A DNA stretch of 64,000 nucleotides from Lysobacteraceae bacterium (GTDB lineage Bacteria; Bdellovibrionota; UBA1018; JAGTJX01), in assembly GCA_023657465.1 (NCBI GenBank), contig JAGTJX010000001.1, positions 710,358-774,357 of the forward strand. The letters are read 5' to 3'. Shown here piece after piece: positions 1 through 64,000 of the stretch. The notes beneath the pieces are model-generated. The model saw nothing but the letters and a program-made list of their open reading frames with translations, was not told the origin of the DNA and searched no databases. The translations under genes were made by a program, and so were the position numbers. How positions within the stretch are numbered: position 1 is the first letter of the stretch; every line of letters starts with the position of its first letter.

Positions 1-116
1 CCATTTGCGATCCGCACACGAAGCTTCTTTGTTGCTGGGTCATTCCAAATATTGAATGGAGCCAGAGAAGCCTGGGCGCTAGTCATAAGTAATAATGAGT
101 AAGGGATCAAGGACAT
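1..116 (-). CDS. N-terminus of a secreted protein (runs off window)
   Basis: Reading leftward from an ATG at 116, the frame is open to the window edge and encodes 38 residues. They begin with a short hydrophobic stretch ending in an Ala-Gln-Ala signal-peptidase-like site (about residues 13-16), so export is likely. An AAAGG sits directly against this ATG, which is unusually tight spacing. The in-frame ATG at 86 has no better ribosome binding site and would remove most of the signal peptide. The rest of the protein lies outside the window, so no function can be given. Confidence 0.5.
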   Translation of the reverse strand, partial: MSLIPYSLLLMTSAQASLAPFNIWNDPATKKLRVRIAN

Positions 117-223
117 ACCTTTAGGATGGCATGTGTCAGCTTCGACATCAATTACAGACTTATTAACTCAAGTTTTTAATATAGCAAACCGATATGTTAT
201 ATGAATAAGGGAGATACCAAATT

Positions 224-442
224 ATGGGCAAGAAACCATCGGCTAAAGAAGAAACAGGATTAGAAGTATGCACTGTCACTGGATGCAAAACTAAACCAGC
301 ACAATTTTCGTTTTGCTTAGAGCATTTCGATCATTACAAGTTCGGACTCATCAATAAGAAGGGTCAACAAGTTCCAGATTTCGAGAAAAAGTTTGATCAA
401 TACATGAAGAATAAAGATGTAGCGATCAGGAAAGTTGCTTAA
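224..442 (+). CDS. small conserved-looking Cys/His protein, function unknown
   Basis: This 72-residue basic protein starts at an ATG 10 bases after a good AAGGGAG ribosome binding site (207-213). It contains three Cys and a His in the pattern CxxxxC then CxxxHF (residues about 16-35), which could bind a metal, followed by a charged C-terminal half rich in Lys and Asp. There is no signal peptide or membrane segment, so it is probably cytoplasmic. It stands alone and is followed by a terminator-like hairpin. I do not recognise the family; a small zinc-binding regulatory or ribosome-associated protein is possible, but this is only inference. Confidence 0.6.
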   Translation: MGKKPSAKEETGLEVCTVTGCKTKPAQFSFCLEHFDHYKFGLINKKGQQVPDFEKKFDQYMKNKDVAIRKVA

Positions 443-647
443 GTCCTCGTGACTCGCGAGTGCCGCAAAAGCGCTGTACCCACCGCCTCCCTAATCGGGC
501 CCACTTAAAGCGTAAGCAGAGAGTTCGGGCCCGATCTCTTTTTCAGAGACCGAACTGCCGCTATTTCTTGAAAAGGGCATTATAAGCCTATCTCATTAAT
601 GAAAGTGCTCTATATTTCCCTTTTTAGGAAATACAGTAGAGTTTTAT
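443..647. other. structured intergenic region, possible small RNA
   Basis: The stretch between the small Cys protein and rph is unusually rich in inverted repeats. ACTCGCGAGT near 452-461 is a perfect palindrome. ATCGGGCCC (494-502) pairs with 527-535. GTTCGG (523-528) pairs with CCGAAC (550-555) and encloses a UCUCU/AGAGA stem. TATTTCC (613-619) pairs with GGAAATA (627-633) just after rph. A TATAAT box reads on the minus strand near 579-584, so an RNA running leftward is possible, and the plus strand offers a terminator. No known RNA family was recognised, and the genuine 6S gene lies elsewhere (4405-4577). Confidence 0.35.
494..543 (+). terminator. hairpin plus T-run after the 224-442 gene
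   Basis: A nine-base GC-rich stem (494-502 with 527-535) encloses a 24-base loop that itself holds a CTTA/TAAG stem. It is followed by CTCTTTTT at 536-543. This fits an intrinsic terminator for the small plus-strand gene, although the loop is long and a competing stem uses the same bases. Confidence 0.45.
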
Positions 648-1397
648 CTATAGTGAAGTAGGAAACTTCACGCCGAGTTTTTCAAACGTAGCAGCCTGAC
701 CTTTTTTGAGTTCAGCAATTCCGCCCAAAGCCGCTTCAGTCAGTAGATTCATTTCTTGTTTAGAGAATGCACCACGTTCAGCGGTGCCTTGAATCTCAAC
801 GAACTTATCATCGCCTGTGACGACGAAGTTCATATCGACTTCACATGTGGAGTCTTCATTGTAATCGAGATCCACGTAAGCTTTCCCGTCATGCAAGCCA
901 ACGCTCACGGCAGCGACCGTTCCCGCCCAGACTTTCTTGTCACACTTCTTAGCTTCGATGAGTTTGCTGAGCGCAATACCTAGAGCCACACATGCTCCAG
1001 TGATGGACGCAGTACGAGTGCCACCATCTGCTTGAAGGACATCACAATCGATCATGATCGAGCGTTCACCTAGAGCAGCAAGATCTACAACAGATCTCAG
1101 TGCGCGGCCGATTAAGCGTTGGATCTCTTGAGTGCGGCCTGAGATTTTCTCGCGGTCACGTTTCGAGCGAGTATGGGTCGATCTAGGAAGCATCGAGTAC
1201 TCGGCAGTGATCCAGCCCTGGCCTTTGCCCTTCAACCAGCCCGGAACGGAGTCTTCTACTGACGCAGTACACAGAACATGTGTATTCCCTGTTTTGATGA
1301 TCACAGAGCCTTCGGCATAGCGATTCACGTTCGTTTCGATGGTGAGAGGCCTAATTTGGCCTAGAGTTCGTCCGTTAGGTTCTCTTTTGATGCTCAT
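648..1397 (-). CDS. rph: ribonuclease PH
   Basis: RNase PH is a phosphate-dependent 3'-to-5' exoribonuclease that trims tRNA precursors in the cytoplasm. The 249-residue product has the family's usual length and landmarks: RSKRDR at 77-82, the GRTQEIQRLIGR helix at 87-98, the phosphate-binding GGTR at 125-128, and the acidic DLDYNED stretch at 176-182 with a further Asp at 188. EIQGTAERGAF follows at 201-211. The ATG at 1397 has AGGAG about 11 bases upstream. The gene is divergent from nadC with only about 48 bases between the starts. No odd features; the call is secure. Confidence 0.96.
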   Translation of the reverse strand: MSIKREPNGRTLGQIRPLTIETNVNRYAEGSVIIKTGNTHVLCTASVEDSVPGWLKGKGQGWITAEYSMLPRSTHTRSKRDREKISGRTQEIQRLIGRALRSVVDLAALGERSIMIDCDVLQADGGTRTASITGACVALGIALSKLIEAKKCDKKVWAGTVAAVSVGLHDGKAYVDLDYNEDSTCEVDMNFVVTGDDKFVEIQGTAERGAFSKQEMNLLTEAALGGIAELKKGQAATFEKLGVKFPTSL

Positions 1398-1445
1398 TGA
1401 GTGGTGATTCTCCTAAAATTTATGGTAATACCCGTAAGGGTTTAT

Positions 1446-2312
1446 ATGCACGATTCAGCACTGATTTGGAAGCAAGCTTTGAATGACGGACTCCATGAAG
1501 ATGGCGCTGCATTTGACTGGACTGCTTTTGGAGCAGAGCGAAAAATCACGGGCACACTCTGGGCTAAGGCTGATGGCATCTGGGCTGCAACTCCTCTCAT
1601 TCAGTGTGCAAATCAACTTGCTCGCGAGCTGGGTGTTCAACTCTCGATAGAACCTAAAATCTCAGGACTGAAGGATGGTATACTAGTCAAAAAAGGCCAA
1701 GAGCTTCTCGTCTGGTCTGGAGATGCGAAGGCCTGCTTGACGTTTGAGCGTCCGTTCATCAATCTAGCAAGTTACGTTTCAGGGATCGCCACTCAAACAA
1801 ATTTATTAGTTCAGGAAATCTCAAAATCCGATCTCGCGAAAAAACCACGTCTCACCGCAACTCGTAAGACTCTCCCTGGTTATCGTGATCTCGCAATCCA
1901 CGGAGTGTTCGCAGGTGGAGGATTCTCTCATCGTTTGGGTTTGAGCTCTGGAGTTCTCATCAAGGAAAACCACATCTCAGCTTATGGTGGAATTAAAGCT
2001 GCGATTGAAAATGCAAAACAGTGGGCTCCTCATGGACTGAAAATCGAAATCGAAGTGAAGGATCAAAAAGAATTAGAGCTGGCCTACGCGTGTGGTGCAG
2101 AGATCGTGCTTCTCGATAATTTCACCCCCGATCAGGTGCGTAAGGCCATCGAGTGGAAGTCCAAGCAAGCACCCAAACTCGTGTTCGAAGTTTCTGGTGG
2201 AATCAACGTTTCAAATATTCGCTCTTACTGCATCGCTGGCGTTGATGTGATTTCATCGGGCTCACTCACTCATTCAGTGACGGCTCTCGACTTATCATTG
2301 GTTTTCCCATGA
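1446..2312 (+). CDS. nadC: nicotinate-nucleotide pyrophosphorylase (carboxylating)
   Basis: NadC converts quinolinate and PRPP to nicotinate mononucleotide, CO2 and pyrophosphate in de novo NAD synthesis. From the ATG at 1446 (AAGGG seven bases upstream) the protein is 288 residues, the family's normal size. The signature TRKTLPG, then GGGFSHRLGL and LIKENHI, keeps the Arg, Lys and His residues that hold quinolinate and PRPP. The C-terminal part has the VLLDNF and FEVSGGIN strands of the alpha/beta barrel. An upstream in-frame extension to 1401 lacks a ribosome binding site and was not used. Its stop overlaps the birA start by four bases, so the two are translationally coupled. Confidence 0.94.
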   Translation: MHDSALIWKQALNDGLHEDGAAFDWTAFGAERKITGTLWAKADGIWAATPLIQCANQLARELGVQLSIEPKISGLKDGILVKKGQELLVWSGDAKACLTFERPFINLASYVSGIATQTNLLVQEISKSDLAKKPRLTATRKTLPGYRDLAIHGVFAGGGFSHRLGLSSGVLIKENHISAYGGIKAAIENAKQWAPHGLKIEIEVKDQKELELAYACGAEIVLLDNFTPDQVRKAIEWKSKQAPKLVFEVSGGINVSNIRSYCIAGVDVISSGSLTHSVTALDLSLVFP

Positions 2313-3010
2313 ATCAAATCTTAGATGTTTGTGAGAGCACTCAGAAGTTAGCACATGAAGCTTTGGCAGTGGGTAACGCTCACCTTGGTGATTGGGTTTG
2401 CTCACTTGAGCAGACTGCTGGCCGTGGGCGACGCGGGAATCAGTGGATCTCTAATCGTGGAAATTTTTTCTTCTCTATTATTTTGAATGAACCTACACAG
2501 TCTCGCCTCACTTGGAGTGCGATGATGGGGGCGCTTGCAGTCGCGCGTGCACTTCCAGAACTTCCGATCAAGCTCAAGTGGCCGAATGATTTGTATTTAA
2601 TTGGTGGCAAGTGCGGCGGAGTTCTAGCTGAGAGAGCGAGTGGTGTGATTGTTCTTGGAATCGGAATCAATCTCATTGATCAGCCGATTCTCAAGGATCG
2701 CCAAACTCAAAGCTTAAACGGGATTGTCTCAGTTGAAGTGCTCTGCACCCGAGTGGTGAAGGAGCTTGAGAAGCTTTGGAGCGAGTTTACATCTCAGGAA
2801 GAGAAGTTATTCGATGCACTTGTTAAGGATTTTAATTCACGCGCGCTCTTTTCGCGAGGAGATGCTATCCACTGGATCTCAGGCACTAAAGAATTCGAAG
2901 GACAGATGGATCGTTTAGGACATTTCGGTGAGCTCATTGTAAAACTACCTACAGGAATCTCGAAGTCACTTTATTCTGAAGATGTGTTTGGTGTTCGTGC
3001 TTCGATCTAA
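2309..3010 (+). CDS. birA: biotin-[acetyl-CoA-carboxylase] ligase, monofunctional
   Basis: BirA activates biotin with ATP and attaches it to the carrier protein AccB. The 233-residue protein carries the biotinyl-AMP loop GRGRRGNQW (38-46), KWPND (90-94) with the Lys that binds biotin, and GGKCGGVL (99-106). It begins directly with the catalytic domain and has no N-terminal winged helix, so it cannot act as a biotin-operon repressor in the way E. coli BirA does. It overlaps nadC by four bases. A likely substrate, AccB, is encoded in this same window near 56 kb. Confidence 0.93.
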   Translation: MNQILDVCESTQKLAHEALAVGNAHLGDWVCSLEQTAGRGRRGNQWISNRGNFFFSIILNEPTQSRLTWSAMMGALAVARALPELPIKLKWPNDLYLIGGKCGGVLAERASGVIVLGIGINLIDQPILKDRQTQSLNGIVSVEVLCTRVVKELEKLWSEFTSQEEKLFDALVKDFNSRALFSRGDAIHWISGTKEFEGQMDRLGHFGELIVKLPTGISKSLYSEDVFGVRASI

Positions 3011-3016
3011 CTCTAT

Positions 3017-3088
3017 AACTTTAAAAAACATCAAGTTACTAGCTTCGCAGACGTCTGTGAGTGCACTAAGTTGATCTTTTTTAAAGTT
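3017..3088. terminator. long bidirectional hairpin between birA and the response regulator
   Basis: Bases 3017-3034 and 3071-3088 form an 18-base stem with one mismatch, and each outer arm carries a run of A or T. Inside it lies a second palindrome, CAGACGTCTG at 3048-3057. The position between two converging genes and the A/T runs on both flanks fit a terminator working in both directions. Confidence 0.7.
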
Positions 3089-3105
3089 ACGGCCTTCGCT
3101 GGTTA

Positions 3106-4305
3106 CTACAGCTGATTCGGTGGATTCTCTAACATCTTATGAATTTCTGCTTTGATCACTCGCTCTGCAAGATCTGGAAGCATGGTGCGCAAAACTTTCT
3201 CAAGAGTCACTGCTACTTGCTCTTGGATGAGTTTCTCTAAATGTTCATGATCGAGATTAAACGACTGCATCGCTGATTGTGTCTCAGCTTGGTGCTGACT
3301 GGATGTCGCTTCTTCATGAGTCGGAGTAGACTCCGGTCTATAAGTGTCAGCAGATCTCTGCATATGAGTAGGCTTATCTTGGAGCTTTGCACCAGACTGC
3401 TGCGCAGTCTGCCGCTCGCTCGGTTCTGAAGTCCATGAAGATTCAAAATCAAAAAGTTGGTGATGAGGTTCCATAGTGGGATCCGCTTTGCTTCCTTCAG
3501 TTTCAGGCATCGTGAATTGAAATCCTAGATCGTTAGTACTTGCTCCGCTCGCCTGCCAGTCATTGTTTTGAAAACTAGAAGGAGCCTTCTTCTCTTGAAC
3601 GCTCCAACCCGAATCATCAGCGAACCCGCTCATTTTGAGAGTAGATTCCGTGAGCTTACGAATATCATCTTCAACACTACCAGATTGAAAACCGGCATCA
3701 GTTTTCCAAAGATCATCGCTCATGCCTTCAGGCGGTGCAACTGAGCGAGGAGCCGTAGTAGGGATCTCTGGATCAGATTTTTCATTCACATCGCGTGTGA
3801 GAGGTTTTGGATCTGCACCGAATTCACCAGGAGGTGGATTGTTAATGTGCGAGAGGAAAGAACCGAAATCCACTTCGTTTCGTTTAGATGGAGCTGCTGT
3901 TTGCGTGGGCGCAAGTGAGCTTGGAGTTTGGGATGCTGATCCCAATGCTTGAGTGATGATGCTTCTTAAATGTGCAGGGTCGAATGGTTTAATGAGTCTG
4001 CCGTCAAATCCTGCTGAAGTGGCTTGAGCTTCGTCGACTTGTTTGAACGCACTCGACATCAAAACAAATTTGATATGAGCTAGATCACGGTGCCCATTGA
4101 TTTCTTTCTTCACTTCAAAGGCAGTTTTTTTAGCGAGTGACACATCAATGAGAACGATATCTGGGCGGAAGGTCGCAATTTGCTCGAGCGCCTGTGCTCC
4201 ATCTGAAACGGTTTGGATTTCATACCCTTCATTGCCTAACGCTAAGCGAATGACTTTCTGGATGGTGAGGCTGTCGTCTGCTACGAGTAGTTTTTTCTGG
4301 GCCAT
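3106..4305 (-). CDS. response regulator with long C-terminal extension
   Basis: The first 120 or so residues are a CheY-like receiver: an acidic pair in the VADDSLT start, the phospho-acceptor Asp in VLIDVSLA (about 54), the switch Ser in LMSSAFK and the conserved Lys in LIKPFDP. A Ser/Thr/Pro/Gln-rich, probably disordered linker of about 220 residues follows. The final 50 residues are a helical segment with LRTMLPDLAERVIKAEI, a layout I associate with gliding or chemosensory regulators of Myxococcales and Bdellovibrionota. There is no DNA-binding domain or enzyme, so it probably acts by protein contact. It is monocistronic with no kinase gene next to it. Confidence 0.8.
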   Translation of the reverse strand: MAQKKLLVADDSLTIQKVIRLALGNEGYEIQTVSDGAQALEQIATFRPDIVLIDVSLAKKTAFEVKKEINGHRDLAHIKFVLMSSAFKQVDEAQATSAGFDGRLIKPFDPAHLRSIITQALGSASQTPSSLAPTQTAAPSKRNEVDFGSFLSHINNPPPGEFGADPKPLTRDVNEKSDPEIPTTAPRSVAPPEGMSDDLWKTDAGFQSGSVEDDIRKLTESTLKMSGFADDSGWSVQEKKAPSSFQNNDWQASGASTNDLGFQFTMPETEGSKADPTMEPHHQLFDFESSWTSEPSERQTAQQSGAKLQDKPTHMQRSADTYRPESTPTHEEATSSQHQAETQSAMQSFNLDHEHLEKLIQEQVAVTLEKVLRTMLPDLAERVIKAEIHKMLENPPNQL

Positions 4306-4367
4306 GGCTATAGATCAAGTGTGGCACTTCCTATGAGTTGTGTCAAAGAACAGTCATCAGGCATTTA

Positions 4368-4397
4368 TTGCAATCCGGTATCGAAATCCTGTAAAAT
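4368..4397 (+). promoter_or_regulatory. sigma-70-type promoter of 6S RNA
   Basis: TTGCAA at 4368-4373 and TAAAAT at 4392-4397 are 18 bases apart. They place transcription start near 4405, exactly where the closing stem of the 6S RNA begins. Confidence 0.6.
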
Positions 4398-4404
4398 GAT
4401 AATT

Positions 4405-4577
4405 GACCCTAGGGTTAGGTAACTCATTACTTGGACCCGAGGCAGTCGTTGAACAAGGGAGCTGTTCCTGTGTATGTGGTGCGCATGCCCGGTTTTTCCG
4501 GGAAGCCTAAAGCTACCATACGGCGCCCACCTGAGGATTACTCGGGCGTTCCAATTGACAAGCCTAACCCTAGAGTC
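4405..4577 (+). ncRNA. ssrS: 6S RNA
   Basis: 6S RNA mimics an open promoter and sequesters sigma-70 RNA polymerase in stationary phase. The region folds into one long rod. CTAGGGTTAGG (4409-4419) pairs with 4563-4573 and extends by GAC/GTC to 4405/4577. CCCGAG (4436-4441) pairs with CTCGGG (4541-4546), and TTGGA pairs with TCCAA. The apical arm has the family hallmark GCATGC, then CCCGG-TTTTT-CCGGG (4488-4502), then GAAGCCTAAA, very like the E. coli 6S hairpin and its GAAGCCTTAAAA. Length (173) and the promoter position agree. A 6S covariance-model search would settle it. It fills most of the 339-base gap between genes. Confidence 0.88.
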
Positions 4578-4644
4578 AAATCTTTCAAGAACTTGACATG
4601 GTGACTCAGATCGCAATAGGCTTGAGTTCTCAGGGGGCTTTCAG

Positions 4645-5271
4645 ATGACAAGACTTACAGATAATATACCGGCACAAACAGGTTGGATTCACGAACTCGT
4701 TCGTTCCGAAGTACATCCAGAGGCTGAAAAGCTCTTGGGTCTCACCAGTAGCTTCGATCCTGCGAGCCTCATTGAAGAAAACACGATTCAGTTCTTAAGC
4801 CAGCTCCAAGAAGAGTTTCAGTCCTACTCTAAACTTTTTAATGGCTACTCCGAAAACGGAATCAAATTCCAGGATATCAAAATTTACTCTCTCGCAGGAT
4901 CTCCAGCAGATTTCATGATGTTCCGTAGCCAAGTCAAATTGGTAGTCTCGAATTCCACCGCAGGTGTGATCTCTCTTTCATTCTCAAGACACATTCGCTC
5001 GACGATGAATGTGAATGGTCAAGGTAGCCAAGATCATTCAGTTTCCAATGTCAGCATGAACAAAGGCCAAGAGCTCCGTGCTCAGATCGGTCCTTTTCAT
5101 GAAGTGTTTTGGACATATGAAGGAGAGCGCGTGACGGCAGCTCAAGTAACAAAGTTTTTCTTCATTGAGTTTGTGAGAGCCACTCGCGACTCACGTAAGG
5201 TTCGCGGTTCCAATCAAGTCCTTCTCGAACAGATCAAAACCCTCCTCCAAGAGAAAGGGCTTGATCTTTAA
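4645..5271 (+). CDS. conserved-type cytoplasmic protein, function unknown
   Basis: The 208-residue soluble protein has no signal peptide or membrane segment. It starts at an ATG behind AGGGGG (4632-4637). It is of mixed alpha/beta character, with an N-terminal helical segment, a central strand-rich part (about residues 75-125) and a basic C-terminus. I do not recognise any family or catalytic motif. A TTGACA at 4593-4598 could belong to its own promoter, though the matching -10 is poor; it may otherwise be read through from the 6S promoter. Its last 81 bases lie opposite the 3' end of the converging epimerase-like gene. Confidence 0.7.
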   Translation: MTRLTDNIPAQTGWIHELVRSEVHPEAEKLLGLTSSFDPASLIEENTIQFLSQLQEEFQSYSKLFNGYSENGIKFQDIKIYSLAGSPADFMMFRSQVKLVVSNSTAGVISLSFSRHIRSTMNVNGQGSQDHSVSNVSMNKGQELRAQIGPFHEVFWTYEGERVTAAQVTKFFFIEFVRATRDSRKVRGSNQVLLEQIKTLLQEKGLDL

Positions 5272-6114
5272 AAGCTCGATCGTCTGAGAAGTGTTCACTG
5301 AATAATCAAAAACTGTTGGATCACCTGTACTGCGTTTGAACTCATCTGGCTTCGCTTTTTGTGCAGCAATATGTCCGTGCTCTAATCCAAACCGCTTACA
5401 AAACTCTTTTGCAAACTGATACGAAGACATTTTTGTGAGTCCACCATAATGCAGAATCTTGTTTCTAAATGCTCCATCTACAGCTCGAGACACCAGATCA
5501 GTAAGTCCTTGAACGGGTGCATAGGAATGAATTTTATAATCAGAGAGTTCTATCTTCTTAACTGTTCTTGAGGTCGTGCGAAGTAGATCGACAAGAGGCA
5601 TCGTGTATCCATTACCCCTGCCGAAGACTGGGCTAGAACGAATGATCACGTAATTGAGTGAGCGAGAAGACAGGAAGTTCTCAGCTGTGAGCTTTGCCTT
5701 TCCAAGGACGGTGCCTGGAAGGACAGTATCTTGTTCGTTGTAGTTTCCACGCTTGCCATCGAATACATAAGGATTGCTTAAAAAGATGAACCTAGATTGA
5801 AACACTTCTGAAACTGCGGCGACAGTACTCGGGCCTCCAGCGTGGAGTCGCTCTGCCATTTGGGAGTTCTTCTCAGCCCAAAAGAAGCTGGGATTTCCAC
5901 CTGCATAGACGATACAGTCGGGGTGGACTTTATAAACGAGGCGCTTCACAGACTCACGGTCATAGAGATCCAGAGGTAGGAAGCTCACTCCATCAAGCGA
6001 AATAGGTTTTGCATAGTAGGTCGCAAAGACTTTGTGAGTCTCTCTTAACTTTTGGCAGATATGAGTACCTAAGAACCCACTTCCACCGATGACTAAGACG
6101 GCTTTCGTTGCCAT
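5191..6114 (-). CDS. RmlD-like NAD(P)-binding sugar reductase/epimerase homologue, catalytic Tyr missing
   Basis: The N-terminus has an extended-SDR fingerprint GGSGFLGTH (about residues 9-17), and further in is the RmlD-type YVFDG turn, so the fold is that of dTDP-4-dehydrorhamnose reductase. Where active family members have YGxSK, this protein has LGKAK: the Lys is kept but the catalytic Tyr is Leu. It may therefore bind nucleotide or a partner protein without normal reductase activity, as regulatory MAT2B-type homologues do. The start MATK at 6114 was chosen because the fingerprint should begin within the first ten residues; a 21-residue extension is open but unlikely. It gives 307 residues. 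Confidence 0.75.
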   Translation of the reverse strand: MATKAVLVIGGSGFLGTHICQKLRETHKVFATYYAKPISLDGVSFLPLDLYDRESVKRLVYKVHPDCIVYAGGNPSFFWAEKNSQMAERLHAGGPSTVAAVSEVFQSRFIFLSNPYVFDGKRGNYNEQDTVLPGTVLGKAKLTAENFLSSRSLNYVIIRSSPVFGRGNGYTMPLVDLLRTTSRTVKKIELSDYKIHSYAPVQGLTDLVSRAVDGAFRNKILHYGGLTKMSSYQFAKEFCKRFGLEHGHIAAQKAKPDEFKRSTGDPTVFDYSVNTSQTIELLKIKPFLLEEGFDLFEKDLIGTANLT

Positions 6115-6175
6115 CCATCTAGTATAGGGGGGGAACCCATGGTATCTCAAGGCCAGTTTTTCGGGGAGTTTTACC

Positions 6176-7210
6176 ATGAAGTTTTTACTGAGTTTTCTAG
6201 TTATAACAGTCCAGGTTTCTAGTGTTCACGCGGATCTTCCAGCGACGAAGTGGGAGCCTCTCAATGAAGCAATCCTAGCTGAAACACTGACTACCCGATG
6301 TCAACTCCTCTACTTCAAAAACGCTACTCAGTGCCGGATGGCGGCATTTGCTCTTGTTGAGGCGATGGATATCAAGCGCGAGACCACTAAGGGAGCGATT
6401 GTTGCGTTTTATTCAGACTTCGTCGAGATGGCGAACTCCAAGTGGATCGCTCGCTACTTAAACTTCTTAGAAACAATCGCAATGAATAAGCTCATGGAGG
6501 GATCCTCGTATTCTCTATATGATTACACTCGTTACTGGGTCAAGAAGTACAGACCTGAGATCAAAGACGCAGACCGTGAAGTAGGGAAGATCATCGCTGT
6601 GCTCTACCAAGATAATGCAAGTGTCCTGCATCTCAGATACTTCGATGAGTTTGATAAGAAAGCAGTTCCTGCTTCAGTGATCGAAACGTTGTTTAGAGTT
6701 CACAATAATATTTTGCCATCGGTGATGTTCAATCCTGATGAGAAGACATTCGAAGGATATTTTCCACCTAGTGTTCGTGCGCTTGCCAAGGATTTCAATC
6801 CAGGGATTTATTACTTCTACATGCCTTGGTATTTCTCAGAGAAGATTCGTGAAGCATATTGGGGTCAGTCTTGGATTGTTGCTGGATTAGATCGTGATTT
6901 ACCACTACTGCTCAGCACTCTCTATAAGTACAAGTTTCTTTATGATGGTTCATACGCCAAGGCACTTCTCATGCCTCTTGTTGCGACATCTCGAATTGAT
7001 TCAAAAGGGAACCTTGTTTCCATCTCTCGCAAATCTGATGGCACTATCGATAATGGTTGGGAGTGGAGATACCACGATCTCTATACAGCTTATGTTTCTA
7101 CGCATGTGTGGAGATTAAAGCCTCAGAGCACGTTTAGTTACAAAACATTCTCTCGCGGAATAGCGACTCGCCCGGGACCTACGCTACTAGGGGTTAGATT
7201 CAGTCAGTAG
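6176..7210 (+). CDS. secreted protein of unknown function
   Basis: The 344-residue protein begins with a clear signal peptide (hydrophobic core at about residues 3-14, Val-His-Ala cleavage near 19). It is thus periplasmic or secreted. The mature part is mostly helical, rich in Tyr, Trp and Arg, with one Cys pair early on (about residues 42 and 53). No known domain was recognised. Its start lies 61 bases from the divergent epimerase-like start, and it ends one base before the next converging gene. Confidence 0.7.
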   Translation: MKFLLSFLVITVQVSSVHADLPATKWEPLNEAILAETLTTRCQLLYFKNATQCRMAAFALVEAMDIKRETTKGAIVAFYSDFVEMANSKWIARYLNFLETIAMNKLMEGSSYSLYDYTRYWVKKYRPEIKDADREVGKIIAVLYQDNASVLHLRYFDEFDKKAVPASVIETLFRVHNNILPSVMFNPDEKTFEGYFPPSVRALAKDFNPGIYYFYMPWYFSEKIREAYWGQSWIVAGLDRDLPLLLSTLYKYKFLYDGSYAKALLMPLVATSRIDSKGNLVSISRKSDGTIDNGWEWRYHDLYTAYVSTHVWRLKPQSTFSYKTFSRGIATRPGPTLLGVRFSQ

Positions 7211-7211
7211 C

Positions 7212-8258
7212 TTATGGCTTCACGATTTCGATCAAGAAGCCTTCGGTTTCTGTCTTGTAGATATCGAATAACTTCCAACCTGATTTGATGAAGATCTTTC
7301 CAAGCTTGGTATCTGGATAAACGCGGATGAGATCTTCATGTGTTTGAGCTCTTCTCAATGCATCGAGTGTTTCAGTATTTCCTACAGAAATGAACTTCTT
7401 CGTACCTCTTGGGACAGCGGCCAAATAAGCTTCGTGAAGTGCTGTAGCAATCCCATCGTTCTCTGCTTCTAGCACTGGCTTTTGGGACTGAGCGAGCGCT
7501 TGTGTGCGTGGATTGTTGAAGGCGAAGGAGAATGCACTCTCGAAGACGCCAGGTTTTAAGATGAGTTTGAGTTTGAATCTGATTTCAGGATGAATCGATT
7601 CGAGTCTTCCGTCTGGCTCATAGTTCCAACCTGCATCTGTATGAGTAAACTTCAATGATCCTTTTTCAAGTCCGTTGGAGAGTGAAAGTGTAATAGCTTT
7701 AACTTCAGTCTTTGGAGTGAATCTCCAATCGACTTCAAAATAAAATCTTTTGTTAAGATCCATTTGAGTGAGTTCCTCGAGCTTGAATCTCAATAGGTCA
7801 TTGAAGTGATTGATGAATGTTTTTTGGAATAGGGAAATAGTGTTTCCAATATGACTGAATGTAAGAACACGTTTTTGTACCATTTGGCTAGCACTGAAGA
7901 GTGGGATTTTGTTTTCGTCAAGAATCCAAATCCAAACCTTGTCATCTACTGCATCGACTGTTTCAGGGGAGGTGTGGGCTACGACTGTGTAAGTTTTCCC
8001 TGATTTTCCTTTAAATTGATACCCATTGAGCTTTGCAGCGAGTTTTGGAGCATCGAGATCGCTTACGATCGGTTCGATGGTGTTGAAGAGAACTTTTGGG
8101 AAATCACTCTCGCTGAGTTGAGAGCTGCAGGAACTAAAAAAAGAGTTGAGAACTGCTCCAGGATCTAGAGCATAAGAGTATAGGGGACTTCCTAGAGTCC
8201 AGATTAAAACAAAAAAGGATAAGAGACTGCTTAAGTTCAAGTTCATTTTTGAAGTCAC
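7212..8258 (-). CDS. secreted protein of unknown function
   Basis: The product is 348 residues with an N-terminal signal peptide (hydrophobic core about residues 12-24, cleavage after Tyr-Ala near 31). The mature part mixes strands and helices. Residues near 285-320 resemble a small alpha/beta domain (SVGNTETLDALRRAQTH), and the C-terminus ends in a strand. No catalytic motif was recognised. It ends one base from the converging 6176-7210 gene, so the two transcripts run into each other. An alternative ATG four codons in would still keep the signal peptide. Confidence 0.68.
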   Translation of the reverse strand: MTSKMNLNLSSLLSFFVLIWTLGSPLYSYALDPGAVLNSFFSSCSSQLSESDFPKVLFNTIEPIVSDLDAPKLAAKLNGYQFKGKSGKTYTVVAHTSPETVDAVDDKVWIWILDENKIPLFSASQMVQKRVLTFSHIGNTISLFQKTFINHFNDLLRFKLEELTQMDLNKRFYFEVDWRFTPKTEVKAITLSLSNGLEKGSLKFTHTDAGWNYEPDGRLESIHPEIRFKLKLILKPGVFESAFSFAFNNPRTQALAQSQKPVLEAENDGIATALHEAYLAAVPRGTKKFISVGNTETLDALRRAQTHEDLIRVYPDTKLGKIFIKSGWKLFDIYKTETEGFLIEIVKP

Positions 8259-8353
8259 TGCATAGTTCTTTTTTTACGAACAAATGGTCATTCTCATTAA
8301 CGAAACAGGCTCATCATTCGCAAAAAACGAACTACGAGCCAAATTCAAAGCTA

Positions 8354-8388
8354 AATAAAAAAACTCCAGGGACTGGTGGATCCCTGGA
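8354..8388 (-). terminator. terminator of the flagellin transcript
   Basis: TCCAGGGA (8365-8372) and TCCCTGGA (8381-8388) form a perfect eight-base stem with an eight-base loop. On the minus strand the stem is followed by a T-rich run (complement of 8354-8363). This is a classic intrinsic terminator about 80 bases after the flagellin stop. Confidence 0.88.
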
Positions 8389-8469
8389 AATTTCTCCGCA
8401 CTAACTTATTCACCGCCGTTCAAGCCTACCGACGTTGCTTGATTCATTGCTTCCGCATTTCTAGCAAAC

Positions 8470-9303
8470 TTATGCGAGCAGTTTGAGTGCCGCAGAGCTT
8501 GCATTGTTTGCTTGGCCTAATACTGAGATACCTGACTGGGACAAAATATTTGCCTTCGTCATCTCAGATACTTCTTCTGCCACATCCGCATCACGGATTC
8601 GGCTGAATGCTGCTGAAGTATTCTCTTCAGAAATTGCCAAGTTGGTTACGGTAGATTGGAGCCGGTTCTGTAACGCACCGAGATCCGCTCTGATCGAGTT
8701 CACTCTTACGAGTGAGTCATCGATAGCCGATAAGCTCAACTGAGCGCCTTGTTTAGTTGCGACGGATTCGCCGCTAATCTTCAAGGCTTCGAGTGTCGCA
8801 TCAGCGCGTTCGCCGTTGTACACGATACGATCGAGTAGAGGATTGTTATGTAATCCAACTTGGATTTCAAAAATCCCTGCTCGTCCGTTCAATAGCGGTG
8901 TCCCGTTATAGTTCGTGACGTTGGCGATACGATCGATCTCTTGCTTCAGAGATTGAAATTCACGGTCCGTAAACTGACGTTCCGTATCTCCGATAGTATC
9001 TGATGCTGCTTGGATTGCTAACTCTCTCAAACGAATGAGCATGTTAGAAACCTCGTTCAGACCACCTTCAGATACCTGCAAGAGAGAAATACCATCGTTC
9101 GCGTTTCTCTTTGCTTGTTTCATTCCGCGAATTTGCGCTTTCAAATTCTCCGAAATGGCCAGACCAGCAGCATCATCCCCAGCGTGGTTGATGCGACTAC
9201 CGCTTGCTAGTTTCTCAATGCTCTTATCAAGAGCACCCCTGGTAATGCTCAAGTGACGTTGTGCCACGAGAGCAGCGACGTTGGTCGCAATTCTAAGACC
9301 CAT
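8470..9303 (-). CDS. fliC: flagellin, short type
   Basis: This is a structural subunit of the flagellar filament, exported by the flagellar type III system. The 277 residues keep both conserved ends: N-terminal GSRINHAGDDAAGLAISE (about 34-51), and a C-terminal ADVAEEVSEMTKANIL stretch with VLGQAN near the end. Only a short middle is left between them, so the filament would expose the D0/D1 core with little surface domain. The ATG at 9303 has GGAGG-type sequence upstream. It is the second of two tandem flagellin genes, separated from the first by 135 bases that contain hairpins and a sigma-28-like -35 box. Confidence 0.96.
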   Translation of the reverse strand: MGLRIATNVAALVAQRHLSITRGALDKSIEKLASGSRINHAGDDAAGLAISENLKAQIRGMKQAKRNANDGISLLQVSEGGLNEVSNMLIRLRELAIQAASDTIGDTERQFTDREFQSLKQEIDRIANVTNYNGTPLLNGRAGIFEIQVGLHNNPLLDRIVYNGERADATLEALKISGESVATKQGAQLSLSAIDDSLVRVNSIRADLGALQNRLQSTVTNLAISEENTSAAFSRIRDADVAEEVSEMTKANILSQSGISVLGQANNASSAALKLLA

Positions 9304-9342
9304 TTTAGCCTCCGTTCATATTAACTACCCTCCATAGGTTTG

Positions 9343-9416
9343 GCCTTATTTTCCTTAATAAGGCGAGCATCCTTGCCGCTTTGTTAATGGGTCACACCAT
9401 TGCGACCCAAACTTTA
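9343..9416 (-). promoter_or_regulatory. partial sigma-28 promoter and 5' leader hairpin of the downstream flagellin
   Basis: On the minus strand, a perfect sigma-28 -35 box TAAAGTTT lies at 9416-9409, but the matching -10 is poor. TGGGTC (9388-9393) and GACCCA (9404-9409) form one stem over it. Further down, GCCTTATT (9343-9350) and AATAAGGC (9357-9364) form an eight-base leader hairpin about 40 bases before the flagellin start. The hairpins have no U-run, so mRNA stabilisation or translation control is more likely than termination. Confidence 0.4.
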
Positions 9417-9438
9417 TTAACCGTTACTCAAGCCACCC

Positions 9439-10290
9439 TTAGTTCAATGAACTCGATCCGATCAGGCCAAGTGCTGATTTGATCGATTGGTTTGCTTGAC
9501 CGAGAACCGCAACCCCTGCTTGGAGAAGGATGTTGTTCTTGGTGAGTTCTGATGTTTCTTCTGCAATGTCTGTATCGCGGATCCTGGAATTCGCTGCAGA
9601 GAGATTCTCTTTTGCGATCGAGATGTTTGAGATAATGGATTGCATACGATTTTGCATGGCTCCGAATTCAGCTCGAATCGATGTAATTTTTTGTAATCCT
9701 GAGTCGAGAGCTGCCAAGCTGTTCTGTGCGCTTGCCTTGTCAGCTACTGTGGTCAGGTTGATTCCCAGAGAAACCACGTTCACATCAGTCGTATAAGGAT
9801 CGAAGAGTTTGACTCTGTCGACTAATGGATTGTTTCTCGTTCCAATTTGAATTTCGAAAGTTGCCGATCCGCCTGAGAGGAGTGGAGTTCCGTTAAACTC
9901 AGTGGAGTGAGCGATACGATCGATCTCTTCTAAGAGCTGTGTGAATTCCAGATCCAAGAATCGTCTTTCGTTCGGTCCGACAGTATCAGAAGAAGCTTGC
10001 ACTGCAAGTTCCCGCATCCTAACGATGATGTTGGAGACTTCGGCGAGTGCGCCTTCTGCGACCTGCACGACTGAAATCCCGTCTTGGGCGTTTCGTTCGG
10101 CTTGGCCTAGTCCTCTGATTTGCGCTCGGAGTGATTCTGATATCGCGAGACCCGCGGCATCATCTCCTGCATGGTTGATTCTCGATCCGGAACTAAGTCG
10201 TTCTAATGAACGATCGAGATTGGATCGATTCCATTTTAAGTTACGTTGTGCCACGAGTGCTGGCACGTTGGTATTAATTCGTAGTCCCAT
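9439..10290 (-). CDS. fliC: flagellin, short type
   Basis: This 283-residue second flagellin is clearly related to its neighbour and has the same conserved ends: GSRINHAGDDAAGLAISE near the N-terminus and DTDIAEETSELTKNNIL near the C-terminus. The C-terminus carries a few more residues (IGSSSLN) than the neighbour. The start at 10290 was chosen because GGAGG lies five bases before it and the protein then begins MGLRINTN, as flagellins do; an upstream ATG at 10302 is less likely. A sigma-28 promoter lies just upstream at 10357-10383. Having several paralogous flagellins is typical of Bdellovibrio and relatives. Confidence 0.95.
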   Translation of the reverse strand: MGLRINTNVPALVAQRNLKWNRSNLDRSLERLSSGSRINHAGDDAAGLAISESLRAQIRGLGQAERNAQDGISVVQVAEGALAEVSNIIVRMRELAVQASSDTVGPNERRFLDLEFTQLLEEIDRIAHSTEFNGTPLLSGGSATFEIQIGTRNNPLVDRVKLFDPYTTDVNVVSLGINLTTVADKASAQNSLAALDSGLQKITSIRAEFGAMQNRMQSIISNISIAKENLSAANSRIRDTDIAEETSELTKNNILLQAGVAVLGQANQSIKSALGLIGSSSLN

Positions 10291-10356
10291 ACCTACCTCC
10301 ATGTAGGTGATTCCGACAATCTTCCTGATTGCCGACCACTATTACTGACAAATCAC

Positions 10357-10383
10357 TCTTCGACAGCTTCTGTCGAAACTTTA
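10357..10383 (-). promoter_or_regulatory. sigma-28 (FliA-type) flagellin promoter
   Basis: On the minus strand, TAAAGTTT (10383-10376) matches the sigma-28 -35 consensus exactly. Eleven bases later, GTCGAAGA (10364-10357) matches six of eight positions of the GCCGATAA -10. The promoter lies about 67 bases before the flagellin start. The -10 and the spacer also form a CGACAG...CTGTCG dyad. Confidence 0.72.
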
Positions 10384-10393
10384 GACATAAATG

Positions 10394-10424
10394 GAAAAAA
10401 ATATTTCAGTGGAATATTTTTTTC
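10394..10424. terminator. A/T-rich perfect hairpin after the RAMA-like gene
   Basis: A perfect 12-base stem (10394-10405 with 10413-10424) with a seven-base loop has seven consecutive A on one arm and seven T on the other. It sits just after the stop of the 10433-10726 gene and upstream of the flagellin promoter, so it probably separates the two transcripts. Confidence 0.7.
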
Positions 10425-10432
10425 GTAGATCA

Positions 10433-10726
10433 TTAGGCAGCATCAACTAAATCGTCTTGATGCCAAATCTCGTATAACGTTTTATTTTTTTCAGTTCGTA
10501 GCCATCTTGACGCATGTTCAGGTGGTTCCTGTTCTAAACAAGCCTGTGCGAAAGCATGCACGGTTGTAGGTTTTCCATCGAAGCCAGTGACTTTGAAGTC
10601 TCCGTTAGGCATCTTGATGACCCGACATTTTTTTGACGAGTCACTCACGAAGTAGAGCCATTCGCCCTCTTTTATATATTCTTTGTGTACTAAGTCTTTT
10701 AAATCGAATTTATTCTTTCTGGACAT
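10433..10726 (-). CDS. small protein resembling a RAMA/DNA-modification-associated domain
   Basis: The 97-residue protein is read from MSRKNK at 10726, which has GGAG about ten bases upstream; an ATG ten codons earlier lacks a binding site. The body shows alternating strands (EGEWLYFVS, KCRVIKMPNGDFKV), then a PTTVHAFAQ helix and a closing RWLRTEKNKTLYEIW segment. That order resembles the RAMA domain often fused to adenine methylases or restriction enzymes, but here it stands alone with no enzyme next to it. The assignment is by eye and uncertain. It lies upstream of the flagellin pair but behind its own terminator. Confidence 0.55.
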   Translation of the reverse strand: MSRKNKFDLKDLVHKEYIKEGEWLYFVSDSSKKCRVIKMPNGDFKVTGFDGKPTTVHAFAQACLEQEPPEHASRWLRTEKNKTLYEIWHQDDLVDAA

Positions 10727-10806
10727 GAAGTCTTGTCTCCTTGTTACTTGACTCATCGGTGAATTCTCGTGCGTTCTTAAGAGTGGTTGTTTTACAATAT
10801 ATATAG

Positions 10807-11799
10807 ATGAGTGAGTCCCTGACCAAATCCGTATCTAAGCCGATTAATAGTCAAATCAGAGAAATTACTGATTCTGACCTCATTGCTTTGGGAGAACTCC
10901 TCGATCAATCGTTTATACCTAAAGGCGGTTCCCATTATTTTGACGACTTCCCTGTTTGGAAGTTGAGATGTAGCTCAGAGATGAAACGCCTCGGAGTTTT
11001 TGATTCATCTGGAGTGCTGCTTGCGAGCGCTAGTTGTAGATTGGCTCAAGTCAGAGTCGTTGGAATTCCTGAGCGCACACCTATTGCAATCATCGGTGCA
11101 GTAGCAACGAGTGAAGCTGCTCGTGGACATGGATTTGCATCTCAATTAGTAGAGGCTCTCGCGAAGTGGGCTGATTCTCGTGGTGCTTGGATGGCAGTGC
11201 TCTGGGCTTCTCAGTATGAGATGTATCATAGGATTGGCTTCGATCTTTTTGGAGAGCAATCACGTGTTCTAGTGGGCGATCTTCCCTTCGTCGAGAATAG
11301 TCTCACAGTTCCTATTCATCATGGATGGAACCCAAATCTCATGAGGCACTTCCTCATTCGTACTGAAGGAGTTGTTCATTCAGCATCAGATTCAGAGTGG
11401 ATATCAAAACACAAGAACGTTCAATGGATTTGGTCAGGTGATCCAGAGAGACCAAGTGCTTTCTTGGCATATAATAGAGGGATTGACCTTCCAGAGATGA
11501 TTCATGAGTGGGGTGGTCAGAGAGACGCGATCAAGCCACTCATCTCAACAGTAGCCAAGGCGCAACCTAACTTACAAATTCTCCTTCATCCTTGTCATAA
11601 GTGGATACTCGAACTTACTCCGTATCAATTGCATACAGAGCATCTAGGAATGGTGAAGGTGTTCTCTCGAATGAAGACTAATCCTCTGTTCGCACAGTTT
11701 AGCAGATTGAGCGATTCAGAGTGGATCTCTACCGTCTTAGGTTCGCCCGAGAATTCCGCATTCTTACCGATTTGGTTTTGGGGTTTGGATTGCGCTTAG
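10807..11799 (+). CDS. GNAT-family N-acetyltransferase
   Basis: GNAT enzymes transfer an acetyl group from acetyl-CoA to an amine. The acetyl-CoA-binding motif A is visible as AVATSEAARGHGFASQL (about residues 99-115), with the RGHGFA pyrophosphate loop, and the following AWMAVLWAS and YHRIGFDLFG strands match motif B. The remaining 180 residues form a second domain, giving 330 residues in all, longer than a simple GNAT and closer to Eis-like two-domain proteins. The substrate cannot be guessed. The last 71 bases overlap the 3' end of the converging protease gene. Confidence 0.8.
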   Translation: MSESLTKSVSKPINSQIREITDSDLIALGELLDQSFIPKGGSHYFDDFPVWKLRCSSEMKRLGVFDSSGVLLASASCRLAQVRVVGIPERTPIAIIGAVATSEAARGHGFASQLVEALAKWADSRGAWMAVLWASQYEMYHRIGFDLFGEQSRVLVGDLPFVENSLTVPIHHGWNPNLMRHFLIRTEGVVHSASDSEWISKHKNVQWIWSGDPERPSAFLAYNRGIDLPEMIHEWGGQRDAIKPLISTVAKAQPNLQILLHPCHKWILELTPYQLHTEHLGMVKVFSRMKTNPLFAQFSRLSDSEWISTVLGSPENSAFLPIWFWGLDCA

Positions 11800-13159
11800 T
11801 CTCTCTCACGCCTTGAGAGTTGATCTTCTTGATTACGAACTCAGACATTCCGATTTCAGCAAGTTCTTCGGCAGAGATTTGATGAGTAGTGATGAATGAT
11901 TTGATTTTCTTGCCAAGGCATCTTGGGTCGTATTCGATGAGGTATTCTTCTGCAGATGCACGTTTCTCAAACCATCTACGGTTATCATCGTTCGTATTAG
12001 TTTTGTTATCTCGGACCTCAAGTTTCTCTGAATCATAAATGAGTATATTATCGCCTGTCTGAGCTACACTGCAGGCAGTAATTCCTTTTCGAATTTCATT
12101 GTTGTTGATGATGACGTAAGAGAGATTCGCTACTTGACCCGCTGGGAATTGGTCGATGTACTTAGGAAATACGGGAATGAGCTCCTTGAGTACTTCTATG
12201 CGACTGATCCCTGCTTGGATGAAGTCATCGAACTTCAAAAGAACTTTGTCTGCAATGCGTTTGATTGAATATCCTGCCGAGAGTAGGTCTTGAATTGAAT
12301 AGCCTGACTTGTAAAGTTCAGAGATTCTTGAGTCTTCTTTTGTGACTTTAGTGATAGGTTTTTGAGCTTGTTTTTCTTTTGTATAGTTTGCAATACGCTC
12401 TTGAGATTGTTTGAGGTTGAACACTCTTAAGTCATAGAGATGTTCTTGAGTCACGATAGAGGCTAGCCCGCTATCGTAAGTGCTTGATTTGTTCATACCA
12501 ATGAGTACCCATTCGTTATTCAATCTACAAGCGAGTGACCCACCTGAATCACCTTGACGGATGATGCTCTTATGCACTGAGTAAGAAGTTTCCTGACTGA
12601 ATTCTAGTGTGAGTTCTGTTTGCTGAGTGATTTGATTTTTGAGCGTAACACCATTCTTATTTCCAGATTTATCAGCGTTGTCCCTACCATATCCGATTGC
12701 TGCGCAATCGTTTGCGACAGAGTTACCTATGATGGTGTTGAATTCAGCCTTGGTTGCGACTTTCATAGGAACTATCCCCGTGATGGGAGTATCGAGTTCA
12801 GCGAGAGTGATGTCTTGAGATCTGGTTTCGCTGAACATAAATTCCTCTGTGTCGAGCTTGGATTCATGAATTTTTCCGGTTGAGTCTGTGCATTTTACTT
12901 TTGCATTATCAAGTGAGTAGGGAAGGATCTCGCCGCTGTGCTCGCCAGTGTCTGTGAAGCAATGAATTGCTGTGAGAATTTTGCTAGGTGAGATGAGAGT
13001 GGATGAGCAGCTGTAGACGTAGTCACTATTCTTCTGCTTCACTGTGACGAGACAGGTGGACTCTGGGAGTTGAGCTTTATCCATGTAAGGACCCACGACC
13101 ATGGGTTTCGCGTGAGCGAGGTGAGCTAAAAAAATAATCAGCATAGGTATCAGTTTCAT
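11729..13159 (-). CDS. secreted trypsin-like serine protease with C-terminal extension
   Basis: A signal peptide (cleavage near Ala-His-Ala, residue 17) leads into a chymotrypsin-fold (S1) domain. The triad is complete: His66 in TAIHC, Asp116 in SQDITLAEL and Ser205 in RQGDSGGSL. Several Cys could form disulphides. After about residue 250 comes a 220-residue extension with helical near-repeats such as YKSGYSIQDLLSAGYSIKRI and a very basic tail; I do not recognise it. It is probably an extracellular or periplasmic protease, and a role in prey or protein degradation is only inference. The basic tail is encoded in the bases that overlap the acetyltransferase gene. Confidence 0.88.
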   Translation of the reverse strand: MKLIPMLIIFLAHLAHAKPMVVGPYMDKAQLPESTCLVTVKQKNSDYVYSCSSTLISPSKILTAIHCFTDTGEHSGEILPYSLDNAKVKCTDSTGKIHESKLDTEEFMFSETRSQDITLAELDTPITGIVPMKVATKAEFNTIIGNSVANDCAAIGYGRDNADKSGNKNGVTLKNQITQQTELTLEFSQETSYSVHKSIIRQGDSGGSLACRLNNEWVLIGMNKSSTYDSGLASIVTQEHLYDLRVFNLKQSQERIANYTKEKQAQKPITKVTKEDSRISELYKSGYSIQDLLSAGYSIKRIADKVLLKFDDFIQAGISRIEVLKELIPVFPKYIDQFPAGQVANLSYVIINNNEIRKGITACSVAQTGDNILIYDSEKLEVRDNKTNTNDDNRRWFEKRASAEEYLIEYDPRCLGKKIKSFITTHQISAEELAEIGMSEFVIKKINSQGVRETKRNPNPKTKSVRMRNSRANLRR

Positions 13160-13258
13160 TTTTTAGCTCCTTTCTTTTGTGCACCTTTTCTTAGTTAACC
13201 AAGATATTGCGCGCTAACTCTTTGGTTTGAAGGTAAAGTTTGTTTGGATTACTAGGGT

Positions 13259-13603
13259 CTAATTTCGAGAATAAGAAATTCTCTTCACTTCTTTGTCGTC
13301 ACTAATGTCGAGACTGATGGAATAACTTCCAGAAGCTTTCGTATTTTCAATGAGAAGTTCCACTAACTTGACACAAGCTGAATCAGAAATTTCCAGCTTC
13401 TTGTCGTTAAAATTGAGTCCAGTTTGACCTGGAAAGCAATTCACGTTCCAGTCACCTTTGAATTGATTCACAGTGAAGTTCATTTTGAGCACAGCCATGA
13501 AAGGGGCTTGGGCGTCTTTAACAGTCACGGTCTCCACCATTTCAGTGGCATTTGCGGTAACTGCACCTAAAAGTAACATCCAGCTAAAGATCATTTTTTT
13601 CAT
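13259..13603 (-). CDS. small secreted protein of unknown function
   Basis: The 114-residue product is read from MKKMIF at 13603, with AAGGAAG just upstream; a longer in-frame start at 13654 would bury the signal peptide and was rejected. The signal peptide ends near Ala-Asn-Ala (about residue 19). The mature part is strand-rich with two Cys (in NCFPGQ and DSACV) that could form a disulphide. No family was recognised. It lies 99 bases upstream of the protease gene on the same strand, with an AACCAA/TTGGTT dyad but no U-run between them, so cotranscription is possible. Confidence 0.65.
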   Translation of the reverse strand: MKKMIFSWMLLLGAVTANATEMVETVTVKDAQAPFMAVLKMNFTVNQFKGDWNVNCFPGQTGLNFNDKKLEISDSACVKLVELLIENTKASGSYSISLDISDDKEVKRISYSRN

Positions 13604-13794
13604 AACTTCCTTTTCTTTCCGGTCATCTGACCAATGTTTCCCGAGCAAGCTCACGATCGAAACTCTTTGTTTTCGTGATCAAAACAAATACTCCAACATC
13701 TCCCTATAAAGCACGGAACATGCCAGGAATTATGCCTTTTAAGCTGTTATAAAGGGTTTGATGCCGCGGAGATGCTTATAAGCTGTACAGATGT

Positions 13795-15609
13795 CTAAGT
13801 TTTTAACGATTCTATTTTCTCATTGATTTCAAGCCACTCAGACTCGTCGCGCTCGAGAGTGACGCCTAGTTTGCGGAGTTCTTCGATTTTCTCTCGATTG
13901 ATGAATGAAGAATCCTCTGACATTTTCTGATTGAGGGCTTGAATGAGTTCCTGGGTTTTCTGAATGGCGGTTTCTAATTCTTTTCCACGTCTCTCGAGTC
14001 TCTTGAGTTCTTTCTCATTTTGCTTCTTGAGTTCACGAGCGATTGCGTGATCTTTAGGAGATTCAATTTCAGCTGTCACTACTGCTTTTGATTTCGAGCC
14101 CTTGGATTCTGCTTTTGAGGGATTCAATATGTCTTTCTGCAACTTCCAAACGTACTCATCATAAGTACCGTGGTAGAGGTGCATGTGACCGTGCTTGATC
14201 TCTAGGATCTTGTTACCGATCCTGCTAATGAAGCTTCGATCGTGGCTGACAACGATGACTGTGCCTGGATATTCTTTAAGAGACTGAGTGAGTGCTTCGA
14301 CCGTCTGGAAGTCCAAATGGTTGGTAGGTTCGTCGAGAATGAGGCATGAAGCTTTCTGAAGAAGGATCTGTCCCAGAGCAACGCGAGCTTTCTCGCCACC
14401 CGACAAGATAGAAACTGGCTTTTTCACTGAGTCGCCAGAAAACAACAAAGCGCCAGCCAAGTTCAAAACATCCAGTGGAAGTACAGAAGGATGAGCAATC
14501 GACGCCATGGCTTGTGCAACAGTGTGTGAAGGATTGAGTCTTTCTGCTACGTGCTGAGCATAGTAACCAAACGTCACTTGATAACCGTGCGTGACCTTGC
14601 CACTCAGAGTTTCTAATTCACCAGCCAAAGTTTTTAAGAATGTCGTCTTACCCGCACCGTTGAGACCCACGACTGCGACGTGATCGACACTCATGATCTG
14701 GAAGTTCACGTTCTCGACCACGGTCTTCGTAGGATAACCCATCGTTACAGATTCTAATCCTGTGATGAGTTTGCCTGTACGGATCGGAGGAGGAATCGGA
14801 ATTCTGGCGCCTACTGCGAGTGGCTTGATCTCGATGGTCTCCATACGATCAAGAGACTTGAGTCGTGACTGAGCTTGAGATGCCTTCGATGCCTTGGCGC
14901 CGAATCTTGCGACGAAATCCAAAACTTGTTTACGTTTATCCGCAATCGACATTGCACGAGCTTCAAGTTGAGTTCTAAGCAACTCCTTCTGCTCGAAGTA
15001 ATCATCGATGTTACCATTGTACTTAATCACATCACCGCTCTCGACTTCGACGATGTGATCGGTTGTACGACGGAGGAACTCTCGATCGTGAGAGATGAGG
15101 AGGAATGCTCCTCGGAATCCTTGGAGAAAGTTCTCAAGAACGATGAGCGTCTCAAGATCGAGATAGTTGGTAGGCTCATCGAGTAACATGAGATTGGGCT
15201 CTTGGCCGATGAGATAGAGGAGCTTGAATCTCATTCGGTATCCACCACTGAATGAGAGAACTGGGCGAGAGTACATGTCTTCGGTTACACCTAATCCCAA
15301 TCCCAAAGCTTTCAGATCCCAGATTGGCATGACGGCATTCTCAGTGAGGTAGTCCTCTACTGTCGTCTCGGGTTTCCAGTGATCGTGTTGAGAGAGATAG
15401 CCAAGTCTCAGCTCTTTTGATTTTACAATTCTTCCATCATCGAGAACTTCTTGGCCAATGAGAATTTTGAACAGAGTAGTTTTCCCCGCGCCATTGGGGC
15501 CAATGACTCCAATGTGTTCGCCTTCGTTCACTGCGAAGGTGGCCTTCTCGAAAAGTTGCTTAGATCCGAATGCTTTTGCGCCGTCTTGGAGTTGAATGAG
15601 AGTGATCAT
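13795..15609 (-). CDS. ABC-F family ATPase (ribosome-associated type)
   Basis: ABC-F proteins are soluble twin-ATPase proteins that act on the ribosome, relieving stalling or giving antibiotic protection. The 604-residue protein has two ABC domains without membrane segments: Walker A GPNGAGKTT (about 38-46) with SFSGGYRMR, and Walker A GLNGAGKTT (about 318-326) with LSGGEKAR. DEPTNYLD and DEPTNHLD follow, as is diagnostic for the family. The region between the domains holds the P-site tRNA-interaction linker, and the last 100 residues form a charged coiled coil as in Uup. The start overlaps the rarA stop by four bases. Confidence 0.93.
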   Translation of the reverse strand: MITLIQLQDGAKAFGSKQLFEKATFAVNEGEHIGVIGPNGAGKTTLFKILIGQEVLDDGRIVKSKELRLGYLSQHDHWKPETTVEDYLTENAVMPIWDLKALGLGLGVTEDMYSRPVLSFSGGYRMRFKLLYLIGQEPNLMLLDEPTNYLDLETLIVLENFLQGFRGAFLLISHDREFLRRTTDHIVEVESGDVIKYNGNIDDYFEQKELLRTQLEARAMSIADKRKQVLDFVARFGAKASKASQAQSRLKSLDRMETIEIKPLAVGARIPIPPPIRTGKLITGLESVTMGYPTKTVVENVNFQIMSVDHVAVVGLNGAGKTTFLKTLAGELETLSGKVTHGYQVTFGYYAQHVAERLNPSHTVAQAMASIAHPSVLPLDVLNLAGALLFSGDSVKKPVSILSGGEKARVALGQILLQKASCLILDEPTNHLDFQTVEALTQSLKEYPGTVIVVSHDRSFISRIGNKILEIKHGHMHLYHGTYDEYVWKLQKDILNPSKAESKGSKSKAVVTAEIESPKDHAIARELKKQNEKELKRLERRGKELETAIQKTQELIQALNQKMSEDSSFINREKIEELRKLGVTLERDESEWLEINEKIESLKT

Positions 15610-16877
15610 GAGTGGATAATCGAATCTGCAATCTTCTGGCGTTCTTTGAGAACCTTCTCAGCACCAGAATCCTTAGCTTCAAAAAAACGATGATTAGAAA
15701 TACCTTCTGGCAAGTAATCTTGAGCCACAATTCCACCAGGGAATGCGTGAGCATAGCGGTAGTTCTTAGCTCCTTCACCTGACCGAAGATGTGAAGGAAC
15801 AGGAAGTGTTCCTGTTTTCTGCACTTCATCAATTGCTGCATCGATTGCAACGGCTGCGGAATTACTTTTGGGAGCAAGTGCAAGATAAGTCACAGCTTGA
15901 GAGAGGATGATCCTGGATTCTGGGTGTCCTACGAATTCAACCGCTTCGCGACATTCGTTTGCGACCATGAGAGCGCGTGGATCGGCGTTCCCAATATCTT
16001 CTGAAGCTAGAATAATAATTCTGCGACAGATGAACATGAGGTCTTCTCCACCTTCTAACATGCGGGCTAGGTAGTAGAGAGCCGCTTGAACGTCGCTTCC
16101 TCTCACACTCTTAATGAATGCAGAGATGACTGCATAATGCTCGTCTCCACGTTTGTCGTAGCCGATGGGCTGTTGAATATTGAGAGACTGAAGAATGTTT
16201 TTAAGAGTTTCTACTGAGATCGGTTCGTCATTCGTCCCACGAGAGATTGAAATATTCTCAAGCGTTGTCAGTGCACGTCTTGCATCGCCATCTGAAGTTT
16301 CAGCTAGGAATGAGATCGCTTCTTTCTCAAACTGAATTATACCTCCTAGACCATTTTCTGAATCCGATATCGCACGTTCTAAGATTTTTTCTAAATTTTC
16401 TGGAGTCAGTCTTTCAAGCCTGATCACGCGCATTCGTGAGAGCAGTGCTCGGTTCATTTCGTAAGAAGGATTTTCGGTTGTTGCACCAATGAGGGTGAAG
16501 GTTCCATTCTCCACATAAGGAAGGAGAGAGTCTTGTTGAGACTTGTTGAATCTGTGAATCTCATCAACGAATAGAATCGTCTTGTGTGGGAGTTGGGCAA
16601 GCGCACGCTCGACGGTTTCCTTAATGTCTTTCACTCCACTTTGAACAGCAGAGAGGCGCTCAAACCTGTGTCCGGTTTTCTCTGCGATGATTTCTGCCAA
16701 TGTTGTCTTCCCACAACCCGGGGGACCCCAGAGCAGGAGTGAGGGTACCTTGTCCTTTTCGATCCATGTGGAGAGCGCAGTTTTCTCACCCAGGATGTGG
16801 CTCTGCCCGAAGTACTCTGAGAGAGTCTTAGGACGTAATCTGTATGCGAGAGGGCCAAGGGGTTTGAATAAATCCAC
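15606..16877 (-). CDS. rarA: replication-associated recombination protein A (AAA+ ATPase)
   Basis: RarA/MgsA is an AAA+ clamp-loader-like ATPase acting at stalled replication forks. The 423-residue product begins with the typical PLAYRLRPKTLSEYFGQSHI, then Walker A GPPGCGKTT (51-59), Walker B ILFVDEIHRF, sensor GATTENPS and the LLSRMRVIRL arginine-finger region. The C-terminal half carries the family's RGSDVQAALYYLARM and EDIGNADPRAL segments. The start is a GTG at 16877 without a clear ribosome binding site. It is the first gene of a two-gene unit with the ABC-F ATPase. Confidence 0.95.
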   Translation of the reverse strand: MDLFKPLGPLAYRLRPKTLSEYFGQSHILGEKTALSTWIEKDKVPSLLLWGPPGCGKTTLAEIIAEKTGHRFERLSAVQSGVKDIKETVERALAQLPHKTILFVDEIHRFNKSQQDSLLPYVENGTFTLIGATTENPSYEMNRALLSRMRVIRLERLTPENLEKILERAISDSENGLGGIIQFEKEAISFLAETSDGDARRALTTLENISISRGTNDEPISVETLKNILQSLNIQQPIGYDKRGDEHYAVISAFIKSVRGSDVQAALYYLARMLEGGEDLMFICRRIIILASEDIGNADPRALMVANECREAVEFVGHPESRIILSQAVTYLALAPKSNSAAVAIDAAIDEVQKTGTLPVPSHLRSGEGAKNYRYAHAFPGGIVAQDYLPEGISNHRFFEAKDSGAEKVLKERQKIADSIIHS

Positions 16878-16974
16878 GAGTTAGTGTGTATGTTAGCAGA
16901 AGTGATTTGTCACGCCGCGTTGGATCATTGTGTTTATCTTACATTTCGGGTACTAAAAGCGCGGGGATTAAGAC

Positions 16975-17685
16975 ATGTTTAACGCATTCACTTCGATCAT
17001 CATGCTTTTGCATTTATCTGTGTTCGCAACTCCTCCCGCTTGCGAAACACTCAATGGCTATGACTATTGTGAAGTGGAAGTCGAGGGCTATCCCGAAAAA
17101 ATCGCAGTGATCTCACCCAAGGGTACAGTGAACTCTGTCAGATTGTATTTTCAAGGCTACATCATTAATCCACAATATCCGTATGACCGTAGTCTCAAGT
17201 CTCTCGTCACTTCGCTCAAGCTCTATCCAACTACCCAGTCAGAGAGAGTGATCATTCCTAGAAGTATCGGGAAGTGCGATACTTACAAGAATTCTATACC
17301 TAAGTTGAGTCAATTTATTGAATCGCTACATGAGTGGATACCAGATGGTGCAAAACTCTCACTCAATGCTCATAGTGGAGCAGGAGCATTCGTTTCAAAC
17401 TGGATTAAGGAAGAAGAGATTCAAGGTTTAGCAGCAGTCAGGGTTTTTGATGGGATCTATTCAGCCGAAACGGTATCTCAACTAGAAACTTGGAAAGCCA
17501 CGCACCCAGAAAGTTTTTTGGGAGTATCATTTGTCAAAGGCTGGACATCTGAAAAATACTCTAAAATATTGCAGTCTAAAATTCTCATTAAAGAATATAC
17601 AAAATTCCACAGATACATTCCCCCACCGAATGCAAAGGAATCTCCTCACTACTCAATCGTTCGATCGGCTTGGGTTACTCTCTAA
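16975..17685 (+). CDS. secreted protein with alpha/beta-hydrolase-like nucleophile motif
   Basis: The 236-residue protein has a signal peptide (hydrophobic core 7-17, cleavage near Val-Phe-Ala 18). SLNAHSGAGAF (about 129-139) is a G/A-x-S-x-G nucleophile elbow with Ser134, preceded by a strand and followed by a helix. VFDGIY could supply an acid, and the near-terminal PHYSIV a catalytic His. The fold is therefore probably that of a hydrolase, perhaps an esterase or peptidase acting in the periplasm, but the match is short. GGGG lies about a dozen bases before the ATG. Its end overlaps the converging DUF1853 gene by 33 bases. Confidence 0.6.
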   Translation: MFNAFTSIIMLLHLSVFATPPACETLNGYDYCEVEVEGYPEKIAVISPKGTVNSVRLYFQGYIINPQYPYDRSLKSLVTSLKLYPTTQSERVIIPRSIGKCDTYKNSIPKLSQFIESLHEWIPDGAKLSLNAHSGAGAFVSNWIKEEEIQGLAAVRVFDGIYSAETVSQLETWKATHPESFLGVSFVKGWTSEKYSKILQSKILIKEYTKFHRYIPPPNAKESPHYSIVRSAWVTL

Positions 17686-18489
17686 AATAAACCCATGCTC
17701 AATGTTGCCATTAGGCTTCTGAATACCTAAGGCTGTCGCGAAAGTGGGATCTGCAGTCACTTCTCTGAAGCTCAGAGGAAATTCTTCAGGATCTGCAAGC
17801 CATTCACGCCTAGTAAGTAATCTGAAACATGAATCTTTGTATTCAGACTCTAGTTTCTGAAACTCTTCCGATCCTCGTACATACCAGTTCTCATTTTGTT
17901 TTTCGTGTCCGTGAGGATAGAAGAGTCTACCCTTATAGATGAGCTCGCGGTCGACGAGAGATGGTTCTATGTTAAGTGATCGGCAGAACTCGGTATCCTT
18001 GGAGTATTCAAGCTGCCTGTTGATGATGCGATCAGTTTTGATATCGAATCGGTCTTTCCTTGTAATACCCCAATAGAGATTATTCTCAGGTTCAAAAAAA
18101 TAAAACTTCAGTGCAACTTCCCAATGTTTGAAGCGTTGAGATGAGGGATCTAAGAAGATGAAATCAATCTCTCCATTCTTAGTTTTTTCGTGAGCATAGA
18201 TTGTTTTGGATTTGAGAATGTGTTTCAGATAAAACTCGACTAAGTTTTCAAAATAGACGCCAAGCCTATGAGAAAGTGGTTTGTGACTCAAAAAGTCAGA
18301 GAGTTCATACTTCAGATCATCACTGTTTTGCGGATCTATTGTAGCTAGAGTAGCTCTGAAATCAGGAATCAGAGGCTCAGAATGCATTGTCCACAAAAGG
18401 TTTCGATAATCGAGCTCTCTCGGGTTAGACTCAGTTTCTATGGAATTCTTTGAAGCAGTCAAGCGCAGACGAAGTATCAGAAAATTCAC
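17653..18489 (-). CDS. DUF1853-like protein, possible PD-(D/E)XK nuclease fold
   Basis: The 278-residue protein resembles DUF1853: RNLLWTMHSEPLI near the N-terminus, GVYFENLVEFYL, then GEIDFIFLD and HWEVALKFY. The E-D...E-x-x-x-K arrangement in these last two segments is what a PD-(D/E)XK nuclease core looks like, but the molecular role of the family is unknown. The N-terminal WTMHS segment must be included, yet the only ATG upstream of it is at 18489, inside the divergent nitroreductase gene. The two genes would then overlap by 50 bases at their 5' ends. Confidence 0.75.
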   Translation of the reverse strand: MNFLILRLRLTASKNSIETESNPRELDYRNLLWTMHSEPLIPDFRATLATIDPQNSDDLKYELSDFLSHKPLSHRLGVYFENLVEFYLKHILKSKTIYAHEKTKNGEIDFIFLDPSSQRFKHWEVALKFYFFEPENNLYWGITRKDRFDIKTDRIINRQLEYSKDTEFCRSLNIEPSLVDRELIYKGRLFYPHGHEKQNENWYVRGSEEFQKLESEYKDSCFRLLTRREWLADPEEFPLSFREVTADPTFATALGIQKPNGNIEHGFILESNPSRSND

Positions 18490-19138
18490 TGAAAAGGCAG
18501 TGCCTAATGAAGTGATTGAAAAAGCTCTAGCAGCTGCAATTCTCGCCCCTAATTCTAGTAATACTCAGACTTGGGATTTTTATTGGGTGCAGACACCTGA
18601 GAAGAAGGCCAAGCTCGTAAAGTACTGTCTGAATCAATCGGCTGCTAGATCCGCTAATCAACTCATCGTTATAGTAGCAGATTACAAACTCTGGAAACGT
18701 TCACACAAACCTCTCATTCAATGGGTCAAGGATTCCAGGGCTCCTAAAATTGTACTCGAATATTACAAGAAGCTGATCCCATTCACTTATCGCGCGGGTT
18801 TTTTTAATGCTTTTACACCCATAAAAGTTTGTATTTCGTTTTTTACAGGGCTTGTTCGCCCGATGATGCGAATACCGCGAGGGACTCTAGGGCTTCAGGA
18901 AGTAGCAATCAAATCTGCAGCACTTGCAGCTGAGAATTTTGTATTAGCGATTGCAGCACAAGATTACGATTCTTGCATGATGGAAGGTTTTGATGAGTGG
19001 AGAGTCAAGCATCTCCTCGGGCTCTCATGGTTCTCGTCACGAGTGGTGATGGTGATTGGAGTCGGAGAGTCTCATGAGCGAGGAACATGGGGCCCGCAGA
19101 TGCGGTTACCGTTAGATCAAGTGGTGCACAAGGTTTAG
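18440..19138 (+). CDS. nitroreductase family protein
   Basis: Nitroreductase-family flavoproteins bind FMN and reduce nitro groups or other acceptors using NAD(P)H. The N-terminus has the FMN phosphate-binding RRRSIRKF (about 9-16), followed by LAPNSSNTQTW (about 36-46). Toward the C-terminus, AALAAENFVLAIAAQDYDSC and VVMVIGVG match the dimer and FMN-binding parts. The length of 232 residues is normal. The ribosome binding site is weak. The substrate is not predictable. The stop overlaps the converging 19135 gene by four bases. Confidence 0.85.
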   Translation: MEFFEAVKRRRSIRKFTEKAVPNEVIEKALAAAILAPNSSNTQTWDFYWVQTPEKKAKLVKYCLNQSAARSANQLIVIVADYKLWKRSHKPLIQWVKDSRAPKIVLEYYKKLIPFTYRAGFFNAFTPIKVCISFFTGLVRPMMRIPRGTLGLQEVAIKSAALAAENFVLAIAAQDYDSCMMEGFDEWRVKHLLGLSWFSSRVVMVIGVGESHERGTWGPQMRLPLDQVVHKV

Positions 19139-19530
19139 TGTTGTTTTAAGAACTCAGTTAACTTACTGGCGAATACTTCTATGCCAAGATCTCTTAGTGA
19201 ATAGACTTTTTTGGCTGCATAGCCAAAAATATATTCGAAGCCACTTTGACTAATGCAATTTATTGGACTCTGAAGGTAATTTCCATCTTTTTTAAATTGG
19301 CTTTTATATTCTGATAGATTTGGTGGACAGGCATTGCGTTCTGAAAATTTACTGATTTCAATTCCAAAGTCGGCTTGAGTCTCTTTGTCGACTACTTTCA
19401 CGTTATGTCGAGAGAGTGCTTCGGTGAGTTCTTCGCGAATGGATTTAACTCCGAGGATTTGAACAGCGATGCTTGCAAATGAATTGAGTGAGAATAAACC
19501 AACGAAAATAGCTATGAGTTTTGTTTTTAT
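19135..19530 (-). CDS. secreted-protein reading frame without a standard start codon
   Basis: An open frame ends at 19135. From a GTG at 19401 it gives only 88 residues, but the frame stays open upstream and there encodes a convincing signal peptide: KTKLIAIFVGLFSLNSFAS. The codon exactly where the start should be (19530-19528) is ATA, not ATG, and no ATG, GTG or TTG occurs between it and the tRNA gene. There is no clear ribosome binding site. Either the gene starts at a rare ATA or CTG codon, or its start has been lost and it is a pseudogene. The mature 112-residue part is of unknown function with Cys residues in NACPP and INCIS. Confidence 0.5.
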   Translation of the reverse strand: MKTKLIAIFVGLFSLNSFASIAVQILGVKSIREELTEALSRHNVKVVDKETQADFGIEISKFSERNACPPNLSEYKSQFKKDGNYLQSPINCISQSGFEYIFGYAAKKVYSLRDLGIEVFASKLTEFLKQH

Positions 19531-19595
19531 GCCGCTTTTTTTACACAGATAATGTGTGTTGTCTAATTGAAAATTGCTGACGCGTAGAAAAAAAG

Positions 19596-19671
19596 TGGTG
19601 AGACCAGATGGATTCGAACCATCGACCCTCTCATTAAAAGTGAGATGCTCTACCGACTGAGCTATGGTCTC
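19596..19671 (-). tRNA. tRNA-Lys (UUU)
   Basis: A complete cloverleaf reads leftward. The acceptor stem GAGACCA (from 19671) pairs with TGGTCTC, and the discriminator A at 19599 is followed by an encoded CCA (19598-19596). The D arm contains AGCTCAGTCGGTAGAGC, the anticodon loop is CTTTTAA with anticodon TTT, and the T loop contains GGTTCGAATCC. A run of seven T follows and probably ends the transcript. Confidence 0.97.
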
Positions 19672-19725
19672 GTTCTTGCTTGGAAAAGAGTAATTTAGTT
19701 ATCATCACCCTATGGGCGTTGCAAG

Positions 19726-22202
<2,477 letters not shown>

Positions 22203-22219
22203 GAGGAGACCACAGTACC

Positions 22220-22612
22220 TCAGTGCGATTTACTTTTGGAAGCCTTCGATGGTTTTTTTTGCGCTTGTGGAGGAGGCACTGTGCCGCCTTTTGAGATCGT
22301 TACTTGATCGATAATCGCAAGTGCTTCGTAACGCAGGTCGTTTTCATAAATGAAACGATAAAAGTTTTCCATCTCTGGATGGTGTCTAAAATTTTTGAAT
22401 GAAAGTGAAACTTCTCCACCAGCAGCTTCTTCGGCTTCGTTGGCAGATGATTTTTGGAAATTAGCAGCCTCAGCTTGTTCTTCTGCTTCTTCTTGATCCA
22501 CTTGTGGTCCAGCTGCCGCCATTTGGGCTTCGGTTAACTCTTCTTCTGGTTCGTCCTTAGATCCCTTAGTTTTTCCGGCTTTTTTGGCTTCTGGTTTTTT
22601 CGCTTTTGGCAT
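22220..22612 (-). CDS. low-complexity charged protein, function unknown
   Basis: The 130-residue protein has three zones: a Lys-rich N-terminus (KAKKPEAKKAGKTKGSK), a Glu/Ala-rich middle, and a short ordered stretch (residues about 69-105) with FKNFRHHPEMENFYRFIYEN. It ends in another Ser/Lys-rich tail. It is probably mostly disordered and cytoplasmic. The ordered motif is the only part likely to be conserved, and I cannot assign it. It is flanked closely by the sigma-54 activator gene upstream and the aminotransferase gene 17 bases downstream. Confidence 0.7.
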   Translation of the reverse strand: MPKAKKPEAKKAGKTKGSKDEPEEELTEAQMAAAGPQVDQEEAEEQAEAANFQKSSANEAEEAAGGEVSLSFKNFRHHPEMENFYRFIYENDLRYEALAIIDQVTISKGGTVPPPQAQKKPSKASKSKSH

Positions 22613-22662
22613 ACGTGTCTTTTCTCCAAGATGAGATTGAGTGTCAATACTTAAAGCTTAGT

Positions 22663-24291
22663 CTATTCAGCTTGTTCGTTTTGACCCATCGCAACATCGT
22701 AACGTTGTAGCTTGTTGTAGAGAGTCTTGATGGTGATACCAAGGCTATGAGCGGTTTTAGTCTTATTGCCCTGGTGGAAATCAAGGGATCTCAGGATGTG
22801 TGATCTCTCCACATCATCGAGCTTCATCTGAGGAGTGAACTCACTTGATACACCCTTAGACTTAGATGGAACGCGGATCGCGTAAGGAACGTCTTCGAGT
22901 TTGATTTCAGTTTCAGTGAGGATGCTCATTCGCTCCACAGTGTTCTGAAGCTCACGGATGTTACCTGGCCAGTCGTAAGCCTTGAGAGTTTCGATAACGC
23001 GTGGATCTACCTTCTTAGGTTTCTGATTCGCACCACGGTTCTTTTCAAGGAAGCTTGAGATGAGGAGTGGAACATCTTCTCTACGCTCTCTGAGGGGCGG
23101 CATACGAAGAGTGATGGTGTTGAGCCTGTAGAACAGATCTTCTCTGAAACGACCCTTCTTCACTTCTTGTTCAAGGTCGCGGTTGGTTGCGGAGAGAACG
23201 CGCACATTGACCTTGATGGGTTTCTTGCCACCGACTCTATAGAATTCACCTTCTTGAAGGAATCTTAAGAACTTAGTTTGGATCTGTGGGGACATTTCAC
23301 CGATTTCGTCTAAGAAGAGTGTTCCACCGTCGGCAGTCTCTGCGAGACCGATTTTCTGAACTACGGCTCCTGTGAATGCACCTTTCTCGTGACCGAAGAG
23401 TTCACTCTCGAGAAGGGATTCTTGAAGTGCTCCACAGTTGAGAGTCACATACGGAGATTGTGATCTGTCAGATTGGAAGTGAAGTCGGCGAGCGATGAGC
23501 TCCTTGCCGGTTCCTGATTCACCTTGAATGAGGACGGTTGCTGATGTGGGAGCGATCTTATCGACCATGGAGATGGTTCCGAGTAGTGCGGGGCTACGTC
23601 CTATGATCTCAGCTGGCTTCTGCTCCTTATGAACGAGGGTTTTTAATACTTTGTTCTCGCGCTCGAGTAAGCGTTGCTGATCCAAGATGCGTTCGTGAGC
23701 GGATCTGAGTTCTGAAGTTTTCTCTTCTACAGTCTTCTGAAGTGTTTGATTGAAGGTCTTCACTTCTAACCAGAGGTCATGGTTGTTCATAGCTGCTGCT
23801 ACGTGATGGGAGACAGAGTTTAGCATGATGAGATCGTCTTCGTCGAATGCGTCTGTCTTATCAGATTCAACTGCGAGAGCTGCTACGACTTCACCGTTTT
23901 TAATCACAGGGACGCAGAGCTCAGACTGTGTTCCGATGGGAAGTGAGAGGTTGGTGAAGTGAGGATCGCTTGAGATATCATTAGAGAGATAAGATTTTTT
24001 GGATTCAAACACTTTACCAATAATAGAAGGCTGGTTACGGGAGAGGGTGAAACCATTGTGAAGGTGTTGGCTGTAAGCTCCTGCTTGCGCGGAGAGCTCG
24101 AAGTTGCCGTCTTTGTTTTTGATCCAAGTATGGATGGAATAGAAGTTGAACTGTTTCTGAATGAGGCGGATGATTTCGCCGTGCCACTCAGGTGCACTCA
24201 TGGTCGATTGAAGAGCTAGGGAGAGATCATTCAAGAGTCTCAGTTGGAGAGCTTGTTTCTGAAGCGACGGATTGAGCTTTTGTGTTTCCAT
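22663..24291 (-). CDS. sigma-54-dependent transcriptional activator with GAF sensor domain
   Basis: The 542-residue protein has an N-terminal GAF domain (about 30-175), a helical linker (about 180-220), a central AAA+ domain and a C-terminal Fis-type helix-turn-helix. The AAA+ domain has Walker A GESGTGKE, the sigma-54-contacting GAFTGA, Walker B GGTLFLDEIGEM and LFYRLN. The HTH has KTAHSLGITIKTLYNKLQRY (about 510-530). It therefore remodels sigma-54 polymerase in response to a small-molecule signal rather than phosphorylation. AAGGAG lies ten bases before the ATG. The regulated genes are unknown; no convincing -24/-12 site was seen in the window. Confidence 0.94.
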   Translation of the reverse strand: METQKLNPSLQKQALQLRLLNDLSLALQSTMSAPEWHGEIIRLIQKQFNFYSIHTWIKNKDGNFELSAQAGAYSQHLHNGFTLSRNQPSIIGKVFESKKSYLSNDISSDPHFTNLSLPIGTQSELCVPVIKNGEVVAALAVESDKTDAFDEDDLIMLNSVSHHVAAAMNNHDLWLEVKTFNQTLQKTVEEKTSELRSAHERILDQQRLLERENKVLKTLVHKEQKPAEIIGRSPALLGTISMVDKIAPTSATVLIQGESGTGKELIARRLHFQSDRSQSPYVTLNCGALQESLLESELFGHEKGAFTGAVVQKIGLAETADGGTLFLDEIGEMSPQIQTKFLRFLQEGEFYRVGGKKPIKVNVRVLSATNRDLEQEVKKGRFREDLFYRLNTITLRMPPLRERREDVPLLISSFLEKNRGANQKPKKVDPRVIETLKAYDWPGNIRELQNTVERMSILTETEIKLEDVPYAIRVPSKSKGVSSEFTPQMKLDDVERSHILRSLDFHQGNKTKTAHSLGITIKTLYNKLQRYDVAMGQNEQAE

Positions 24292-24471
24292 AATTACATA
24301 CTCCTTAAGTTACGTACGGCGCATAGGTATATAACTATTACATGGTAAAAACAACATCAAAGTTAATGCATGTGGTCATAAATATGTGAAATACGCAGTA
24401 TTTTGTTAATTTTTAGTTAAATTTATCTGTTAGTTAGCTAATAACAAATAGTGTAAAGAAAATTTAGCTAT

Positions 24472-25653
24472 TTATGCCATAGATTCCCATGGAAAAACTT
24501 CCACGCCATCTAGAGTCTGATGACGACTGACAGGGGCGAGATGAATGAGCTGAGCTTTTCCCACCTTCTTTTTGAAAGCATGTAGGATCTGAAAATCTCT
24601 CAGATCAATTTTTTCTGAGTCAGAAACTTGAATGGCAATGGGAGGGTGTTTTCCTGAAGAGTCCTCTATGATGAGGTCGATGATATTCCCACGAGAGCTA
24701 CGATAATAGCAGAGCTTCGAGTGTTCGGCATGGTAGCTGCGTTGAGACCACTGTTCGAGGAGCAAGCATTGTTGAACAGCGGATCTTAGGCTTTGGCCTA
24801 GGAGTTTAGAAATTCCCAAATCAATTAAAAAGTACCTTGGTTTTCCAGATCCAGCAGAATGAGGAAGGATTTTTTTGATCACAAACAATAACTCAAGGGC
24901 CTTGAGGTGAGTCGCGATTTTTCTAGAGGCTACCCGTAGTTTTTTTGCTAATGACGCGACATCTGGTTCTTCGAGTGTAGGCAGTGCTCGAATCATATCT
25001 GTCGCTAAGTCAGAGTCTAGTTTTAGGGTTTTGATTTGAAGTAAATCCCGATCAGACACGAGCTTAAGCCATGAAGTGAGTAATTGCTCTCTTTCCTGAG
25101 GATCTCTTACAGAGAAAATACCAGGTAATCCACCGTGAGATAAGTGTTTTAAGAGCTGGTTACGAGTGACTCTGGGCTTGCGATTGAGTAGCGACGGGGT
25201 GTGAGACGGATTGGGTTCAAGTGATAAAGCTTCCGCTAGATTGAGTGGAAATAGCTCCACTCTCGAAAGTCTTCCGGTGAGTGATTCCATGATTTTGAGT
25301 TCATGTGAAAACTCTGTAGATCCGAGAAGGAGGTACTGCCCTGGTTTGGGGTTCAGATCTACTCGGAGTTTGATCTCGTCGAATAAATCGCCCGCTTTTT
25401 GAGCTTCATCAATGATAACGGGAGAAGAGTCTTCAAACTGTGAAAGGAATGTGGATGGGTTTCGATTGGCTAAAGATCGATCTTGGGTAGAGTCTAGAGT
25501 GATGTACTGAGAGTTTTTGATTTGAGGTTGAATGATTTCACGAGCGATGAAGCTCTTCCCAGTCTGTCTGGCTCCCTGAAGGCTCACTATGCGGGAGAAT
25601 TTTAGTTTTTTGATGATCAACGAGAGTGCGTGTCGTTTTCTGTCGTGTGGCAT
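24472..25653 (-). CDS. AAA_14/DUF4143 ATPase
   Basis: The N-terminal P-loop domain has Walker A GARQTGKS (27-34) and Walker B PVIIDEAQK (78-86), followed by LTGRLSRVELFPLNLAEAL, the typical start of this family's second half. A winged-helix-like stretch (about 230-265) and a DUF4143-type PD-(D/E)XK region close the 393-residue protein. In the latter, YYRSSRGNIIDLI is present, but where an ExK is expected the sequence reads AIQVSDS, so nuclease activity is doubtful. The family's role is not settled. A 21-bp perfect inverted repeat begins six bases before the ATG. Confidence 0.88.
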   Translation of the reverse strand: MPHDRKRHALSLIIKKLKFSRIVSLQGARQTGKSFIAREIIQPQIKNSQYITLDSTQDRSLANRNPSTFLSQFEDSSPVIIDEAQKAGDLFDEIKLRVDLNPKPGQYLLLGSTEFSHELKIMESLTGRLSRVELFPLNLAEALSLEPNPSHTPSLLNRKPRVTRNQLLKHLSHGGLPGIFSVRDPQEREQLLTSWLKLVSDRDLLQIKTLKLDSDLATDMIRALPTLEEPDVASLAKKLRVASRKIATHLKALELLFVIKKILPHSAGSGKPRYFLIDLGISKLLGQSLRSAVQQCLLLEQWSQRSYHAEHSKLCYYRSSRGNIIDLIIEDSSGKHPPIAIQVSDSEKIDLRDFQILHAFKKKVGKAQLIHLAPVSRHQTLDGVEVFPWESMA

Positions 25654-25659
25654 GGACTC

Positions 25660-25713
25660 ATTTTAACCCGTTGAATTATTGCAATCAACGATAATAATTC
25701 AACGGGTTAAAAT
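25660..25713. repeat. 21-bp perfect inverted repeat abutting the DUF4143 gene start
   Basis: Bases 25660-25680 are the exact reverse complement of 25693-25713, with a 12-base loop between. In RNA from the minus strand this would be a strong hairpin ending just before the ATG at 25653 and covering any ribosome binding site. As DNA it could be an operator. The same arm sequence was not found at the other end of the gene. Confidence 0.9.
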
Positions 25714-25785
25714 AGACGGCTATTTGATCAATATTCCAGACCAAAGCTGTTCTAAGAACTGCTGATAGGGGTTGTTGAAGTAGTG

Positions 25786-26325
25786 TTAAGGATTAATAAT
25801 TTTATCGAACTTAAAATCGATAGCTTCAACTGGTCCTGAGAGCAGAACAGGTATGATTCTTACTCTCTGGTTTGGGTAGAATGCGAATGAACTTGTTAGG
25901 TAAGGCTTCACACTCTCCCAAGTACTACCATCTGCTAGAGCATACTTCGGCGTGACTTTGAGTGAGCTATGATTGTCGGTCCTGCCAGGCTCGTAGGTTA
26001 ATCTATATTTCCAATCACGGTCCTTGGCTTCGTAGAATTGTGTGGTGAACACCAACTCATCATCCAGATGAATCGTGAGGGGGGTAGAGCTGGTTTGATA
26101 ATCAAGCTCTGAGGATCTGTCCATCATTTTGTATTTTTTGATTTTGACTGGGACATCCAACAGCGTCGTGGTTGTAGCGGAATGAACTCCTGAGTCAGAA
26201 TAAGTGAAAATTTGGTGGACATCTAATTTCTCGTTTATGAATTTTACTTCGCTTCTTCGGCGCTTGAAAAATGCTTGGCTTAAGTCAATCGTAGTTTCGA
26301 ATTCTCGACTGAAAATGGGGAATAC
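25786..26325 (-). pseudogene. in-frame continuation of the upstream secreted-protein gene, or an ORF starting at TTG
   Basis: Immediately after the TAA that ends the 26326-27012 gene, the same frame stays open for about 179 codons. No ATG or GTG exists until deep inside; the first plausible start is a TTG at 26160, which gives 124 residues and has no clear ribosome binding site. The translated part before it (for example VHQIFTYSDSGVHSATTT) reads like genuine protein. A nonsense mutation, programmed readthrough or a separate TTG-started gene are all possible. The C-terminal part is strand-rich, with no recognised domain. Confidence 0.5.
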
Positions 26326-27012
26326 TTATGAAGCAAAAGGCTTTCCATTTTCGTATGAGTAACCACTTTTTGGTGAAAACAGCTGAGCGATTGCGTAACG
26401 CATTGACGAGTCAATCTCGACATAACTCGGATGAGAGTTGGAGAAGAAAAATGCAACGGCACTACGAACGAATCTAGAATCTGTGACATTCCAATTTTGT
26501 CTGGCAATTTCATAAAGAGCTTCGTGGAATTTGAGAGCAGCGCGATCAGTATTGGTAAATGCAGAACTATTGTAAATTTCTTCATCAATTTTTAGCACAG
26601 TTTTCCTAAGTTCATAGTCGTAACCATGAACAGCAATTTGTTCAAAGTCGCATTCGTTCTTGGCTCCGTAGGTAGGGAGGGAGTCGGCTGTTGGCATAAG
26701 GGGTTTGCCATTTGTTGTTGTCGTTCTGCCTTCATCAATAGCGATCGCTTTTGAAATCTCGTTTCTGCCATATGGAAAAAACTCTCCTAATATCGAAATC
26801 GCTCGATCGAGTTGTTCTTTAACGCTTCTCTCGTTATCTCGAATGATCATTTTGTGGTCGGGTTCCCAGAGGTCTAGGAGCTGAGCAAAGTAGATCTCGC
26901 CCGTGCTTGGCTTCCTGCACACATATGCCATTCCGCCGTTACCGACACCACCAGCTTGGACTTGGGGAATGAGTGAGAGTAGGACTCCGATCATTGCTAC
27001 TAATGTTTTCAT
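26326..27012 (-). CDS. secreted protein of the GNGG-type, partner of a TIGR02147 regulator
   Basis: The 228-residue protein has a signal peptide (cleavage near Val-Gln-Ala, about residue 20), then GGVGNGGMAYVCRK and AQLLDLWEP, and near the end LKFHEALYEIARQ with DSRFVRSAV. I associate this layout with a family of secreted proteins common in Bdellovibrionota, of unknown role. Its start overlaps the upstream regulator by four bases, so regulator and secreted protein are made together. The reading frame continues beyond its TAA stop, so the present protein may be a truncated form of one about 408 residues long. Confidence 0.7.
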   Translation of the reverse strand: MKTLVAMIGVLLSLIPQVQAGGVGNGGMAYVCRKPSTGEIYFAQLLDLWEPDHKMIIRDNERSVKEQLDRAISILGEFFPYGRNEISKAIAIDEGRTTTTNGKPLMPTADSLPTYGAKNECDFEQIAVHGYDYELRKTVLKIDEEIYNSSAFTNTDRAALKFHEALYEIARQNWNVTDSRFVRSAVAFFFSNSHPSYVEIDSSMRYAIAQLFSPKSGYSYENGKPFAS

Positions 27013-27830
27013 TCTGTTTCTCCTTCTGAGAGGGGTTGAGTGAGTTGGAAGACTTGATTCGATAAATTGAGAACGGTGTCTGCCCCAGATACATTGCCGA
27101 ATTCTGTGACGAGACTCGTGATGAACTTCCTTACGCGCGAACGAATCTCAGGCAGGTCTTTGGACCTTGCAGGAATGACGTAGGTATAGAAATCTCTGTC
27201 TGAGACAGATTGAGTGTAAAGCGCTTGGATGGCCTTAGTGAGAGTCTGATCATGGAATGATTTGATTGCAGTGCTAGGGACTCCATCAGGAGAGAGAACT
27301 GCATCGGGTATGGGAATCCATTTTGAGTCTTTGCGCTCGATGAGTTCTAAGCGTTCAAGTCTCTCAAGTGCATCAGTCACTTGAATCGGTGTGATGCCGA
27401 GTTCGGAAGCGATCCATGAAGAGGTGTGAACAGTACGATTGAGTTTGAGTAGCTCTAGAATGGCCATCGGGTACCAGTCCGAGATCGTTCGGAATGCATC
27501 TAGTGTCAGAGTGAGTGAGTTTGAGTTTTTTTCGAGAGCTGCAAGTGCTCGGCGTTTTGCGATTTGTCGTTTGATTGGGTTTCTTGCGTGCTCGCTTTCA
27601 ACGAGGTCGCAGAAAAATTCTGTTTCGGTGTCGTCCCAACCAAGTTTTTGGGCCCACTGTTCTGCTGCTGAACGGGAGAGCCCTTTCTTGCCATTGAGAA
27701 TATCGCTCAGACGCGCTGGCTCAATTTTTAAATCTCTCGCAAACGCACGAAGAGAGTAGCGCGAATTCTTCGCTGTTCTCGTCATCATCTCGGATCGTAA
27801 TCGATCTCTGTAGTTTGTGTACGTTTGCAT
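27009..27830 (-). CDS. TIGR02147-type transcriptional regulator
   Basis: The 273-residue protein begins with an atypical XRE-like helix-turn-helix (YSLRAFARDLKIEPARLSDI, about 25-44, then LNGKKGLS). A conserved middle follows with FRTISDWYPMAILELLKL and a second winged-helix-like segment (SSWIASELGITPIQVTDALE). That two-part layout matches the TIGR02147/DUF4423 family seen in Fibrobacter and Bdellovibrio. Members often sit beside secreted-protein genes, as here, where it overlaps the next gene by four bases. A dyad at 27888-27929 in the divergent promoter region could be its operator. Confidence 0.82.
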   Translation of the reverse strand: MQTYTNYRDRLRSEMMTRTAKNSRYSLRAFARDLKIEPARLSDILNGKKGLSRSAAEQWAQKLGWDDTETEFFCDLVESEHARNPIKRQIAKRRALAALEKNSNSLTLTLDAFRTISDWYPMAILELLKLNRTVHTSSWIASELGITPIQVTDALERLERLELIERKDSKWIPIPDAVLSPDGVPSTAIKSFHDQTLTKAIQALYTQSVSDRDFYTYVIPARSKDLPEIRSRVRKFITSLVTEFGNVSGADTVLNLSNQVFQLTQPLSEGETE

Positions 27831-27887
27831 CTTGGAGGAGCTTGTAGTTGTGCAGCGTGAAGTTGTCTATAGTTTAAGTTACAAAGT

Positions 27888-27929
27888 GTAATCTTAAATA
27901 GATGCACTGAGTCTATAAATTGAGATTAC
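27888..27929. promoter_or_regulatory. dyad symmetry between the TIGR02147 regulator and ggt
   Basis: GTAATCT (27888-27894) pairs with AGATTAC (27923-27929), and inside it ATAGA (27898-27902) pairs with TCTAT (27912-27916). The site lies midway between two divergent starts, where a regulator could control both sides. No matching second copy was seen. Confidence 0.35.
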
Positions 27930-27959
27930 GGTGGATCGTACAACCAACCCAGTGCTAGC

Positions 27960-29744
27960 ATGAGGCCGATGAAACCCTTTCTCTACACACTCTTAATCCT
28001 CCTCTCAGCTTGCTCATCGACTACTTCTGTTTCGCCCGTTACAGAGGATGATGGCGTTTCTCTGTATGAGCGAGCGCTTCCTCCTGGTGAGTTGTCTGCA
28101 ATGAAAGACGAGAGTGCAAGAGTGCGTGCTCATGCCGGATGGAAGGGCATGGTCGTCTCTGATGATGAAGTCGCATCACAGTGGGGCGTAGATATTCTTA
28201 AACAAGGTGGAAACGCAGTCGATGCAGCGATCGCAACCGCAATGATGTTAGCAGTCACTCGCCCTCATGCAGGATCAATCGGCGGTGGCGGATTCCTTCT
28301 CTATTGTCCATCACCTAAGAACACCAAGCACAAAGAATGCGAAGTCATTGATTACCGTGAGCAAGCTCCCGATGCTTCTCACGCTCAGATGTTCGTCGTA
28401 GACGGGAAACCCAAAACAGATCTCTCGCAAACCGGCGCACTTGCTGTCGGAGTTCCTGGTGTCGTCGCTGGACTCAGTACCGCACATGAGAAGTTCGGAA
28501 AGCTCGCTTGGTCGCGCTTCTTCAGTGAGCCGATTCGTAGAGCACAGCAAGGAATTACGGTCACTCCGTACATGCAACGTGGGATCGAAGAACGTAGAGA
28601 AGATTTCAATAGTGAAGCTAAGAAACTATTCGGTAATAAAAAAATCGGTGACATCATCAAGCAACCAGATCTCGCTCAAGTCCTCGCTGCGGTCAGTGCC
28701 CGCGGTCGTAAAGGATTCTACGAAGGTTGGGTAGCGCAGAAGATATTAGCTGGATTGAAGTCGGCTGGTGGTCTCATGACCAAAGACGATCTCTCGAATT
28801 ACGCAGTCAAAACTCGTAAGCCCCTTCAGACTACTTTTAATGGATTCGATATCTATACAATGCCACCCCCTTCTGCTGGTGGAACGCTGATTATACAGAT
28901 GTTGAAGTACATGGAGTTTGCAGACCAAGAAGGTCAGCTCGATCGCGGATATGGCTCTGCAAAGACTCTTCATGCTGAAGCGCATGCGATGAAACTCGCA
29001 TTCGCTGATCGCGCTCAATGGTTCGGCGATCCAGAGTTCACTAAGATTCCTCTAGATCAACTCCTGTCTCAGTCTTATCTCAAGGAAAGATGGAGTGACA
29101 CCTTTAGCTCAGGTTCTGCATCTCAAGTGAAGGGCTCAGGTATCAATCCTAAAGATTTCAAGCACACGACACACTTCAGTGTGATCGATGCTGAGGGTAA
29201 TGCTGTCGCTCTTACTACAACAATCAATGATAACTTCGGTTCAGGATTCATTGCTCCAGGCACAGGCGTGTTTCTGAATGATGAGATGGATGACTTCAGT
29301 ATTCAGCCTGGCGTTGCAAATATGTTTGGACTTCTAGGTTCAGAAGCGAATCTGGTTCAAGGTCAGAAACGACCACTGAGCTCAATGTCTCCTACCATTG
29401 TGAGAGATATGAATGGCGAAAACAGAATCGTAGTAGGCGCTGCAGGTGGTCCACGTATCACTACGAGTGTGTTTCAAATTCTCATGAATCGCTTACGTTT
29501 CGGAATGCAGATCACCGATGCCATGCATGCAGGACGTATTCATCATCAGTGGAAACCTGAAAAACTTCGCATTGAGAAATCTCAAATTTCTCCTGATGTA
29601 GCCGAGAAGTTGCAGAGCATGGGTTACAAAGTCGAAATGGCTCGCGAACTTGCGCATGCACATGCACTTGAGCGTGATCCTGCAACCGGTCTTGTCTGGG
29701 GGGCACATGACCCTAGAGGAGAGGGAGACTCGGTATCACAGTGA
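27960..29744 (+). CDS. ggt: gamma-glutamyltransferase, lipoprotein
   Basis: GGT cleaves the gamma-glutamyl bond of glutathione and similar peptides and can transfer the glutamyl group. The 594-residue precursor starts with a lipoprotein signal (LLSAC, Cys18), so it is anchored in a membrane facing the periplasm or outside. GGNAVDAAIA and GGGGFLLY are family motifs, and the self-cleaving nucleophile is Thr403 in HTTHFSVIDAEGNAVALT. GSGFIAPGTGVFLNDEM follows and the glycine-rich oxyanion region is present. Start ATG 27960 or 27969 cannot be told apart. It is the first gene of a coupled four-gene unit, overlapping the next gene by four bases (GTGA). Confidence 0.94.
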   Translation: MRPMKPFLYTLLILLSACSSTTSVSPVTEDDGVSLYERALPPGELSAMKDESARVRAHAGWKGMVVSDDEVASQWGVDILKQGGNAVDAAIATAMMLAVTRPHAGSIGGGGFLLYCPSPKNTKHKECEVIDYREQAPDASHAQMFVVDGKPKTDLSQTGALAVGVPGVVAGLSTAHEKFGKLAWSRFFSEPIRRAQQGITVTPYMQRGIEERREDFNSEAKKLFGNKKIGDIIKQPDLAQVLAAVSARGRKGFYEGWVAQKILAGLKSAGGLMTKDDLSNYAVKTRKPLQTTFNGFDIYTMPPPSAGGTLIIQMLKYMEFADQEGQLDRGYGSAKTLHAEAHAMKLAFADRAQWFGDPEFTKIPLDQLLSQSYLKERWSDTFSSGSASQVKGSGINPKDFKHTTHFSVIDAEGNAVALTTTINDNFGSGFIAPGTGVFLNDEMDDFSIQPGVANMFGLLGSEANLVQGQKRPLSSMSPTIVRDMNGENRIVVGAAGGPRITTSVFQILMNRLRFGMQITDAMHAGRIHHQWKPEKLRIEKSQISPDVAEKLQSMGYKVEMARELAHAHALERDPATGLVWGAHDPRGEGDSVSQ

Positions 29745-30973
29745 AACTGGAACAGATCATCAAAAAATATGATTTCTCAGCAGAGGTTTTTGATGTCCTG
29801 ATCCGTGGCAAATCTATTATTGATACTCAAAAGGGTCTCTCTTACTTCCCGATGAAGAAAGTAGGAGATGTAGATCGGTTCATGGAGTCCTACGGACTTG
29901 ATCTCAGTGACCCAATCGCAAAGGCAGAAATTCTAGGAAACTATAGAGAAGCTCTTGCATTCGTGAAGCGCTACTTTCTCCAGCCGGATAGCTCTGATGG
30001 ATTGAAATTAGAAATTCCAAAAAAAATTACTGAGCTCACCGATATCAGAGATCTCTTCTTAATGACTAGTCTCAGTCTTCCAGGACAACAAAATGATTCT
30101 TCAGGAATGAACTTGAGGAACTGGGCCTGTTCACTCCTTCGTGTAGTACACACCATTGTCCACATTGATAAAGACGTCAGAGCTCCTTATATCTCAGAAA
30201 TTCAAAAGCAGATTTTCGATCGATTCTATAAGTTCATTCACAGAGATGAATTAGGCCAGCTTTACTTAGGAACACGTGAGGATGACCCATCGAGAGTGGA
30301 TCTTTTCGCTTTCGAAACCAAACCTAAGAAGCCAAGAGACTCCATCTTACTTAAACTTCTTCATAAACCAGAGAACGTAGCTGAAGAGTTATTCGATAGA
30401 GTAGGATTGAGATTCATCACTCAGTCACCATTAGATGCTCTGAGAGTAGTGAAGTTTCTTAAAGACGAGATGGTCATCATGCCTGCAAACATTAAACCCA
30501 GTCGTTCACGCAATACACTCGTAGATCTCGAAGCTCTCGAAAATGAAATTGAGACATTAAAATCAGAGCAGCTTTCAAGCGATGACCATTGGAGATCGAG
30601 ATTGAATTTGATCATTGAGCAATCCAATAAAATTGCGGGAGAAAATCCTCACACAAGCGAACATTATCGTAGTCTTCAATTCACTTGCAGGCAGCTCATT
30701 CAGTTTTCTAATCCACTCTACTCTGACTTAAGAGAGATTAAGCAACTCTCTAAAAGCGGAGATCTTTCCGAAGCAGCTACTAAGATTGCGGATCGAATGG
30801 ATCTCAAGTTCCTACAGAAGGAAGTCAGATTCTTCTATCCCTACGAAATCCAAATCGTTGATCATGAGAATCACGCGCAGAACGAAAAAGGTCGTAGTGC
30901 GCACAGTGAATACAAAAAAGCACAAGTCCTCACGGCCATGAAGAGAGTCATGAGAAACTTACTGGAAAACTGA
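29741..30973 (+). CDS. RelA/SpoT-synthetase-like protein of divergent type
   Basis: The 410-residue cytoplasmic protein starts at GTG. The second half carries, in the right order, sequences like the (p)ppGpp synthetase domain: PRDSILLKL (198-206; compare R-K-S-I-x-x-K), FDRVGLRFI (218-226; compare D-x-x-G-x-R-I with the metal-binding Asp), EHYRSLQ (307-313; compare GYRSLH) and YEIQIVDHENH (368-378; compare E-x-Q-I-R-T...H). YKKAQ follows. A roughly 75-residue helical insert lies between the second and third motifs. From memory it may belong to the uncharacterised TIGR04552/TIGR04562 group. Key Asp and Glu are kept, but GYRSLH is altered, so activity is open. Confidence 0.6.
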   Translation: MKLEQIIKKYDFSAEVFDVLIRGKSIIDTQKGLSYFPMKKVGDVDRFMESYGLDLSDPIAKAEILGNYREALAFVKRYFLQPDSSDGLKLEIPKKITELTDIRDLFLMTSLSLPGQQNDSSGMNLRNWACSLLRVVHTIVHIDKDVRAPYISEIQKQIFDRFYKFIHRDELGQLYLGTREDDPSRVDLFAFETKPKKPRDSILLKLLHKPENVAEELFDRVGLRFITQSPLDALRVVKFLKDEMVIMPANIKPSRSRNTLVDLEALENEIETLKSEQLSSDDHWRSRLNLIIEQSNKIAGENPHTSEHYRSLQFTCRQLIQFSNPLYSDLREIKQLSKSGDLSEAATKIADRMDLKFLQKEVRFFYPYEIQIVDHENHAQNEKGRSAHSEYKKAQVLTAMKRVMRNLLEN

Positions 30974-32157
30974 TGTTGAATTATGGAGTTGTTTTAGTTG
31001 GTACAGGTGTTGCTCCACTCATAGCTGCCAGCCATTTTATTTCTAAGGGTATTCTCTGCACCATCTTGAATCCTGAAGTAGATTTCTTCTTAGAGAATTC
31101 AGAGCTTCCGTTTCGCCCCATGCATCCTAGAGTTTCTAATCTCAAGACTCAGAGTCAAGATCTTAAGGCGGGCTCACTGGAGTCTGTAGCCAAACTCCTT
31201 CAACCCGAATTCCCAGGAGCAATAGAATCTTGGTCTCCGTTAAAGTCTCAAACACCCGGATTCCATGATCCCGACACCGTTCACTTGCGCGCTCGTACGA
31301 GATTGTTTCTTAAGTCTCTCAAATTCGAAAAAGAATGGGATCAAATCGAAGAACTCTATCTCAAGGCACAAGATGCTGGATTAAACTCCCAAGTTCTTGA
31401 AGGGGCTAAGGCTGTACATAGGTTTCCAGGATTTTCTGGCGCTCAGTCTAATCACTACCGAGCTGTCAGTATCGGCGGACTTTATGATGTAGACCTTATC
31501 AGGTACCGCAATGAGCTCGTCGAGTATGTGAGAGAGCGACTAGGTCCTGAGAGAATTCTCTGCGGAGTGAGCCTCAGTGAATGGCTCGATTCTGGATTCA
31601 GAGTTTATCATGACCAACAGATGAAGACGATCAGGTCTCCTGAAGGTGTGGTCCTCTACTGGACGCCTAGGATGAACTCCTGGATCAGATGTGCTTCGCA
31701 ATCACTTCCGTCACCCAAGGGAGTCAGGCTCTGGGAAGAATGGTTGATACAGTCTCGTGAGTTCTTAGATCCTTCAGTAATCGGAGTTTGGGAAGACCTC
31801 ATTGCGTTCTCAGATTATGAAGGCTCACCACCCAGAGATCTCGTGAGTAGGAACTTGTTAAAAGTATTCAAACCCTCAACGCTTCTCACTTGGACGAAAT
31901 CTTCAGGATTTCCCTTGAGTCTCCCTTACGCAAACTCTGAAACATTGAGTTCACTCTCTGAGTTCTGCGAAGAGTTTCTTCATTGGGAAAGATTCTCAAT
32001 TTCGGGGATGGTAACCAGAGTACTCTTTGAATGGGATGATCTTGAGCAAGCCACTCTGCTTGGTGAATCAGATTCAATCGTACTCGTACCGGGATCTGAT
32101 GGACCTCTTGATCAGGTAGTATCTCAATCACTCAAATCGATTGCGAGATGGTCATGA
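30973..32157 (+). CDS. DAO-like flavoprotein with altered FAD fingerprint
   Basis: The 394-residue protein opens with a Rossmann strand-turn-helix (VVLVGTGVAPLIAASHF), where the third Gly of GxGxxG is Pro. VSIGGLYDVDLIRYRNELVEY (about 165-185) resembles the second conserved block of D-amino-acid/sarcosine oxidase-type enzymes such as HcnC. The rest is poorly conserved. I infer a subunit that pairs with the next gene product, as beta and alpha subunits of heteromeric amine or opine dehydrogenases do. Whether it still binds FAD is uncertain. Its ATG shares a base with the previous stop, and its end overlaps the next start. Confidence 0.55.
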   Translation: MLNYGVVLVGTGVAPLIAASHFISKGILCTILNPEVDFFLENSELPFRPMHPRVSNLKTQSQDLKAGSLESVAKLLQPEFPGAIESWSPLKSQTPGFHDPDTVHLRARTRLFLKSLKFEKEWDQIEELYLKAQDAGLNSQVLEGAKAVHRFPGFSGAQSNHYRAVSIGGLYDVDLIRYRNELVEYVRERLGPERILCGVSLSEWLDSGFRVYHDQQMKTIRSPEGVVLYWTPRMNSWIRCASQSLPSPKGVRLWEEWLIQSREFLDPSVIGVWEDLIAFSDYEGSPPRDLVSRNLLKVFKPSTLLTWTKSSGFPLSLPYANSETLSSLSEFCEEFLHWERFSISGMVTRVLFEWDDLEQATLLGESDSIVLVPGSDGPLDQVVSQSLKSIARWS

Positions 32158-34112
32158 TCGTACGCGATGGATCATTTGATGTCGTGATTGCTCCTGCTCC
32201 GAGAGTGGCTCATTGGCCATCCATTGGTGTCACTACACTGTCTAAGGAATGTTCGCGCGTAGGACTGAAGGTTGGGATTCTAGGAGAGAATGGAATTCAA
32301 GTCCGTGGACTTATTCCTCAAATGGGAACAGGTGGCGTGGTCATCGCTCAAGATCAACAACATCGAATTCATAGACTTCAGACTCGCGCACTGGTGAGGG
32401 TTTCGCTTCCTCAAGAAATTTCAGATCCATTCCCTGGATCGAGATCACAAGGACTCCTTCCTGTTTCAACAGCAATGAGAGTTCTAAAATCAAAGTCAAT
32501 CAGACTGGATCAGACTCTTGTCATCTTAGGCACCGGAAATCGTGCATTGAGATTGGGATCTCAGTACCTCGAGATGGGAGCAAAAGAAGTCGTCTGTATT
32601 GAGAGCAATGAGTCGCTCTGGGGTAAGAAAAAAATCGCTGGTTGGGAAGTCGAGCAGCGAAGGTTCATGAGTACTGGTGGAAAGATTATTTTCGGTACTC
32701 CACTTTCGCTCACCGAAAAAGGCGGACTACTTTGGGATTTGAGAGTTCAAGACACTATAGGTGTGAGAATTCTCACGGTCTCACGTGTGATCTCTGCAGG
32801 ACCTTTCTCTCATGAGCTTCCATTTAGAGAATACCCAGCAGGTTCAATGCTTTTTGAATTCACTCAACACTCTGGGGAAGTAAGAGAGAATGATATTGAA
32901 GGTTGGGATCTGGAACTCAACTCATCACGTTTCGTAGCTACAAGAATGATTAAATCACTCATAACAGATCTTGGACATGATCGAGACCGAATCGATTCAA
33001 TATTTAAAAAATCTAAACAGAAACTTAGATCCAGAGACTCTCACTTGGATGATCCCTTCGTCGTAGAATACGAAGGAAAGTGGATCAAGAAAGAAACTAA
33101 GACTCAAATTCAGAAATACGCTGGAGTTCCTAAAAGACTTCATCAACAAGGTCTCATGGCTTCAGTCGAGTGCTTTGAAGATATCTCATGTCAAATTTGT
33201 CATGAGCGTTGTCCAGAATCTGCGATTCAAATCGTCAAGCATGGCGTGAGATTAGAGCGTGTACTCATTGAAGACAAATGCACAGCTTGTGGTATCTGCG
33301 TTAAGGCTTGTCCCTCTCGTGCCATCACACTCATCAATGAACCGACTGACAAGACTGAGGCACGTTTAGTCGTGCCAGTAGCTACTCATCATGCCAAGCG
33401 ACTGAAGACCGGAGAATTCGTCACACTCGTCAACAGGCAGGGTGATCGTCTTTCTCAAGGACGTATGATGACTGAACTCAAAACAGAAGTAGATACGGAG
33501 TTCCCTGGAGTACATCTCATCGAAATCCAAACTCCCTCTCATCTCGTGAATGAGACGAGACAATTCAAATTAGTTCCTTCACTCGGTGATGAGCTAGAAG
33601 TGACTCACACTCCTCTTGATCAGACGATTGAAGTGAGTCTCGATGGTAATAAGCGTAGGGTGAGAGCAGGTATCAGTGTCACTCAAGCTCTCTTTGAACT
33701 CGGCGTAGCAAGAGAACTAGATGTCCTCTCTTGTCCTGACGGTAGTTGTAGACTCTGTCAGATCAATGTTGATGGAATTAAGCGTCTTGCTTGTCAGACC
33801 GAAGTCCACTCACACATGCACATTCAATTAAAAAAAGGCATTCAAGCAATCGAATCCACGAAGGAAGATGAAGTATGCGCATGTCTTGGCATTACTCGTG
33901 GCGAAGTCGAAAGCAGAATCGAAAAAGGAAAGTTGAGCTCACCCGAACAAATTCGTGCTTCTACTCACGTCGGAGAAGGTCGATGTCTAGGTCAGTCATG
34001 TATTCCGCTTTTTAATAGAATTCTTCAGGAGAAAGGTGTGGATGGATCACGCTGGGTCGACTGGAGATTCCCTTGGTCTGAGTGGGTTGTTTCTCGTGGC
34101 ATTAGCGAATAA
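32154..34112 (+). CDS. multidomain iron-sulphur oxidoreductase (SoxA/HcnA-HcnB-like fusion)
   Basis: Numbered from the ATG at 32154, the 652-residue protein has these parts. A degenerate FAD domain starts at VVIAPAP, where GxGxxG is missing. PFPGSRSQGLLPVSTAM (about 92-108) is typical of sarcosine-oxidase-alpha/HcnB proteins, and LVILGTGNRALRLG (about 122-135) is a second nucleotide-binding fold. Two [4Fe-4S] sites follow (Cys340/346/349/353 and Cys376/379/382/386), a plant-type [2Fe-2S] site (Cys527/532/535/547), and a BFD-like [2Fe-2S] domain (Cys575/577/611/616). It is likely an electron-transfer partner of the preceding protein. Its last 88 bases overlap the converging hydrolase gene. Confidence 0.7.
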   Translation: MIVRDGSFDVVIAPAPRVAHWPSIGVTTLSKECSRVGLKVGILGENGIQVRGLIPQMGTGGVVIAQDQQHRIHRLQTRALVRVSLPQEISDPFPGSRSQGLLPVSTAMRVLKSKSIRLDQTLVILGTGNRALRLGSQYLEMGAKEVVCIESNESLWGKKKIAGWEVEQRRFMSTGGKIIFGTPLSLTEKGGLLWDLRVQDTIGVRILTVSRVISAGPFSHELPFREYPAGSMLFEFTQHSGEVRENDIEGWDLELNSSRFVATRMIKSLITDLGHDRDRIDSIFKKSKQKLRSRDSHLDDPFVVEYEGKWIKKETKTQIQKYAGVPKRLHQQGLMASVECFEDISCQICHERCPESAIQIVKHGVRLERVLIEDKCTACGICVKACPSRAITLINEPTDKTEARLVVPVATHHAKRLKTGEFVTLVNRQGDRLSQGRMMTELKTEVDTEFPGVHLIEIQTPSHLVNETRQFKLVPSLGDELEVTHTPLDQTIEVSLDGNKRRVRAGISVTQALFELGVARELDVLSCPDGSCRLCQINVDGIKRLACQTEVHSHMHIQLKKGIQAIESTKEDEVCACLGITRGEVESRIEKGKLSSPEQIRASTHVGEGRCLGQSCIPLFNRILQEKGVDGSRWVDWRFPWSEWVVSRGISE

Positions 34113-35017
34113 TACTGTTGCTCATCCAAAAACTTCTGAACGGACATGTTGAAAAGATCTGGAAGATCCATCTGCGGGCAGTGACTGCCATGCTTAATCG
34201 AAACAAACTGTGAGTTTGGAATCAGTTGGTGAAGGAGCTTCTGCTGCTCAATCGGTGTGATGTGATCTTCTTCTCCCGCCAGGATGAGAGTAGGGACATT
34301 CACTGTGTGTAACCAAGAGGTACAATCGTGCTTCTGGTATTGTCCTATGACTTGAATGAAAAGTGCTGGATCCATTTCCATGACCTGATCAACATAGAGA
34401 TCAATATCGGCCTTGGGGGTTAAGTGAGGGTTGAATCCACCCAGTTGAATAAGGAGTCTCGTGAGAGGGTTATTCTTCTGAAGCTTCCAGAGTTTCTTCA
34501 TCATGTCAGGAGAGAGCGCGTGAATACGTTTCAACCAATCGTAACCAGCGAGGGACAGGTTGTTTCTAAAAATATGTTCTAAAGGTGATCTGGGTGTTCC
34601 GTTGGCAAGTACTAATCCACGCACGCGTTCTGGCTGCTGACGATAGAGCTCAAGTACGACGTTTACTCCCATGCTATGACCTAAGAAGATCGCGTCTTTG
34701 ATATTCTCATGTTCAAGTACTGCGAGTAGATCAGTCGCCATAGTTTCAATGGTGAGAGTCGAGATGTCTTTAGGCATTTCTGAATGATGATGCCCTCTGT
34801 AATCAGACCAGACCGCTTGATATCCATTTTTGAAATGTTCTATTTGGTAAGTCCAATGAAGGCTTGAGCAAACAAGCCCATAAACAAATACCAGAGGACG
34901 ACCTTCGCCTTCTTTGCTATAGAAAATTCGAGTTCCATCGAAGCTCTGGGCGAATCCGTTTTGAGTGAGGACTTCTGCTGATTTGTTTTTCCTGGATCCA
35001 GGAGGTCTAAAAATCAT
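34025..35017 (-). CDS. alpha/beta hydrolase
   Basis: The 330-residue protein has the full alpha/beta-hydrolase triad: nucleophile Ser in FLGHSMGVN (about 113-121), acid Asp in LAGEEDHITP and His in KHGSHCPQM. RPLVFVYGLVCSS near residue 40 supplies the oxyanion hole. There is no signal peptide, so it acts in the cytoplasm. The substrate is not predictable (esterase, lipase or haloperoxidase-like). The last 30 residues are polar, lie beyond the fold and are encoded opposite the Fe-S oxidoreductase gene. The start overlaps the XRE gene by four bases. Confidence 0.88.
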   Translation of the reverse strand: MIFRPPGSRKNKSAEVLTQNGFAQSFDGTRIFYSKEGEGRPLVFVYGLVCSSLHWTYQIEHFKNGYQAVWSDYRGHHHSEMPKDISTLTIETMATDLLAVLEHENIKDAIFLGHSMGVNVVLELYRQQPERVRGLVLANGTPRSPLEHIFRNNLSLAGYDWLKRIHALSPDMMKKLWKLQKNNPLTRLLIQLGGFNPHLTPKADIDLYVDQVMEMDPALFIQVIGQYQKHDCTSWLHTVNVPTLILAGEEDHITPIEQQKLLHQLIPNSQFVSIKHGSHCPQMDLPDLFNMSVQKFLDEQQYYSLMPRETTHSDQGNLQSTQRDPSTPFS

Positions 35018-35418
35018 GGCTTTGTTTTAAACGAAGGGAATAGATCTTCGCAAGTCCTGATAAAGTTTTCTTGGGTTTCTTGGCTAGCGTTTAAATAGAG
35101 CTGAGCAAGGTTTGACCACCATTCAGGCAAACCGGTCTTCCCTGATGAGTATCCTGGGGGAAGACCGACTATCAAATTGAGCTTATCCGCATATTCCTTC
35201 TCCATGACAAAAATAAGATCTTCTTCGCGAATTTTGAGGTTAGAGCAGATCTTAGCGATGTGAACAGCTGGAAGTGGGGTAGCTCCTCGTTCAATATTCG
35301 AAATGAACTGAGTAGTGACTTGAGGATCCAGCAGTGATCCCAACATTTTCTGTGAGAGCCCTAGTTCGGTTCGCTTCGTCTTAATGAATGAGCCTAGAAC
35401 ACTTGATTTTTTAATCAT
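35014..35418 (-). CDS. XRE-family transcriptional regulator
   Basis: The 134-residue protein has an N-terminal XRE helix-turn-helix (FIKTKRTELGLSQKMLGSLL with VTTQFISNIERG, about 11-45). A helical C-terminal part of about 70 residues could dimerise or sense a ligand. It lies between an S41 protease gene and an alpha/beta hydrolase gene, overlapping each by four bases, so the three proteins are made in step. A link to control of the protease is inference from position only. Confidence 0.88.
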   Translation of the reverse strand: MIKKSSVLGSFIKTKRTELGLSQKMLGSLLDPQVTTQFISNIERGATPLPAVHIAKICSNLKIREEDLIFVMEKEYADKLNLIVGLPPGYSSGKTGLPEWWSNLAQLYLNASQETQENFIRTCEDLFPSFKTKP

Positions 35419-37394
35419 GTAATTTTGAAATAATCGCCGGCTATTTCGATAGTTTCTTTGATCTCAGGAAGTTTCAAGTATTCCTCGTCGTTCTTACGTT
35501 TTCCACCATTGCCGAGTTTCTTTTCTGACTTTTTGTCTTTATCTGTTTCTTCTTTTTGTTTTTTGAGTGATTGAGCGAGATTGATCACGCCTTTTTTCTT
35601 CTCAATTTCAATGAGTTCTTCTTTGATTTTCTTGAACTCTGCACTCTTACTCACTCTTGCTTCTGAAGCGCTCTTGAGTTTTTTGACCCATGAAGATTCA
35701 ACAGGTTTCCACTCAGGCTTTACATCGTCGTTTGCTGCTGCACTGACGAATGGGCTTACTTTTTGTGCAGGGAGTGGGTAAGTGAGAGAAGCCTCTCCAA
35801 TATCCTTGGTTGAAAAAATTCCTGGAAGTTCTACATCAGCTTTCACGCCTTCATATTGAGTCGAGTGTCCACCAGGGATGAAGAACATACCGGTAGTCAC
35901 TTTCAATGCTCCAAGATCCGAAGGGAGATTAAGTACGGCTTGAACTGTCCCTTTTCCGAAGGTGTGATTGGCTCCTACGATGACAGCACGGTGATAGTCC
36001 TTGAGTGCTCCACTGACAATCTCAGATGCGCTTGCAGATAGGCGGCTAGTAAGAACGACGAGGGGGCCATTCCACTGAACTTCATCGTCTTCATCTCTTA
36101 GGATTTCGAGTTTTTCGTTTCTGCTTTGAGTAGCTACAACTCCACCTGTCTTAATGAATAGTCCTGCGATTTTTACTGCTTCGTTGAGTAGACCACCGCC
36201 GTTTTTAGAAAGATCGAGTACAAGAACTTCAGCTTTTTGATCTTTTGCTTTTGCGATCATACGCTTCATGTCTTCTGAACAAGATCTAGTTTTCTTAGAG
36301 AGATCACCATAGAACGAAGGAAGATCGATGATTCCGACATTGATCTCTTTGTCTCCTCGCTTGACTTTGGTCATGACGAGTCTTGCAGCTTCATCTTCTA
36401 GGCTGACTTTGTCTCTCTTCAGGGAAACAATTTTTCGGATTGTGCCTTCACTGCTTTCACGAAGGATGGAGAGCTTAACTGTTGTTCCTTTTTTGCCGCG
36501 AATATGACGAACTACATCTTTTAAAGGGACATCGATCATCATTTCCATTTCTTTATCACCTTGTCCAACTGCGATGATTTTGTCCTTAGGCTGTACTTCG
36601 TTTGATCTTTCAGCAGCTCCACCTGGAATGAGGCTGTCTACTGTTGTGTATCCATCATCCCATGTGAGAGAAGCTCCGATACCTTCCAGCGAGAGTTGCA
36701 TGGAGATTTGGAAATCTTCAAGAGCGTCACGTCCTAAGAATCCTGAGTGAGCATCGAGTGAATTTGCGAATGCATCAACGAAAAGAGAGTAAATCTCATC
36801 CACTTTGATTTCTTTGTAACGCTTCACCTGTAATTCATATCTATGAACCAATTGCTTCTTAGCTTTATCAATTTTGAGGTCAGAAGCAATGTAGTTAGCG
36901 ATTTGGAATTGAATGTATTTGCGGCGAAACTCTTTTGCTTCTTCGAGTGTCTTTGGCCATTTTCTTTGTTTAGAATCGAGAAGGATCTCAGTGTTTTCTT
37001 CGAATTTGAACTGAGAATCATTCACTACTGACTTGACGAATTCGAGATTCTCTTCAATGCGTTTGATTAGAATGGTTTTTGGAAGATCAATGATGGAACA
37101 ATCCGTTCCTAACTTCTGAAGCATTCCTACAGAAGCAGCAGTAATAGTGTCGATGTCTGATTTCAGAAAAGTAGATTTCAGGGGATCTAAGGAATCAATG
37201 TACTGAGAGATGATTCGACCTTCTAATTCAGATTCATTCTTGGGTGGAAGATAATGTTGGCTTAAGAACCCTTGGAAAATTGCAGGGACAATTTCGCAAG
37301 AAAGTGAGTTTCCTTTTGAGAATGCACTTTCTGCGGGTTGAATTAAAAAAGTAAGAATGAGTAGGGATGCTAATTTGATGTTGCGAATGTTCAT
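35415..37394 (-). CDS. S41-family C-terminal processing protease (Prc/Tsp type)
   Basis: The 659-residue exported protease cleaves proteins from their C-termini in the periplasm. A signal peptide (cleavage near Glu-Ser-Ala, 24) is followed by an N-terminal helical domain with YIDSLDPLKSTFL, as in Tsp. A PDZ domain follows (about 230-315), then the catalytic core with TSRLSASASEIVSGAL (nucleophile Ser) and HTFGKGTVQAV (Lys general base). The C-terminus is Lys/Glu-rich. The arrangement is like E. coli Prc. It begins 31 bases after recG and overlaps the XRE gene, which suggests one long minus-strand unit. Confidence 0.93.
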   Translation of the reverse strand: MNIRNIKLASLLILTFLIQPAESAFSKGNSLSCEIVPAIFQGFLSQHYLPPKNESELEGRIISQYIDSLDPLKSTFLKSDIDTITAASVGMLQKLGTDCSIIDLPKTILIKRIEENLEFVKSVVNDSQFKFEENTEILLDSKQRKWPKTLEEAKEFRRKYIQFQIANYIASDLKIDKAKKQLVHRYELQVKRYKEIKVDEIYSLFVDAFANSLDAHSGFLGRDALEDFQISMQLSLEGIGASLTWDDGYTTVDSLIPGGAAERSNEVQPKDKIIAVGQGDKEMEMMIDVPLKDVVRHIRGKKGTTVKLSILRESSEGTIRKIVSLKRDKVSLEDEAARLVMTKVKRGDKEINVGIIDLPSFYGDLSKKTRSCSEDMKRMIAKAKDQKAEVLVLDLSKNGGGLLNEAVKIAGLFIKTGGVVATQSRNEKLEILRDEDDEVQWNGPLVVLTSRLSASASEIVSGALKDYHRAVIVGANHTFGKGTVQAVLNLPSDLGALKVTTGMFFIPGGHSTQYEGVKADVELPGIFSTKDIGEASLTYPLPAQKVSPFVSAAANDDVKPEWKPVESSWVKKLKSASEARVSKSAEFKKIKEELIEIEKKKGVINLAQSLKKQKEETDKDKKSEKKLGNGGKRKNDEEYLKLPEIKETIEIAGDYFKIT

Positions 37395-37425
37395 CTGAAC
37401 ATTCTCTCAAGAACCGAGTGGGTTC

Positions 37426-39642
37426 TCAAGATGTCTTCAATCGATCCAGTTGTACGCTACCTTCTCGGATAAAAAATTGACGCAAATTCTTGTGTTCTGG
37501 GCTCGATAGAGTAGGGTCTTTTTCGATTAACACTTCAGCATCAGTGCGTGCTAATTCCAGCCACTTTTGGTCGCGTACTAGGTTAGCTAGTTTAAAAGGC
37601 AGAGCCCCGGCTTGGCGAGTACCCAAAAACTCTCCTGGACCTCTCCACTCGAGGTCGGCTTCTGCAATCTTGAATCCATCAGTCGTCTTCTCCATGATCG
37701 ACAATCTTTTCTCAGTCCACTCATTCACTCGGGTACCTGTCATGAGTAGGCAGAGTGACGCATGGCTTCCGCGACCCACTCTTCCACGCAGTTGATGGAG
37801 CTGAGAGAGCCCGAATCGCTCTGCGTGTTCGATGATGATGATCGAAGCGTTGGGTACATCGACTCCGACTTCGATCACTGTTGTTGAGACCAAAATATGA
37901 ATCTCACCAGCTTTGAAAGCATTCATTACGCGGTTTTTTTCTTCTGACTTCATTTTTCCATGGAGGAGTCCCACTTTAAAGTCTGGAAACACTTCTTTTG
38001 AGAGGTATTCGACTTCAGTTTCTACAGATTTCAAATCTTCAAACCCTTCAGTTTCAGAATCAGAAACGAGAGGACAGACCACGTATGCCTGTCGAGATTT
38101 TTTTAGCTCTTCACGGATCTGAGCCCAAGCAGAGTTTCTCTGATTCACAGTGATCACTCGCGTATTCACAGGCATTCTTCCAGGAGGCATTTCTTTGATT
38201 TGAGTATTGTGAAGTTCACCGTACGCAGTCAGTGCAAGAGTTCTAGGAATAGGAGTCGCAGTGAGAATCAGGAGATGCGATGGGATTTTGGATTTCTGTC
38301 TCAGTGCTCTTCTCTGCTCTACTCCGAATCGATGTTGCTCATCAATCATGATGAGAGCCAAGTTCTCGAACTTCACGGGATCCTCAATGAGAGCATGAGT
38401 TCCAATCACCAGTGCGGGTTCACCTGTCGCAAGATCCGCAATGATGGCCTTCTTCTCCTTGGCAGAAGTTTTGCCTGTGAGTAGATAAACAGGGAATCGT
38501 CCCCCAAGGCAGATTTTGGCATTCTTCAAGTGCTGTTCAGCGAGAATCTCAGTCGGAGCCATGAGCGCTGCTTGATAACCAGATCCAAGAATTCCTGCAG
38601 CAGTGAGGAGTGAGACGATAGTTTTGCCTGATCCTACATCACCTTGAATCAGTCTATTCATCGGATGCGGCTTCTCCAGATCTCCCAGAATATCTGCGAT
38701 CGCTTTCTTCTGATCCCCAGTCAATGTGTAAGGGAGATACGGAATGATTTCATTAATAATCGTTTTTGCTTTCTTCTGATCAACGGGCAGAGCCATTTTA
38801 AATTGTCTTTCAGAGCGATTTTTTAAAACCATGAACTGGAACTTGAGAAACTCTTCGTAAATGAGTCTCTGATGCGCAAGAGTCTTAAACTCGCTCAGTT
38901 CATTCAAGCTGGTTTTGTCTGAAGGGAAGTGGAGTTCATAAATCGCAGAGTTTAATCGCGGTAGTGCGTATTTTTTGAGTAGTTCCTCAGGCAAATCCTC
39001 ATGCACTTGATCAATGTAACGATCCAATGCGTTCCAAAGCACGGTGCGAAGGAGCTTGGTCGAGACTCCTTCAATCTCTGTATAGATCGGAATCGTGCGC
39101 CCAATGTGCTGAGTGACTGCGGGTTCGATGGCTTCAGTCGAAGCAGTAGTACTCCAGCTGATATCGGGATGGATGATTTCCTTGAGACCGCGGTATTCTT
39201 TCACGACACCCGTTGCGAGAATCTGCGCACCTGTTTTGAGTTTTACTTCTAGTCCTTGAAACACATGAAACCACTTGAGAGAGAGCACACCACTAGAGTC
39301 TTTGCAGCGAGTTTCTAGAATGAACTTGGACTTACCGAATCTGACAGGAATACGTTTTGTACTGATGATTTCAAGAGCGACTGTGGCCTTCTCTCCTGCA
39401 ATGACATCGGAGATGCGTTTGAGTTTTTGGCGGTCTTCGTATTCACGAGGGAAAAAATAAAGAAGATCTCTTACGGTTTCGACACCGCGAGATTTGAAAA
39501 TAGAACCGAGTTTCGGTCCCACACCTTTTACGAATTGAATCGGGGTTTGAAGTCCCGACTCTACAAACTTTCCACTGGAAAGTTTACTCGTAGCGGAGTT
39601 CGATGATTTCGTAGCGGAGCTCGCCTTTGGGGGCATTGACAA
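37426..39642 (-). CDS. recG: ATP-dependent DNA helicase RecG
   Basis: RecG remodels stalled forks and branch-migrates Holliday junctions. The 738-residue protein has an N-terminal wedge/OB region (FVKGVGPKLGSIFKSRG, then RDLLYFFPREYEDR) and a helicase core with Walker A GDVGSGKT. The Walker B is DEQHRFGVEQR, and TATPIPRTLALTAYGEL and QLRGRVGRG are diagnostic of RecG/Mfd. The first 20 or so residues are Ser/Lys-rich and encoded inside the end of greA. No later ATG precedes the conserved part, so a 59-base overlap seems real. Confidence 0.95.
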   Translation of the reverse strand: MSMPPKASSATKSSNSATSKLSSGKFVESGLQTPIQFVKGVGPKLGSIFKSRGVETVRDLLYFFPREYEDRQKLKRISDVIAGEKATVALEIISTKRIPVRFGKSKFILETRCKDSSGVLSLKWFHVFQGLEVKLKTGAQILATGVVKEYRGLKEIIHPDISWSTTASTEAIEPAVTQHIGRTIPIYTEIEGVSTKLLRTVLWNALDRYIDQVHEDLPEELLKKYALPRLNSAIYELHFPSDKTSLNELSEFKTLAHQRLIYEEFLKFQFMVLKNRSERQFKMALPVDQKKAKTIINEIIPYLPYTLTGDQKKAIADILGDLEKPHPMNRLIQGDVGSGKTIVSLLTAAGILGSGYQAALMAPTEILAEQHLKNAKICLGGRFPVYLLTGKTSAKEKKAIIADLATGEPALVIGTHALIEDPVKFENLALIMIDEQHRFGVEQRRALRQKSKIPSHLLILTATPIPRTLALTAYGELHNTQIKEMPPGRMPVNTRVITVNQRNSAWAQIREELKKSRQAYVVCPLVSDSETEGFEDLKSVETEVEYLSKEVFPDFKVGLLHGKMKSEEKNRVMNAFKAGEIHILVSTTVIEVGVDVPNASIIIIEHAERFGLSQLHQLRGRVGRGSHASLCLLMTGTRVNEWTEKRLSIMEKTTDGFKIAEADLEWRGPGEFLGTRQAGALPFKLANLVRDQKWLELARTDAEVLIEKDPTLSSPEHKNLRQFFIREGSVQLDRLKTS

Positions 39643-40060
39643 CTACCTCATCCCCTTCTTTTTTGCCGATGAGCGCCCGAGCAATGGGAGAAGTGATTCC
39701 GATCTTCCCTTTTTTAATATCTGCTTCGTCGACACCGACAATTTTATAAGTTAGTTTTTTGCCTTCCTCTGAATCTTCGAGAAGTACAGTCGCTCCGAAT
39801 ACGACTCTGTCTGTTTTGATTTGAGTCGTATCAATCACTTGTGCGCGCGCGAGTGAATAGTTAATAGATTGAATCCGGCCTTCGATGAAGCTCTGGCGTT
39901 CTTTCGCTGCAGAGTAGTCTGCGTTCTCAGAGAGATCTCCGTGACCGCGTGCGATCTCAATCGCCTTGATGACAGCACGGCGCTCAACATGGGTGAGAAG
40001 TTTGAGTTCTTCTTCTAATGCTTTTTTGCCCTCAAGGGTCATTGGGATCTTGTCGTCCAT
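39584..40060 (-). CDS. greA: transcription elongation factor GreA
   Basis: GreA rescues backtracked RNA polymerase by stimulating transcript cleavage. The 158-residue protein has the N-terminal coiled coil (LEEELKLL to FIEGRIQSINYSLARAQVID) with the acidic tip GDLSENADYSAAKERQ carrying the catalytic Asp/Glu residues. The C-terminal FKBP-like domain has GITSPIARALIGKKEGDEV. Length is typical. The last twelve residues contain the repeat ELRYEIIELRYE, and that DNA also encodes the start of recG in another frame. The ATG lies 82 bases from the divergent methyltransferase start. Confidence 0.96.
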   Translation of the reverse strand: MDDKIPMTLEGKKALEEELKLLTHVERRAVIKAIEIARGHGDLSENADYSAAKERQSFIEGRIQSINYSLARAQVIDTTQIKTDRVVFGATVLLEDSEEGKKLTYKIVGVDEADIKKGKIGITSPIARALIGKKEGDEVVVNAPKGELRYEIIELRYE

Positions 40061-40142
40061 TAATTTAATGTTTATCTGATTAAATAGGTCAAAACAAGAC
40101 TAGTTTGTGGAATAGTTTTTACTATGATAGTTTCGCAGGGCG

Positions 40143-40829
40143 ATGGATTCAAAGCATCCTTTATATAAAAAATTAGAAACTCTTTCTGGTCGAGGTTTAA
40201 AAATTCTCGATATCGGGGGATGGTTTGGTCCCTGCAAGATCGCCACTCACATGATTGACGTGATGCCATATGAAACCATGAATCGAGAGGGTTCTTATGG
40301 TCCAGGTGTGCTCGACCTTAAGAAAGAGAATTATCACCAAATTGATCTCAGTCTTGGTGAGAAGTTTCCGTTTCCAGACAAGTACTTCGATTTTGTTGTT
40401 TGTAGGCACACTCTAGAGGATATCGCTAATCCAGTGGCTGTCTGTTCAGAGATCAAGCGAGTAGCCAAAGAAGGCTATCTCGAGACTCCTCACCGTGTTT
40501 ATGAAAGTACTCGTGGAGTGGAGAGACATTGGTGGGCGGGTCATTATCACCACCGTTGGTTCGTTGAGATGGAAAAAAATCAAGTGATTTTCCAATTTAA
40601 ACCCCATTGCTTACACGCAAATCCAAGATTTGTGTGGTGGTGCCCTCCTTGGAGAAAAGTCAAAGAAGAATTTAAGAATACGGGAATTTTCTTTAGTGGA
40701 TCATTCGATGCAAAAGAGCGAGTGATTATTGATTATCGAGATGTAAAAACTGATCTCGCTCAGTTTAAAAATTCATACCGGTCTAAAAAAATATTTAGAT
40801 TTAAGTGGCTTGAAAATAAATTAGATTAA
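40143..40829 (+). CDS. class I SAM-dependent methyltransferase-like protein
   Basis: The 228-residue protein has a class I methyltransferase core. ILDIGGWFGP (about 21-30) is a variant of the SAM-binding glycine loop. FPDKYFDFVVCRHTLEDI (about 79-96) is the motif II region, and IKRVAKEGYLETP is motif III. The stretch GVERHWWAGHYHHRWF, full of Trp and His, is unusual and may shape a substrate or metal site. AGGGCG precedes the ATG. The substrate is unknown; sugar or lipid methylation would fit the polysaccharide genes 2.5 kb away but is not shown. Confidence 0.75.
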   Translation: MDSKHPLYKKLETLSGRGLKILDIGGWFGPCKIATHMIDVMPYETMNREGSYGPGVLDLKKENYHQIDLSLGEKFPFPDKYFDFVVCRHTLEDIANPVAVCSEIKRVAKEGYLETPHRVYESTRGVERHWWAGHYHHRWFVEMEKNQVIFQFKPHCLHANPRFVWWCPPWRKVKEEFKNTGIFFSGSFDAKERVIIDYRDVKTDLAQFKNSYRSKKIFRFKWLENKLD

Positions 40830-41104
40830 CTTTTTTTCTTAAATAACGCATCTGCGGCTGACTTGAGGTCAGTGGGGGATTTGCCTAGTGCTGTGGGTGC
40901 TCCAGCAAGAAAGTAATCGCAGAAATTTGATTTTTCCTTTTCGACGACGCGATCTGCTGAAGGTTCTTTGCAATCATTATTGAGTCCAGGAGAGTAGTGT
41001 TGGCAGTTCTTACAAGCTCTCGTGTCTCTTCTACAGCCTGGGCAGGTGTCTCCGCGTCGGTAATCGAGTTCGGTAAGAGTCTTCCCACAACTATAACAAT
41101 TCAT
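40826..41104 (-). CDS. small zinc-ribbon protein
   Basis: This 92-residue protein begins CYSCGKTL, then CPGCRRDTRACKNCQHY, DCKEP and FCDYF. Counting from the start, at least two CxxC pairs and further Cys could hold one or two zinc ions. The C-terminal 25 residues are helical and Lys-rich. There is no enzyme motif. Small zinc ribbons of this sort often bind nucleic acid or act as scaffold parts. It overlaps the converging methyltransferase end by four bases and touches the upstream gene by one base. Confidence 0.75.
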   Translation of the reverse strand: MNCYSCGKTLTELDYRRGDTCPGCRRDTRACKNCQHYSPGLNNDCKEPSADRVVEKEKSNFCDYFLAGAPTALGKSPTDLKSAADALFKKKS

Positions 41105-41661
41105 TAGAATACAAATCCGCTGTTAAACTTAAGTTCAATAGGGCTATTCGGAGCATGTTGATTATGCATTTCTACTGCTTGATTGAGATGTCCTTCGTTT
41201 GTTCTGATAGTGAGAAATGAAAAAATCGCAGCACCCACCAAGAGTCCGCCACCACCATATCTTGCAACGTCTCTGCCAGTTTGACCAATATTTCTATCGC
41301 TCAGTAAATTGTTCGCAAGAATGATCGCGATTAGACCCAGAGTTCCAATCGTAGCAGCTTTGGTGAGATTATTGCTGTTCTTCTGATAGAGGTCGAGTTG
41401 AGTGATTGCGTCTGGATATTCTTGAATGAAAGGTCTTAGTCTCTCTCCATCTTTAGAATCAAAGGAATCGAGCCTGTAGTATTGGCCATCATGACTAAAC
41501 TCACGCTTACATCCAATGTCGAGTTTCAGGTTTTTCCTCACCGAGTTAGCTACAGGCGGAGGTTGTTCGTCTCCTGATTCTTGAGGGGTTTGAGCAAATG
41601 AGGTCAGCGTCATGCTCAGTGAGCAGATCGTGATCCAAGCTGTTTTTGATAAAAGAGACAT
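41104..41661 (-). CDS. exported membrane protein of unknown function
   Basis: The 185-residue product is read from the ATG at 41661, behind AAGGTGAG; a TTG seven codons earlier is less likely. It has a signal peptide (cleavage near Ser-Phe-Ala, 23), a polar region with KREFSHDGQYYRLDSF, and two close hydrophobic helices (AATIGTLGLIAIILANNLL and a Gly/Ala-rich one ending IFSFLT). The layout suggests an inner-membrane protein with a periplasmic front part. No family was recognised. Confidence 0.65.
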   Translation of the reverse strand: MSLLSKTAWITICSLSMTLTSFAQTPQESGDEQPPPVANSVRKNLKLDIGCKREFSHDGQYYRLDSFDSKDGERLRPFIQEYPDAITQLDLYQKNSNNLTKAATIGTLGLIAIILANNLLSDRNIGQTGRDVARYGGGGLLVGAAIFSFLTIRTNEGHLNQAVEMHNQHAPNSPIELKFNSGFVF

Positions 41662-41717
41662 TTGCAAATAACTCACCTTCAAAAAACAAAATACCTGCGA
41701 TACAAAACGAAGTACAG

Positions 41718-42002
41718 ATGAGATGCATCATTTTCTTCGTTCTTTTGTTGTCCGGATGTGCAAGTCAGCCACTCTATATTAAGAGTGAGTCTCCTGGTGC
41801 AGCTGCAACGCTTGTGCGTCATCAGAATTTTTATTTCATGGGTTTAGGTCAGGAACGTCCTTTTGATGCAAAACAGCTCTGCGCTGATCTCACTAAGGAG
41901 GTCCATCGCATGGATATCTCTCAGACGGCATCTGATGTGGGCTGGTCTTGGCTTACTCTCGGAATCTATACTCCGCGAACGATTAAGATTTATTGTCGAT
42001 GA
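41718..42002 (+). CDS. Bor-like outer-membrane lipoprotein
   Basis: The 94-residue protein, read from ATG 41718, has a lipoprotein signal with LLLSGC (Cys13). The mature part lines up by eye with phage lambda Bor: HQNFYFMGLGQ, then PFDAKQLC and, near the end, SWLTLGIYTPRTIKIYC, compared with Bor's HHFFVSGIGQ, DAAKIC and FITLGIYTP...YC. Lambda Bor is a surface lipoprotein linked to serum resistance. No phage genes are near, and homologues occur on chromosomes. The stop overlaps the next start by four bases. Confidence 0.75.
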   Translation: MRCIIFFVLLLSGCASQPLYIKSESPGAAATLVRHQNFYFMGLGQERPFDAKQLCADLTKEVHRMDISQTASDVGWSWLTLGIYTPRTIKIYCR

Positions 42003-42796
42003 CGTCGAAACAAAAGTTTTTAGAAGAGAATTACAGCCGCTACCACAAGGTTGAGTTTCTGTTTTCAGATCCACTTGAGTTTGTTTTGAAATACTCCGAC
42101 CCCAAGGACCAAGAGATCGTAGGAATCTTCTCAGCGCTCTTTGCTTACGGAAACGTAAAACAAATTAGAAACTCGATTGGAATCTGGCTAGAGAGAATTA
42201 AGGAGTTTAAGAGCCCATCCGAGTGGATGAGAGCTCAAGACTCAGAGCGAAATCAAATTTGGAAAGGATTCGTACACAGGTTTAACCCTGAGCGCGACTG
42301 GATCCTGATCTCTGAACTCATTCATAGGAGTGTAATGAGTTATGGTTCGATCGCAGAGCATGTGGCAGATATTGCTCATCAGAAGAAGCTCTCATTGACG
42401 GGCGCACTTGATGAATTGATATCTGAATGGAAAACGAAATTGGGTGCGAAGAAACTCACACCTTCAATGAAACATCTTCTGTCTCACCCCTCATCTGGCG
42501 GTACTTGCAAGCGATGGATGATGTTTCTTCGTTGGATGGTGAGAGAAGACGCTCTCGATCCTGGTACCTGGCAGAAACTACTCAAGAGTTCCACTCATCA
42601 GTTTGGAACACATGAGCTCGTGATGCCACTCGACACGCACACGGGGAGGTGGTCACGTAAGCTCAGGCTCACCCGCCGTAAAACGCTGAATTGGAAAACA
42701 GCTCTCGAAGTCACAAAGTCCTTAAAATCCATCGACCCAATCGATCCAATTAGGTATGATTTTTCTCTGTGCAGAGTTGGAATGTTTCAAAAATGA
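41999..42796 (+). CDS. TIGR02757 (DUF2400) family protein
   Basis: The 265-residue protein matches the TIGR02757 layout: DPLEFVLKYSDPKDQEIVGIF, then SALFAYGNVKQI, and later GGTCKRWMMFLRWMVR and MPLDTHTGRWSRKLRLTRRK. This last segment recalls helix-hairpin-helix DNA glycosylases, to which DUF2400 is thought to be distantly related. No activity has been shown that I can name. The ATG at 41999 sits in the stop codon of the Bor-like gene (ATGA), and its own stop overlaps the next gene in the same way. Confidence 0.85.
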   Translation: MTSKQKFLEENYSRYHKVEFLFSDPLEFVLKYSDPKDQEIVGIFSALFAYGNVKQIRNSIGIWLERIKEFKSPSEWMRAQDSERNQIWKGFVHRFNPERDWILISELIHRSVMSYGSIAEHVADIAHQKKLSLTGALDELISEWKTKLGAKKLTPSMKHLLSHPSSGGTCKRWMMFLRWMVREDALDPGTWQKLLKSSTHQFGTHELVMPLDTHTGRWSRKLRLTRRKTLNWKTALEVTKSLKSIDPIDPIRYDFSLCRVGMFQK

Positions 42797-43983
42797 TTTC
42801 TTATAGTTTACTCCTCTATCTTTCCCTGACTTGGGTTGCGATGGCGCCGATGAATATTGCAGAATGGATTTTTAACACACTTCTACTGATTTATTTGTTC
42901 AAGACTAAAAAACTCCCTCTATCACAATCTGAAAAAAATTATTTTAACGTAACCCTCCTCATGAGTAGTTTTTTTATTTTAAGTATTTTCGTTTATTCAT
43001 TCGCTCCTCTCCAAATTGATTACCAAGTTGCTCAGCCTCAAACCCTTCGTGGGTTACTCAAGCAGATTTACTTTTTTTTACCAATTTTAATTGCCTGGGG
43101 TTTGAAGCTCATTTCAGAAAGTGAACTGAAGAAAATAGCGTGGCTTGCTGTCTTAGTATTCACTGCGCTTAGCTTGATTTGTTTTCAACAATATTGGACT
43201 GGGTTTCCACTCAAACAAGATATTCCTGGTGTAGATAACCGATATCACGCGATTGGTTTCCTGGGTCATCACCTGTCTCTCGCATCCATTTGGATTTTTC
43301 CAACATTTTTCATTTTAGATTTATCTCGCACCCTAAAACTACCTGAGAACAAAAAACGCCGACTCTACTTTTCAGCAGCTCTTGGATTTATTGTTTTGTT
43401 TCTCAGCTATTCAAGGATGGCGTGGATTGCGACAAGCATCGGTGCTTTAGTTTACTTTTTGTTTTCGATTAAAAGTATAAGAAATAAATTGATCTCTTTA
43501 AGCGGGTTTATAGTTGGGCTTGTAGTTCTAATGAACTTACCTCTCATTCAAAATCGCATTCATCAGGCGATAGGAATTAGAGATCGTATGGATCTCTGGA
43601 GAGTCCATTGGGAGTTATTCAAGTATCGGCCAATTACTGGAGTAGGCTTTCTTCAAGGACAGGATTATTCAGGACTCTATCAGATCGCAGAGGGTAGAGC
43701 GGATGTGTTCGCGGGGCACGCCCATAATGTCGTACTCGAAATTCTATCGAGCACAGGAGTTCTGGGTCTCTTGGGTTATCTGGTCTGGATGATCTATCTT
43801 TGCATGAAGTTTTATAATCTGAGAAAACTCCCTGGAGTCTTAGGCATTGGAGTTGCTTGGATTGTGTTTCTCCTCAATGGACTCACGCAAGTGAACTTCT
43901 TAGAAGGCAAAGTCATGCATCAGATGGCTTGGTGTATTGCAGTACTTCTCTTCCTAGAGTCTAGAAGAGATCAACAGAAATGA
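42793..43983 (+). CDS. O-antigen ligase / Wzy-type polysaccharide membrane protein
   Basis: The 396-residue protein has about ten to twelve hydrophobic segments and the O-antigen ligase/Wzy_C signature: a loop with FKYRPITGVGFLQGQDY, then GHAHNVVLEILSSTGVLGLL near residue 310. Such proteins join or polymerise lipid-linked O-polysaccharide on the periplasmic face of the inner membrane. Ligase and polymerase cannot be told apart here. ATG 42793 lies in the TGA of the previous gene. Next downstream come two glycosyltransferases and a sugar-nucleotide enzyme, which supports a cell-surface polysaccharide role. Confidence 0.85.
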   Translation: MISYSLLLYLSLTWVAMAPMNIAEWIFNTLLLIYLFKTKKLPLSQSEKNYFNVTLLMSSFFILSIFVYSFAPLQIDYQVAQPQTLRGLLKQIYFFLPILIAWGLKLISESELKKIAWLAVLVFTALSLICFQQYWTGFPLKQDIPGVDNRYHAIGFLGHHLSLASIWIFPTFFILDLSRTLKLPENKKRRLYFSAALGFIVLFLSYSRMAWIATSIGALVYFLFSIKSIRNKLISLSGFIVGLVVLMNLPLIQNRIHQAIGIRDRMDLWRVHWELFKYRPITGVGFLQGQDYSGLYQIAEGRADVFAGHAHNVVLEILSSTGVLGLLGYLVWMIYLCMKFYNLRKLPGVLGIGVAWIVFLLNGLTQVNFLEGKVMHQMAWCIAVLLFLESRRDQQK

Positions 43984-45029
43984 AGAAAATCCTCATTGAC
44001 GCGAGAATGATTCATGAATTCCCTCACGGAATCGCAAGATACGTTGAAGGATTAGCGATTGGACTTAAGTCAAGAAAACTGGATTATGAACTTGTGTTTT
44101 TGGTTTCAGCTAGAACACCTAAAACCTCCTCAGTGTTTTTATTTCAAACTCTGGTGGCTCAGTCTATCTTCCTCAGTCCTGCTGAATGGCTAGAGATTCC
44201 AAAGATTCTAAATCAAAACAAATTCAATGCGTTCCACTCACCGAGCCTCAGCGCTTATCCTTATCTGCCTGTTCCATACATGGTGACGATTCATGATCTC
44301 AATCACTTACATTTTGGAAGTATTGCTCAGAAGATTTATTATTTTTCGCTTTTAAAGCGGTTTGCTAAAAACGCACGTGTTCTCTCTACGATTTCTGAGT
44401 TTTCAAAAAAAGAAATCGATGGGTGGTTGCGAGGCAGTCGGACTGATATCCAGATTGTTTCAAACCCATTTGAGAAAGTTGATGTTGATACACTCTCTCT
44501 TACTTCATCTGCTCCCAAGACAGGATATTTTTTAAGTATTTCGGGACTGAAGGATCACAAGAATTTGAAAACTCTCCTTGCTGGATATCAAGCTTATCGA
44601 AATTCAGTTGATAAGCCTTTTCCTCTCTATGTCACAGCTGATGCTCAAGGTGAAGGTGTGACGAGTCTTTCAAGTCTTACAAACTCTACAGAGCTTATGT
44701 CTTGGATGAAGTTTTCACGCGGTTGTTTGTTTCCCTCTCTCTATGAGGGATTCGGTAGGGCACCAGTGGAAGCTGCGATTGCACAGTCTCGAATAGCGCT
44801 CTCTGATATTTCGCCTCACAGAGAAGGCATGATGGGAGTCTCTGAAGAGAGTTTAGTGTGGGTGAATCCGACCTCTTCATTTGCCTGGTCTGGTGCGTTA
44901 TTGGAATTGCATCATGAGAAAAAAAGACCTGTAAGCTCTACTGAATCGCTGCAATTACAGGCTAAGTTTTCGCCCGATAAGATTGCAAATGACCTAGACC
45001 CAATTTATCGAAACATGTTAATCGTATAA
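43980..45029 (+). CDS. group 1 glycosyltransferase (GT-B fold)
   Basis: The 349-residue protein begins KKILIDARMIHEFPHGIARY, as in many GT4-family enzymes, with VTIHDLNHL in the N-terminal domain. The C-terminal nucleotide-sugar site is GCLFPSLYEGFGRAPVEAA, the usual E-x7-E motif. It would add a sugar to a lipid-linked glycan at the cytoplasmic membrane face; donor and acceptor are not predictable. The start overlaps the previous stop by four bases and the next gene begins two bases after its stop. Confidence 0.88.
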   Translation: MKKILIDARMIHEFPHGIARYVEGLAIGLKSRKLDYELVFLVSARTPKTSSVFLFQTLVAQSIFLSPAEWLEIPKILNQNKFNAFHSPSLSAYPYLPVPYMVTIHDLNHLHFGSIAQKIYYFSLLKRFAKNARVLSTISEFSKKEIDGWLRGSRTDIQIVSNPFEKVDVDTLSLTSSAPKTGYFLSISGLKDHKNLKTLLAGYQAYRNSVDKPFPLYVTADAQGEGVTSLSSLTNSTELMSWMKFSRGCLFPSLYEGFGRAPVEAAIAQSRIALSDISPHREGMMGVSEESLVWVNPTSSFAWSGALLELHHEKKRPVSSTESLQLQAKFSPDKIANDLDPIYRNMLIV

Positions 45030-45031
45030 TC

Positions 45032-45979
45032 ATGCAGCATGTATTGATAACTGGCGGGTCAGGTTTTATCGGTTCACATTTGTGTGAGCGATTTCTGAGC
45101 GAAGGCTACGCAGTAACTGCTCTCGACAACCTTGTCACCGGTCAAAAAGAAAACATTAAGAACGTGCTGAAGCACCCCCACTTCGAATTCATTGAGCAAG
45201 ACGTTTGTGATCCGATCGACCTGAGGAGCTGGAAGAATCTAAAAGCTCATGGTCTATCAGGTGTACTTCACTTCGCATGTCCAGCAAGCCCGATCGACTT
45301 TGAAAAAATTCCGTTCGTCATTCTAAAAGTAGATTCAATCGGAACGATGAAGACAGTCGATCTCGCGATTGAACATAAGGCTAGGTACGTTCTCGCATCT
45401 ACTTCAGAAGTTTATGGTGACCCTCTTGTGCATCCTCAGACAGAGGATTACTGGGGCAATGTGAATCCAGTAGGAGTGCGTTCTTGTTACGACGAAGCGA
45501 AGCGCTTCTCTGAAGCTTACGTACACACAGCGAGACTCTATAGTGACCTAAATTCTGGAATCATTCGAATTTTCAATACATACGGCCCACGCATGCGCAA
45601 AGATGATGGTCGAGTAGTCCCTGAGCTTTGTATGCAGGCGATTCAGGGTAAAACGCTTACGATTCATGGCGATGGTTCTCAAACAAGAAGCTTTTGTTTC
45701 GTTGATGATCTCGTTGATGGGATATACAAAATGTTTCAATCCAAGGAATCGGGTCCGTTTAATCTTGGAAACCCAAATGAATTTACCGTGAAAGAATTTG
45801 CAGAGAAAGTCGTTGAGTACACTGGGTCAAAATCCAAACTCAGTTTCATTCCAGCTCGTGCCGATGATCCTAAACAACGCAAGCCAGATATCACTCGAGT
45901 ACAGACTAAATTAGGGTGGAATGCAAAAGTGAACTTGGATCAAGGCCTTAAAAAAACAATCGAATTTTTTAACCTCTAA
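45032..45979 (+). CDS. NAD-dependent UDP-sugar decarboxylase/epimerase, UDP-xylose synthase-like
   Basis: The 315-residue extended SDR has GGSGFIGSHL (about 7-16), TSEVYGDPLVHPQ and YWGNVNPVGVRSCYDEAKR with the catalytic Tyr-x3-Lys. RIFNTYGPRM and GDGSQTRSFCFVDDLVDG follow. That wording is characteristic of UDP-glucuronate decarboxylase, which makes UDP-xylose from UDP-glucuronate. Length fits the soluble bacterial form. It probably supplies a nucleotide sugar to the adjoining glycosyltransferases. A related 4-epimerase activity is the main alternative. Confidence 0.87.
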   Translation: MQHVLITGGSGFIGSHLCERFLSEGYAVTALDNLVTGQKENIKNVLKHPHFEFIEQDVCDPIDLRSWKNLKAHGLSGVLHFACPASPIDFEKIPFVILKVDSIGTMKTVDLAIEHKARYVLASTSEVYGDPLVHPQTEDYWGNVNPVGVRSCYDEAKRFSEAYVHTARLYSDLNSGIIRIFNTYGPRMRKDDGRVVPELCMQAIQGKTLTIHGDGSQTRSFCFVDDLVDGIYKMFQSKESGPFNLGNPNEFTVKEFAEKVVEYTGSKSKLSFIPARADDPKQRKPDITRVQTKLGWNAKVNLDQGLKKTIEFFNL

Positions 45980-45988
45980 GCCATACCT

Positions 45989-47086
45989 ATGAAAATCGCG
46001 CTCATCCATGATTGGTTAACGGGAATGCGAGGAGGTGAGGCAGTCTTCCAAGCGATTTGCGAAATGTACCCGTCAGCTGAAATTTTCACTCTGATCTATC
46101 AGCCGAATTCAGTAGACCGAGTTTTTCATTCATTTAAGGTTCACACAAGTCCACTTCAGAAAATTCCATCGATTGAGAGAAATTATCGAAAGTTTTTACC
46201 ACTCATGCCACTCGCGGTTGGAAGGCTTGATGTATCTGATTTCGATCTCGTGATTTCATCCAGTCACTGTGTAGCTAAGGGAATTCAGAAAAACAAGAAC
46301 GCTAAGCACATCAGTTATGTTCATGCTCCTATGCGCTACATGTGGGAAAGGTTTGATGATTATTTTGGCCCAGGAAAATCTTCGTTTTCAACTAGGCTAG
46401 CTGCAAGAGCAATCCGATCAAAGATGCAAGCTTGGGATGTTTCTGTTTCAGGACAAGACCGAGTGGATCTGATGATTGCTAACAGTCATTTCATCCAATC
46501 CAAAATCAAAGAGTTTTATAAACGAGACTCTCTCGTGATTCATCCTTTTGTAGATTGGGAACGATTTCAGAGTCTGAAGCGCGATCCGAAAGATTTTTAT
46601 CTCATGGTGGGAGCACTTGCTCCTTACAAGCGAGTAGACCTAGCTATTGAGTATTTTAAGCTCAATCCGAGCAAACAACTGATGATTGTAGGCGACGGAC
46701 AGGACTTTGCACTTCTGAAGGATTTGCCAGATAATGTTCGCTGGTTAGGCAGGCAATCCAATGATGAGATCACGAAGCTGTATTCACATGCCAAGGCTTT
46801 TTTATTCCCAGGAGTGGAAGACTTCGGAATTACCCCTCTTGAATCGATGTCCTCAGGAGTTCCAGTGATTGCACTCAATCGCGGAGGAGCGACAGAAACT
46901 GTGACGATAGATACGGGGGTTTTCTTTGAAGAGCAGAGCATTGCATCTCTTGGCGGCGCTATAGATTATTTTGAGAGTCACTCAAGTGATTTTAAAGAAA
47001 ACGTGATTCGAGCACATGCTAAAACATTCTCAAAAGAAAATTTTAAAACGAGTTTCAAGGAAGCTATAGACTCATGCTTAAAGTAA
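45989..47086 (+). CDS. group 1 glycosyltransferase
   Basis: The 365-residue GT-B enzyme begins MKIALIHDWLTGMRGGEAVF, typical of the mannosyl/rhamnosyltransferase group near WbaZ. ISYVHAPMRYMWERFDDYF is a further block of this group. The donor-binding domain shows GALAPYKRVDLAIEYF and FLFPGVEDFGITPLESM with the paired Glu. It belongs to the same polysaccharide set as the preceding three genes. Its end overlaps the ABC transporter gene by 13 bases. Confidence 0.88.
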   Translation: MKIALIHDWLTGMRGGEAVFQAICEMYPSAEIFTLIYQPNSVDRVFHSFKVHTSPLQKIPSIERNYRKFLPLMPLAVGRLDVSDFDLVISSSHCVAKGIQKNKNAKHISYVHAPMRYMWERFDDYFGPGKSSFSTRLAARAIRSKMQAWDVSVSGQDRVDLMIANSHFIQSKIKEFYKRDSLVIHPFVDWERFQSLKRDPKDFYLMVGALAPYKRVDLAIEYFKLNPSKQLMIVGDGQDFALLKDLPDNVRWLGRQSNDEITKLYSHAKAFLFPGVEDFGITPLESMSSGVPVIALNRGGATETVTIDTGVFFEEQSIASLGGAIDYFESHSSDFKENVIRAHAKTFSKENFKTSFKEAIDSCLK

Positions 47087-47925
47087 CGAATGTAAACGTC
47101 ATCATCAGGCAAGGTTTCTGGATGAAGCCTAAGCAAATTCTGAAAAACATTAATTTAGAAATCTCTGAAACAGGAGTTTATGGAATCTTAGGTGCAAATG
47201 GAGCGGGTAAGACGACACTGATTCAGCTCATGGTAGGGCTGTTTCCACCTACGTCAGGTACTGTGACTCTCGGCGGTCTCAGTACGCTTACACACGGAGC
47301 ACGCGCAAAGTTAGGTTTTCTTCCTGAACGTCCCTACTTCTACCATCATCTGAAAGGGCGACAGTTTCTTAAGCTCATGGGAACACTCATGCATATGAGT
47401 CGTGATGAGATGAATATCCAGATTCCAAAAGTACTTGAAAAAGTAAACCTCTCTCACGCCATTGATCTTGAACTCTCAAAATATTCTAAAGGAATGTTGC
47501 AGAGAATGGGAATCGCTCAGGCACTACTGCACAATCCAGATTGGATCATACTCGATGAGCCTATGAGTGGACTTGATCCCATAGGAAGAAGAGATATTCG
47601 TAAGCTCATCCAAGAATTAGGCGCACAGGGTAAAAGAGTCATCTTCAGCTCTCACGTACTCTCTGATCTCGAGTCACTTGCTCGTGAAATCATTATATTG
47701 AAGAACGGCGAAATCATCGCTCAGAAGCAGACCAGTGAGCTTCTCATGATCGAGGCTGATTCACGTATTGAGCTTCTGATGGAAGATGTGCGAGGAGATC
47801 ACCTCACTCTTGAAGCTAATAATATTCAAGACGCTCAAAAACTCATCTCAGAGAAAATGAATCAAGGGTTCAAACTTCATCGTATGACCACACAAGGGTC
47901 AGCTTTGGAGAAATGGCTACAATGA
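47074..47925 (+). CDS. ABC transporter ATP-binding protein (PilH-like by context)
   Basis: The 283-residue ATPase has Walker A GANGAGKTT (about 39-47), signature YSKGMLQRMG, Walker B DWIILDEPMSGLDP and the switch His in FSSHVLSD. It belongs to the ABC-2 export type with a short C-terminal domain. AAGGAAG precedes the ATG. With the following permease and pilD it reproduces the pilH-pilI-pilD order of the Myxococcus pilus cluster, where this ABC transporter is needed for piliation. A polysaccharide-export role is the alternative because sugar genes lie upstream. Confidence 0.82.
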   Translation: MLKVTNVNVIIRQGFWMKPKQILKNINLEISETGVYGILGANGAGKTTLIQLMVGLFPPTSGTVTLGGLSTLTHGARAKLGFLPERPYFYHHLKGRQFLKLMGTLMHMSRDEMNIQIPKVLEKVNLSHAIDLELSKYSKGMLQRMGIAQALLHNPDWIILDEPMSGLDPIGRRDIRKLIQELGAQGKRVIFSSHVLSDLESLAREIIILKNGEIIAQKQTSELLMIEADSRIELLMEDVRGDHLTLEANNIQDAQKLISEKMNQGFKLHRMTTQGSALEKWLQ

Positions 47926-48671
47926 ATAGAGTAAGAGCATGGATTGCACTTGGTACTTCGGTTTTTTTTGAATCAGCTCGTGATAGAGTGTTCTATGTAT
48001 CGTTTCTGATTGCAATCAATCTTCAGTTCCTAAACCTTCTGCTCTCTCGTTTGACATTCGTAAGACCTGAGCGTGTAGTAGTAGATGTGGGTGCCACTGC
48101 AATTGTTTGGGTGGGTCTTGGATTGTCTGTCCTCTTAGGAGCTGGAATGATTCCCAATGAGATGGAGAAGAAAACTGCAATTCTCGTACTGACGAAGAAG
48201 ATCACTCGTGTGGATTTCATTCTTTCTAAGTCAGTTGGTCTTGCTGGAATCTTGATGCTCAATCAGCTGATTTTAGGTGCTGTGTGGTGGCTCATGCTGG
48301 AGCAAGTGAAGAGTCCATTTAATACAGTAAACTTTCAGTTCCTTTGGCTCTGCTTCCTGATGAGCTGGATCTGCGGATTGTTCGCTATTCTGATTTCTAG
48401 TTTTAGTAGTCGTACCGTTTCTGTTTTATTGGGTTTAGGGTTTTATCTGATCGGCATTAATCTTTCGCTTCTTCGGGAGTTCTTCCCAGGGCCAGGATCT
48501 AAGTTTTTGAGTCAGATATTTTTTGATTTTGAAAAGTTTCATTTGGGATTGAATCTCAGTTATGGAGTAGCATTAGATCATCAAGTAGTCTTAAGCGCTT
48601 CCGTTTACGCCGTCTGTTGGGCGGCAGCTTTGAGTCTCCTAGCTGCAGTCGTCATGAAAAAACGTTGGTAG
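47922..48671 (+). CDS. ABC-2 type permease (PilI-like by context)
   Basis: The 249-residue protein, read from the ATG in the previous gene's stop (ATGA), has about six transmembrane helices. Helix-breaking LVLTKKITRVDFILSKSVG between the second and third helices is the usual ABC-2 permease cytoplasmic loop. It partners with the ATPase encoded just before it. The position directly before pilD suggests a function in pilus assembly, as for Myxococcus PilI. The substrate is unknown. Confidence 0.78.
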   Translation: MNRVRAWIALGTSVFFESARDRVFYVSFLIAINLQFLNLLLSRLTFVRPERVVVDVGATAIVWVGLGLSVLLGAGMIPNEMEKKTAILVLTKKITRVDFILSKSVGLAGILMLNQLILGAVWWLMLEQVKSPFNTVNFQFLWLCFLMSWICGLFAILISSFSSRTVSVLLGLGFYLIGINLSLLREFFPGPGSKFLSQIFFDFEKFHLGLNLSYGVALDHQVVLSASVYAVCWAAALSLLAAVVMKKRW

Positions 48672-48686
48672 TGCAGAGGAAATAAA

Positions 48687-49454
48687 ATGGCACTTTTAAT
48701 TATTTTCGTATTGGGACTCATTGTAGGGAGTTTCCTCAATGTAGTGATTTATCGACTCCCGCTTGATGAGAGCGTGATTAAGCCCGGAAGTCATTGCACT
48801 CATTGTAACAAGTCCATTAATCCTTGGAATAATATTCCTGTCGTGAGTTTCATTCTTCTGAGAGGTAAGTGCGCAAACTGCAAAAAATCAATTTCATGGA
48901 GATATCCGCTTGTTGAGTTGTTAACTGCAATTGCGTTCGTGACTACTGCTCATAAGTTTGGAGTAAATCTCCTCCTCTTTGTTCATGACTTACCGTTTGT
49001 TGCCGCTCTCATTGCAGTGACTTTCATCGATCTTGATCACAGAATTATTCCTGATGAACTCAGTCTGGGTTTAGTAGGCCTGGGTCTTCTTACTGGTTGG
49101 GCTACGCCTGGTTTAGGGTTGATTCAATCCGTCTCAGGTGCTGCGGTTGGATTTGGTTTGTTTTTTGGATTTGCATGGCTCTATGAGAAAATGAGCAAAC
49201 GATCAGGACTGGGTGGTGGGGATATCAAACTTCTTGCTGCTCTCGGTGCTTTTGTTGGACCAGTAGGTGTAATGAACACTGTACTGATGAGCTCTATTTT
49301 GGGTAGTATTATTGGAATCATTGTTGGAATTCGCTCTCAGGAAAAACAACTCATGATGACAGCAATACCGTATGGACCGTTTTTAGTAGTAGGTGGATTA
49401 TATAGTTATTGGATAGGTGATCTTTCATGGCTCCCATTTATGACAATGACTTAA
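48687..49454 (+). CDS. pilD: prepilin peptidase / N-methyltransferase
   Basis: PilD cleaves the leader of type IV prepilins and methylates the new N-terminus. The 255-residue membrane protein has SFLNVVIYRLP and the two Cys pairs CTHC and CANCKKSISWRYP of the methyltransferase loop. The two catalytic Asp lie in FIDLDHRIIPDE and GGGDIKLLAA. About seven to eight hydrophobic helices complete it. GAGGA precedes the ATG. It connects the ABC transporter pair to pilMNOPQ on the same strand. Confidence 0.95.
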   Translation: MALLIIFVLGLIVGSFLNVVIYRLPLDESVIKPGSHCTHCNKSINPWNNIPVVSFILLRGKCANCKKSISWRYPLVELLTAIAFVTTAHKFGVNLLLFVHDLPFVAALIAVTFIDLDHRIIPDELSLGLVGLGLLTGWATPGLGLIQSVSGAAVGFGLFFGFAWLYEKMSKRSGLGGGDIKLLAALGAFVGPVGVMNTVLMSSILGSIIGIIVGIRSQEKQLMMTAIPYGPFLVVGGLYSYWIGDLSWLPFMTMT

Positions 49455-50050
49455 GAGAACAGCGTTGGGAAAACAACCAATGGCAACAAGTCGAACTCTT
49501 TGAGCAGATTCAAAAGCGTGAGCGCCGTAAACGCACACTCTGGATTGCATTTGCAGTGATACTGTTTGTCGCTGGAGCATCGATCACTGTAGTGAAAGAT
49601 CGTTATGTGAAGTGGAAGTCCATTCGAGTTGCGAGAACTCTTGCGACTCAAATCCAAGAGATGAAAACAAAATCTTCTCAAGAGCGTACTCCTTACTTTA
49701 TTGAACTAGTGAATGATGCAGAGAAAGGTTTGTTTCTTCAACAATATCCTGTGAAAACTTGCAAAACTCATACGGGCAAAGAACCTAAGGATCAGATGAT
49801 GAGATTTTTTCTTGCCCCTGATCTCACTTTCATTTCAGCAGTGCAGGCAGAAGAGCTTTCACTCCTCAGAGTTCTCTCAGAACTTTGCTACGATCCGCTC
49901 GAAGGTTTTGTTTCTGTAAATTCCAATGCAGCTGAACTCGATACCTATGGAATGGCAGTGGGTCCTGCCAATGATTTGACGATTCATAGACTCGATCGTT
50001 TCAGTACTCTTCTCATCGATGGTGAGTCGGCAGAAATTTCCTTCGACTAA
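49427..50050 (+). CDS. single-pass membrane protein between pilD and pilM, function unknown
   Basis: The 207-residue protein has a charged 35-residue cytoplasmic front, one transmembrane helix (LWIAFAVILFVAGASITVV, about 38-56) and a periplasmic part of about 150 residues with two Cys (KTCKTH and LCYDPL). It overlaps pilD by 28 bases. This N-in, C-out layout recalls PilN, PilO or minor pilus assembly proteins, but no sequence family was recognised. Position suggests a type IV pilus accessory protein. It ends 53 bases before pilM, where a TTGACG at 50051-50056 might be a weak -35. Confidence 0.7.
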   Translation: MAPIYDNDLREQRWENNQWQQVELFEQIQKRERRKRTLWIAFAVILFVAGASITVVKDRYVKWKSIRVARTLATQIQEMKTKSSQERTPYFIELVNDAEKGLFLQQYPVKTCKTHTGKEPKDQMMRFFLAPDLTFISAVQAEELSLLRVLSELCYDPLEGFVSVNSNAAELDTYGMAVGPANDLTIHRLDRFSTLLIDGESAEISFD

Positions 50051-50103
50051 TTGACGTAGGCAGTATTTTCAGGTGACAATGATAAGGTGCATTAGTCACA
50101 ACT

Positions 50104-51195
50104 ATGGCCAACTCTATCCTGAGCAAACTCGGAAGTGTAATGAGTGGTTTACTATCTGGCGGGGGACAAAATCTCCTTGGGCTGAGCATCGGCACTTCTT
50201 CAATCAAGGCAGTTGAATTAACAAAAAAAGGCAGCGGATACATCATCTCTAACTTTGGGATGATTCAACTTCCTGAAGACACTATTGTCGATCGTGAAGT
50301 AATGAACTCTGTTGCAGTTGTAGAAAACATAAAAGCACTCATTTCACAGACTAAAATCAAGACAAAAACAGTTTGCCTTTCCCTCGCAGCTTCATCAATC
50401 ATTATCAAAAGATTACAGGTAGAATCAGCGACTGAAAAAGAATTACAAGATGCTGTTTTTTGGGAAGCTGAACAATATATTCCGTTTGATATTTCTGATT
50501 GTATTTTGGATTTTCATAAAATTGGTAAAACCGCAGACAACAAATACGACGTACTTCTTGTTGCAGCTAAACGTTCTTCTCTCGAAGCGTACATGGCGTG
50601 TGTGGAGCAAGCGGGTCTTCAAACTAAAGTCGTAGACATTGATTATTTCGCTCTGCACAATCTTTTTGAGGCGAATTATGCAGGAGCCGGTGCAGGGGCT
50701 GTGTGCATCGTCGACATCGGAGCTAGCAGTACAAAAATTATTATTTCATCAGGCGGCGTGACTGTATTCACTAAAGATGTGGGCATGGGTGGCAAAACAC
50801 TTACAACAGAAATTCAAAAACAAATGGGTGTAGGATTTGAAGACGCTGAAGTTCTCAAGCAAGGCGCTGGAGTGGAAGGCGCCCCTCAGCAAGTGAGCGA
50901 GCTCATGGCGATTATGTCTGAGAACTTAGGAGACGAGATCAAGCGTACAATCGATTTCTACGCTGCCTCTGCCACTGATACTCCGATTGGACTCGTGCTT
51001 CTCTCAGGAGGTGGCGCTAAGATTCCTGGGCTCATTCAAGTTGTCGAACAGAGAACGGGCCTTCCTACCCAAATGATTAATCCATTTCAATCAGTGGGAT
51101 ATGATGACAAAAAAATTAATCCAGATTTCTTAATTGAAATTGCACCCATAGCTGCCATTCCTGTTGGACTTGCTCTCAGATCGGGTGGCGCATGA
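50104..51195 (+). CDS. pilM: type IV pilus assembly protein PilM
   Basis: PilM is an actin-fold cytoplasmic protein that binds PilN's tail and joins the alignment complex to the pilus motor. The 363 residues show the PilM opening LLGLSIGTSSIKAVEL (about 25-40) and the ATP-binding strands VCIVDIGASSTKIII and LVLLSGGGAKIPGL. QYIPFDISDCILDF near residue 125 is also typical. The first 20 residues are longer than in some homologues. Its stop overlaps the pilN start by four bases. Confidence 0.95.
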   Translation: MANSILSKLGSVMSGLLSGGGQNLLGLSIGTSSIKAVELTKKGSGYIISNFGMIQLPEDTIVDREVMNSVAVVENIKALISQTKIKTKTVCLSLAASSIIIKRLQVESATEKELQDAVFWEAEQYIPFDISDCILDFHKIGKTADNKYDVLLVAAKRSSLEAYMACVEQAGLQTKVVDIDYFALHNLFEANYAGAGAGAVCIVDIGASSTKIIISSGGVTVFTKDVGMGGKTLTTEIQKQMGVGFEDAEVLKQGAGVEGAPQQVSELMAIMSENLGDEIKRTIDFYAASATDTPIGLVLLSGGGAKIPGLIQVVEQRTGLPTQMINPFQSVGYDDKKINPDFLIEIAPIAAIPVGLALRSGGA

Positions 51196-51860
51196 TCAAG
51201 ATTAACTTAGCTAAGAAGAAGTCGCTTCAAGCTCAAGACAACATGACTGAGTTGCGTGAAAAAACGAAAACAATTATTGGTCTCCTGGAGCGATTCAAAC
51301 TTGCACCAAAGAGCGGTGAGTCGTCTATCAATACTCGTGAACCGATCATTCGTCTGGTTGCGTGTGTGGTTCTTTGTTTCTTCGCCGATAGCTATGTCGG
51401 AGAAATGCAACAGAAGGAACTCGATAAGCTTCAAATCGTGCTAGCAAAGTATCAGAAGGAACAAAAGGAAGCTAAGGCTGAAGTCGATAAAATCAAAAAT
51501 TTTGAGCCTCAGAAGAAGTTGCTAGAAGATAACGAAAACATTTTGAACACTAAGCTAGATCTTGTTGAGAAATTAATGCTCTCTAGATCTCAATCACTCA
51601 AAATGCTTTATGCGCTTTCAGGAGCTTTGCCACAGGATGTATGGATCAGATCGCTGAAGAAAAATAAAGATGACATCATCATTGCAGGTGGAGCGCTAGA
51701 GTTTAACTACGTTTCAGATTTTATGAAAAAGCTTTCTGAGAATGTTAATTTTGGGAACGTACAGCCAAGGTTTCAGAAGAACGAAAGAACTGGCGGTGGG
51801 GTTCAGTATGTGAACTTCGAGTTGATGGTAAGGAAGGCGGGGTCAAATGGCGGCCGTTAA
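51192..51860 (+). CDS. pilN: type IV pilus assembly protein PilN
   Basis: The 222-residue protein starts MIKINLAKKK, matching the INLLP-like tail by which PilN binds PilM, although here the tail is followed by a 45-residue linker before the membrane helix (about 53-68). A coiled coil follows (LQIVLAKYQKEQKEAKAEVD) and then a ferredoxin-like domain with LPQDVWIRSLKK. Together with PilO it forms the inner-membrane part of the alignment complex. It overlaps pilM and pilO. Confidence 0.9.
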   Translation: MIKINLAKKKSLQAQDNMTELREKTKTIIGLLERFKLAPKSGESSINTREPIIRLVACVVLCFFADSYVGEMQQKELDKLQIVLAKYQKEQKEAKAEVDKIKNFEPQKKLLEDNENILNTKLDLVEKLMLSRSQSLKMLYALSGALPQDVWIRSLKKNKDDIIIAGGALEFNYVSDFMKKLSENVNFGNVQPRFQKNERTGGGVQYVNFELMVRKAGSNGGR

Positions 51861-52512
51861 TCCAAAAAATATTCTCTTGAGCCTTGCTTATCTTCCCGTA
51901 ATCCCTATGACCGTTTTCTATTTAGGATGGCTAGGTTATGGATACTATACATTTACGACAGATCCTGCTTCAGATTATTCTCTGAAGTTAAAAGATATCC
52001 AGACTTCAAAAACTACGATCGAAACGCTTCGAAAGAAGCGAAAAGACCAAGACCAGTTTTACAAAAGTCTTGAAGAGAGAAAAGCTCGACTCATTGAAGT
52101 TTCACAAAAACTTGCGAAAACAAAATCACTCCTTAGCGAAGAGATGGATCTACCTTCACTTCAGAAGCTCATTCTCACTGAAGCTCAGAGAATTGGTCTT
52201 CAAGTCGTGAGTTGGCAGCCAGGTGTTGAAACCGTTACAGAAAACTACGTGCAACGATCATTTGATCTCGAAGTGAAAGGATTATACTTTAAATTATTAG
52301 CGTTTTATCAACGCATGGCTAACTCATCTAAGATCATTCGCATTGAAGATTTTGATCTCACGGCTCCTAATCCAACACAGAAGTACGTTGAGCTTAATGT
52401 GAAGATGAAACTTCTCGCCTTCAGATACAACGCTTCAAAAGCTGACGATATTGCAAATGAAGCTTCTAAAACACAAGTGAGCCCTCCACAGACAGGGGGT
52501 CAGAAAAAATGA
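51847..52512 (+). CDS. pilO: type IV pilus assembly protein PilO
   Basis: The 221-residue protein has an N-terminal transmembrane helix (about 13-32), a coiled coil (residues about 45-90) with alternating Lys, Glu and Leu, and a periplasmic ferredoxin-like domain ending in YVELNVKMKLLAFRY. Homology to PilO rests on this layout and on gene order, as PilO sequences are weakly conserved. It overlaps pilN by 14 bases and pilP by four. Confidence 0.88.
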   Translation: MAAVNPKNILLSLAYLPVIPMTVFYLGWLGYGYYTFTTDPASDYSLKLKDIQTSKTTIETLRKKRKDQDQFYKSLEERKARLIEVSQKLAKTKSLLSEEMDLPSLQKLILTEAQRIGLQVVSWQPGVETVTENYVQRSFDLEVKGLYFKLLAFYQRMANSSKIIRIEDFDLTAPNPTQKYVELNVKMKLLAFRYNASKADDIANEASKTQVSPPQTGGQKK

Positions 52513-52970
52513 CAATCATTTTTTTTATGAATTTTATTTTTTCGAATTACTCTTGGGCTGAAACTGCACAGAACACAATTCCTGTCAGTGGGGCTTCTCT
52601 TGATGCTTCAGTAACTGAAGGTGCTATAGAAGCGATGACGGTCGAGCAACTCATGCAGATCAGAGATCCCTTTCAGATGCCGGTAGTGATCACGAAACAA
52701 GCGACCAAGAAAGTAGCAGAGCTTGAAACTATTCCCATCGAACAACTCAATTTGGTTGGAGTGATCTCTGGACCAGACAAAGTCCGAGCCATGCTCGTAG
52801 GACCTGGCGACAAAACTTTTATTATTAGCCAAGGAATCAAAGTCGGAATTAAGGGTGGAGTTGTTAAGAAGATTACAAAAAAAGAAGTGAGAGTTTTAGA
52901 ACGAGCTGAAAACCCATTGGGTCAGCTTGAGGATGTTTGGCAATCTATATCTTTAGGAGATAAAAAATAA
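52509..52970 (+). CDS. pilP: type IV pilus assembly protein PilP
   Basis: PilP links the PilN/PilO complex to the secretin PilQ. The 153-residue protein has an N-terminal signal sequence, RDPFQMP and the PilP core LNLVGVISGPDKVRAMLVGP followed by a strand-rich domain. Most PilP proteins are lipoproteins, but no Cys is seen in the signal region here. This one would be either cleaved by signal peptidase I (near Ser-Trp-Ala) or anchored by its helix. The stop shares a base with pilQ's ATG. Confidence 0.88.
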   Translation: MTIIFFMNFIFSNYSWAETAQNTIPVSGASLDASVTEGAIEAMTVEQLMQIRDPFQMPVVITKQATKKVAELETIPIEQLNLVGVISGPDKVRAMLVGPGDKTFIISQGIKVGIKGGVVKKITKKEVRVLERAENPLGQLEDVWQSISLGDKK

Positions 52971-54880
52971 TGAAGAATCAAATTTATACTCTCATCTTTA
53001 TAATACAGAGTGCTTCTGCATTTGCTGCTAGCGAAATTGGTTCTGTGAAGTTCTCAGTAGACCGAACATCAAATGAATCCGTCATTGAGATTTCGAGTAG
53101 TGAAGCAATCAAATACACCTCTCAGCCTAATTCTGAGGACCGTCAGCTCATCATCGATTTACCAGGTACGAAGTTGCTAGACTCTGCTCCTAAGTCTATT
53201 GATGCATCCTCTTACCCAAGCGTAGTGAGCCTTGTTTCTACTTATGCAGTGGATGACACTCCAGATCTCACTCGTATGGTTGTGCAGATGAGAGAATGGC
53301 AAGAACCTGTAGTGAGTGGATCTGGGAACACGATACGTATTGCTGTTCCTGCAAGTCCTGCGGTAGTAGCTGCTATGAAAGAAATGGGAGAAGCAGCTCC
53401 GTCAGCACCCCCAGTAGAAGCGCCTGCGGCTAAACCAAAAACTGTTGCTAAGAAAATTGAAAATAAATCAGCTCCTAATTCAGAGGATGATGAAATTGCT
53501 GATGCAGCAGCTGCGGATGATCGTATGGGCGAGTTTCTAAATGCTCACGATAAACAAGTTTTTAAAGGGAAGCCCATCACTCTCCAAGCGAGAGATATGG
53601 AAGTCAGAGATATCATTCGACTCATTGGAGATGCAAGTGGGTTCAATATCATCATCGCTGATGATGTGAATGGTAGATTAACTCTCTCACTTACAGACGT
53701 TCCCTGGGATCAAGTTTTGGATATTGTTTTAAGATCACTAAACTTAGGTGCTGATCGAACCAATAATGTGCTTAGGATCATGCCGATGGGAAGACTGGTT
53801 CAACAGAAAAACGATGAACAACGCCTAAAAGATGTGAGTAGCTCCTCTGAGCCTAGAATCACAAAGATTATTCCTGTGAATTATGCAAACCCTGACGAGC
53901 TGATCTCGACAGTGCAAGAGTTTGTGAATAGTAGAAATTCAGGTTCATCCAATAGTGCAGTTAAGGCAGTTGTTAGGGTCGACCGCAGAACAAACAGTAT
54001 TGTCATGCAAGATACACAAGAAGGTATTGATAAGACGGTGAAGCTCATTCAGCTTTTGGATACTCAAACCCCTCAAGTCATGATTGAAGCCAAGATTGTT
54101 GATGCAAGCGAAGGTTTCGCTAAAACAATCGGTGGAAGCTTAGGCTTTGGTAGTGTTGCGAGTGACTCAAGTGAAGCGTATTTAACTTCGTTTGCAGGTG
54201 GTAATCCAATTGATGCTTTAATTTCAGGATCAAACTTCAATGGATCTACGGTACTAAGTGGAGGAAGGGAATTTGCTACTCTTTCAGCGCAGCCTACTGC
54301 ATCTGGAGCTGCATTTGGAGCAACATTTAGAACAGCGTTTATACCAGGTGTTGAGAGAATCAATGCGATCCTAGCAATGACTGAGAGTGAGCAGCAAGCA
54401 AAAGTCGTCTCATCACCAAGGGTTGTGGTTCTGAATAAAGAATCAGCAAGTATCGTTCAAGGTATTCCAATTCTTATTCCAAAAGTTACCAATAACGCTG
54501 CCGGTTCTGCTCAAGGTATTGAATCTTCTCAGGCTAAGATTAGCTTAAGCGTCACTCCTCAAGTGACTAATGATGAGAGTGTGCTGATGCAACTCAGTAT
54601 TTCACGTGACTCTACTTCGGCGGGTCCAGGAGGCACGAGTCTTCCTGCGGATAGGAATATCACCACTAAAGTGCTAGTTGAGAGTGGTACAACTCTTGTG
54701 ATCGGTGGAGTTTACTCTTCAGAAGAGTCCAAAGCTGAATCAGGATTCCCATTCTTGAGAAAACTTCCACTGATTGGAAACTTTTTTGGATCTGAGACTT
54801 CTAATAAGTCTCGTTCAGAGCTCTTTATTTTCATCACTCCGAAAATCTTGAATACTAAGAAATCTGGGATTTCTACTTGA
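52970..54880 (+). CDS. pilQ: type IV pilus secretin PilQ
   Basis: PilQ forms the outer-membrane pore for the pilus. The 636-residue precursor has a signal peptide, one AMIN domain (about 20-125), a Pro/Ala-rich linker, a secretin N-domain (QARDMEVRDIIRLIGD) and a NolW-type domain (VNYANPDELISTVQEFV). The C-terminal secretin channel has VVSSPRVVVLNKESA, SVTPQVTNDESV and TTLVIGGVYSSEE. A single AMIN domain makes it shorter than Myxococcus PilQ. It overlaps the following TPR gene by four bases. Confidence 0.96.
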   Translation: MKNQIYTLIFIIQSASAFAASEIGSVKFSVDRTSNESVIEISSSEAIKYTSQPNSEDRQLIIDLPGTKLLDSAPKSIDASSYPSVVSLVSTYAVDDTPDLTRMVVQMREWQEPVVSGSGNTIRIAVPASPAVVAAMKEMGEAAPSAPPVEAPAAKPKTVAKKIENKSAPNSEDDEIADAAAADDRMGEFLNAHDKQVFKGKPITLQARDMEVRDIIRLIGDASGFNIIIADDVNGRLTLSLTDVPWDQVLDIVLRSLNLGADRTNNVLRIMPMGRLVQQKNDEQRLKDVSSSSEPRITKIIPVNYANPDELISTVQEFVNSRNSGSSNSAVKAVVRVDRRTNSIVMQDTQEGIDKTVKLIQLLDTQTPQVMIEAKIVDASEGFAKTIGGSLGFGSVASDSSEAYLTSFAGGNPIDALISGSNFNGSTVLSGGREFATLSAQPTASGAAFGATFRTAFIPGVERINAILAMTESEQQAKVVSSPRVVVLNKESASIVQGIPILIPKVTNNAAGSAQGIESSQAKISLSVTPQVTNDESVLMQLSISRDSTSAGPGGTSLPADRNITTKVLVESGTTLVIGGVYSSEESKAESGFPFLRKLPLIGNFFGSETSNKSRSELFIFITPKILNTKKSGIST

Positions 54881-55449
54881 TCAAGAATCCTCTGATTTAT
54901 ACTTATTTAAAAAAATTTCAGGAAGATCCTCAGTCCCGAGTTTTCGCTCCGCTTTCAGAAGCTTACAGAAAAGCAGGATTAGTGGATGAGGCCATTGCTA
55001 TTGCTCAAGAAGGACTCGCACACCATCCTCACTTCATGGGAGGCAGGGTGGCCTTGGCGAGAGCACTATTCGATAAGAAGCGATATCCACTAGTCATTGA
55101 AACGCTCACACCTGTAATCAGAGAGGCTCCTGATAACATAGTTGCTCAAAGACTGTTTGCTGAGAGTTGCTTGATTCAAGGGCAGTTTGCGCAGGCTTTA
55201 GACGCTTACAAAATGCTACTTTATTTGAACCCAAAAGACCAAGAAGTGGCACGCCTCATCAAAGAGATTGAACCTCAAGCTTACGACAAAGGTAATATTG
55301 TATTGCAGGCTGATTATCAGGTAAAAATGGCTTCAAAAGCGATAGATGATGATCCAGTCCTCAAGCGTTCAGAATGGATGAGACGCATTGAAAAACTCCA
55401 AGATATGCTGAAGCATGTCGAGAGATATCGCGTTGACTCTTCTCGTTAA
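54877..55449 (+). CDS. TPR-repeat protein following pilQ
   Basis: The 190-residue protein starts at a TTG that overlaps the pilQ stop (TTGA). It consists of about three tetratricopeptide-type helix pairs: VFAPLSEAYRKAGLVDEAIA, GGRVALARALFDKKRYPLVI and VAQRLFAESCLIQGQFAQAL. A polar tail follows. There is no signal peptide, so it is cytoplasmic. Coupled translation with pilQ suggests a pilus-related scaffold or regulator, but nothing shows the partner. Confidence 0.82.
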   Translation: MIKNPLIYTYLKKFQEDPQSRVFAPLSEAYRKAGLVDEAIAIAQEGLAHHPHFMGGRVALARALFDKKRYPLVIETLTPVIREAPDNIVAQRLFAESCLIQGQFAQALDAYKMLLYLNPKDQEVARLIKEIEPQAYDKGNIVLQADYQVKMASKAIDDDPVLKRSEWMRRIEKLQDMLKHVERYRVDSSR

Positions 55450-55470
55450 CTTAGGTACCAATTACGGACT

Positions 55471-56040
55471 ATGTCATCATACGCAACGAACCAATTCCGC
55501 AAGGGACTCAAGCTCGAAATCGAAGGTGTTCCTTACCAAATCGTAGAATTTCAACATGTCAGTCCAGGTAAGGGTGCTGCTTTCACGAGAACTAAGCTCA
55601 GAAATCTTTTGACTACGAACGTAACCGAAAAAAGTTTTCGTTCAGGCGACAAAGTGGATTCTGCGAATATTGAAATCAAAGAGATGCAATACCTCTATAA
55701 AGACTCAGAAGGTTATCATTTCATGAATACCGCAAACTACGAACAGGTTGCACTTTCTGAAGAGAGACTTGCAGAGAATGTTGGCTATCTTCAAGAAAAT
55801 CTTCAAATTAACGTCATGTATTATAACGAGCGTCCGATCGGTGTTGAATTACCCACATTCGTTGAACTCAAAGTGATTGAATCCATGCCAGGCGTAAAAG
55901 GTAATACTTCATCAGGCGCACAAAAAATTGCAAAGTTAGAAACAGGCGCAGAAGTATCGGTTCCACTCCATATTTCTGAAGGCGATATTCTTAAGATTGA
56001 TACTAGGGATGGAAGCTACATTGAAAAAGTCAATAAATAA
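55471..56040 (+). CDS. efp: translation elongation factor P
   Basis: EF-P relieves ribosome stalling at proline runs. The 189 residues give the normal three-domain form. NQFRKGLKLEIEGVPYQIVE opens the KOW-like domain, and the modification loop is VSPGKGAAFTR with Lys34 at the tip, so a Lys-modifying (EpmA-type) or unmodified EF-P is expected. GNTSSGAQKIAKLETGAEV and EGDILKIDTRDGSYIEK close the protein. The accB start lies 32 bases inside its end. Confidence 0.97.
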   Translation: MSSYATNQFRKGLKLEIEGVPYQIVEFQHVSPGKGAAFTRTKLRNLLTTNVTEKSFRSGDKVDSANIEIKEMQYLYKDSEGYHFMNTANYEQVALSEERLAENVGYLQENLQINVMYYNERPIGVELPTFVELKVIESMPGVKGNTSSGAQKIAKLETGAEVSVPLHISEGDILKIDTRDGSYIEKVNK

Positions 56041-56536
56041 CAAATCAAAAAAGTCTGTAAAATCAAAAGTAAAACCAGCAAAAAAGCAATCAAATGCCCC
56101 CTGGAATTACGGTCAAATTGAAGAGCTACTTGAGTTTCTTCGTGATCATGGCGTGAACAAGTTTGAGTTTCAAAATAAGGAACACAAGATCTCTCTCGAA
56201 GTGTATGGTGGTGGATCTGTAACGAGTTCACCTATTTTACAAAAAAGAGTAGTAGAGGTCGCACCGCAAACACCTCAAGTTCAAGAAGAAGATATGAGGC
56301 TTAAGAAAATCACTTCCCCATTCGTTGGAACATTCTATACAGCAGCATCACCCACCTCTTCACCTTATGTGAAGGATGGCCAGTCCGTTAAAAAAGGAGA
56401 TGTCCTCTGTATTGTTGAAGCAATGAAGCTCATGAACGAAATTGAGTCTGAGATTTCAGGAAAAGTTCGTAGCGTGCTTGCAGAGAACGGACAACCCGTC
56501 GAATACGGTCAGCCACTGTTTTTAGTTGAGGTTTAA
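56009..56536 (+). CDS. accB: biotin carboxyl carrier protein of acetyl-CoA carboxylase
   Basis: AccB carries the carboxyl group on biotin for malonyl-CoA formation. The 175-residue protein has a Lys-rich N-terminus, the dimer/linker part (IEELLEFLRDHGVNKFEF) and a C-terminal lipoyl-like domain with the biotinylation site VEAMKLMNEIES (target Lys in AMKLM). ATG 56009 is used; a TTG at 55997 is a less likely start. The N-terminus overlaps efp, and the stop shares a base with accC's start, so efp-accB-accC form one unit. Confidence 0.93.
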   Translation: MEATLKKSINNKSKKSVKSKVKPAKKQSNAPWNYGQIEELLEFLRDHGVNKFEFQNKEHKISLEVYGGGSVTSSPILQKRVVEVAPQTPQVQEEDMRLKKITSPFVGTFYTAASPTSSPYVKDGQSVKKGDVLCIVEAMKLMNEIESEISGKVRSVLAENGQPVEYGQPLFLVEV

Positions 56537-57897
56537 TGGCTCCTAAACAATTCAAAAAGATTCTGATCGCCAACCGCGGAGAAATTGCTCTACGTGTGAT
56601 CCGCGCTTGTAAGGAAATGGGCATCAGTACAGTTGCAGTATACTCACAAAGCGATGAGAGCTCTCTTCATGTGAAGCTCGCAGATGAAGCGGTTTGCATA
56701 GGACCTTCAAACCCAAAAGACAGCTACTTAAACGTAGCGAACATCATCACTGCGGCCGATGTCACGGGAGCAGATGCTATTCACCCAGGCTATGGTTTTC
56801 TCTCTGAAAATGCTGATTTTGCTAAACAAGTAGAAGAGTGTGGAATTACTTTTATTGGCCCGAATCCAGCTGCAATTGCTGCAATGGGTGAGAAGATTCA
56901 AGCAAAAAGAATTGCTCAAGATGCAGGTGTACCTTTGTTAGCAGGAGGTCTAAGAGCAGTCTCAGGGCTAGAAGATGCTCTCAAAGAGGCCTCTCATACT
57001 GGCTATCCTGTGATGCTTAAGGCAGCTGCTGGCGGAGGTGGTCGTGGTATTCACGTAGTTTATACTCCTAAGCAACTCACTCAGAATTTTGATCGCATAC
57101 AAACCGAAGTGAGTGCTTCGTTTAAGAGTAAGGATATTTATATTGAAAAATATATTGCCCATCCGAGACATGTCGAAATTCAGGTTTTATGCGATAAGCA
57201 TGGCAATCTAATCCATTTGGGTGAACGTGATTGCACCGTTCAACGCAGACATCAGAAGATCATCGAAGAGTCTCCGAGTTCAATTCTGACCGAGTCTGTT
57301 CGTAAAAAAATGGGCGAAGCTTCTCTAGCCCTCTGCAAGCTAGTGAACTATGACAGCGTGGGGACAGTAGAGTTTCTCATCGATCAAGACACTGGAAAAT
57401 ATTATTTCATGGAAATGAATACTCGTATCCAAGTCGAGCACACTGTTACAGAAATGGTGACAGGTATTGATCTTATTAAAGAACAGATTAATGTTGCTGC
57501 TGGATTTCCGCTGACCATTAAACAGTCAGATGTTCGTTTAGGGTCCTGTGCGATTGAATGCAGAATCAATGCAGAAGATTCTGTAAGATTTATTCCTTCT
57601 CCTGGACTGATTACGGGTGTTAATTTTCCAGGTGGTTTTGGTGTGAGAGTAGACTCATTCATCTACACTCAATACAAAGTCGTGCCTTACTATGATTCGC
57701 TCGTTGCCAAATTGATTTGTCATGCTCCTACTCGTCAAGAAGCCATCGCGAAAATGCGGCAAGCTCTTGACGAATTTGTGATCGAAGGAATCAAATCTAA
57801 TCTTGATTTACATCGCCAAATTATGCGCAGTAAACTCTTCAAAGAGGGTGATTTTGACACCCACTTTTTAGAGGAGTTTCTACCTAAGTACGAGTAA
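56536..57897 (+). CDS. accC: biotin carboxylase subunit of acetyl-CoA carboxylase
   Basis: AccC carboxylates the biotin on AccB using ATP and bicarbonate. The 453-residue protein starts with KKILIANRGEIALRVIRACK, then HPGYGFLSENADF, the ATP-grasp glycine loop LKAAAGGGGRGIHV and the catalytic EMNTRIQVEHTVTEMVTG. RINAEDSVRFIPSPG follows. Length and motifs are as in E. coli AccC. The accA/accD carboxyltransferase genes are not in the window. Confidence 0.97.
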   Translation: MAPKQFKKILIANRGEIALRVIRACKEMGISTVAVYSQSDESSLHVKLADEAVCIGPSNPKDSYLNVANIITAADVTGADAIHPGYGFLSENADFAKQVEECGITFIGPNPAAIAAMGEKIQAKRIAQDAGVPLLAGGLRAVSGLEDALKEASHTGYPVMLKAAAGGGGRGIHVVYTPKQLTQNFDRIQTEVSASFKSKDIYIEKYIAHPRHVEIQVLCDKHGNLIHLGERDCTVQRRHQKIIEESPSSILTESVRKKMGEASLALCKLVNYDSVGTVEFLIDQDTGKYYFMEMNTRIQVEHTVTEMVTGIDLIKEQINVAAGFPLTIKQSDVRLGSCAIECRINAEDSVRFIPSPGLITGVNFPGGFGVRVDSFIYTQYKVVPYYDSLVAKLICHAPTRQEAIAKMRQALDEFVIEGIKSNLDLHRQIMRSKLFKEGDFDTHFLEEFLPKYE

Positions 57898-57904
57898 AAT
57901 TTAA

Positions 57905-57921
57905 TGTGGAGACCCTCCACA
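57905..57921 (+). promoter_or_regulatory. hairpin covering the ribosome binding site of the next gene
   Basis: TGTGGAG (57905-57911) and CTCCACA (57915-57921) form a perfect seven-base stem with a three-base loop, just before a TTG start at 57923. The GGAG of the presumed binding site is inside the stem, so translation of the next gene may be held low or made conditional. Confidence 0.55.
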
Positions 57922-57922
57922 A

Positions 57923-58678
57923 TTGGATCAGAAAAAACTCGACGTGAATGACACGCTTAAGACAGCGCAAATCCTCAGAAACGAAGGACTTTTTGAAGAC
58001 GCAAAGCATACGCTGAGGAAACTCATTTCTCAGTTTCCTGATGACTTGCGTGCTCGCACTCAGCTTGAAGAAATCCAAAAAGAAGAACTCACTCTGATCA
58101 TGAAAGAAGTTCAAACGGGAATTGATAAGCCTAGGTCGCGTTTTGCGCCACCTCCAAAGATACTTGTAGAGGACTCAGATTCAATCATTCAAAAACTCAA
58201 TCGTGATTTGAATTTAGGATTAGTAGCAGCTGAAAAAAAACCTCACATAACGATATCGCTTCGAAAAGATAAATTAACTTCAGAACTTTCAGTCAAAGAC
58301 AGAATTGATTTGGGAATTGGGTTCTTGCAGATGAACCTTTATGTTTCAGCAATTGATCATTTTAGAATAGCTTTAACTCAAATCCAGAAAAGACCCGAAA
58401 GCTACACGCATGAGATTATTGTTTCTGTTATAGAACTACTCTGCACAGCCTACGTCGAGGGCGGAGAAGCGTTTGATGCAGTTTTATTACTTGAAGCCAC
58501 TTTGTCAGACAACCTCCTTCCTGGTCATATGAAGATTGGTCTGATGTACTGGATGGCAAGAGCGCAACTAAAAGTATCACAAAAAGAAATTGCTATCATG
58601 TGGTTTGAAGAAGTGAAGAAAAGAGATTCTGAATATCGTGATGTTGAGTACAGACTGAGAACGTTGGGACAGAAATGA
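57923..58678 (+). CDS. TPR-like helical protein upstream of tamB-like gene
   Basis: The 251-residue cytoplasmic protein starts at TTG. Two clusters of helical repeats are seen: LKTAQILRNEGLFEDAKHTL with ISQFPDDLRARTQLE, and IDLGIGFLQMNLYVSAIDHF with LLEATLSDNLLPGHMKIGLM. A polar linker of about 50 residues joins them. The arrangement resembles TPR scaffold proteins. Its stop overlaps the tamB-like start by four bases. A role in envelope biogenesis is inferred from that coupling only. Confidence 0.78.
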   Translation: MDQKKLDVNDTLKTAQILRNEGLFEDAKHTLRKLISQFPDDLRARTQLEEIQKEELTLIMKEVQTGIDKPRSRFAPPPKILVEDSDSIIQKLNRDLNLGLVAAEKKPHITISLRKDKLTSELSVKDRIDLGIGFLQMNLYVSAIDHFRIALTQIQKRPESYTHEIIVSVIELLCTAYVEGGEAFDAVLLLEATLSDNLLPGHMKIGLMYWMARAQLKVSQKEIAIMWFEEVKKRDSEYRDVEYRLRTLGQK

Positions 58679-61600
58679 AAATAGGTAGAAGAAAAAAAAT
58701 TCTATACTTATTTATCTTTATTGTTTTTGCATCTGCTTTTGGCTTCATGCAGTTCATTCAGAGTGAAACGTTTGTTAAGTTAGCGATGAAAGTCGCAACC
58801 CGCTATATTCCCAAAAACTCTGGTATTCAAGCTGATTTTAGTAATTTGGAAATTCATCTTTTCCCGCCTGGAATTTCAATCAATGATGCAAAAGTTTCTT
58901 TCGAGCAAGAAAATATAGCTCATGTGCCAGGTGGTTCGAAGTTTCAATCCAAGGTAATGGGTATTTACTTCCACCCGCTGCAGTTGTTTTCCCGGGATTT
59001 AAGAGCTCAGGTTTTTGAAATAGAAGAAGGAATGGTTTCTGTAGAACTTAAAACTGCTGAAAAAGAAGAACATAACCAGAAGAAAGATCAGAAAATTAAT
59101 GTAGTCTGGGATCAGTTGCTCAAGCTAAGGTTTGAAGGACTGAGTCTCAAAAAGACGATTGTAGAGCTTAATCTTCCAGACGAAAAAATCAAAGTCAGAT
59201 GGAATGCTGAAAAGTTTATTCTGAGGCAAGAGATAATTTCTGGATCTTTAGGTTATGGAATGGACTTAGCCATTTCGGAGTTTCTACTCAATGACCTTAA
59301 GAAGAACCAAAAAATTGAAGTCACTCAATTGAAAGTTTCAGGCATTGCTTCTCCGAAACTCGTGAGACTAAGTCAGGTCGAACTTATTGCCGATGGTGTA
59401 AGTGTGACTGCTTCAGGGCAACTGGATGGAGATGTTCTTTCGTCGGGTAATCTACCATCAAAGGGCGAGGTGAAACTAAAAGTTGACTTAGCTAAACTGA
59501 TGGCTTTTGCAAATCCTAAGGATCAAAAGAACAAACTCTCTGGAACAGCAGAGTTTAATGGAAAAGTTTCAGGCGATCTGAAAGATTCAAAACATACATT
59601 ACAGGCGTCTGGACAACTCGATATGAAGTCTCCCGTATTCAACGGTTGGAGAGCAGATTCACTCAAGGTTGGTGCTGAGTGGGAGCCAACACAAGAATCT
59701 TGGGTCGGACAACTTTCACTTCATGATTTAAAAATATCAGGTAGTCCACTTCCTCGTATACCAGGCACTGCGTATGGTTATGGTGGTGTGGTTTCGATCA
59801 AAGAAGCAATCATTCGCGCGAAACCACTGAGAATTGATCCTCTTGAGATTGAACTTGAGCAAGTTCATCCTCATTGGCTATTAGGAGATGCAGCAGCAGG
59901 AATATTTGCTCTCGACTTCCGTGCTACAGGAAAAATAAAAGTCGCTCTTGATAATCTTGAGAAGAAAAAAGACTTACTCGTTCAAACAGACTTAGACCTT
60001 ATTATTGATTCATTCGTTCTTGATAATCAAAAACGAGATATGAAAAAGCCACTCACAAGAGTGTTTTCTGTACCTAAGATAAGACTTCAAGGAAAATCAA
60101 AAATTGATTCCAACGCATTCACACCTGAAGACATGAATTTACTTATCGGTGAATCTAAACTGATTGTAGGTGGAAACATTGGTTTTGATTCTGGATATAA
60201 CCTAAAAGCAAAAGGTGATGTATTCAATTTAGGTAGCATAGGTTCAATTTCAGAAACTAAGATTATTGGTACTGGAAAAATAGATGTTCATGTACATGGA
60301 CCTGGTGATGATGTTCGAATTGATATCGATGCAGATTTGAAAGATGCATCATATCTTGATCTCAACTTAGGTTCACTGAAAGGAAAAATTTCTTTTTTAG
60401 ATGCTCGTAACCAAATAGAGTTTACAAAAGTACAACTCATGCAAGGGACGACTCAATACATGGGTAATGGTGTTTTAGATGTAGGTAAAATTGAAAAAGC
60501 AAATCTAGACTTCACTATTACGAAGGGTGAATTTCAGGATCTTACTTTTATTTTTGATCATTTTGTCAAAAAAATTAGCTGGTACCCAACTGATCTCACG
60601 GGATCCATCAGTGGAGACGTGCAAGTCCGTGGAGGCCTCTCCATGTCAGAGCTCATCATCAAGTCTGATCTCAAATTCAAAGACGCAGAGTACAAGGGAG
60701 AACGAGTTCATCACGGTAGACTAGTGGGTGGCTATACTCGTGGTGACTATGCAATTGATCGTGCTTCGCTCGTCAAGCAGAGGAAGGAAATCATTGGGAG
60801 CATTTCATACAACGACAAAGATGGAGTGGATTGGACAATCAGTACTCAAGACCTAGATTTGAATGAAATTGACTGGATTGGAAGTTTGGATCTTCCTATT
60901 CGTGGAGCAATAAATTGGAGCAGTACAGGCAGTGGCAAGTTTGGAGCTATTAAATCCATTTCAACAGGATCGATTCATGGTCTATCGGTGAGAGGAGAAC
61001 CTTATCCAGATAGTTCAATTAAAATCTCTAGTCAAAAAGGTAATTGGAAAATCAATGGTGATGCACTGAAAGAGATGGGTAAGTTGGATTTAGATTATGA
61101 TTTTAATCCTGCAATCAAAAGTAAGATTAGTTTAAGGGCACAAAAACTAGACTTTGCTCCGCTGTTTATGATTTTAAATCCAAAGTTAGTTAATGATCTG
61201 AACCTCAAGGCAATCATCAGCGGAAGCTTAGATGTTGATTTTAGGTCAGGTCAATTTGAACTCGGTGATGGTCAGTTTACTATTCAAGAATACTTACTTA
61301 AGCGCCAAGGCCACCAGCTTCTTCTCTCAGAACCTGTTCGAACAGAGCTCATGGGAGGCAACTTCGATTTTAAAACCTACAAACTCACAGGGCTTGAAGG
61401 TGATCTTTTACTCAAGTTAAAATCAACTTCTGGAAAGCTGGATGGTTGGTTGTCAGGTGAGGCCGATCTAGGGCTCATCGAGTATCTTACAAATACAGTA
61501 TCTAATTGCACAGGAGTAGCAGATCTCAGTCTTAAAATTGGTGGAACAATCAAAGAGCCAAATATTCTAGGCAATATAGATATATCTCAAGGAGAAGTAA

Positions 61601-62802
61601 GAATTACTAGTCTTGAATCACCGCTTGAAAACATCCAATCACAAATTTCAGTTGAGAATGGGGTTTTTAGTCTCGAGCGATTTACTGCAGGGTTAGCTCG
61701 TGGTGATGTGAGCGCAAACGGACAAGTAGAGTTGTTTGTAGATCGAATTCCTGAAGTAGATTTATCGATTCGTCTGAGAGATAGCCAAATCAAAATTTAC
61801 CCATTCCAAAGTATTAAGTTATCAGGTGCTCTTAAGGTTGCTGGCGATGAGTTGCCTTTTCTCATATCGGGAGATTTGACCTCAGATTCTGGATTATCGA
61901 AGGAAGAGTTTGGTGGAGGCAGTGGACTTTCAGGCGGAAAGATCACAACCTATATGCCTGGAGTCAATGGAAGTGAAGCAGAAGAATCTCTTTTTAATCT
62001 AAAAGTGAATATGAGATCAGAGCGCGGAATCTGGGTGAAGAACTCACTCATGGAAGCGGAGTGGGGTGGAAAGTTTACTGTCATTAATAGCATGGCTGCT
62101 CCGAGAGCTGTGGGTGAAGCCAACTTGATCCAAGGAAAGCTGTTCTTCAAAGATAGACAGTTCAATATGCTTTCTGGAAAAGTAAGTTTTGATAATCCTA
62201 CTCAGATCAACCCAAGGTTTAATATTTTATCTTCTGCTGAAATTAATAGGACAAAAATTAATCTTGCAGCAAACGGAAGACTCAATGAATGGAGTTTAGA
62301 TCTCACATCTAATCCTTCGTTACCCACGAGTGAAATTCTCTCACTCTTATCCATTGGATTTACTTCTGAGGAGTTGAGTAGACAAACGAATGTAAATAGG
62401 TCTTCACTCAGTCAGACAGAAGCAGCGACTGTAGTTCTCAATTCACTTAACTTTAATAAAGACTTACAAAACAAAACAGGCTTCGAAGTCCAGCTCAACG
62501 AAGCTCAGACGAGTCAAATCGGAAACTCAGTAACTAAACCACAAGGAACAGCAGATCTGTTTGCGTCCCCTAAGATCGTTATTCGGAGAAGAATTGGAGA
62601 CCGTCTTAGTCTGAGTGTTGGAAGCACCGTCGGAGTGGGTACAAACATACAGCGGGAAGCGAACGCAGAATATCGACTGAATGATAGTTTGTCGTTTCAA
62701 GGTGTGTTCAATGCGTTTGAGCAACAACAGTCAGCTTCATCTGTTTCAACTCAGCAAACATCTTATGGTGCTGATATCAAGGTCCAAAGGAGGTTTAAGT
62801 GA
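58675..62802 (+). CDS. tamB: TamB/AsmA-like outer-membrane biogenesis protein
   Basis: The 1375-residue protein has an N-terminal signal anchor (ILYLFIFIVFASAFGFMQF, about 9-27), then a very long strand-rich periplasmic body typical of TamB/AsmA-type proteins that carry phospholipids or assist outer-membrane protein assembly. The C-terminal 300 residues show the TamB (DUF490) signature area: GEANLIQGKLFFKDRQFNM, then LDLTSNPSLPTSEILSLLSI near residue 1215. It is coupled to a POTRA outer-membrane protein gene, as tamB is to tamA. The N-terminal part has AsmA-like features, so AsmA-family naming is also possible. Confidence 0.87.
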   Translation: MKIGRRKKILYLFIFIVFASAFGFMQFIQSETFVKLAMKVATRYIPKNSGIQADFSNLEIHLFPPGISINDAKVSFEQENIAHVPGGSKFQSKVMGIYFHPLQLFSRDLRAQVFEIEEGMVSVELKTAEKEEHNQKKDQKINVVWDQLLKLRFEGLSLKKTIVELNLPDEKIKVRWNAEKFILRQEIISGSLGYGMDLAISEFLLNDLKKNQKIEVTQLKVSGIASPKLVRLSQVELIADGVSVTASGQLDGDVLSSGNLPSKGEVKLKVDLAKLMAFANPKDQKNKLSGTAEFNGKVSGDLKDSKHTLQASGQLDMKSPVFNGWRADSLKVGAEWEPTQESWVGQLSLHDLKISGSPLPRIPGTAYGYGGVVSIKEAIIRAKPLRIDPLEIELEQVHPHWLLGDAAAGIFALDFRATGKIKVALDNLEKKKDLLVQTDLDLIIDSFVLDNQKRDMKKPLTRVFSVPKIRLQGKSKIDSNAFTPEDMNLLIGESKLIVGGNIGFDSGYNLKAKGDVFNLGSIGSISETKIIGTGKIDVHVHGPGDDVRIDIDADLKDASYLDLNLGSLKGKISFLDARNQIEFTKVQLMQGTTQYMGNGVLDVGKIEKANLDFTITKGEFQDLTFIFDHFVKKISWYPTDLTGSISGDVQVRGGLSMSELIIKSDLKFKDAEYKGERVHHGRLVGGYTRGDYAIDRASLVKQRKEIIGSISYNDKDGVDWTISTQDLDLNEIDWIGSLDLPIRGAINWSSTGSGKFGAIKSISTGSIHGLSVRGEPYPDSSIKISSQKGNWKINGDALKEMGKLDLDYDFNPAIKSKISLRAQKLDFAPLFMILNPKLVNDLNLKAIISGSLDVDFRSGQFELGDGQFTIQEYLLKRQGHQLLLSEPVRTELMGGNFDFKTYKLTGLEGDLLLKLKSTSGKLDGWLSGEADLGLIEYLTNTVSNCTGVADLSLKIGGTIKEPNILGNIDISQGEVRITSLESPLENIQSQISVENGVFSLERFTAGLARGDVSANGQVELFVDRIPEVDLSIRLRDSQIKIYPFQSIKLSGALKVAGDELPFLISGDLTSDSGLSKEEFGGGSGLSGGKITTYMPGVNGSEAEESLFNLKVNMRSERGIWVKNSLMEAEWGGKFTVINSMAAPRAVGEANLIQGKLFFKDRQFNMLSGKVSFDNPTQINPRFNILSSAEINRTKINLAANGRLNEWSLDLTSNPSLPTSEILSLLSIGFTSEELSRQTNVNRSSLSQTEAATVVLNSLNFNKDLQNKTGFEVQLNEAQTSQIGNSVTKPQGTADLFASPKIVIRRRIGDRLSLSVGSTVGVGTNIQREANAEYRLNDSLSFQGVFNAFEQQQSASSVSTQQTSYGADIKVQRRFK

Positions 62803-64000
62803 ATCTCCTGAAGATATTTCCTACAATTATAATAGCATTAACTTCACTCAGTTTTGCTCAAGAAACCAAGATCATCAGCGGTTATCAACTATCTCCTGCG
62901 AAGAATAGTTTTCCAGGCACGAGCGAACTCCTCGATAAGTTAGATGAAAAACTCAAGCCTGTTCTTAATGTAGAAATTGGCAAAGAGCCAAGCTCAGATC
63001 GACTCATGAATTTTAAGAAGACGATTGAGAATGTAATCAATACAACAGATCGAGTGGGGGCACGAGTTGTTGATGCACAGACTATGGGTATGGGTGGTCA
63101 GCAAGTCATGCTTCAGTTCAGCATTGATTTAGGTGAGAGAGTTGAGTTTGGGTTTTTAGGTAATAATGTTTATTCCAAATCAGACCTGCAAGACTTAATC
63201 GATGAGCAGAAGCAAATTGGGTTAGGTCGAGACTACGTCGAATCTATTCGAAAAAAAATTATTTCTTTTTATGTAGAAAAAGCATTCTCAAAAATTAAGG
63301 TCAGTACTCGTACTCTGGAAAATCCAAGTATTGCCGAAAGAAAAATCATTTATGTCATAGAAGAGGGTGAGCGCCATCGTATTGGAGAAATACAGTTCGA
63401 AGGTGCAGTTGCTATTACTCAAGAGACTTTGAAGAGGAAGTTTTATGAAAACGCTCCTCCCATTATTGAAAAAGGATATTTCTCAGAGAAAGAAATCGAA
63501 AAAACTTCTCAGAATTTAGTCGAGTGGATTCGCTCTCAAGGATACCTCTCTTCGAAGCTCCTCACGGTTAAGTCAACAGTGAGAGAGAATGAAGCAATCG
63601 TCGATCTTAAAATTTATATCAATGAGGGTGAGCAGACGATTGTTCGAGCGATTCAAGTTCAAGGTAATTCCACTTTCTCTCAAGCAGAGATTCTTCAGAT
63701 GTTGGGTTTAGTAGAAGGAGCACCTCTCAATGTATTCATGTTCAATGATGGACTAGAAGTTGTGAAGCTTGCCTATAGAAACTTTGGTCACCTTGAGTTT
63801 GCTTTTACGAATGAAGGTCAGCCTACTGTGATCCAATACTCCAATAAAAATCGTTGGGCAGACATCAGTATTGAGCTCAATGAAGGCCAAAGGTTTAAAG
63901 CTGGTAATATTACGATTGAAGGAAATGAACTTACGAAAGATGAGGTCATTAAACGTGAGTTGCAATTTGACGAAGGTGAAGTACTGGAAGAACGAAGATT
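62799..64000 (+). CDS. BamA/TamA-family outer-membrane protein, N-terminal part (runs off window)
   Basis: A GTG at 62799 sits seven bases after AAAGGAGG, inside the last codons of the tamB-like gene. The open frame reaches the window edge (about 400 residues). A signal peptide (cleavage after Ser-Phe-Ala, about 22) is followed by several POTRA-type repeats, recognisable by HRIGEIQFEGA, TIVRAIQVQGNSTFSQAEIL and FKAGNITIEGNELTKDEVI. The beta-barrel lies beyond the window. Coupling to the tamB-like gene favours a TamA-type role, but the number of repeats would also fit a BamA paralogue. Confidence 0.88.
   Translation, partial: MNLLKIFPTIIIALTSLSFAQETKIISGYQLSPAKNSFPGTSELLDKLDEKLKPVLNVEIGKEPSSDRLMNFKKTIENVINTTDRVGARVVDAQTMGMGGQQVMLQFSIDLGERVEFGFLGNNVYSKSDLQDLIDEQKQIGLGRDYVESIRKKIISFYVEKAFSKIKVSTRTLENPSIAERKIIYVIEEGERHRIGEIQFEGAVAITQETLKRKFYENAPPIIEKGYFSEKEIEKTSQNLVEWIRSQGYLSSKLLTVKSTVRENEAIVDLKIYINEGEQTIVRAIQVQGNSTFSQAEILQMLGLVEGAPLNVFMFNDGLEVVKLAYRNFGHLEFAFTNEGQPTVIQYSNKNRWADISIELNEGQRFKAGNITIEGNELTKDEVIKRELQFDEGEVLEERR

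Follow-up and report, generated by a model that had tools for sequence, protein, structure and literature searches.

A perfect inverted repeat threaded through a predicted leaderless promoter as the probable autoregulatory operator of an AAA_14/DUF4143 ATPase gene

Background

A gene for an ATPase of the AAA_14/DUF4143 type is preceded by a long perfect inverted repeat, which ends only a few nucleotides before the start codon. What is this repeat for, and which molecule reads it? The gene lies in a stretch of 64 kb, called the window below, and belongs to the family PDC-S01. According to a 2026 survey, PDC-S01 is a PADLOC phage defence candidate made of an ATPase plus a PD-(D/E)XK fold, and it ranks fourth in frequency among the defence candidates of prokaryotes (PMC12988326). 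The survey terms such candidates unvalidated and gives their prevalence and evolution; in its consulted sections nothing was found on the operators, promoters or regulation of PDC-S01. Neither was anything found on the regulation of DUF4143, COG1373, AAA_14 or PABY2304 in the open-access literature searched, whose coverage is partial. From the sequences of the locus and its relatives, the best explanation appears to be that a leaderless gene is negatively autoregulated by its own product via a private operator, a reading to which we give a probability of about 0.7.

Results

The repeat and its surroundings

The two arms of the repeat, ATTTTAACCCGTTGAATTATT and AATAATTCAACGGGTTAAAAT, are 21 bp long and reverse complements of each other without any mismatch (Table 1). 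They enclose a spacer of 12 nt, and a gap of 6 nt leads from the proximal arm to the ATG (25653-25651) of the ATPase gene, which agrees with the geometry described in a first-pass annotation. With spacers of up to 50 nt allowed, the window has no longer perfect inverted repeat, the runner-up being 13 bp.

Table 1. Features of the ATPase locus in window coordinates
Feature	Position	Strand	Basis or remark
Proximal arm (right arm in the gene's reading direction)	25660-25680	-	Exact reverse complement of 25693-25713
Distal arm (left arm in the gene's reading direction)	25693-25713	-	Exact reverse complement of 25660-25680
12-nt spacer, contains the -35 hexamer	25681-25692	-	
Predicted -35, TTGATT, within the spacer	25683-25688	-	Consensus scan; same register, often TTGACN, in relatives
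Predicted -10, TAAAAT, outer end of the proximal arm, 17 bp from the -35 and 6 nt before the ATG	25660-25665	-	Consensus scan
Predicted transcription start, on the A of the ATG (leaderless mRNA)	25653	-	Placed by the -10 position
AAA_14/DUF4143 ATPase gene, 393 aa, PADLOC PDC-S01 family	24472-25653	-	Pfam AAA_14 E 5.3e-24; PDLC04790 E 3.3e-59
Winged helix-turn-helix, residues 214-276, candidate operator reader	24826-25014	-	AlphaFold2: helices 214-226, 232-239, 243-255; strands 259-264, 273-276

Is the repeat a copy of something that occurs elsewhere? Since it sits in intergenic space, it might be the end of a repetitive or mobile element (REP, MITE or insertion sequence) or an intrinsic terminator. 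However, a search of the 2.83-Mb genome with the whole element finds a single match, its own site. The 16-mer core of the arm, searched at fewer than 2 mismatches, finds its own two arms and nothing else, and with up to 3 mismatches its 22 matches equal those of the reversed-pattern control (22). Multiple copies, the sign of a REP or MITE element, are therefore lacking, the gene's far end has no second copy either, and the earlier opinion that a transposon end is unlikely holds. No U-tract follows the stem on either strand and the repeat is absent from the list of a terminator-like scan, so an intrinsic terminator was rejected too. The dyads of relatives, described below, keep the same position relative to the gene while their arms are unrelated in sequence, which also speaks against both readings, and we give them hardly any credence. 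An Rfam scan found no RNA family at the repeat.

Other features of the window can be briefly noted. A 6S RNA is located at 4403-4580 on the plus strand (Rfam, 64.6 bits). Upstream of the ATPase gene, a gene for an exported protein (26326-27012, minus) has an in-frame TAA at 26326, after which the frame stays open to 25786; a stop, from nonsense mutation or sequencing error, may have broken up a longer gene spanning 25786-27012. Further upstream is a TIGR02147/DUF4423 helix-turn-helix gene (27009-27830, minus).

The ATPase

The ORF scores 85.1 bits with AAA_14 (Pfam PF13173, cut-off 27), and it falls just at the border of DUF4143 (PF13635), with 28.0 bits against a curated cut-off of 28.1. Like each of the 24 aligned relatives, it matches PDC-S01 models, in its case PDLC04790. 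Walker A (GARQTGKS) and DEAQK are conserved in the 24 relatives, with G27, R29, Q30, G32, K33, D82 and E83 invariant. The AlphaFold2 model (mean pLDDT 93.4) is composed of an AAA+ core, a winged helix at residues 214-276 and a C-terminal alpha/beta domain, and the product is predicted to carry a DNA-binding-type domain in this winged helix. The PD-(D/E)XK label of the C-terminal domain comes from the PDC-S01 literature (PMC12988326). The pattern D...(E/Q)xK of an active nuclease of this fold was not found in the query, which reads IIDLIIE...IQVS, and in the C-terminal part of the alignment of the 24 relatives none of the catalytic residues is invariant. The model resembles known folds only weakly, PABY2304, MalT, plant NLRs and Avs proteins being among the matches; the family profile gave no sequence match against PDB chains.

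The nearest named relatives, at about 40-48% identity, are from metagenome genomes of Bdellovibrionales, Bacteriovoracaceae and Oligoflexia. Four genomes of the same order (G039, G032, G048 and G045) have 55-84 candidates of the family each at first look, of which up to 34 were scored, suggesting that the family is strongly expanded there. A scan of viral contigs gave four relatives, all distant.

Dyads upstream of homologues

Is the dyad peculiar to this gene? A set of 129 non-redundant homologues was picked by similarity to the query, sharing the conserved N-terminal motif M-x-H-x-R-x-R; start codons were set by a motif-aware rule, and several of the metagenome genomes are fragmented. The first-pass annotation had proposed a self-regulatory element, and as a conditional reading the proposal not only survives but extends to the family: a dyad with a score of at least 12 stands before 86 of the 129 homologues (67%), while the rate is 2.2% for 357 neighbouring genes and 0.2% for shuffled upstream regions. 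About one third of the homologues have no clear dyad. The left and right arms of the same gene match with a median of 14, while the median between arms of different genes is 5, and the arm sequences differ strongly from gene to gene, paralogues within one genome included. Judged from these upstream sequences, the dyad is a feature of the family, which occupies the same place before the genes that have it but has a sequence of its own in each.

The symmetry is kept while the sequence changes. A check of relatives for compensatory changes between the arms, as had been proposed, found them in abundance: 35 pairs of nearest relatives have 85 compensatory double changes against 27 non-complementary ones, besides 98 single changes. 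The complementary share of double changes is thus three quarters, where about one third would be expected if the two sides changed independently. In one near-identical pair from different genomes (L106 and L107, protein distance 0.02), the operators differ at two positions without compensation.

How far does the feature reach? A wider and more distant set, which takes in several Bdellovibrionota-type subfamily loci, has 21 of 55 members with a dyad score of at least 12. None of eight plasmid-borne relatives (about 23-29% identity) scores at least 12, while four of them, two nearly identical, have dyads scoring 10-11 that adjoin the ATG. The relative in Thermus thermophilus HB27 has a short repeat only. 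Among distant relatives, those in Nitrospira, Sulfitobacter, Thiothrix and Dinoroseobacter (L240, L270, L271 and L273) have a CCTTGCAAAT-type dyad right at the ATG. The relative on plasmid pEMTOL02 of Emticicia oligotrophica (L272:1444-2610) has araA on one side and an L-ribulose-5-phosphate 4-epimerase gene on the other, and looks as though it had been inserted into a group of arabinose genes.

A promoter threaded through the dyad

Promoters were called by a simple consensus scan, and the start sites are consensus predictions. In the query, both predicted hexamers fall within the repeat (Table 1). In 80 of the 129 homologues (62%) the -10 of the best promoter-like match ends 5-11 nt ahead of the start codon, a position found in only 38 of 324 neighbours (12%; Fisher p 2e-26), and SD-like cores precede 18% of the homologues versus 32% of the neighbours. 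From the closeness of the -10 to the start codon and the fewer SD-like cores, leaderless mRNAs are predicted. Among 58 dyad-bearing homologues with such a -10, 56 have their predicted start downstream of the entire repeat.

The arrangement was also read by eye in other groups. A second subfamily has its -35 within the right arm, and its -10 in the stretch from the dyad to the ATG. Relatives from Lachnospiraceae (about 25% identity) have TTGACA followed by a -10 in the left arm, and a ribosome binding site after the dyad. In several other phyla a short dyad sits between TTGCAA and a TAATAT-like hexamer, which are spaced by 17 bp and stop 6 nt short of the ATG. The register varies among groups, yet the dyad overlaps promoter-like sequence each time; some homologues have a dyad that touches the ATG, or a promoter that is not clear (L015, L018). 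A predicted promoter of the sigma-70 type appears woven into the dyad, and such an overlap of dyad and core promoter is what characterizes an autoregulatory operator. That this promoter is used and that transcription begins at the ATG are what we infer from the scan.

DNA operator or RNA hairpin?

Two uses of the repeat had been proposed at first, an operator bound as DNA and an mRNA hairpin that hides the ribosome binding site. Such a hairpin, placed at the start of the transcript to mask that site or to sense a condition, would fit a perfect 21-bp stem near the ATG, and the compensatory changes among relatives would be expected of it as well. It would need both arms in the transcript, together with tolerance of G-U pairs. 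However, the proximal arm has the predicted -10 as its outer end, which means that the mRNA would start at the ATG, downstream of both arms, and the stem would be absent from it; in Lachnospiraceae, where the -10 read by eye is in the left arm, the mRNA would again not contain both arms. Pairing in RNA is expected to leave an excess of G.U over A.C mismatches. The mismatches in the dyads are 44 G.U and 48 A.C (p 0.75), whereas 72 terminator hairpins from the same loci have 52 G.U and 20 A.C (p 2e-4). Moreover, pairs next to the loop are less well kept than the outer pairs.

The predicted promoter within the repeat and the lack of a G-U preference make an mRNA hairpin quite improbable and support a DNA operator. 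Of the two proposed uses it is the operator that gains, while the hairpin loses, because a leaderless mRNA is predicted, which has no ribosome binding site to hide. Complementarity in the homologue dyads is highest at 10-22 bp from the dyad centre and low at the centre itself, a profile that, as a sequence pattern, is that of two putative protein half-sites. The compensatory change among relatives is best read as a reflection of dyad symmetry in DNA and not of pairing in RNA.

Could the DNA instead be extruded as a cruciform and recognized by shape? This would explain why the arms drift while symmetry is kept, since symmetry is more conserved than sequence, and RuvB, a branch-migration motor, is among the fold matches of the ATPase model. 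But spacers of up to 30 bp and poor central pairing disfavour extrusion, and the half-site sequence is common to close proteins. We consider a cruciform very improbable and return to an operator read by its sequence.

Which protein binds?

There is a further question, whether the ATPase itself or another DNA-binding protein encoded elsewhere would occupy the operator. All the operator evidence fits another binder equally well, and the winged helix of an AAA+ protein need not bind DNA specifically. On the other hand, among the neighbours in 67 loci no gene is recurrent except antisense shadow ORFs and, in 6, a common type of response regulator. Self-binding is the simplest reading because the arms differ for each gene, even between paralogues of the same genome, so that an external regulator would require a dedicated partner for each.

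Operators diverge along with their proteins (Mantel permutations), a correlation inflated by shared ancestry, which was kept in. With ancestry likewise kept in, no part of the protein correlates better with the operator than the winged helix, both over the whole set and within subfamily 2 (best windows at residues 217-270). For the query's own subfamily, a partial Mantel scan, again with shared ancestry kept in, puts the protein windows 331-372 and 139-180 on top and the winged helix third, which favours another binder in that its best windows are outside the winged helix. Pairs of paralogues from the same genome gave no signal, their operators being about as dissimilar as those of other pairs at equal protein distance. 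The correlation appears to be supporting, not decisive. Taken with the gene-by-gene arms and the lack of a recurrent neighbour, a different binder is rather unlikely, and the ATPase is the more probable candidate.

Discussion

How might the switch work? In the proposed scenario, the operator would consist of two mirror-image half-sites, each of about 13 bp, with centres about 32 bp or three helical turns apart, woven into the sigma-70-type promoter that would drive a leaderless ATPase mRNA. The half-sites would be read by a dimer via its winged helix, the ATPase being the likeliest protein to form it. The bound dimer would block RNA polymerase, and the gene would limit its own expression in this way; the ATP state or a trigger could release the dimer. 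With an arm sequence of its own, each homologue would have a private switch. Repression is the effect that this geometry suggests, and it may be that the protein bound to the dyad activates rather than represses.

Autoregulation of this kind is known from AbiEi, which represses its own toxin-antitoxin promoter at inverted repeats (PMC7319586). As far as the consulted part of that report goes, the likeness lies in the inverted repeats at the promoter and in a DNA-binding repressor from the same locus, here a putative one. Unlike AbiEi-type promoters, the present case involves a single gene without a partner, the putative repressor is an AAA+ ATPase, and the mRNA is predicted to be leaderless. 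WYL-domain regulators of defence islands (PMC9122601) and RptR, a dedicated regulator of defence genes (PMC12255303), likewise exert transcriptional control over defence genes at palindromic or inverted-repeat sites; in the parts consulted, they are separate genes that control others, whereas at the present locus the operator stands before the candidate effector itself, without a linked regulator gene. With PDC-S01, the ATPase shares the ATPase core and the C-terminal alpha/beta domain of the model. STAND-type ATPases (PABY2304 structure 2qen, MalT, NLR, Avs) are among the best fold matches of the model, but TM-scores are low (0.31-0.44 on the query) and sensor repeats are absent, and membership is not claimed. 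What seems to be new is the autoregulatory-type dyad across the family, the leaderless promoter threaded through it and the divergence of operators gene by gene, of which no prior description was found in the partial open-access literature.

Then what could these operators mean for the family? One idea, which is speculative and unlikely, is that these are a large set of self-repressing, sequence-specific ATPases whose recognition sequence diversifies with each gene, and that the same specificity recognizes foreign DNA or senses infection, for example by titration or displacement from the operator, which would then be switch and sensor at once. More generally, the upstream sequences suggest sequence-specific DNA binding by the ATPase, and separate wiring of paralogues that share a genome. 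An operator in its own promoter would be the first concrete handle on PDC-S01, since each protein would come with a defined piece of DNA to bind, promoter activity would report on its state, and the question of what releases it from the operator could be approached.
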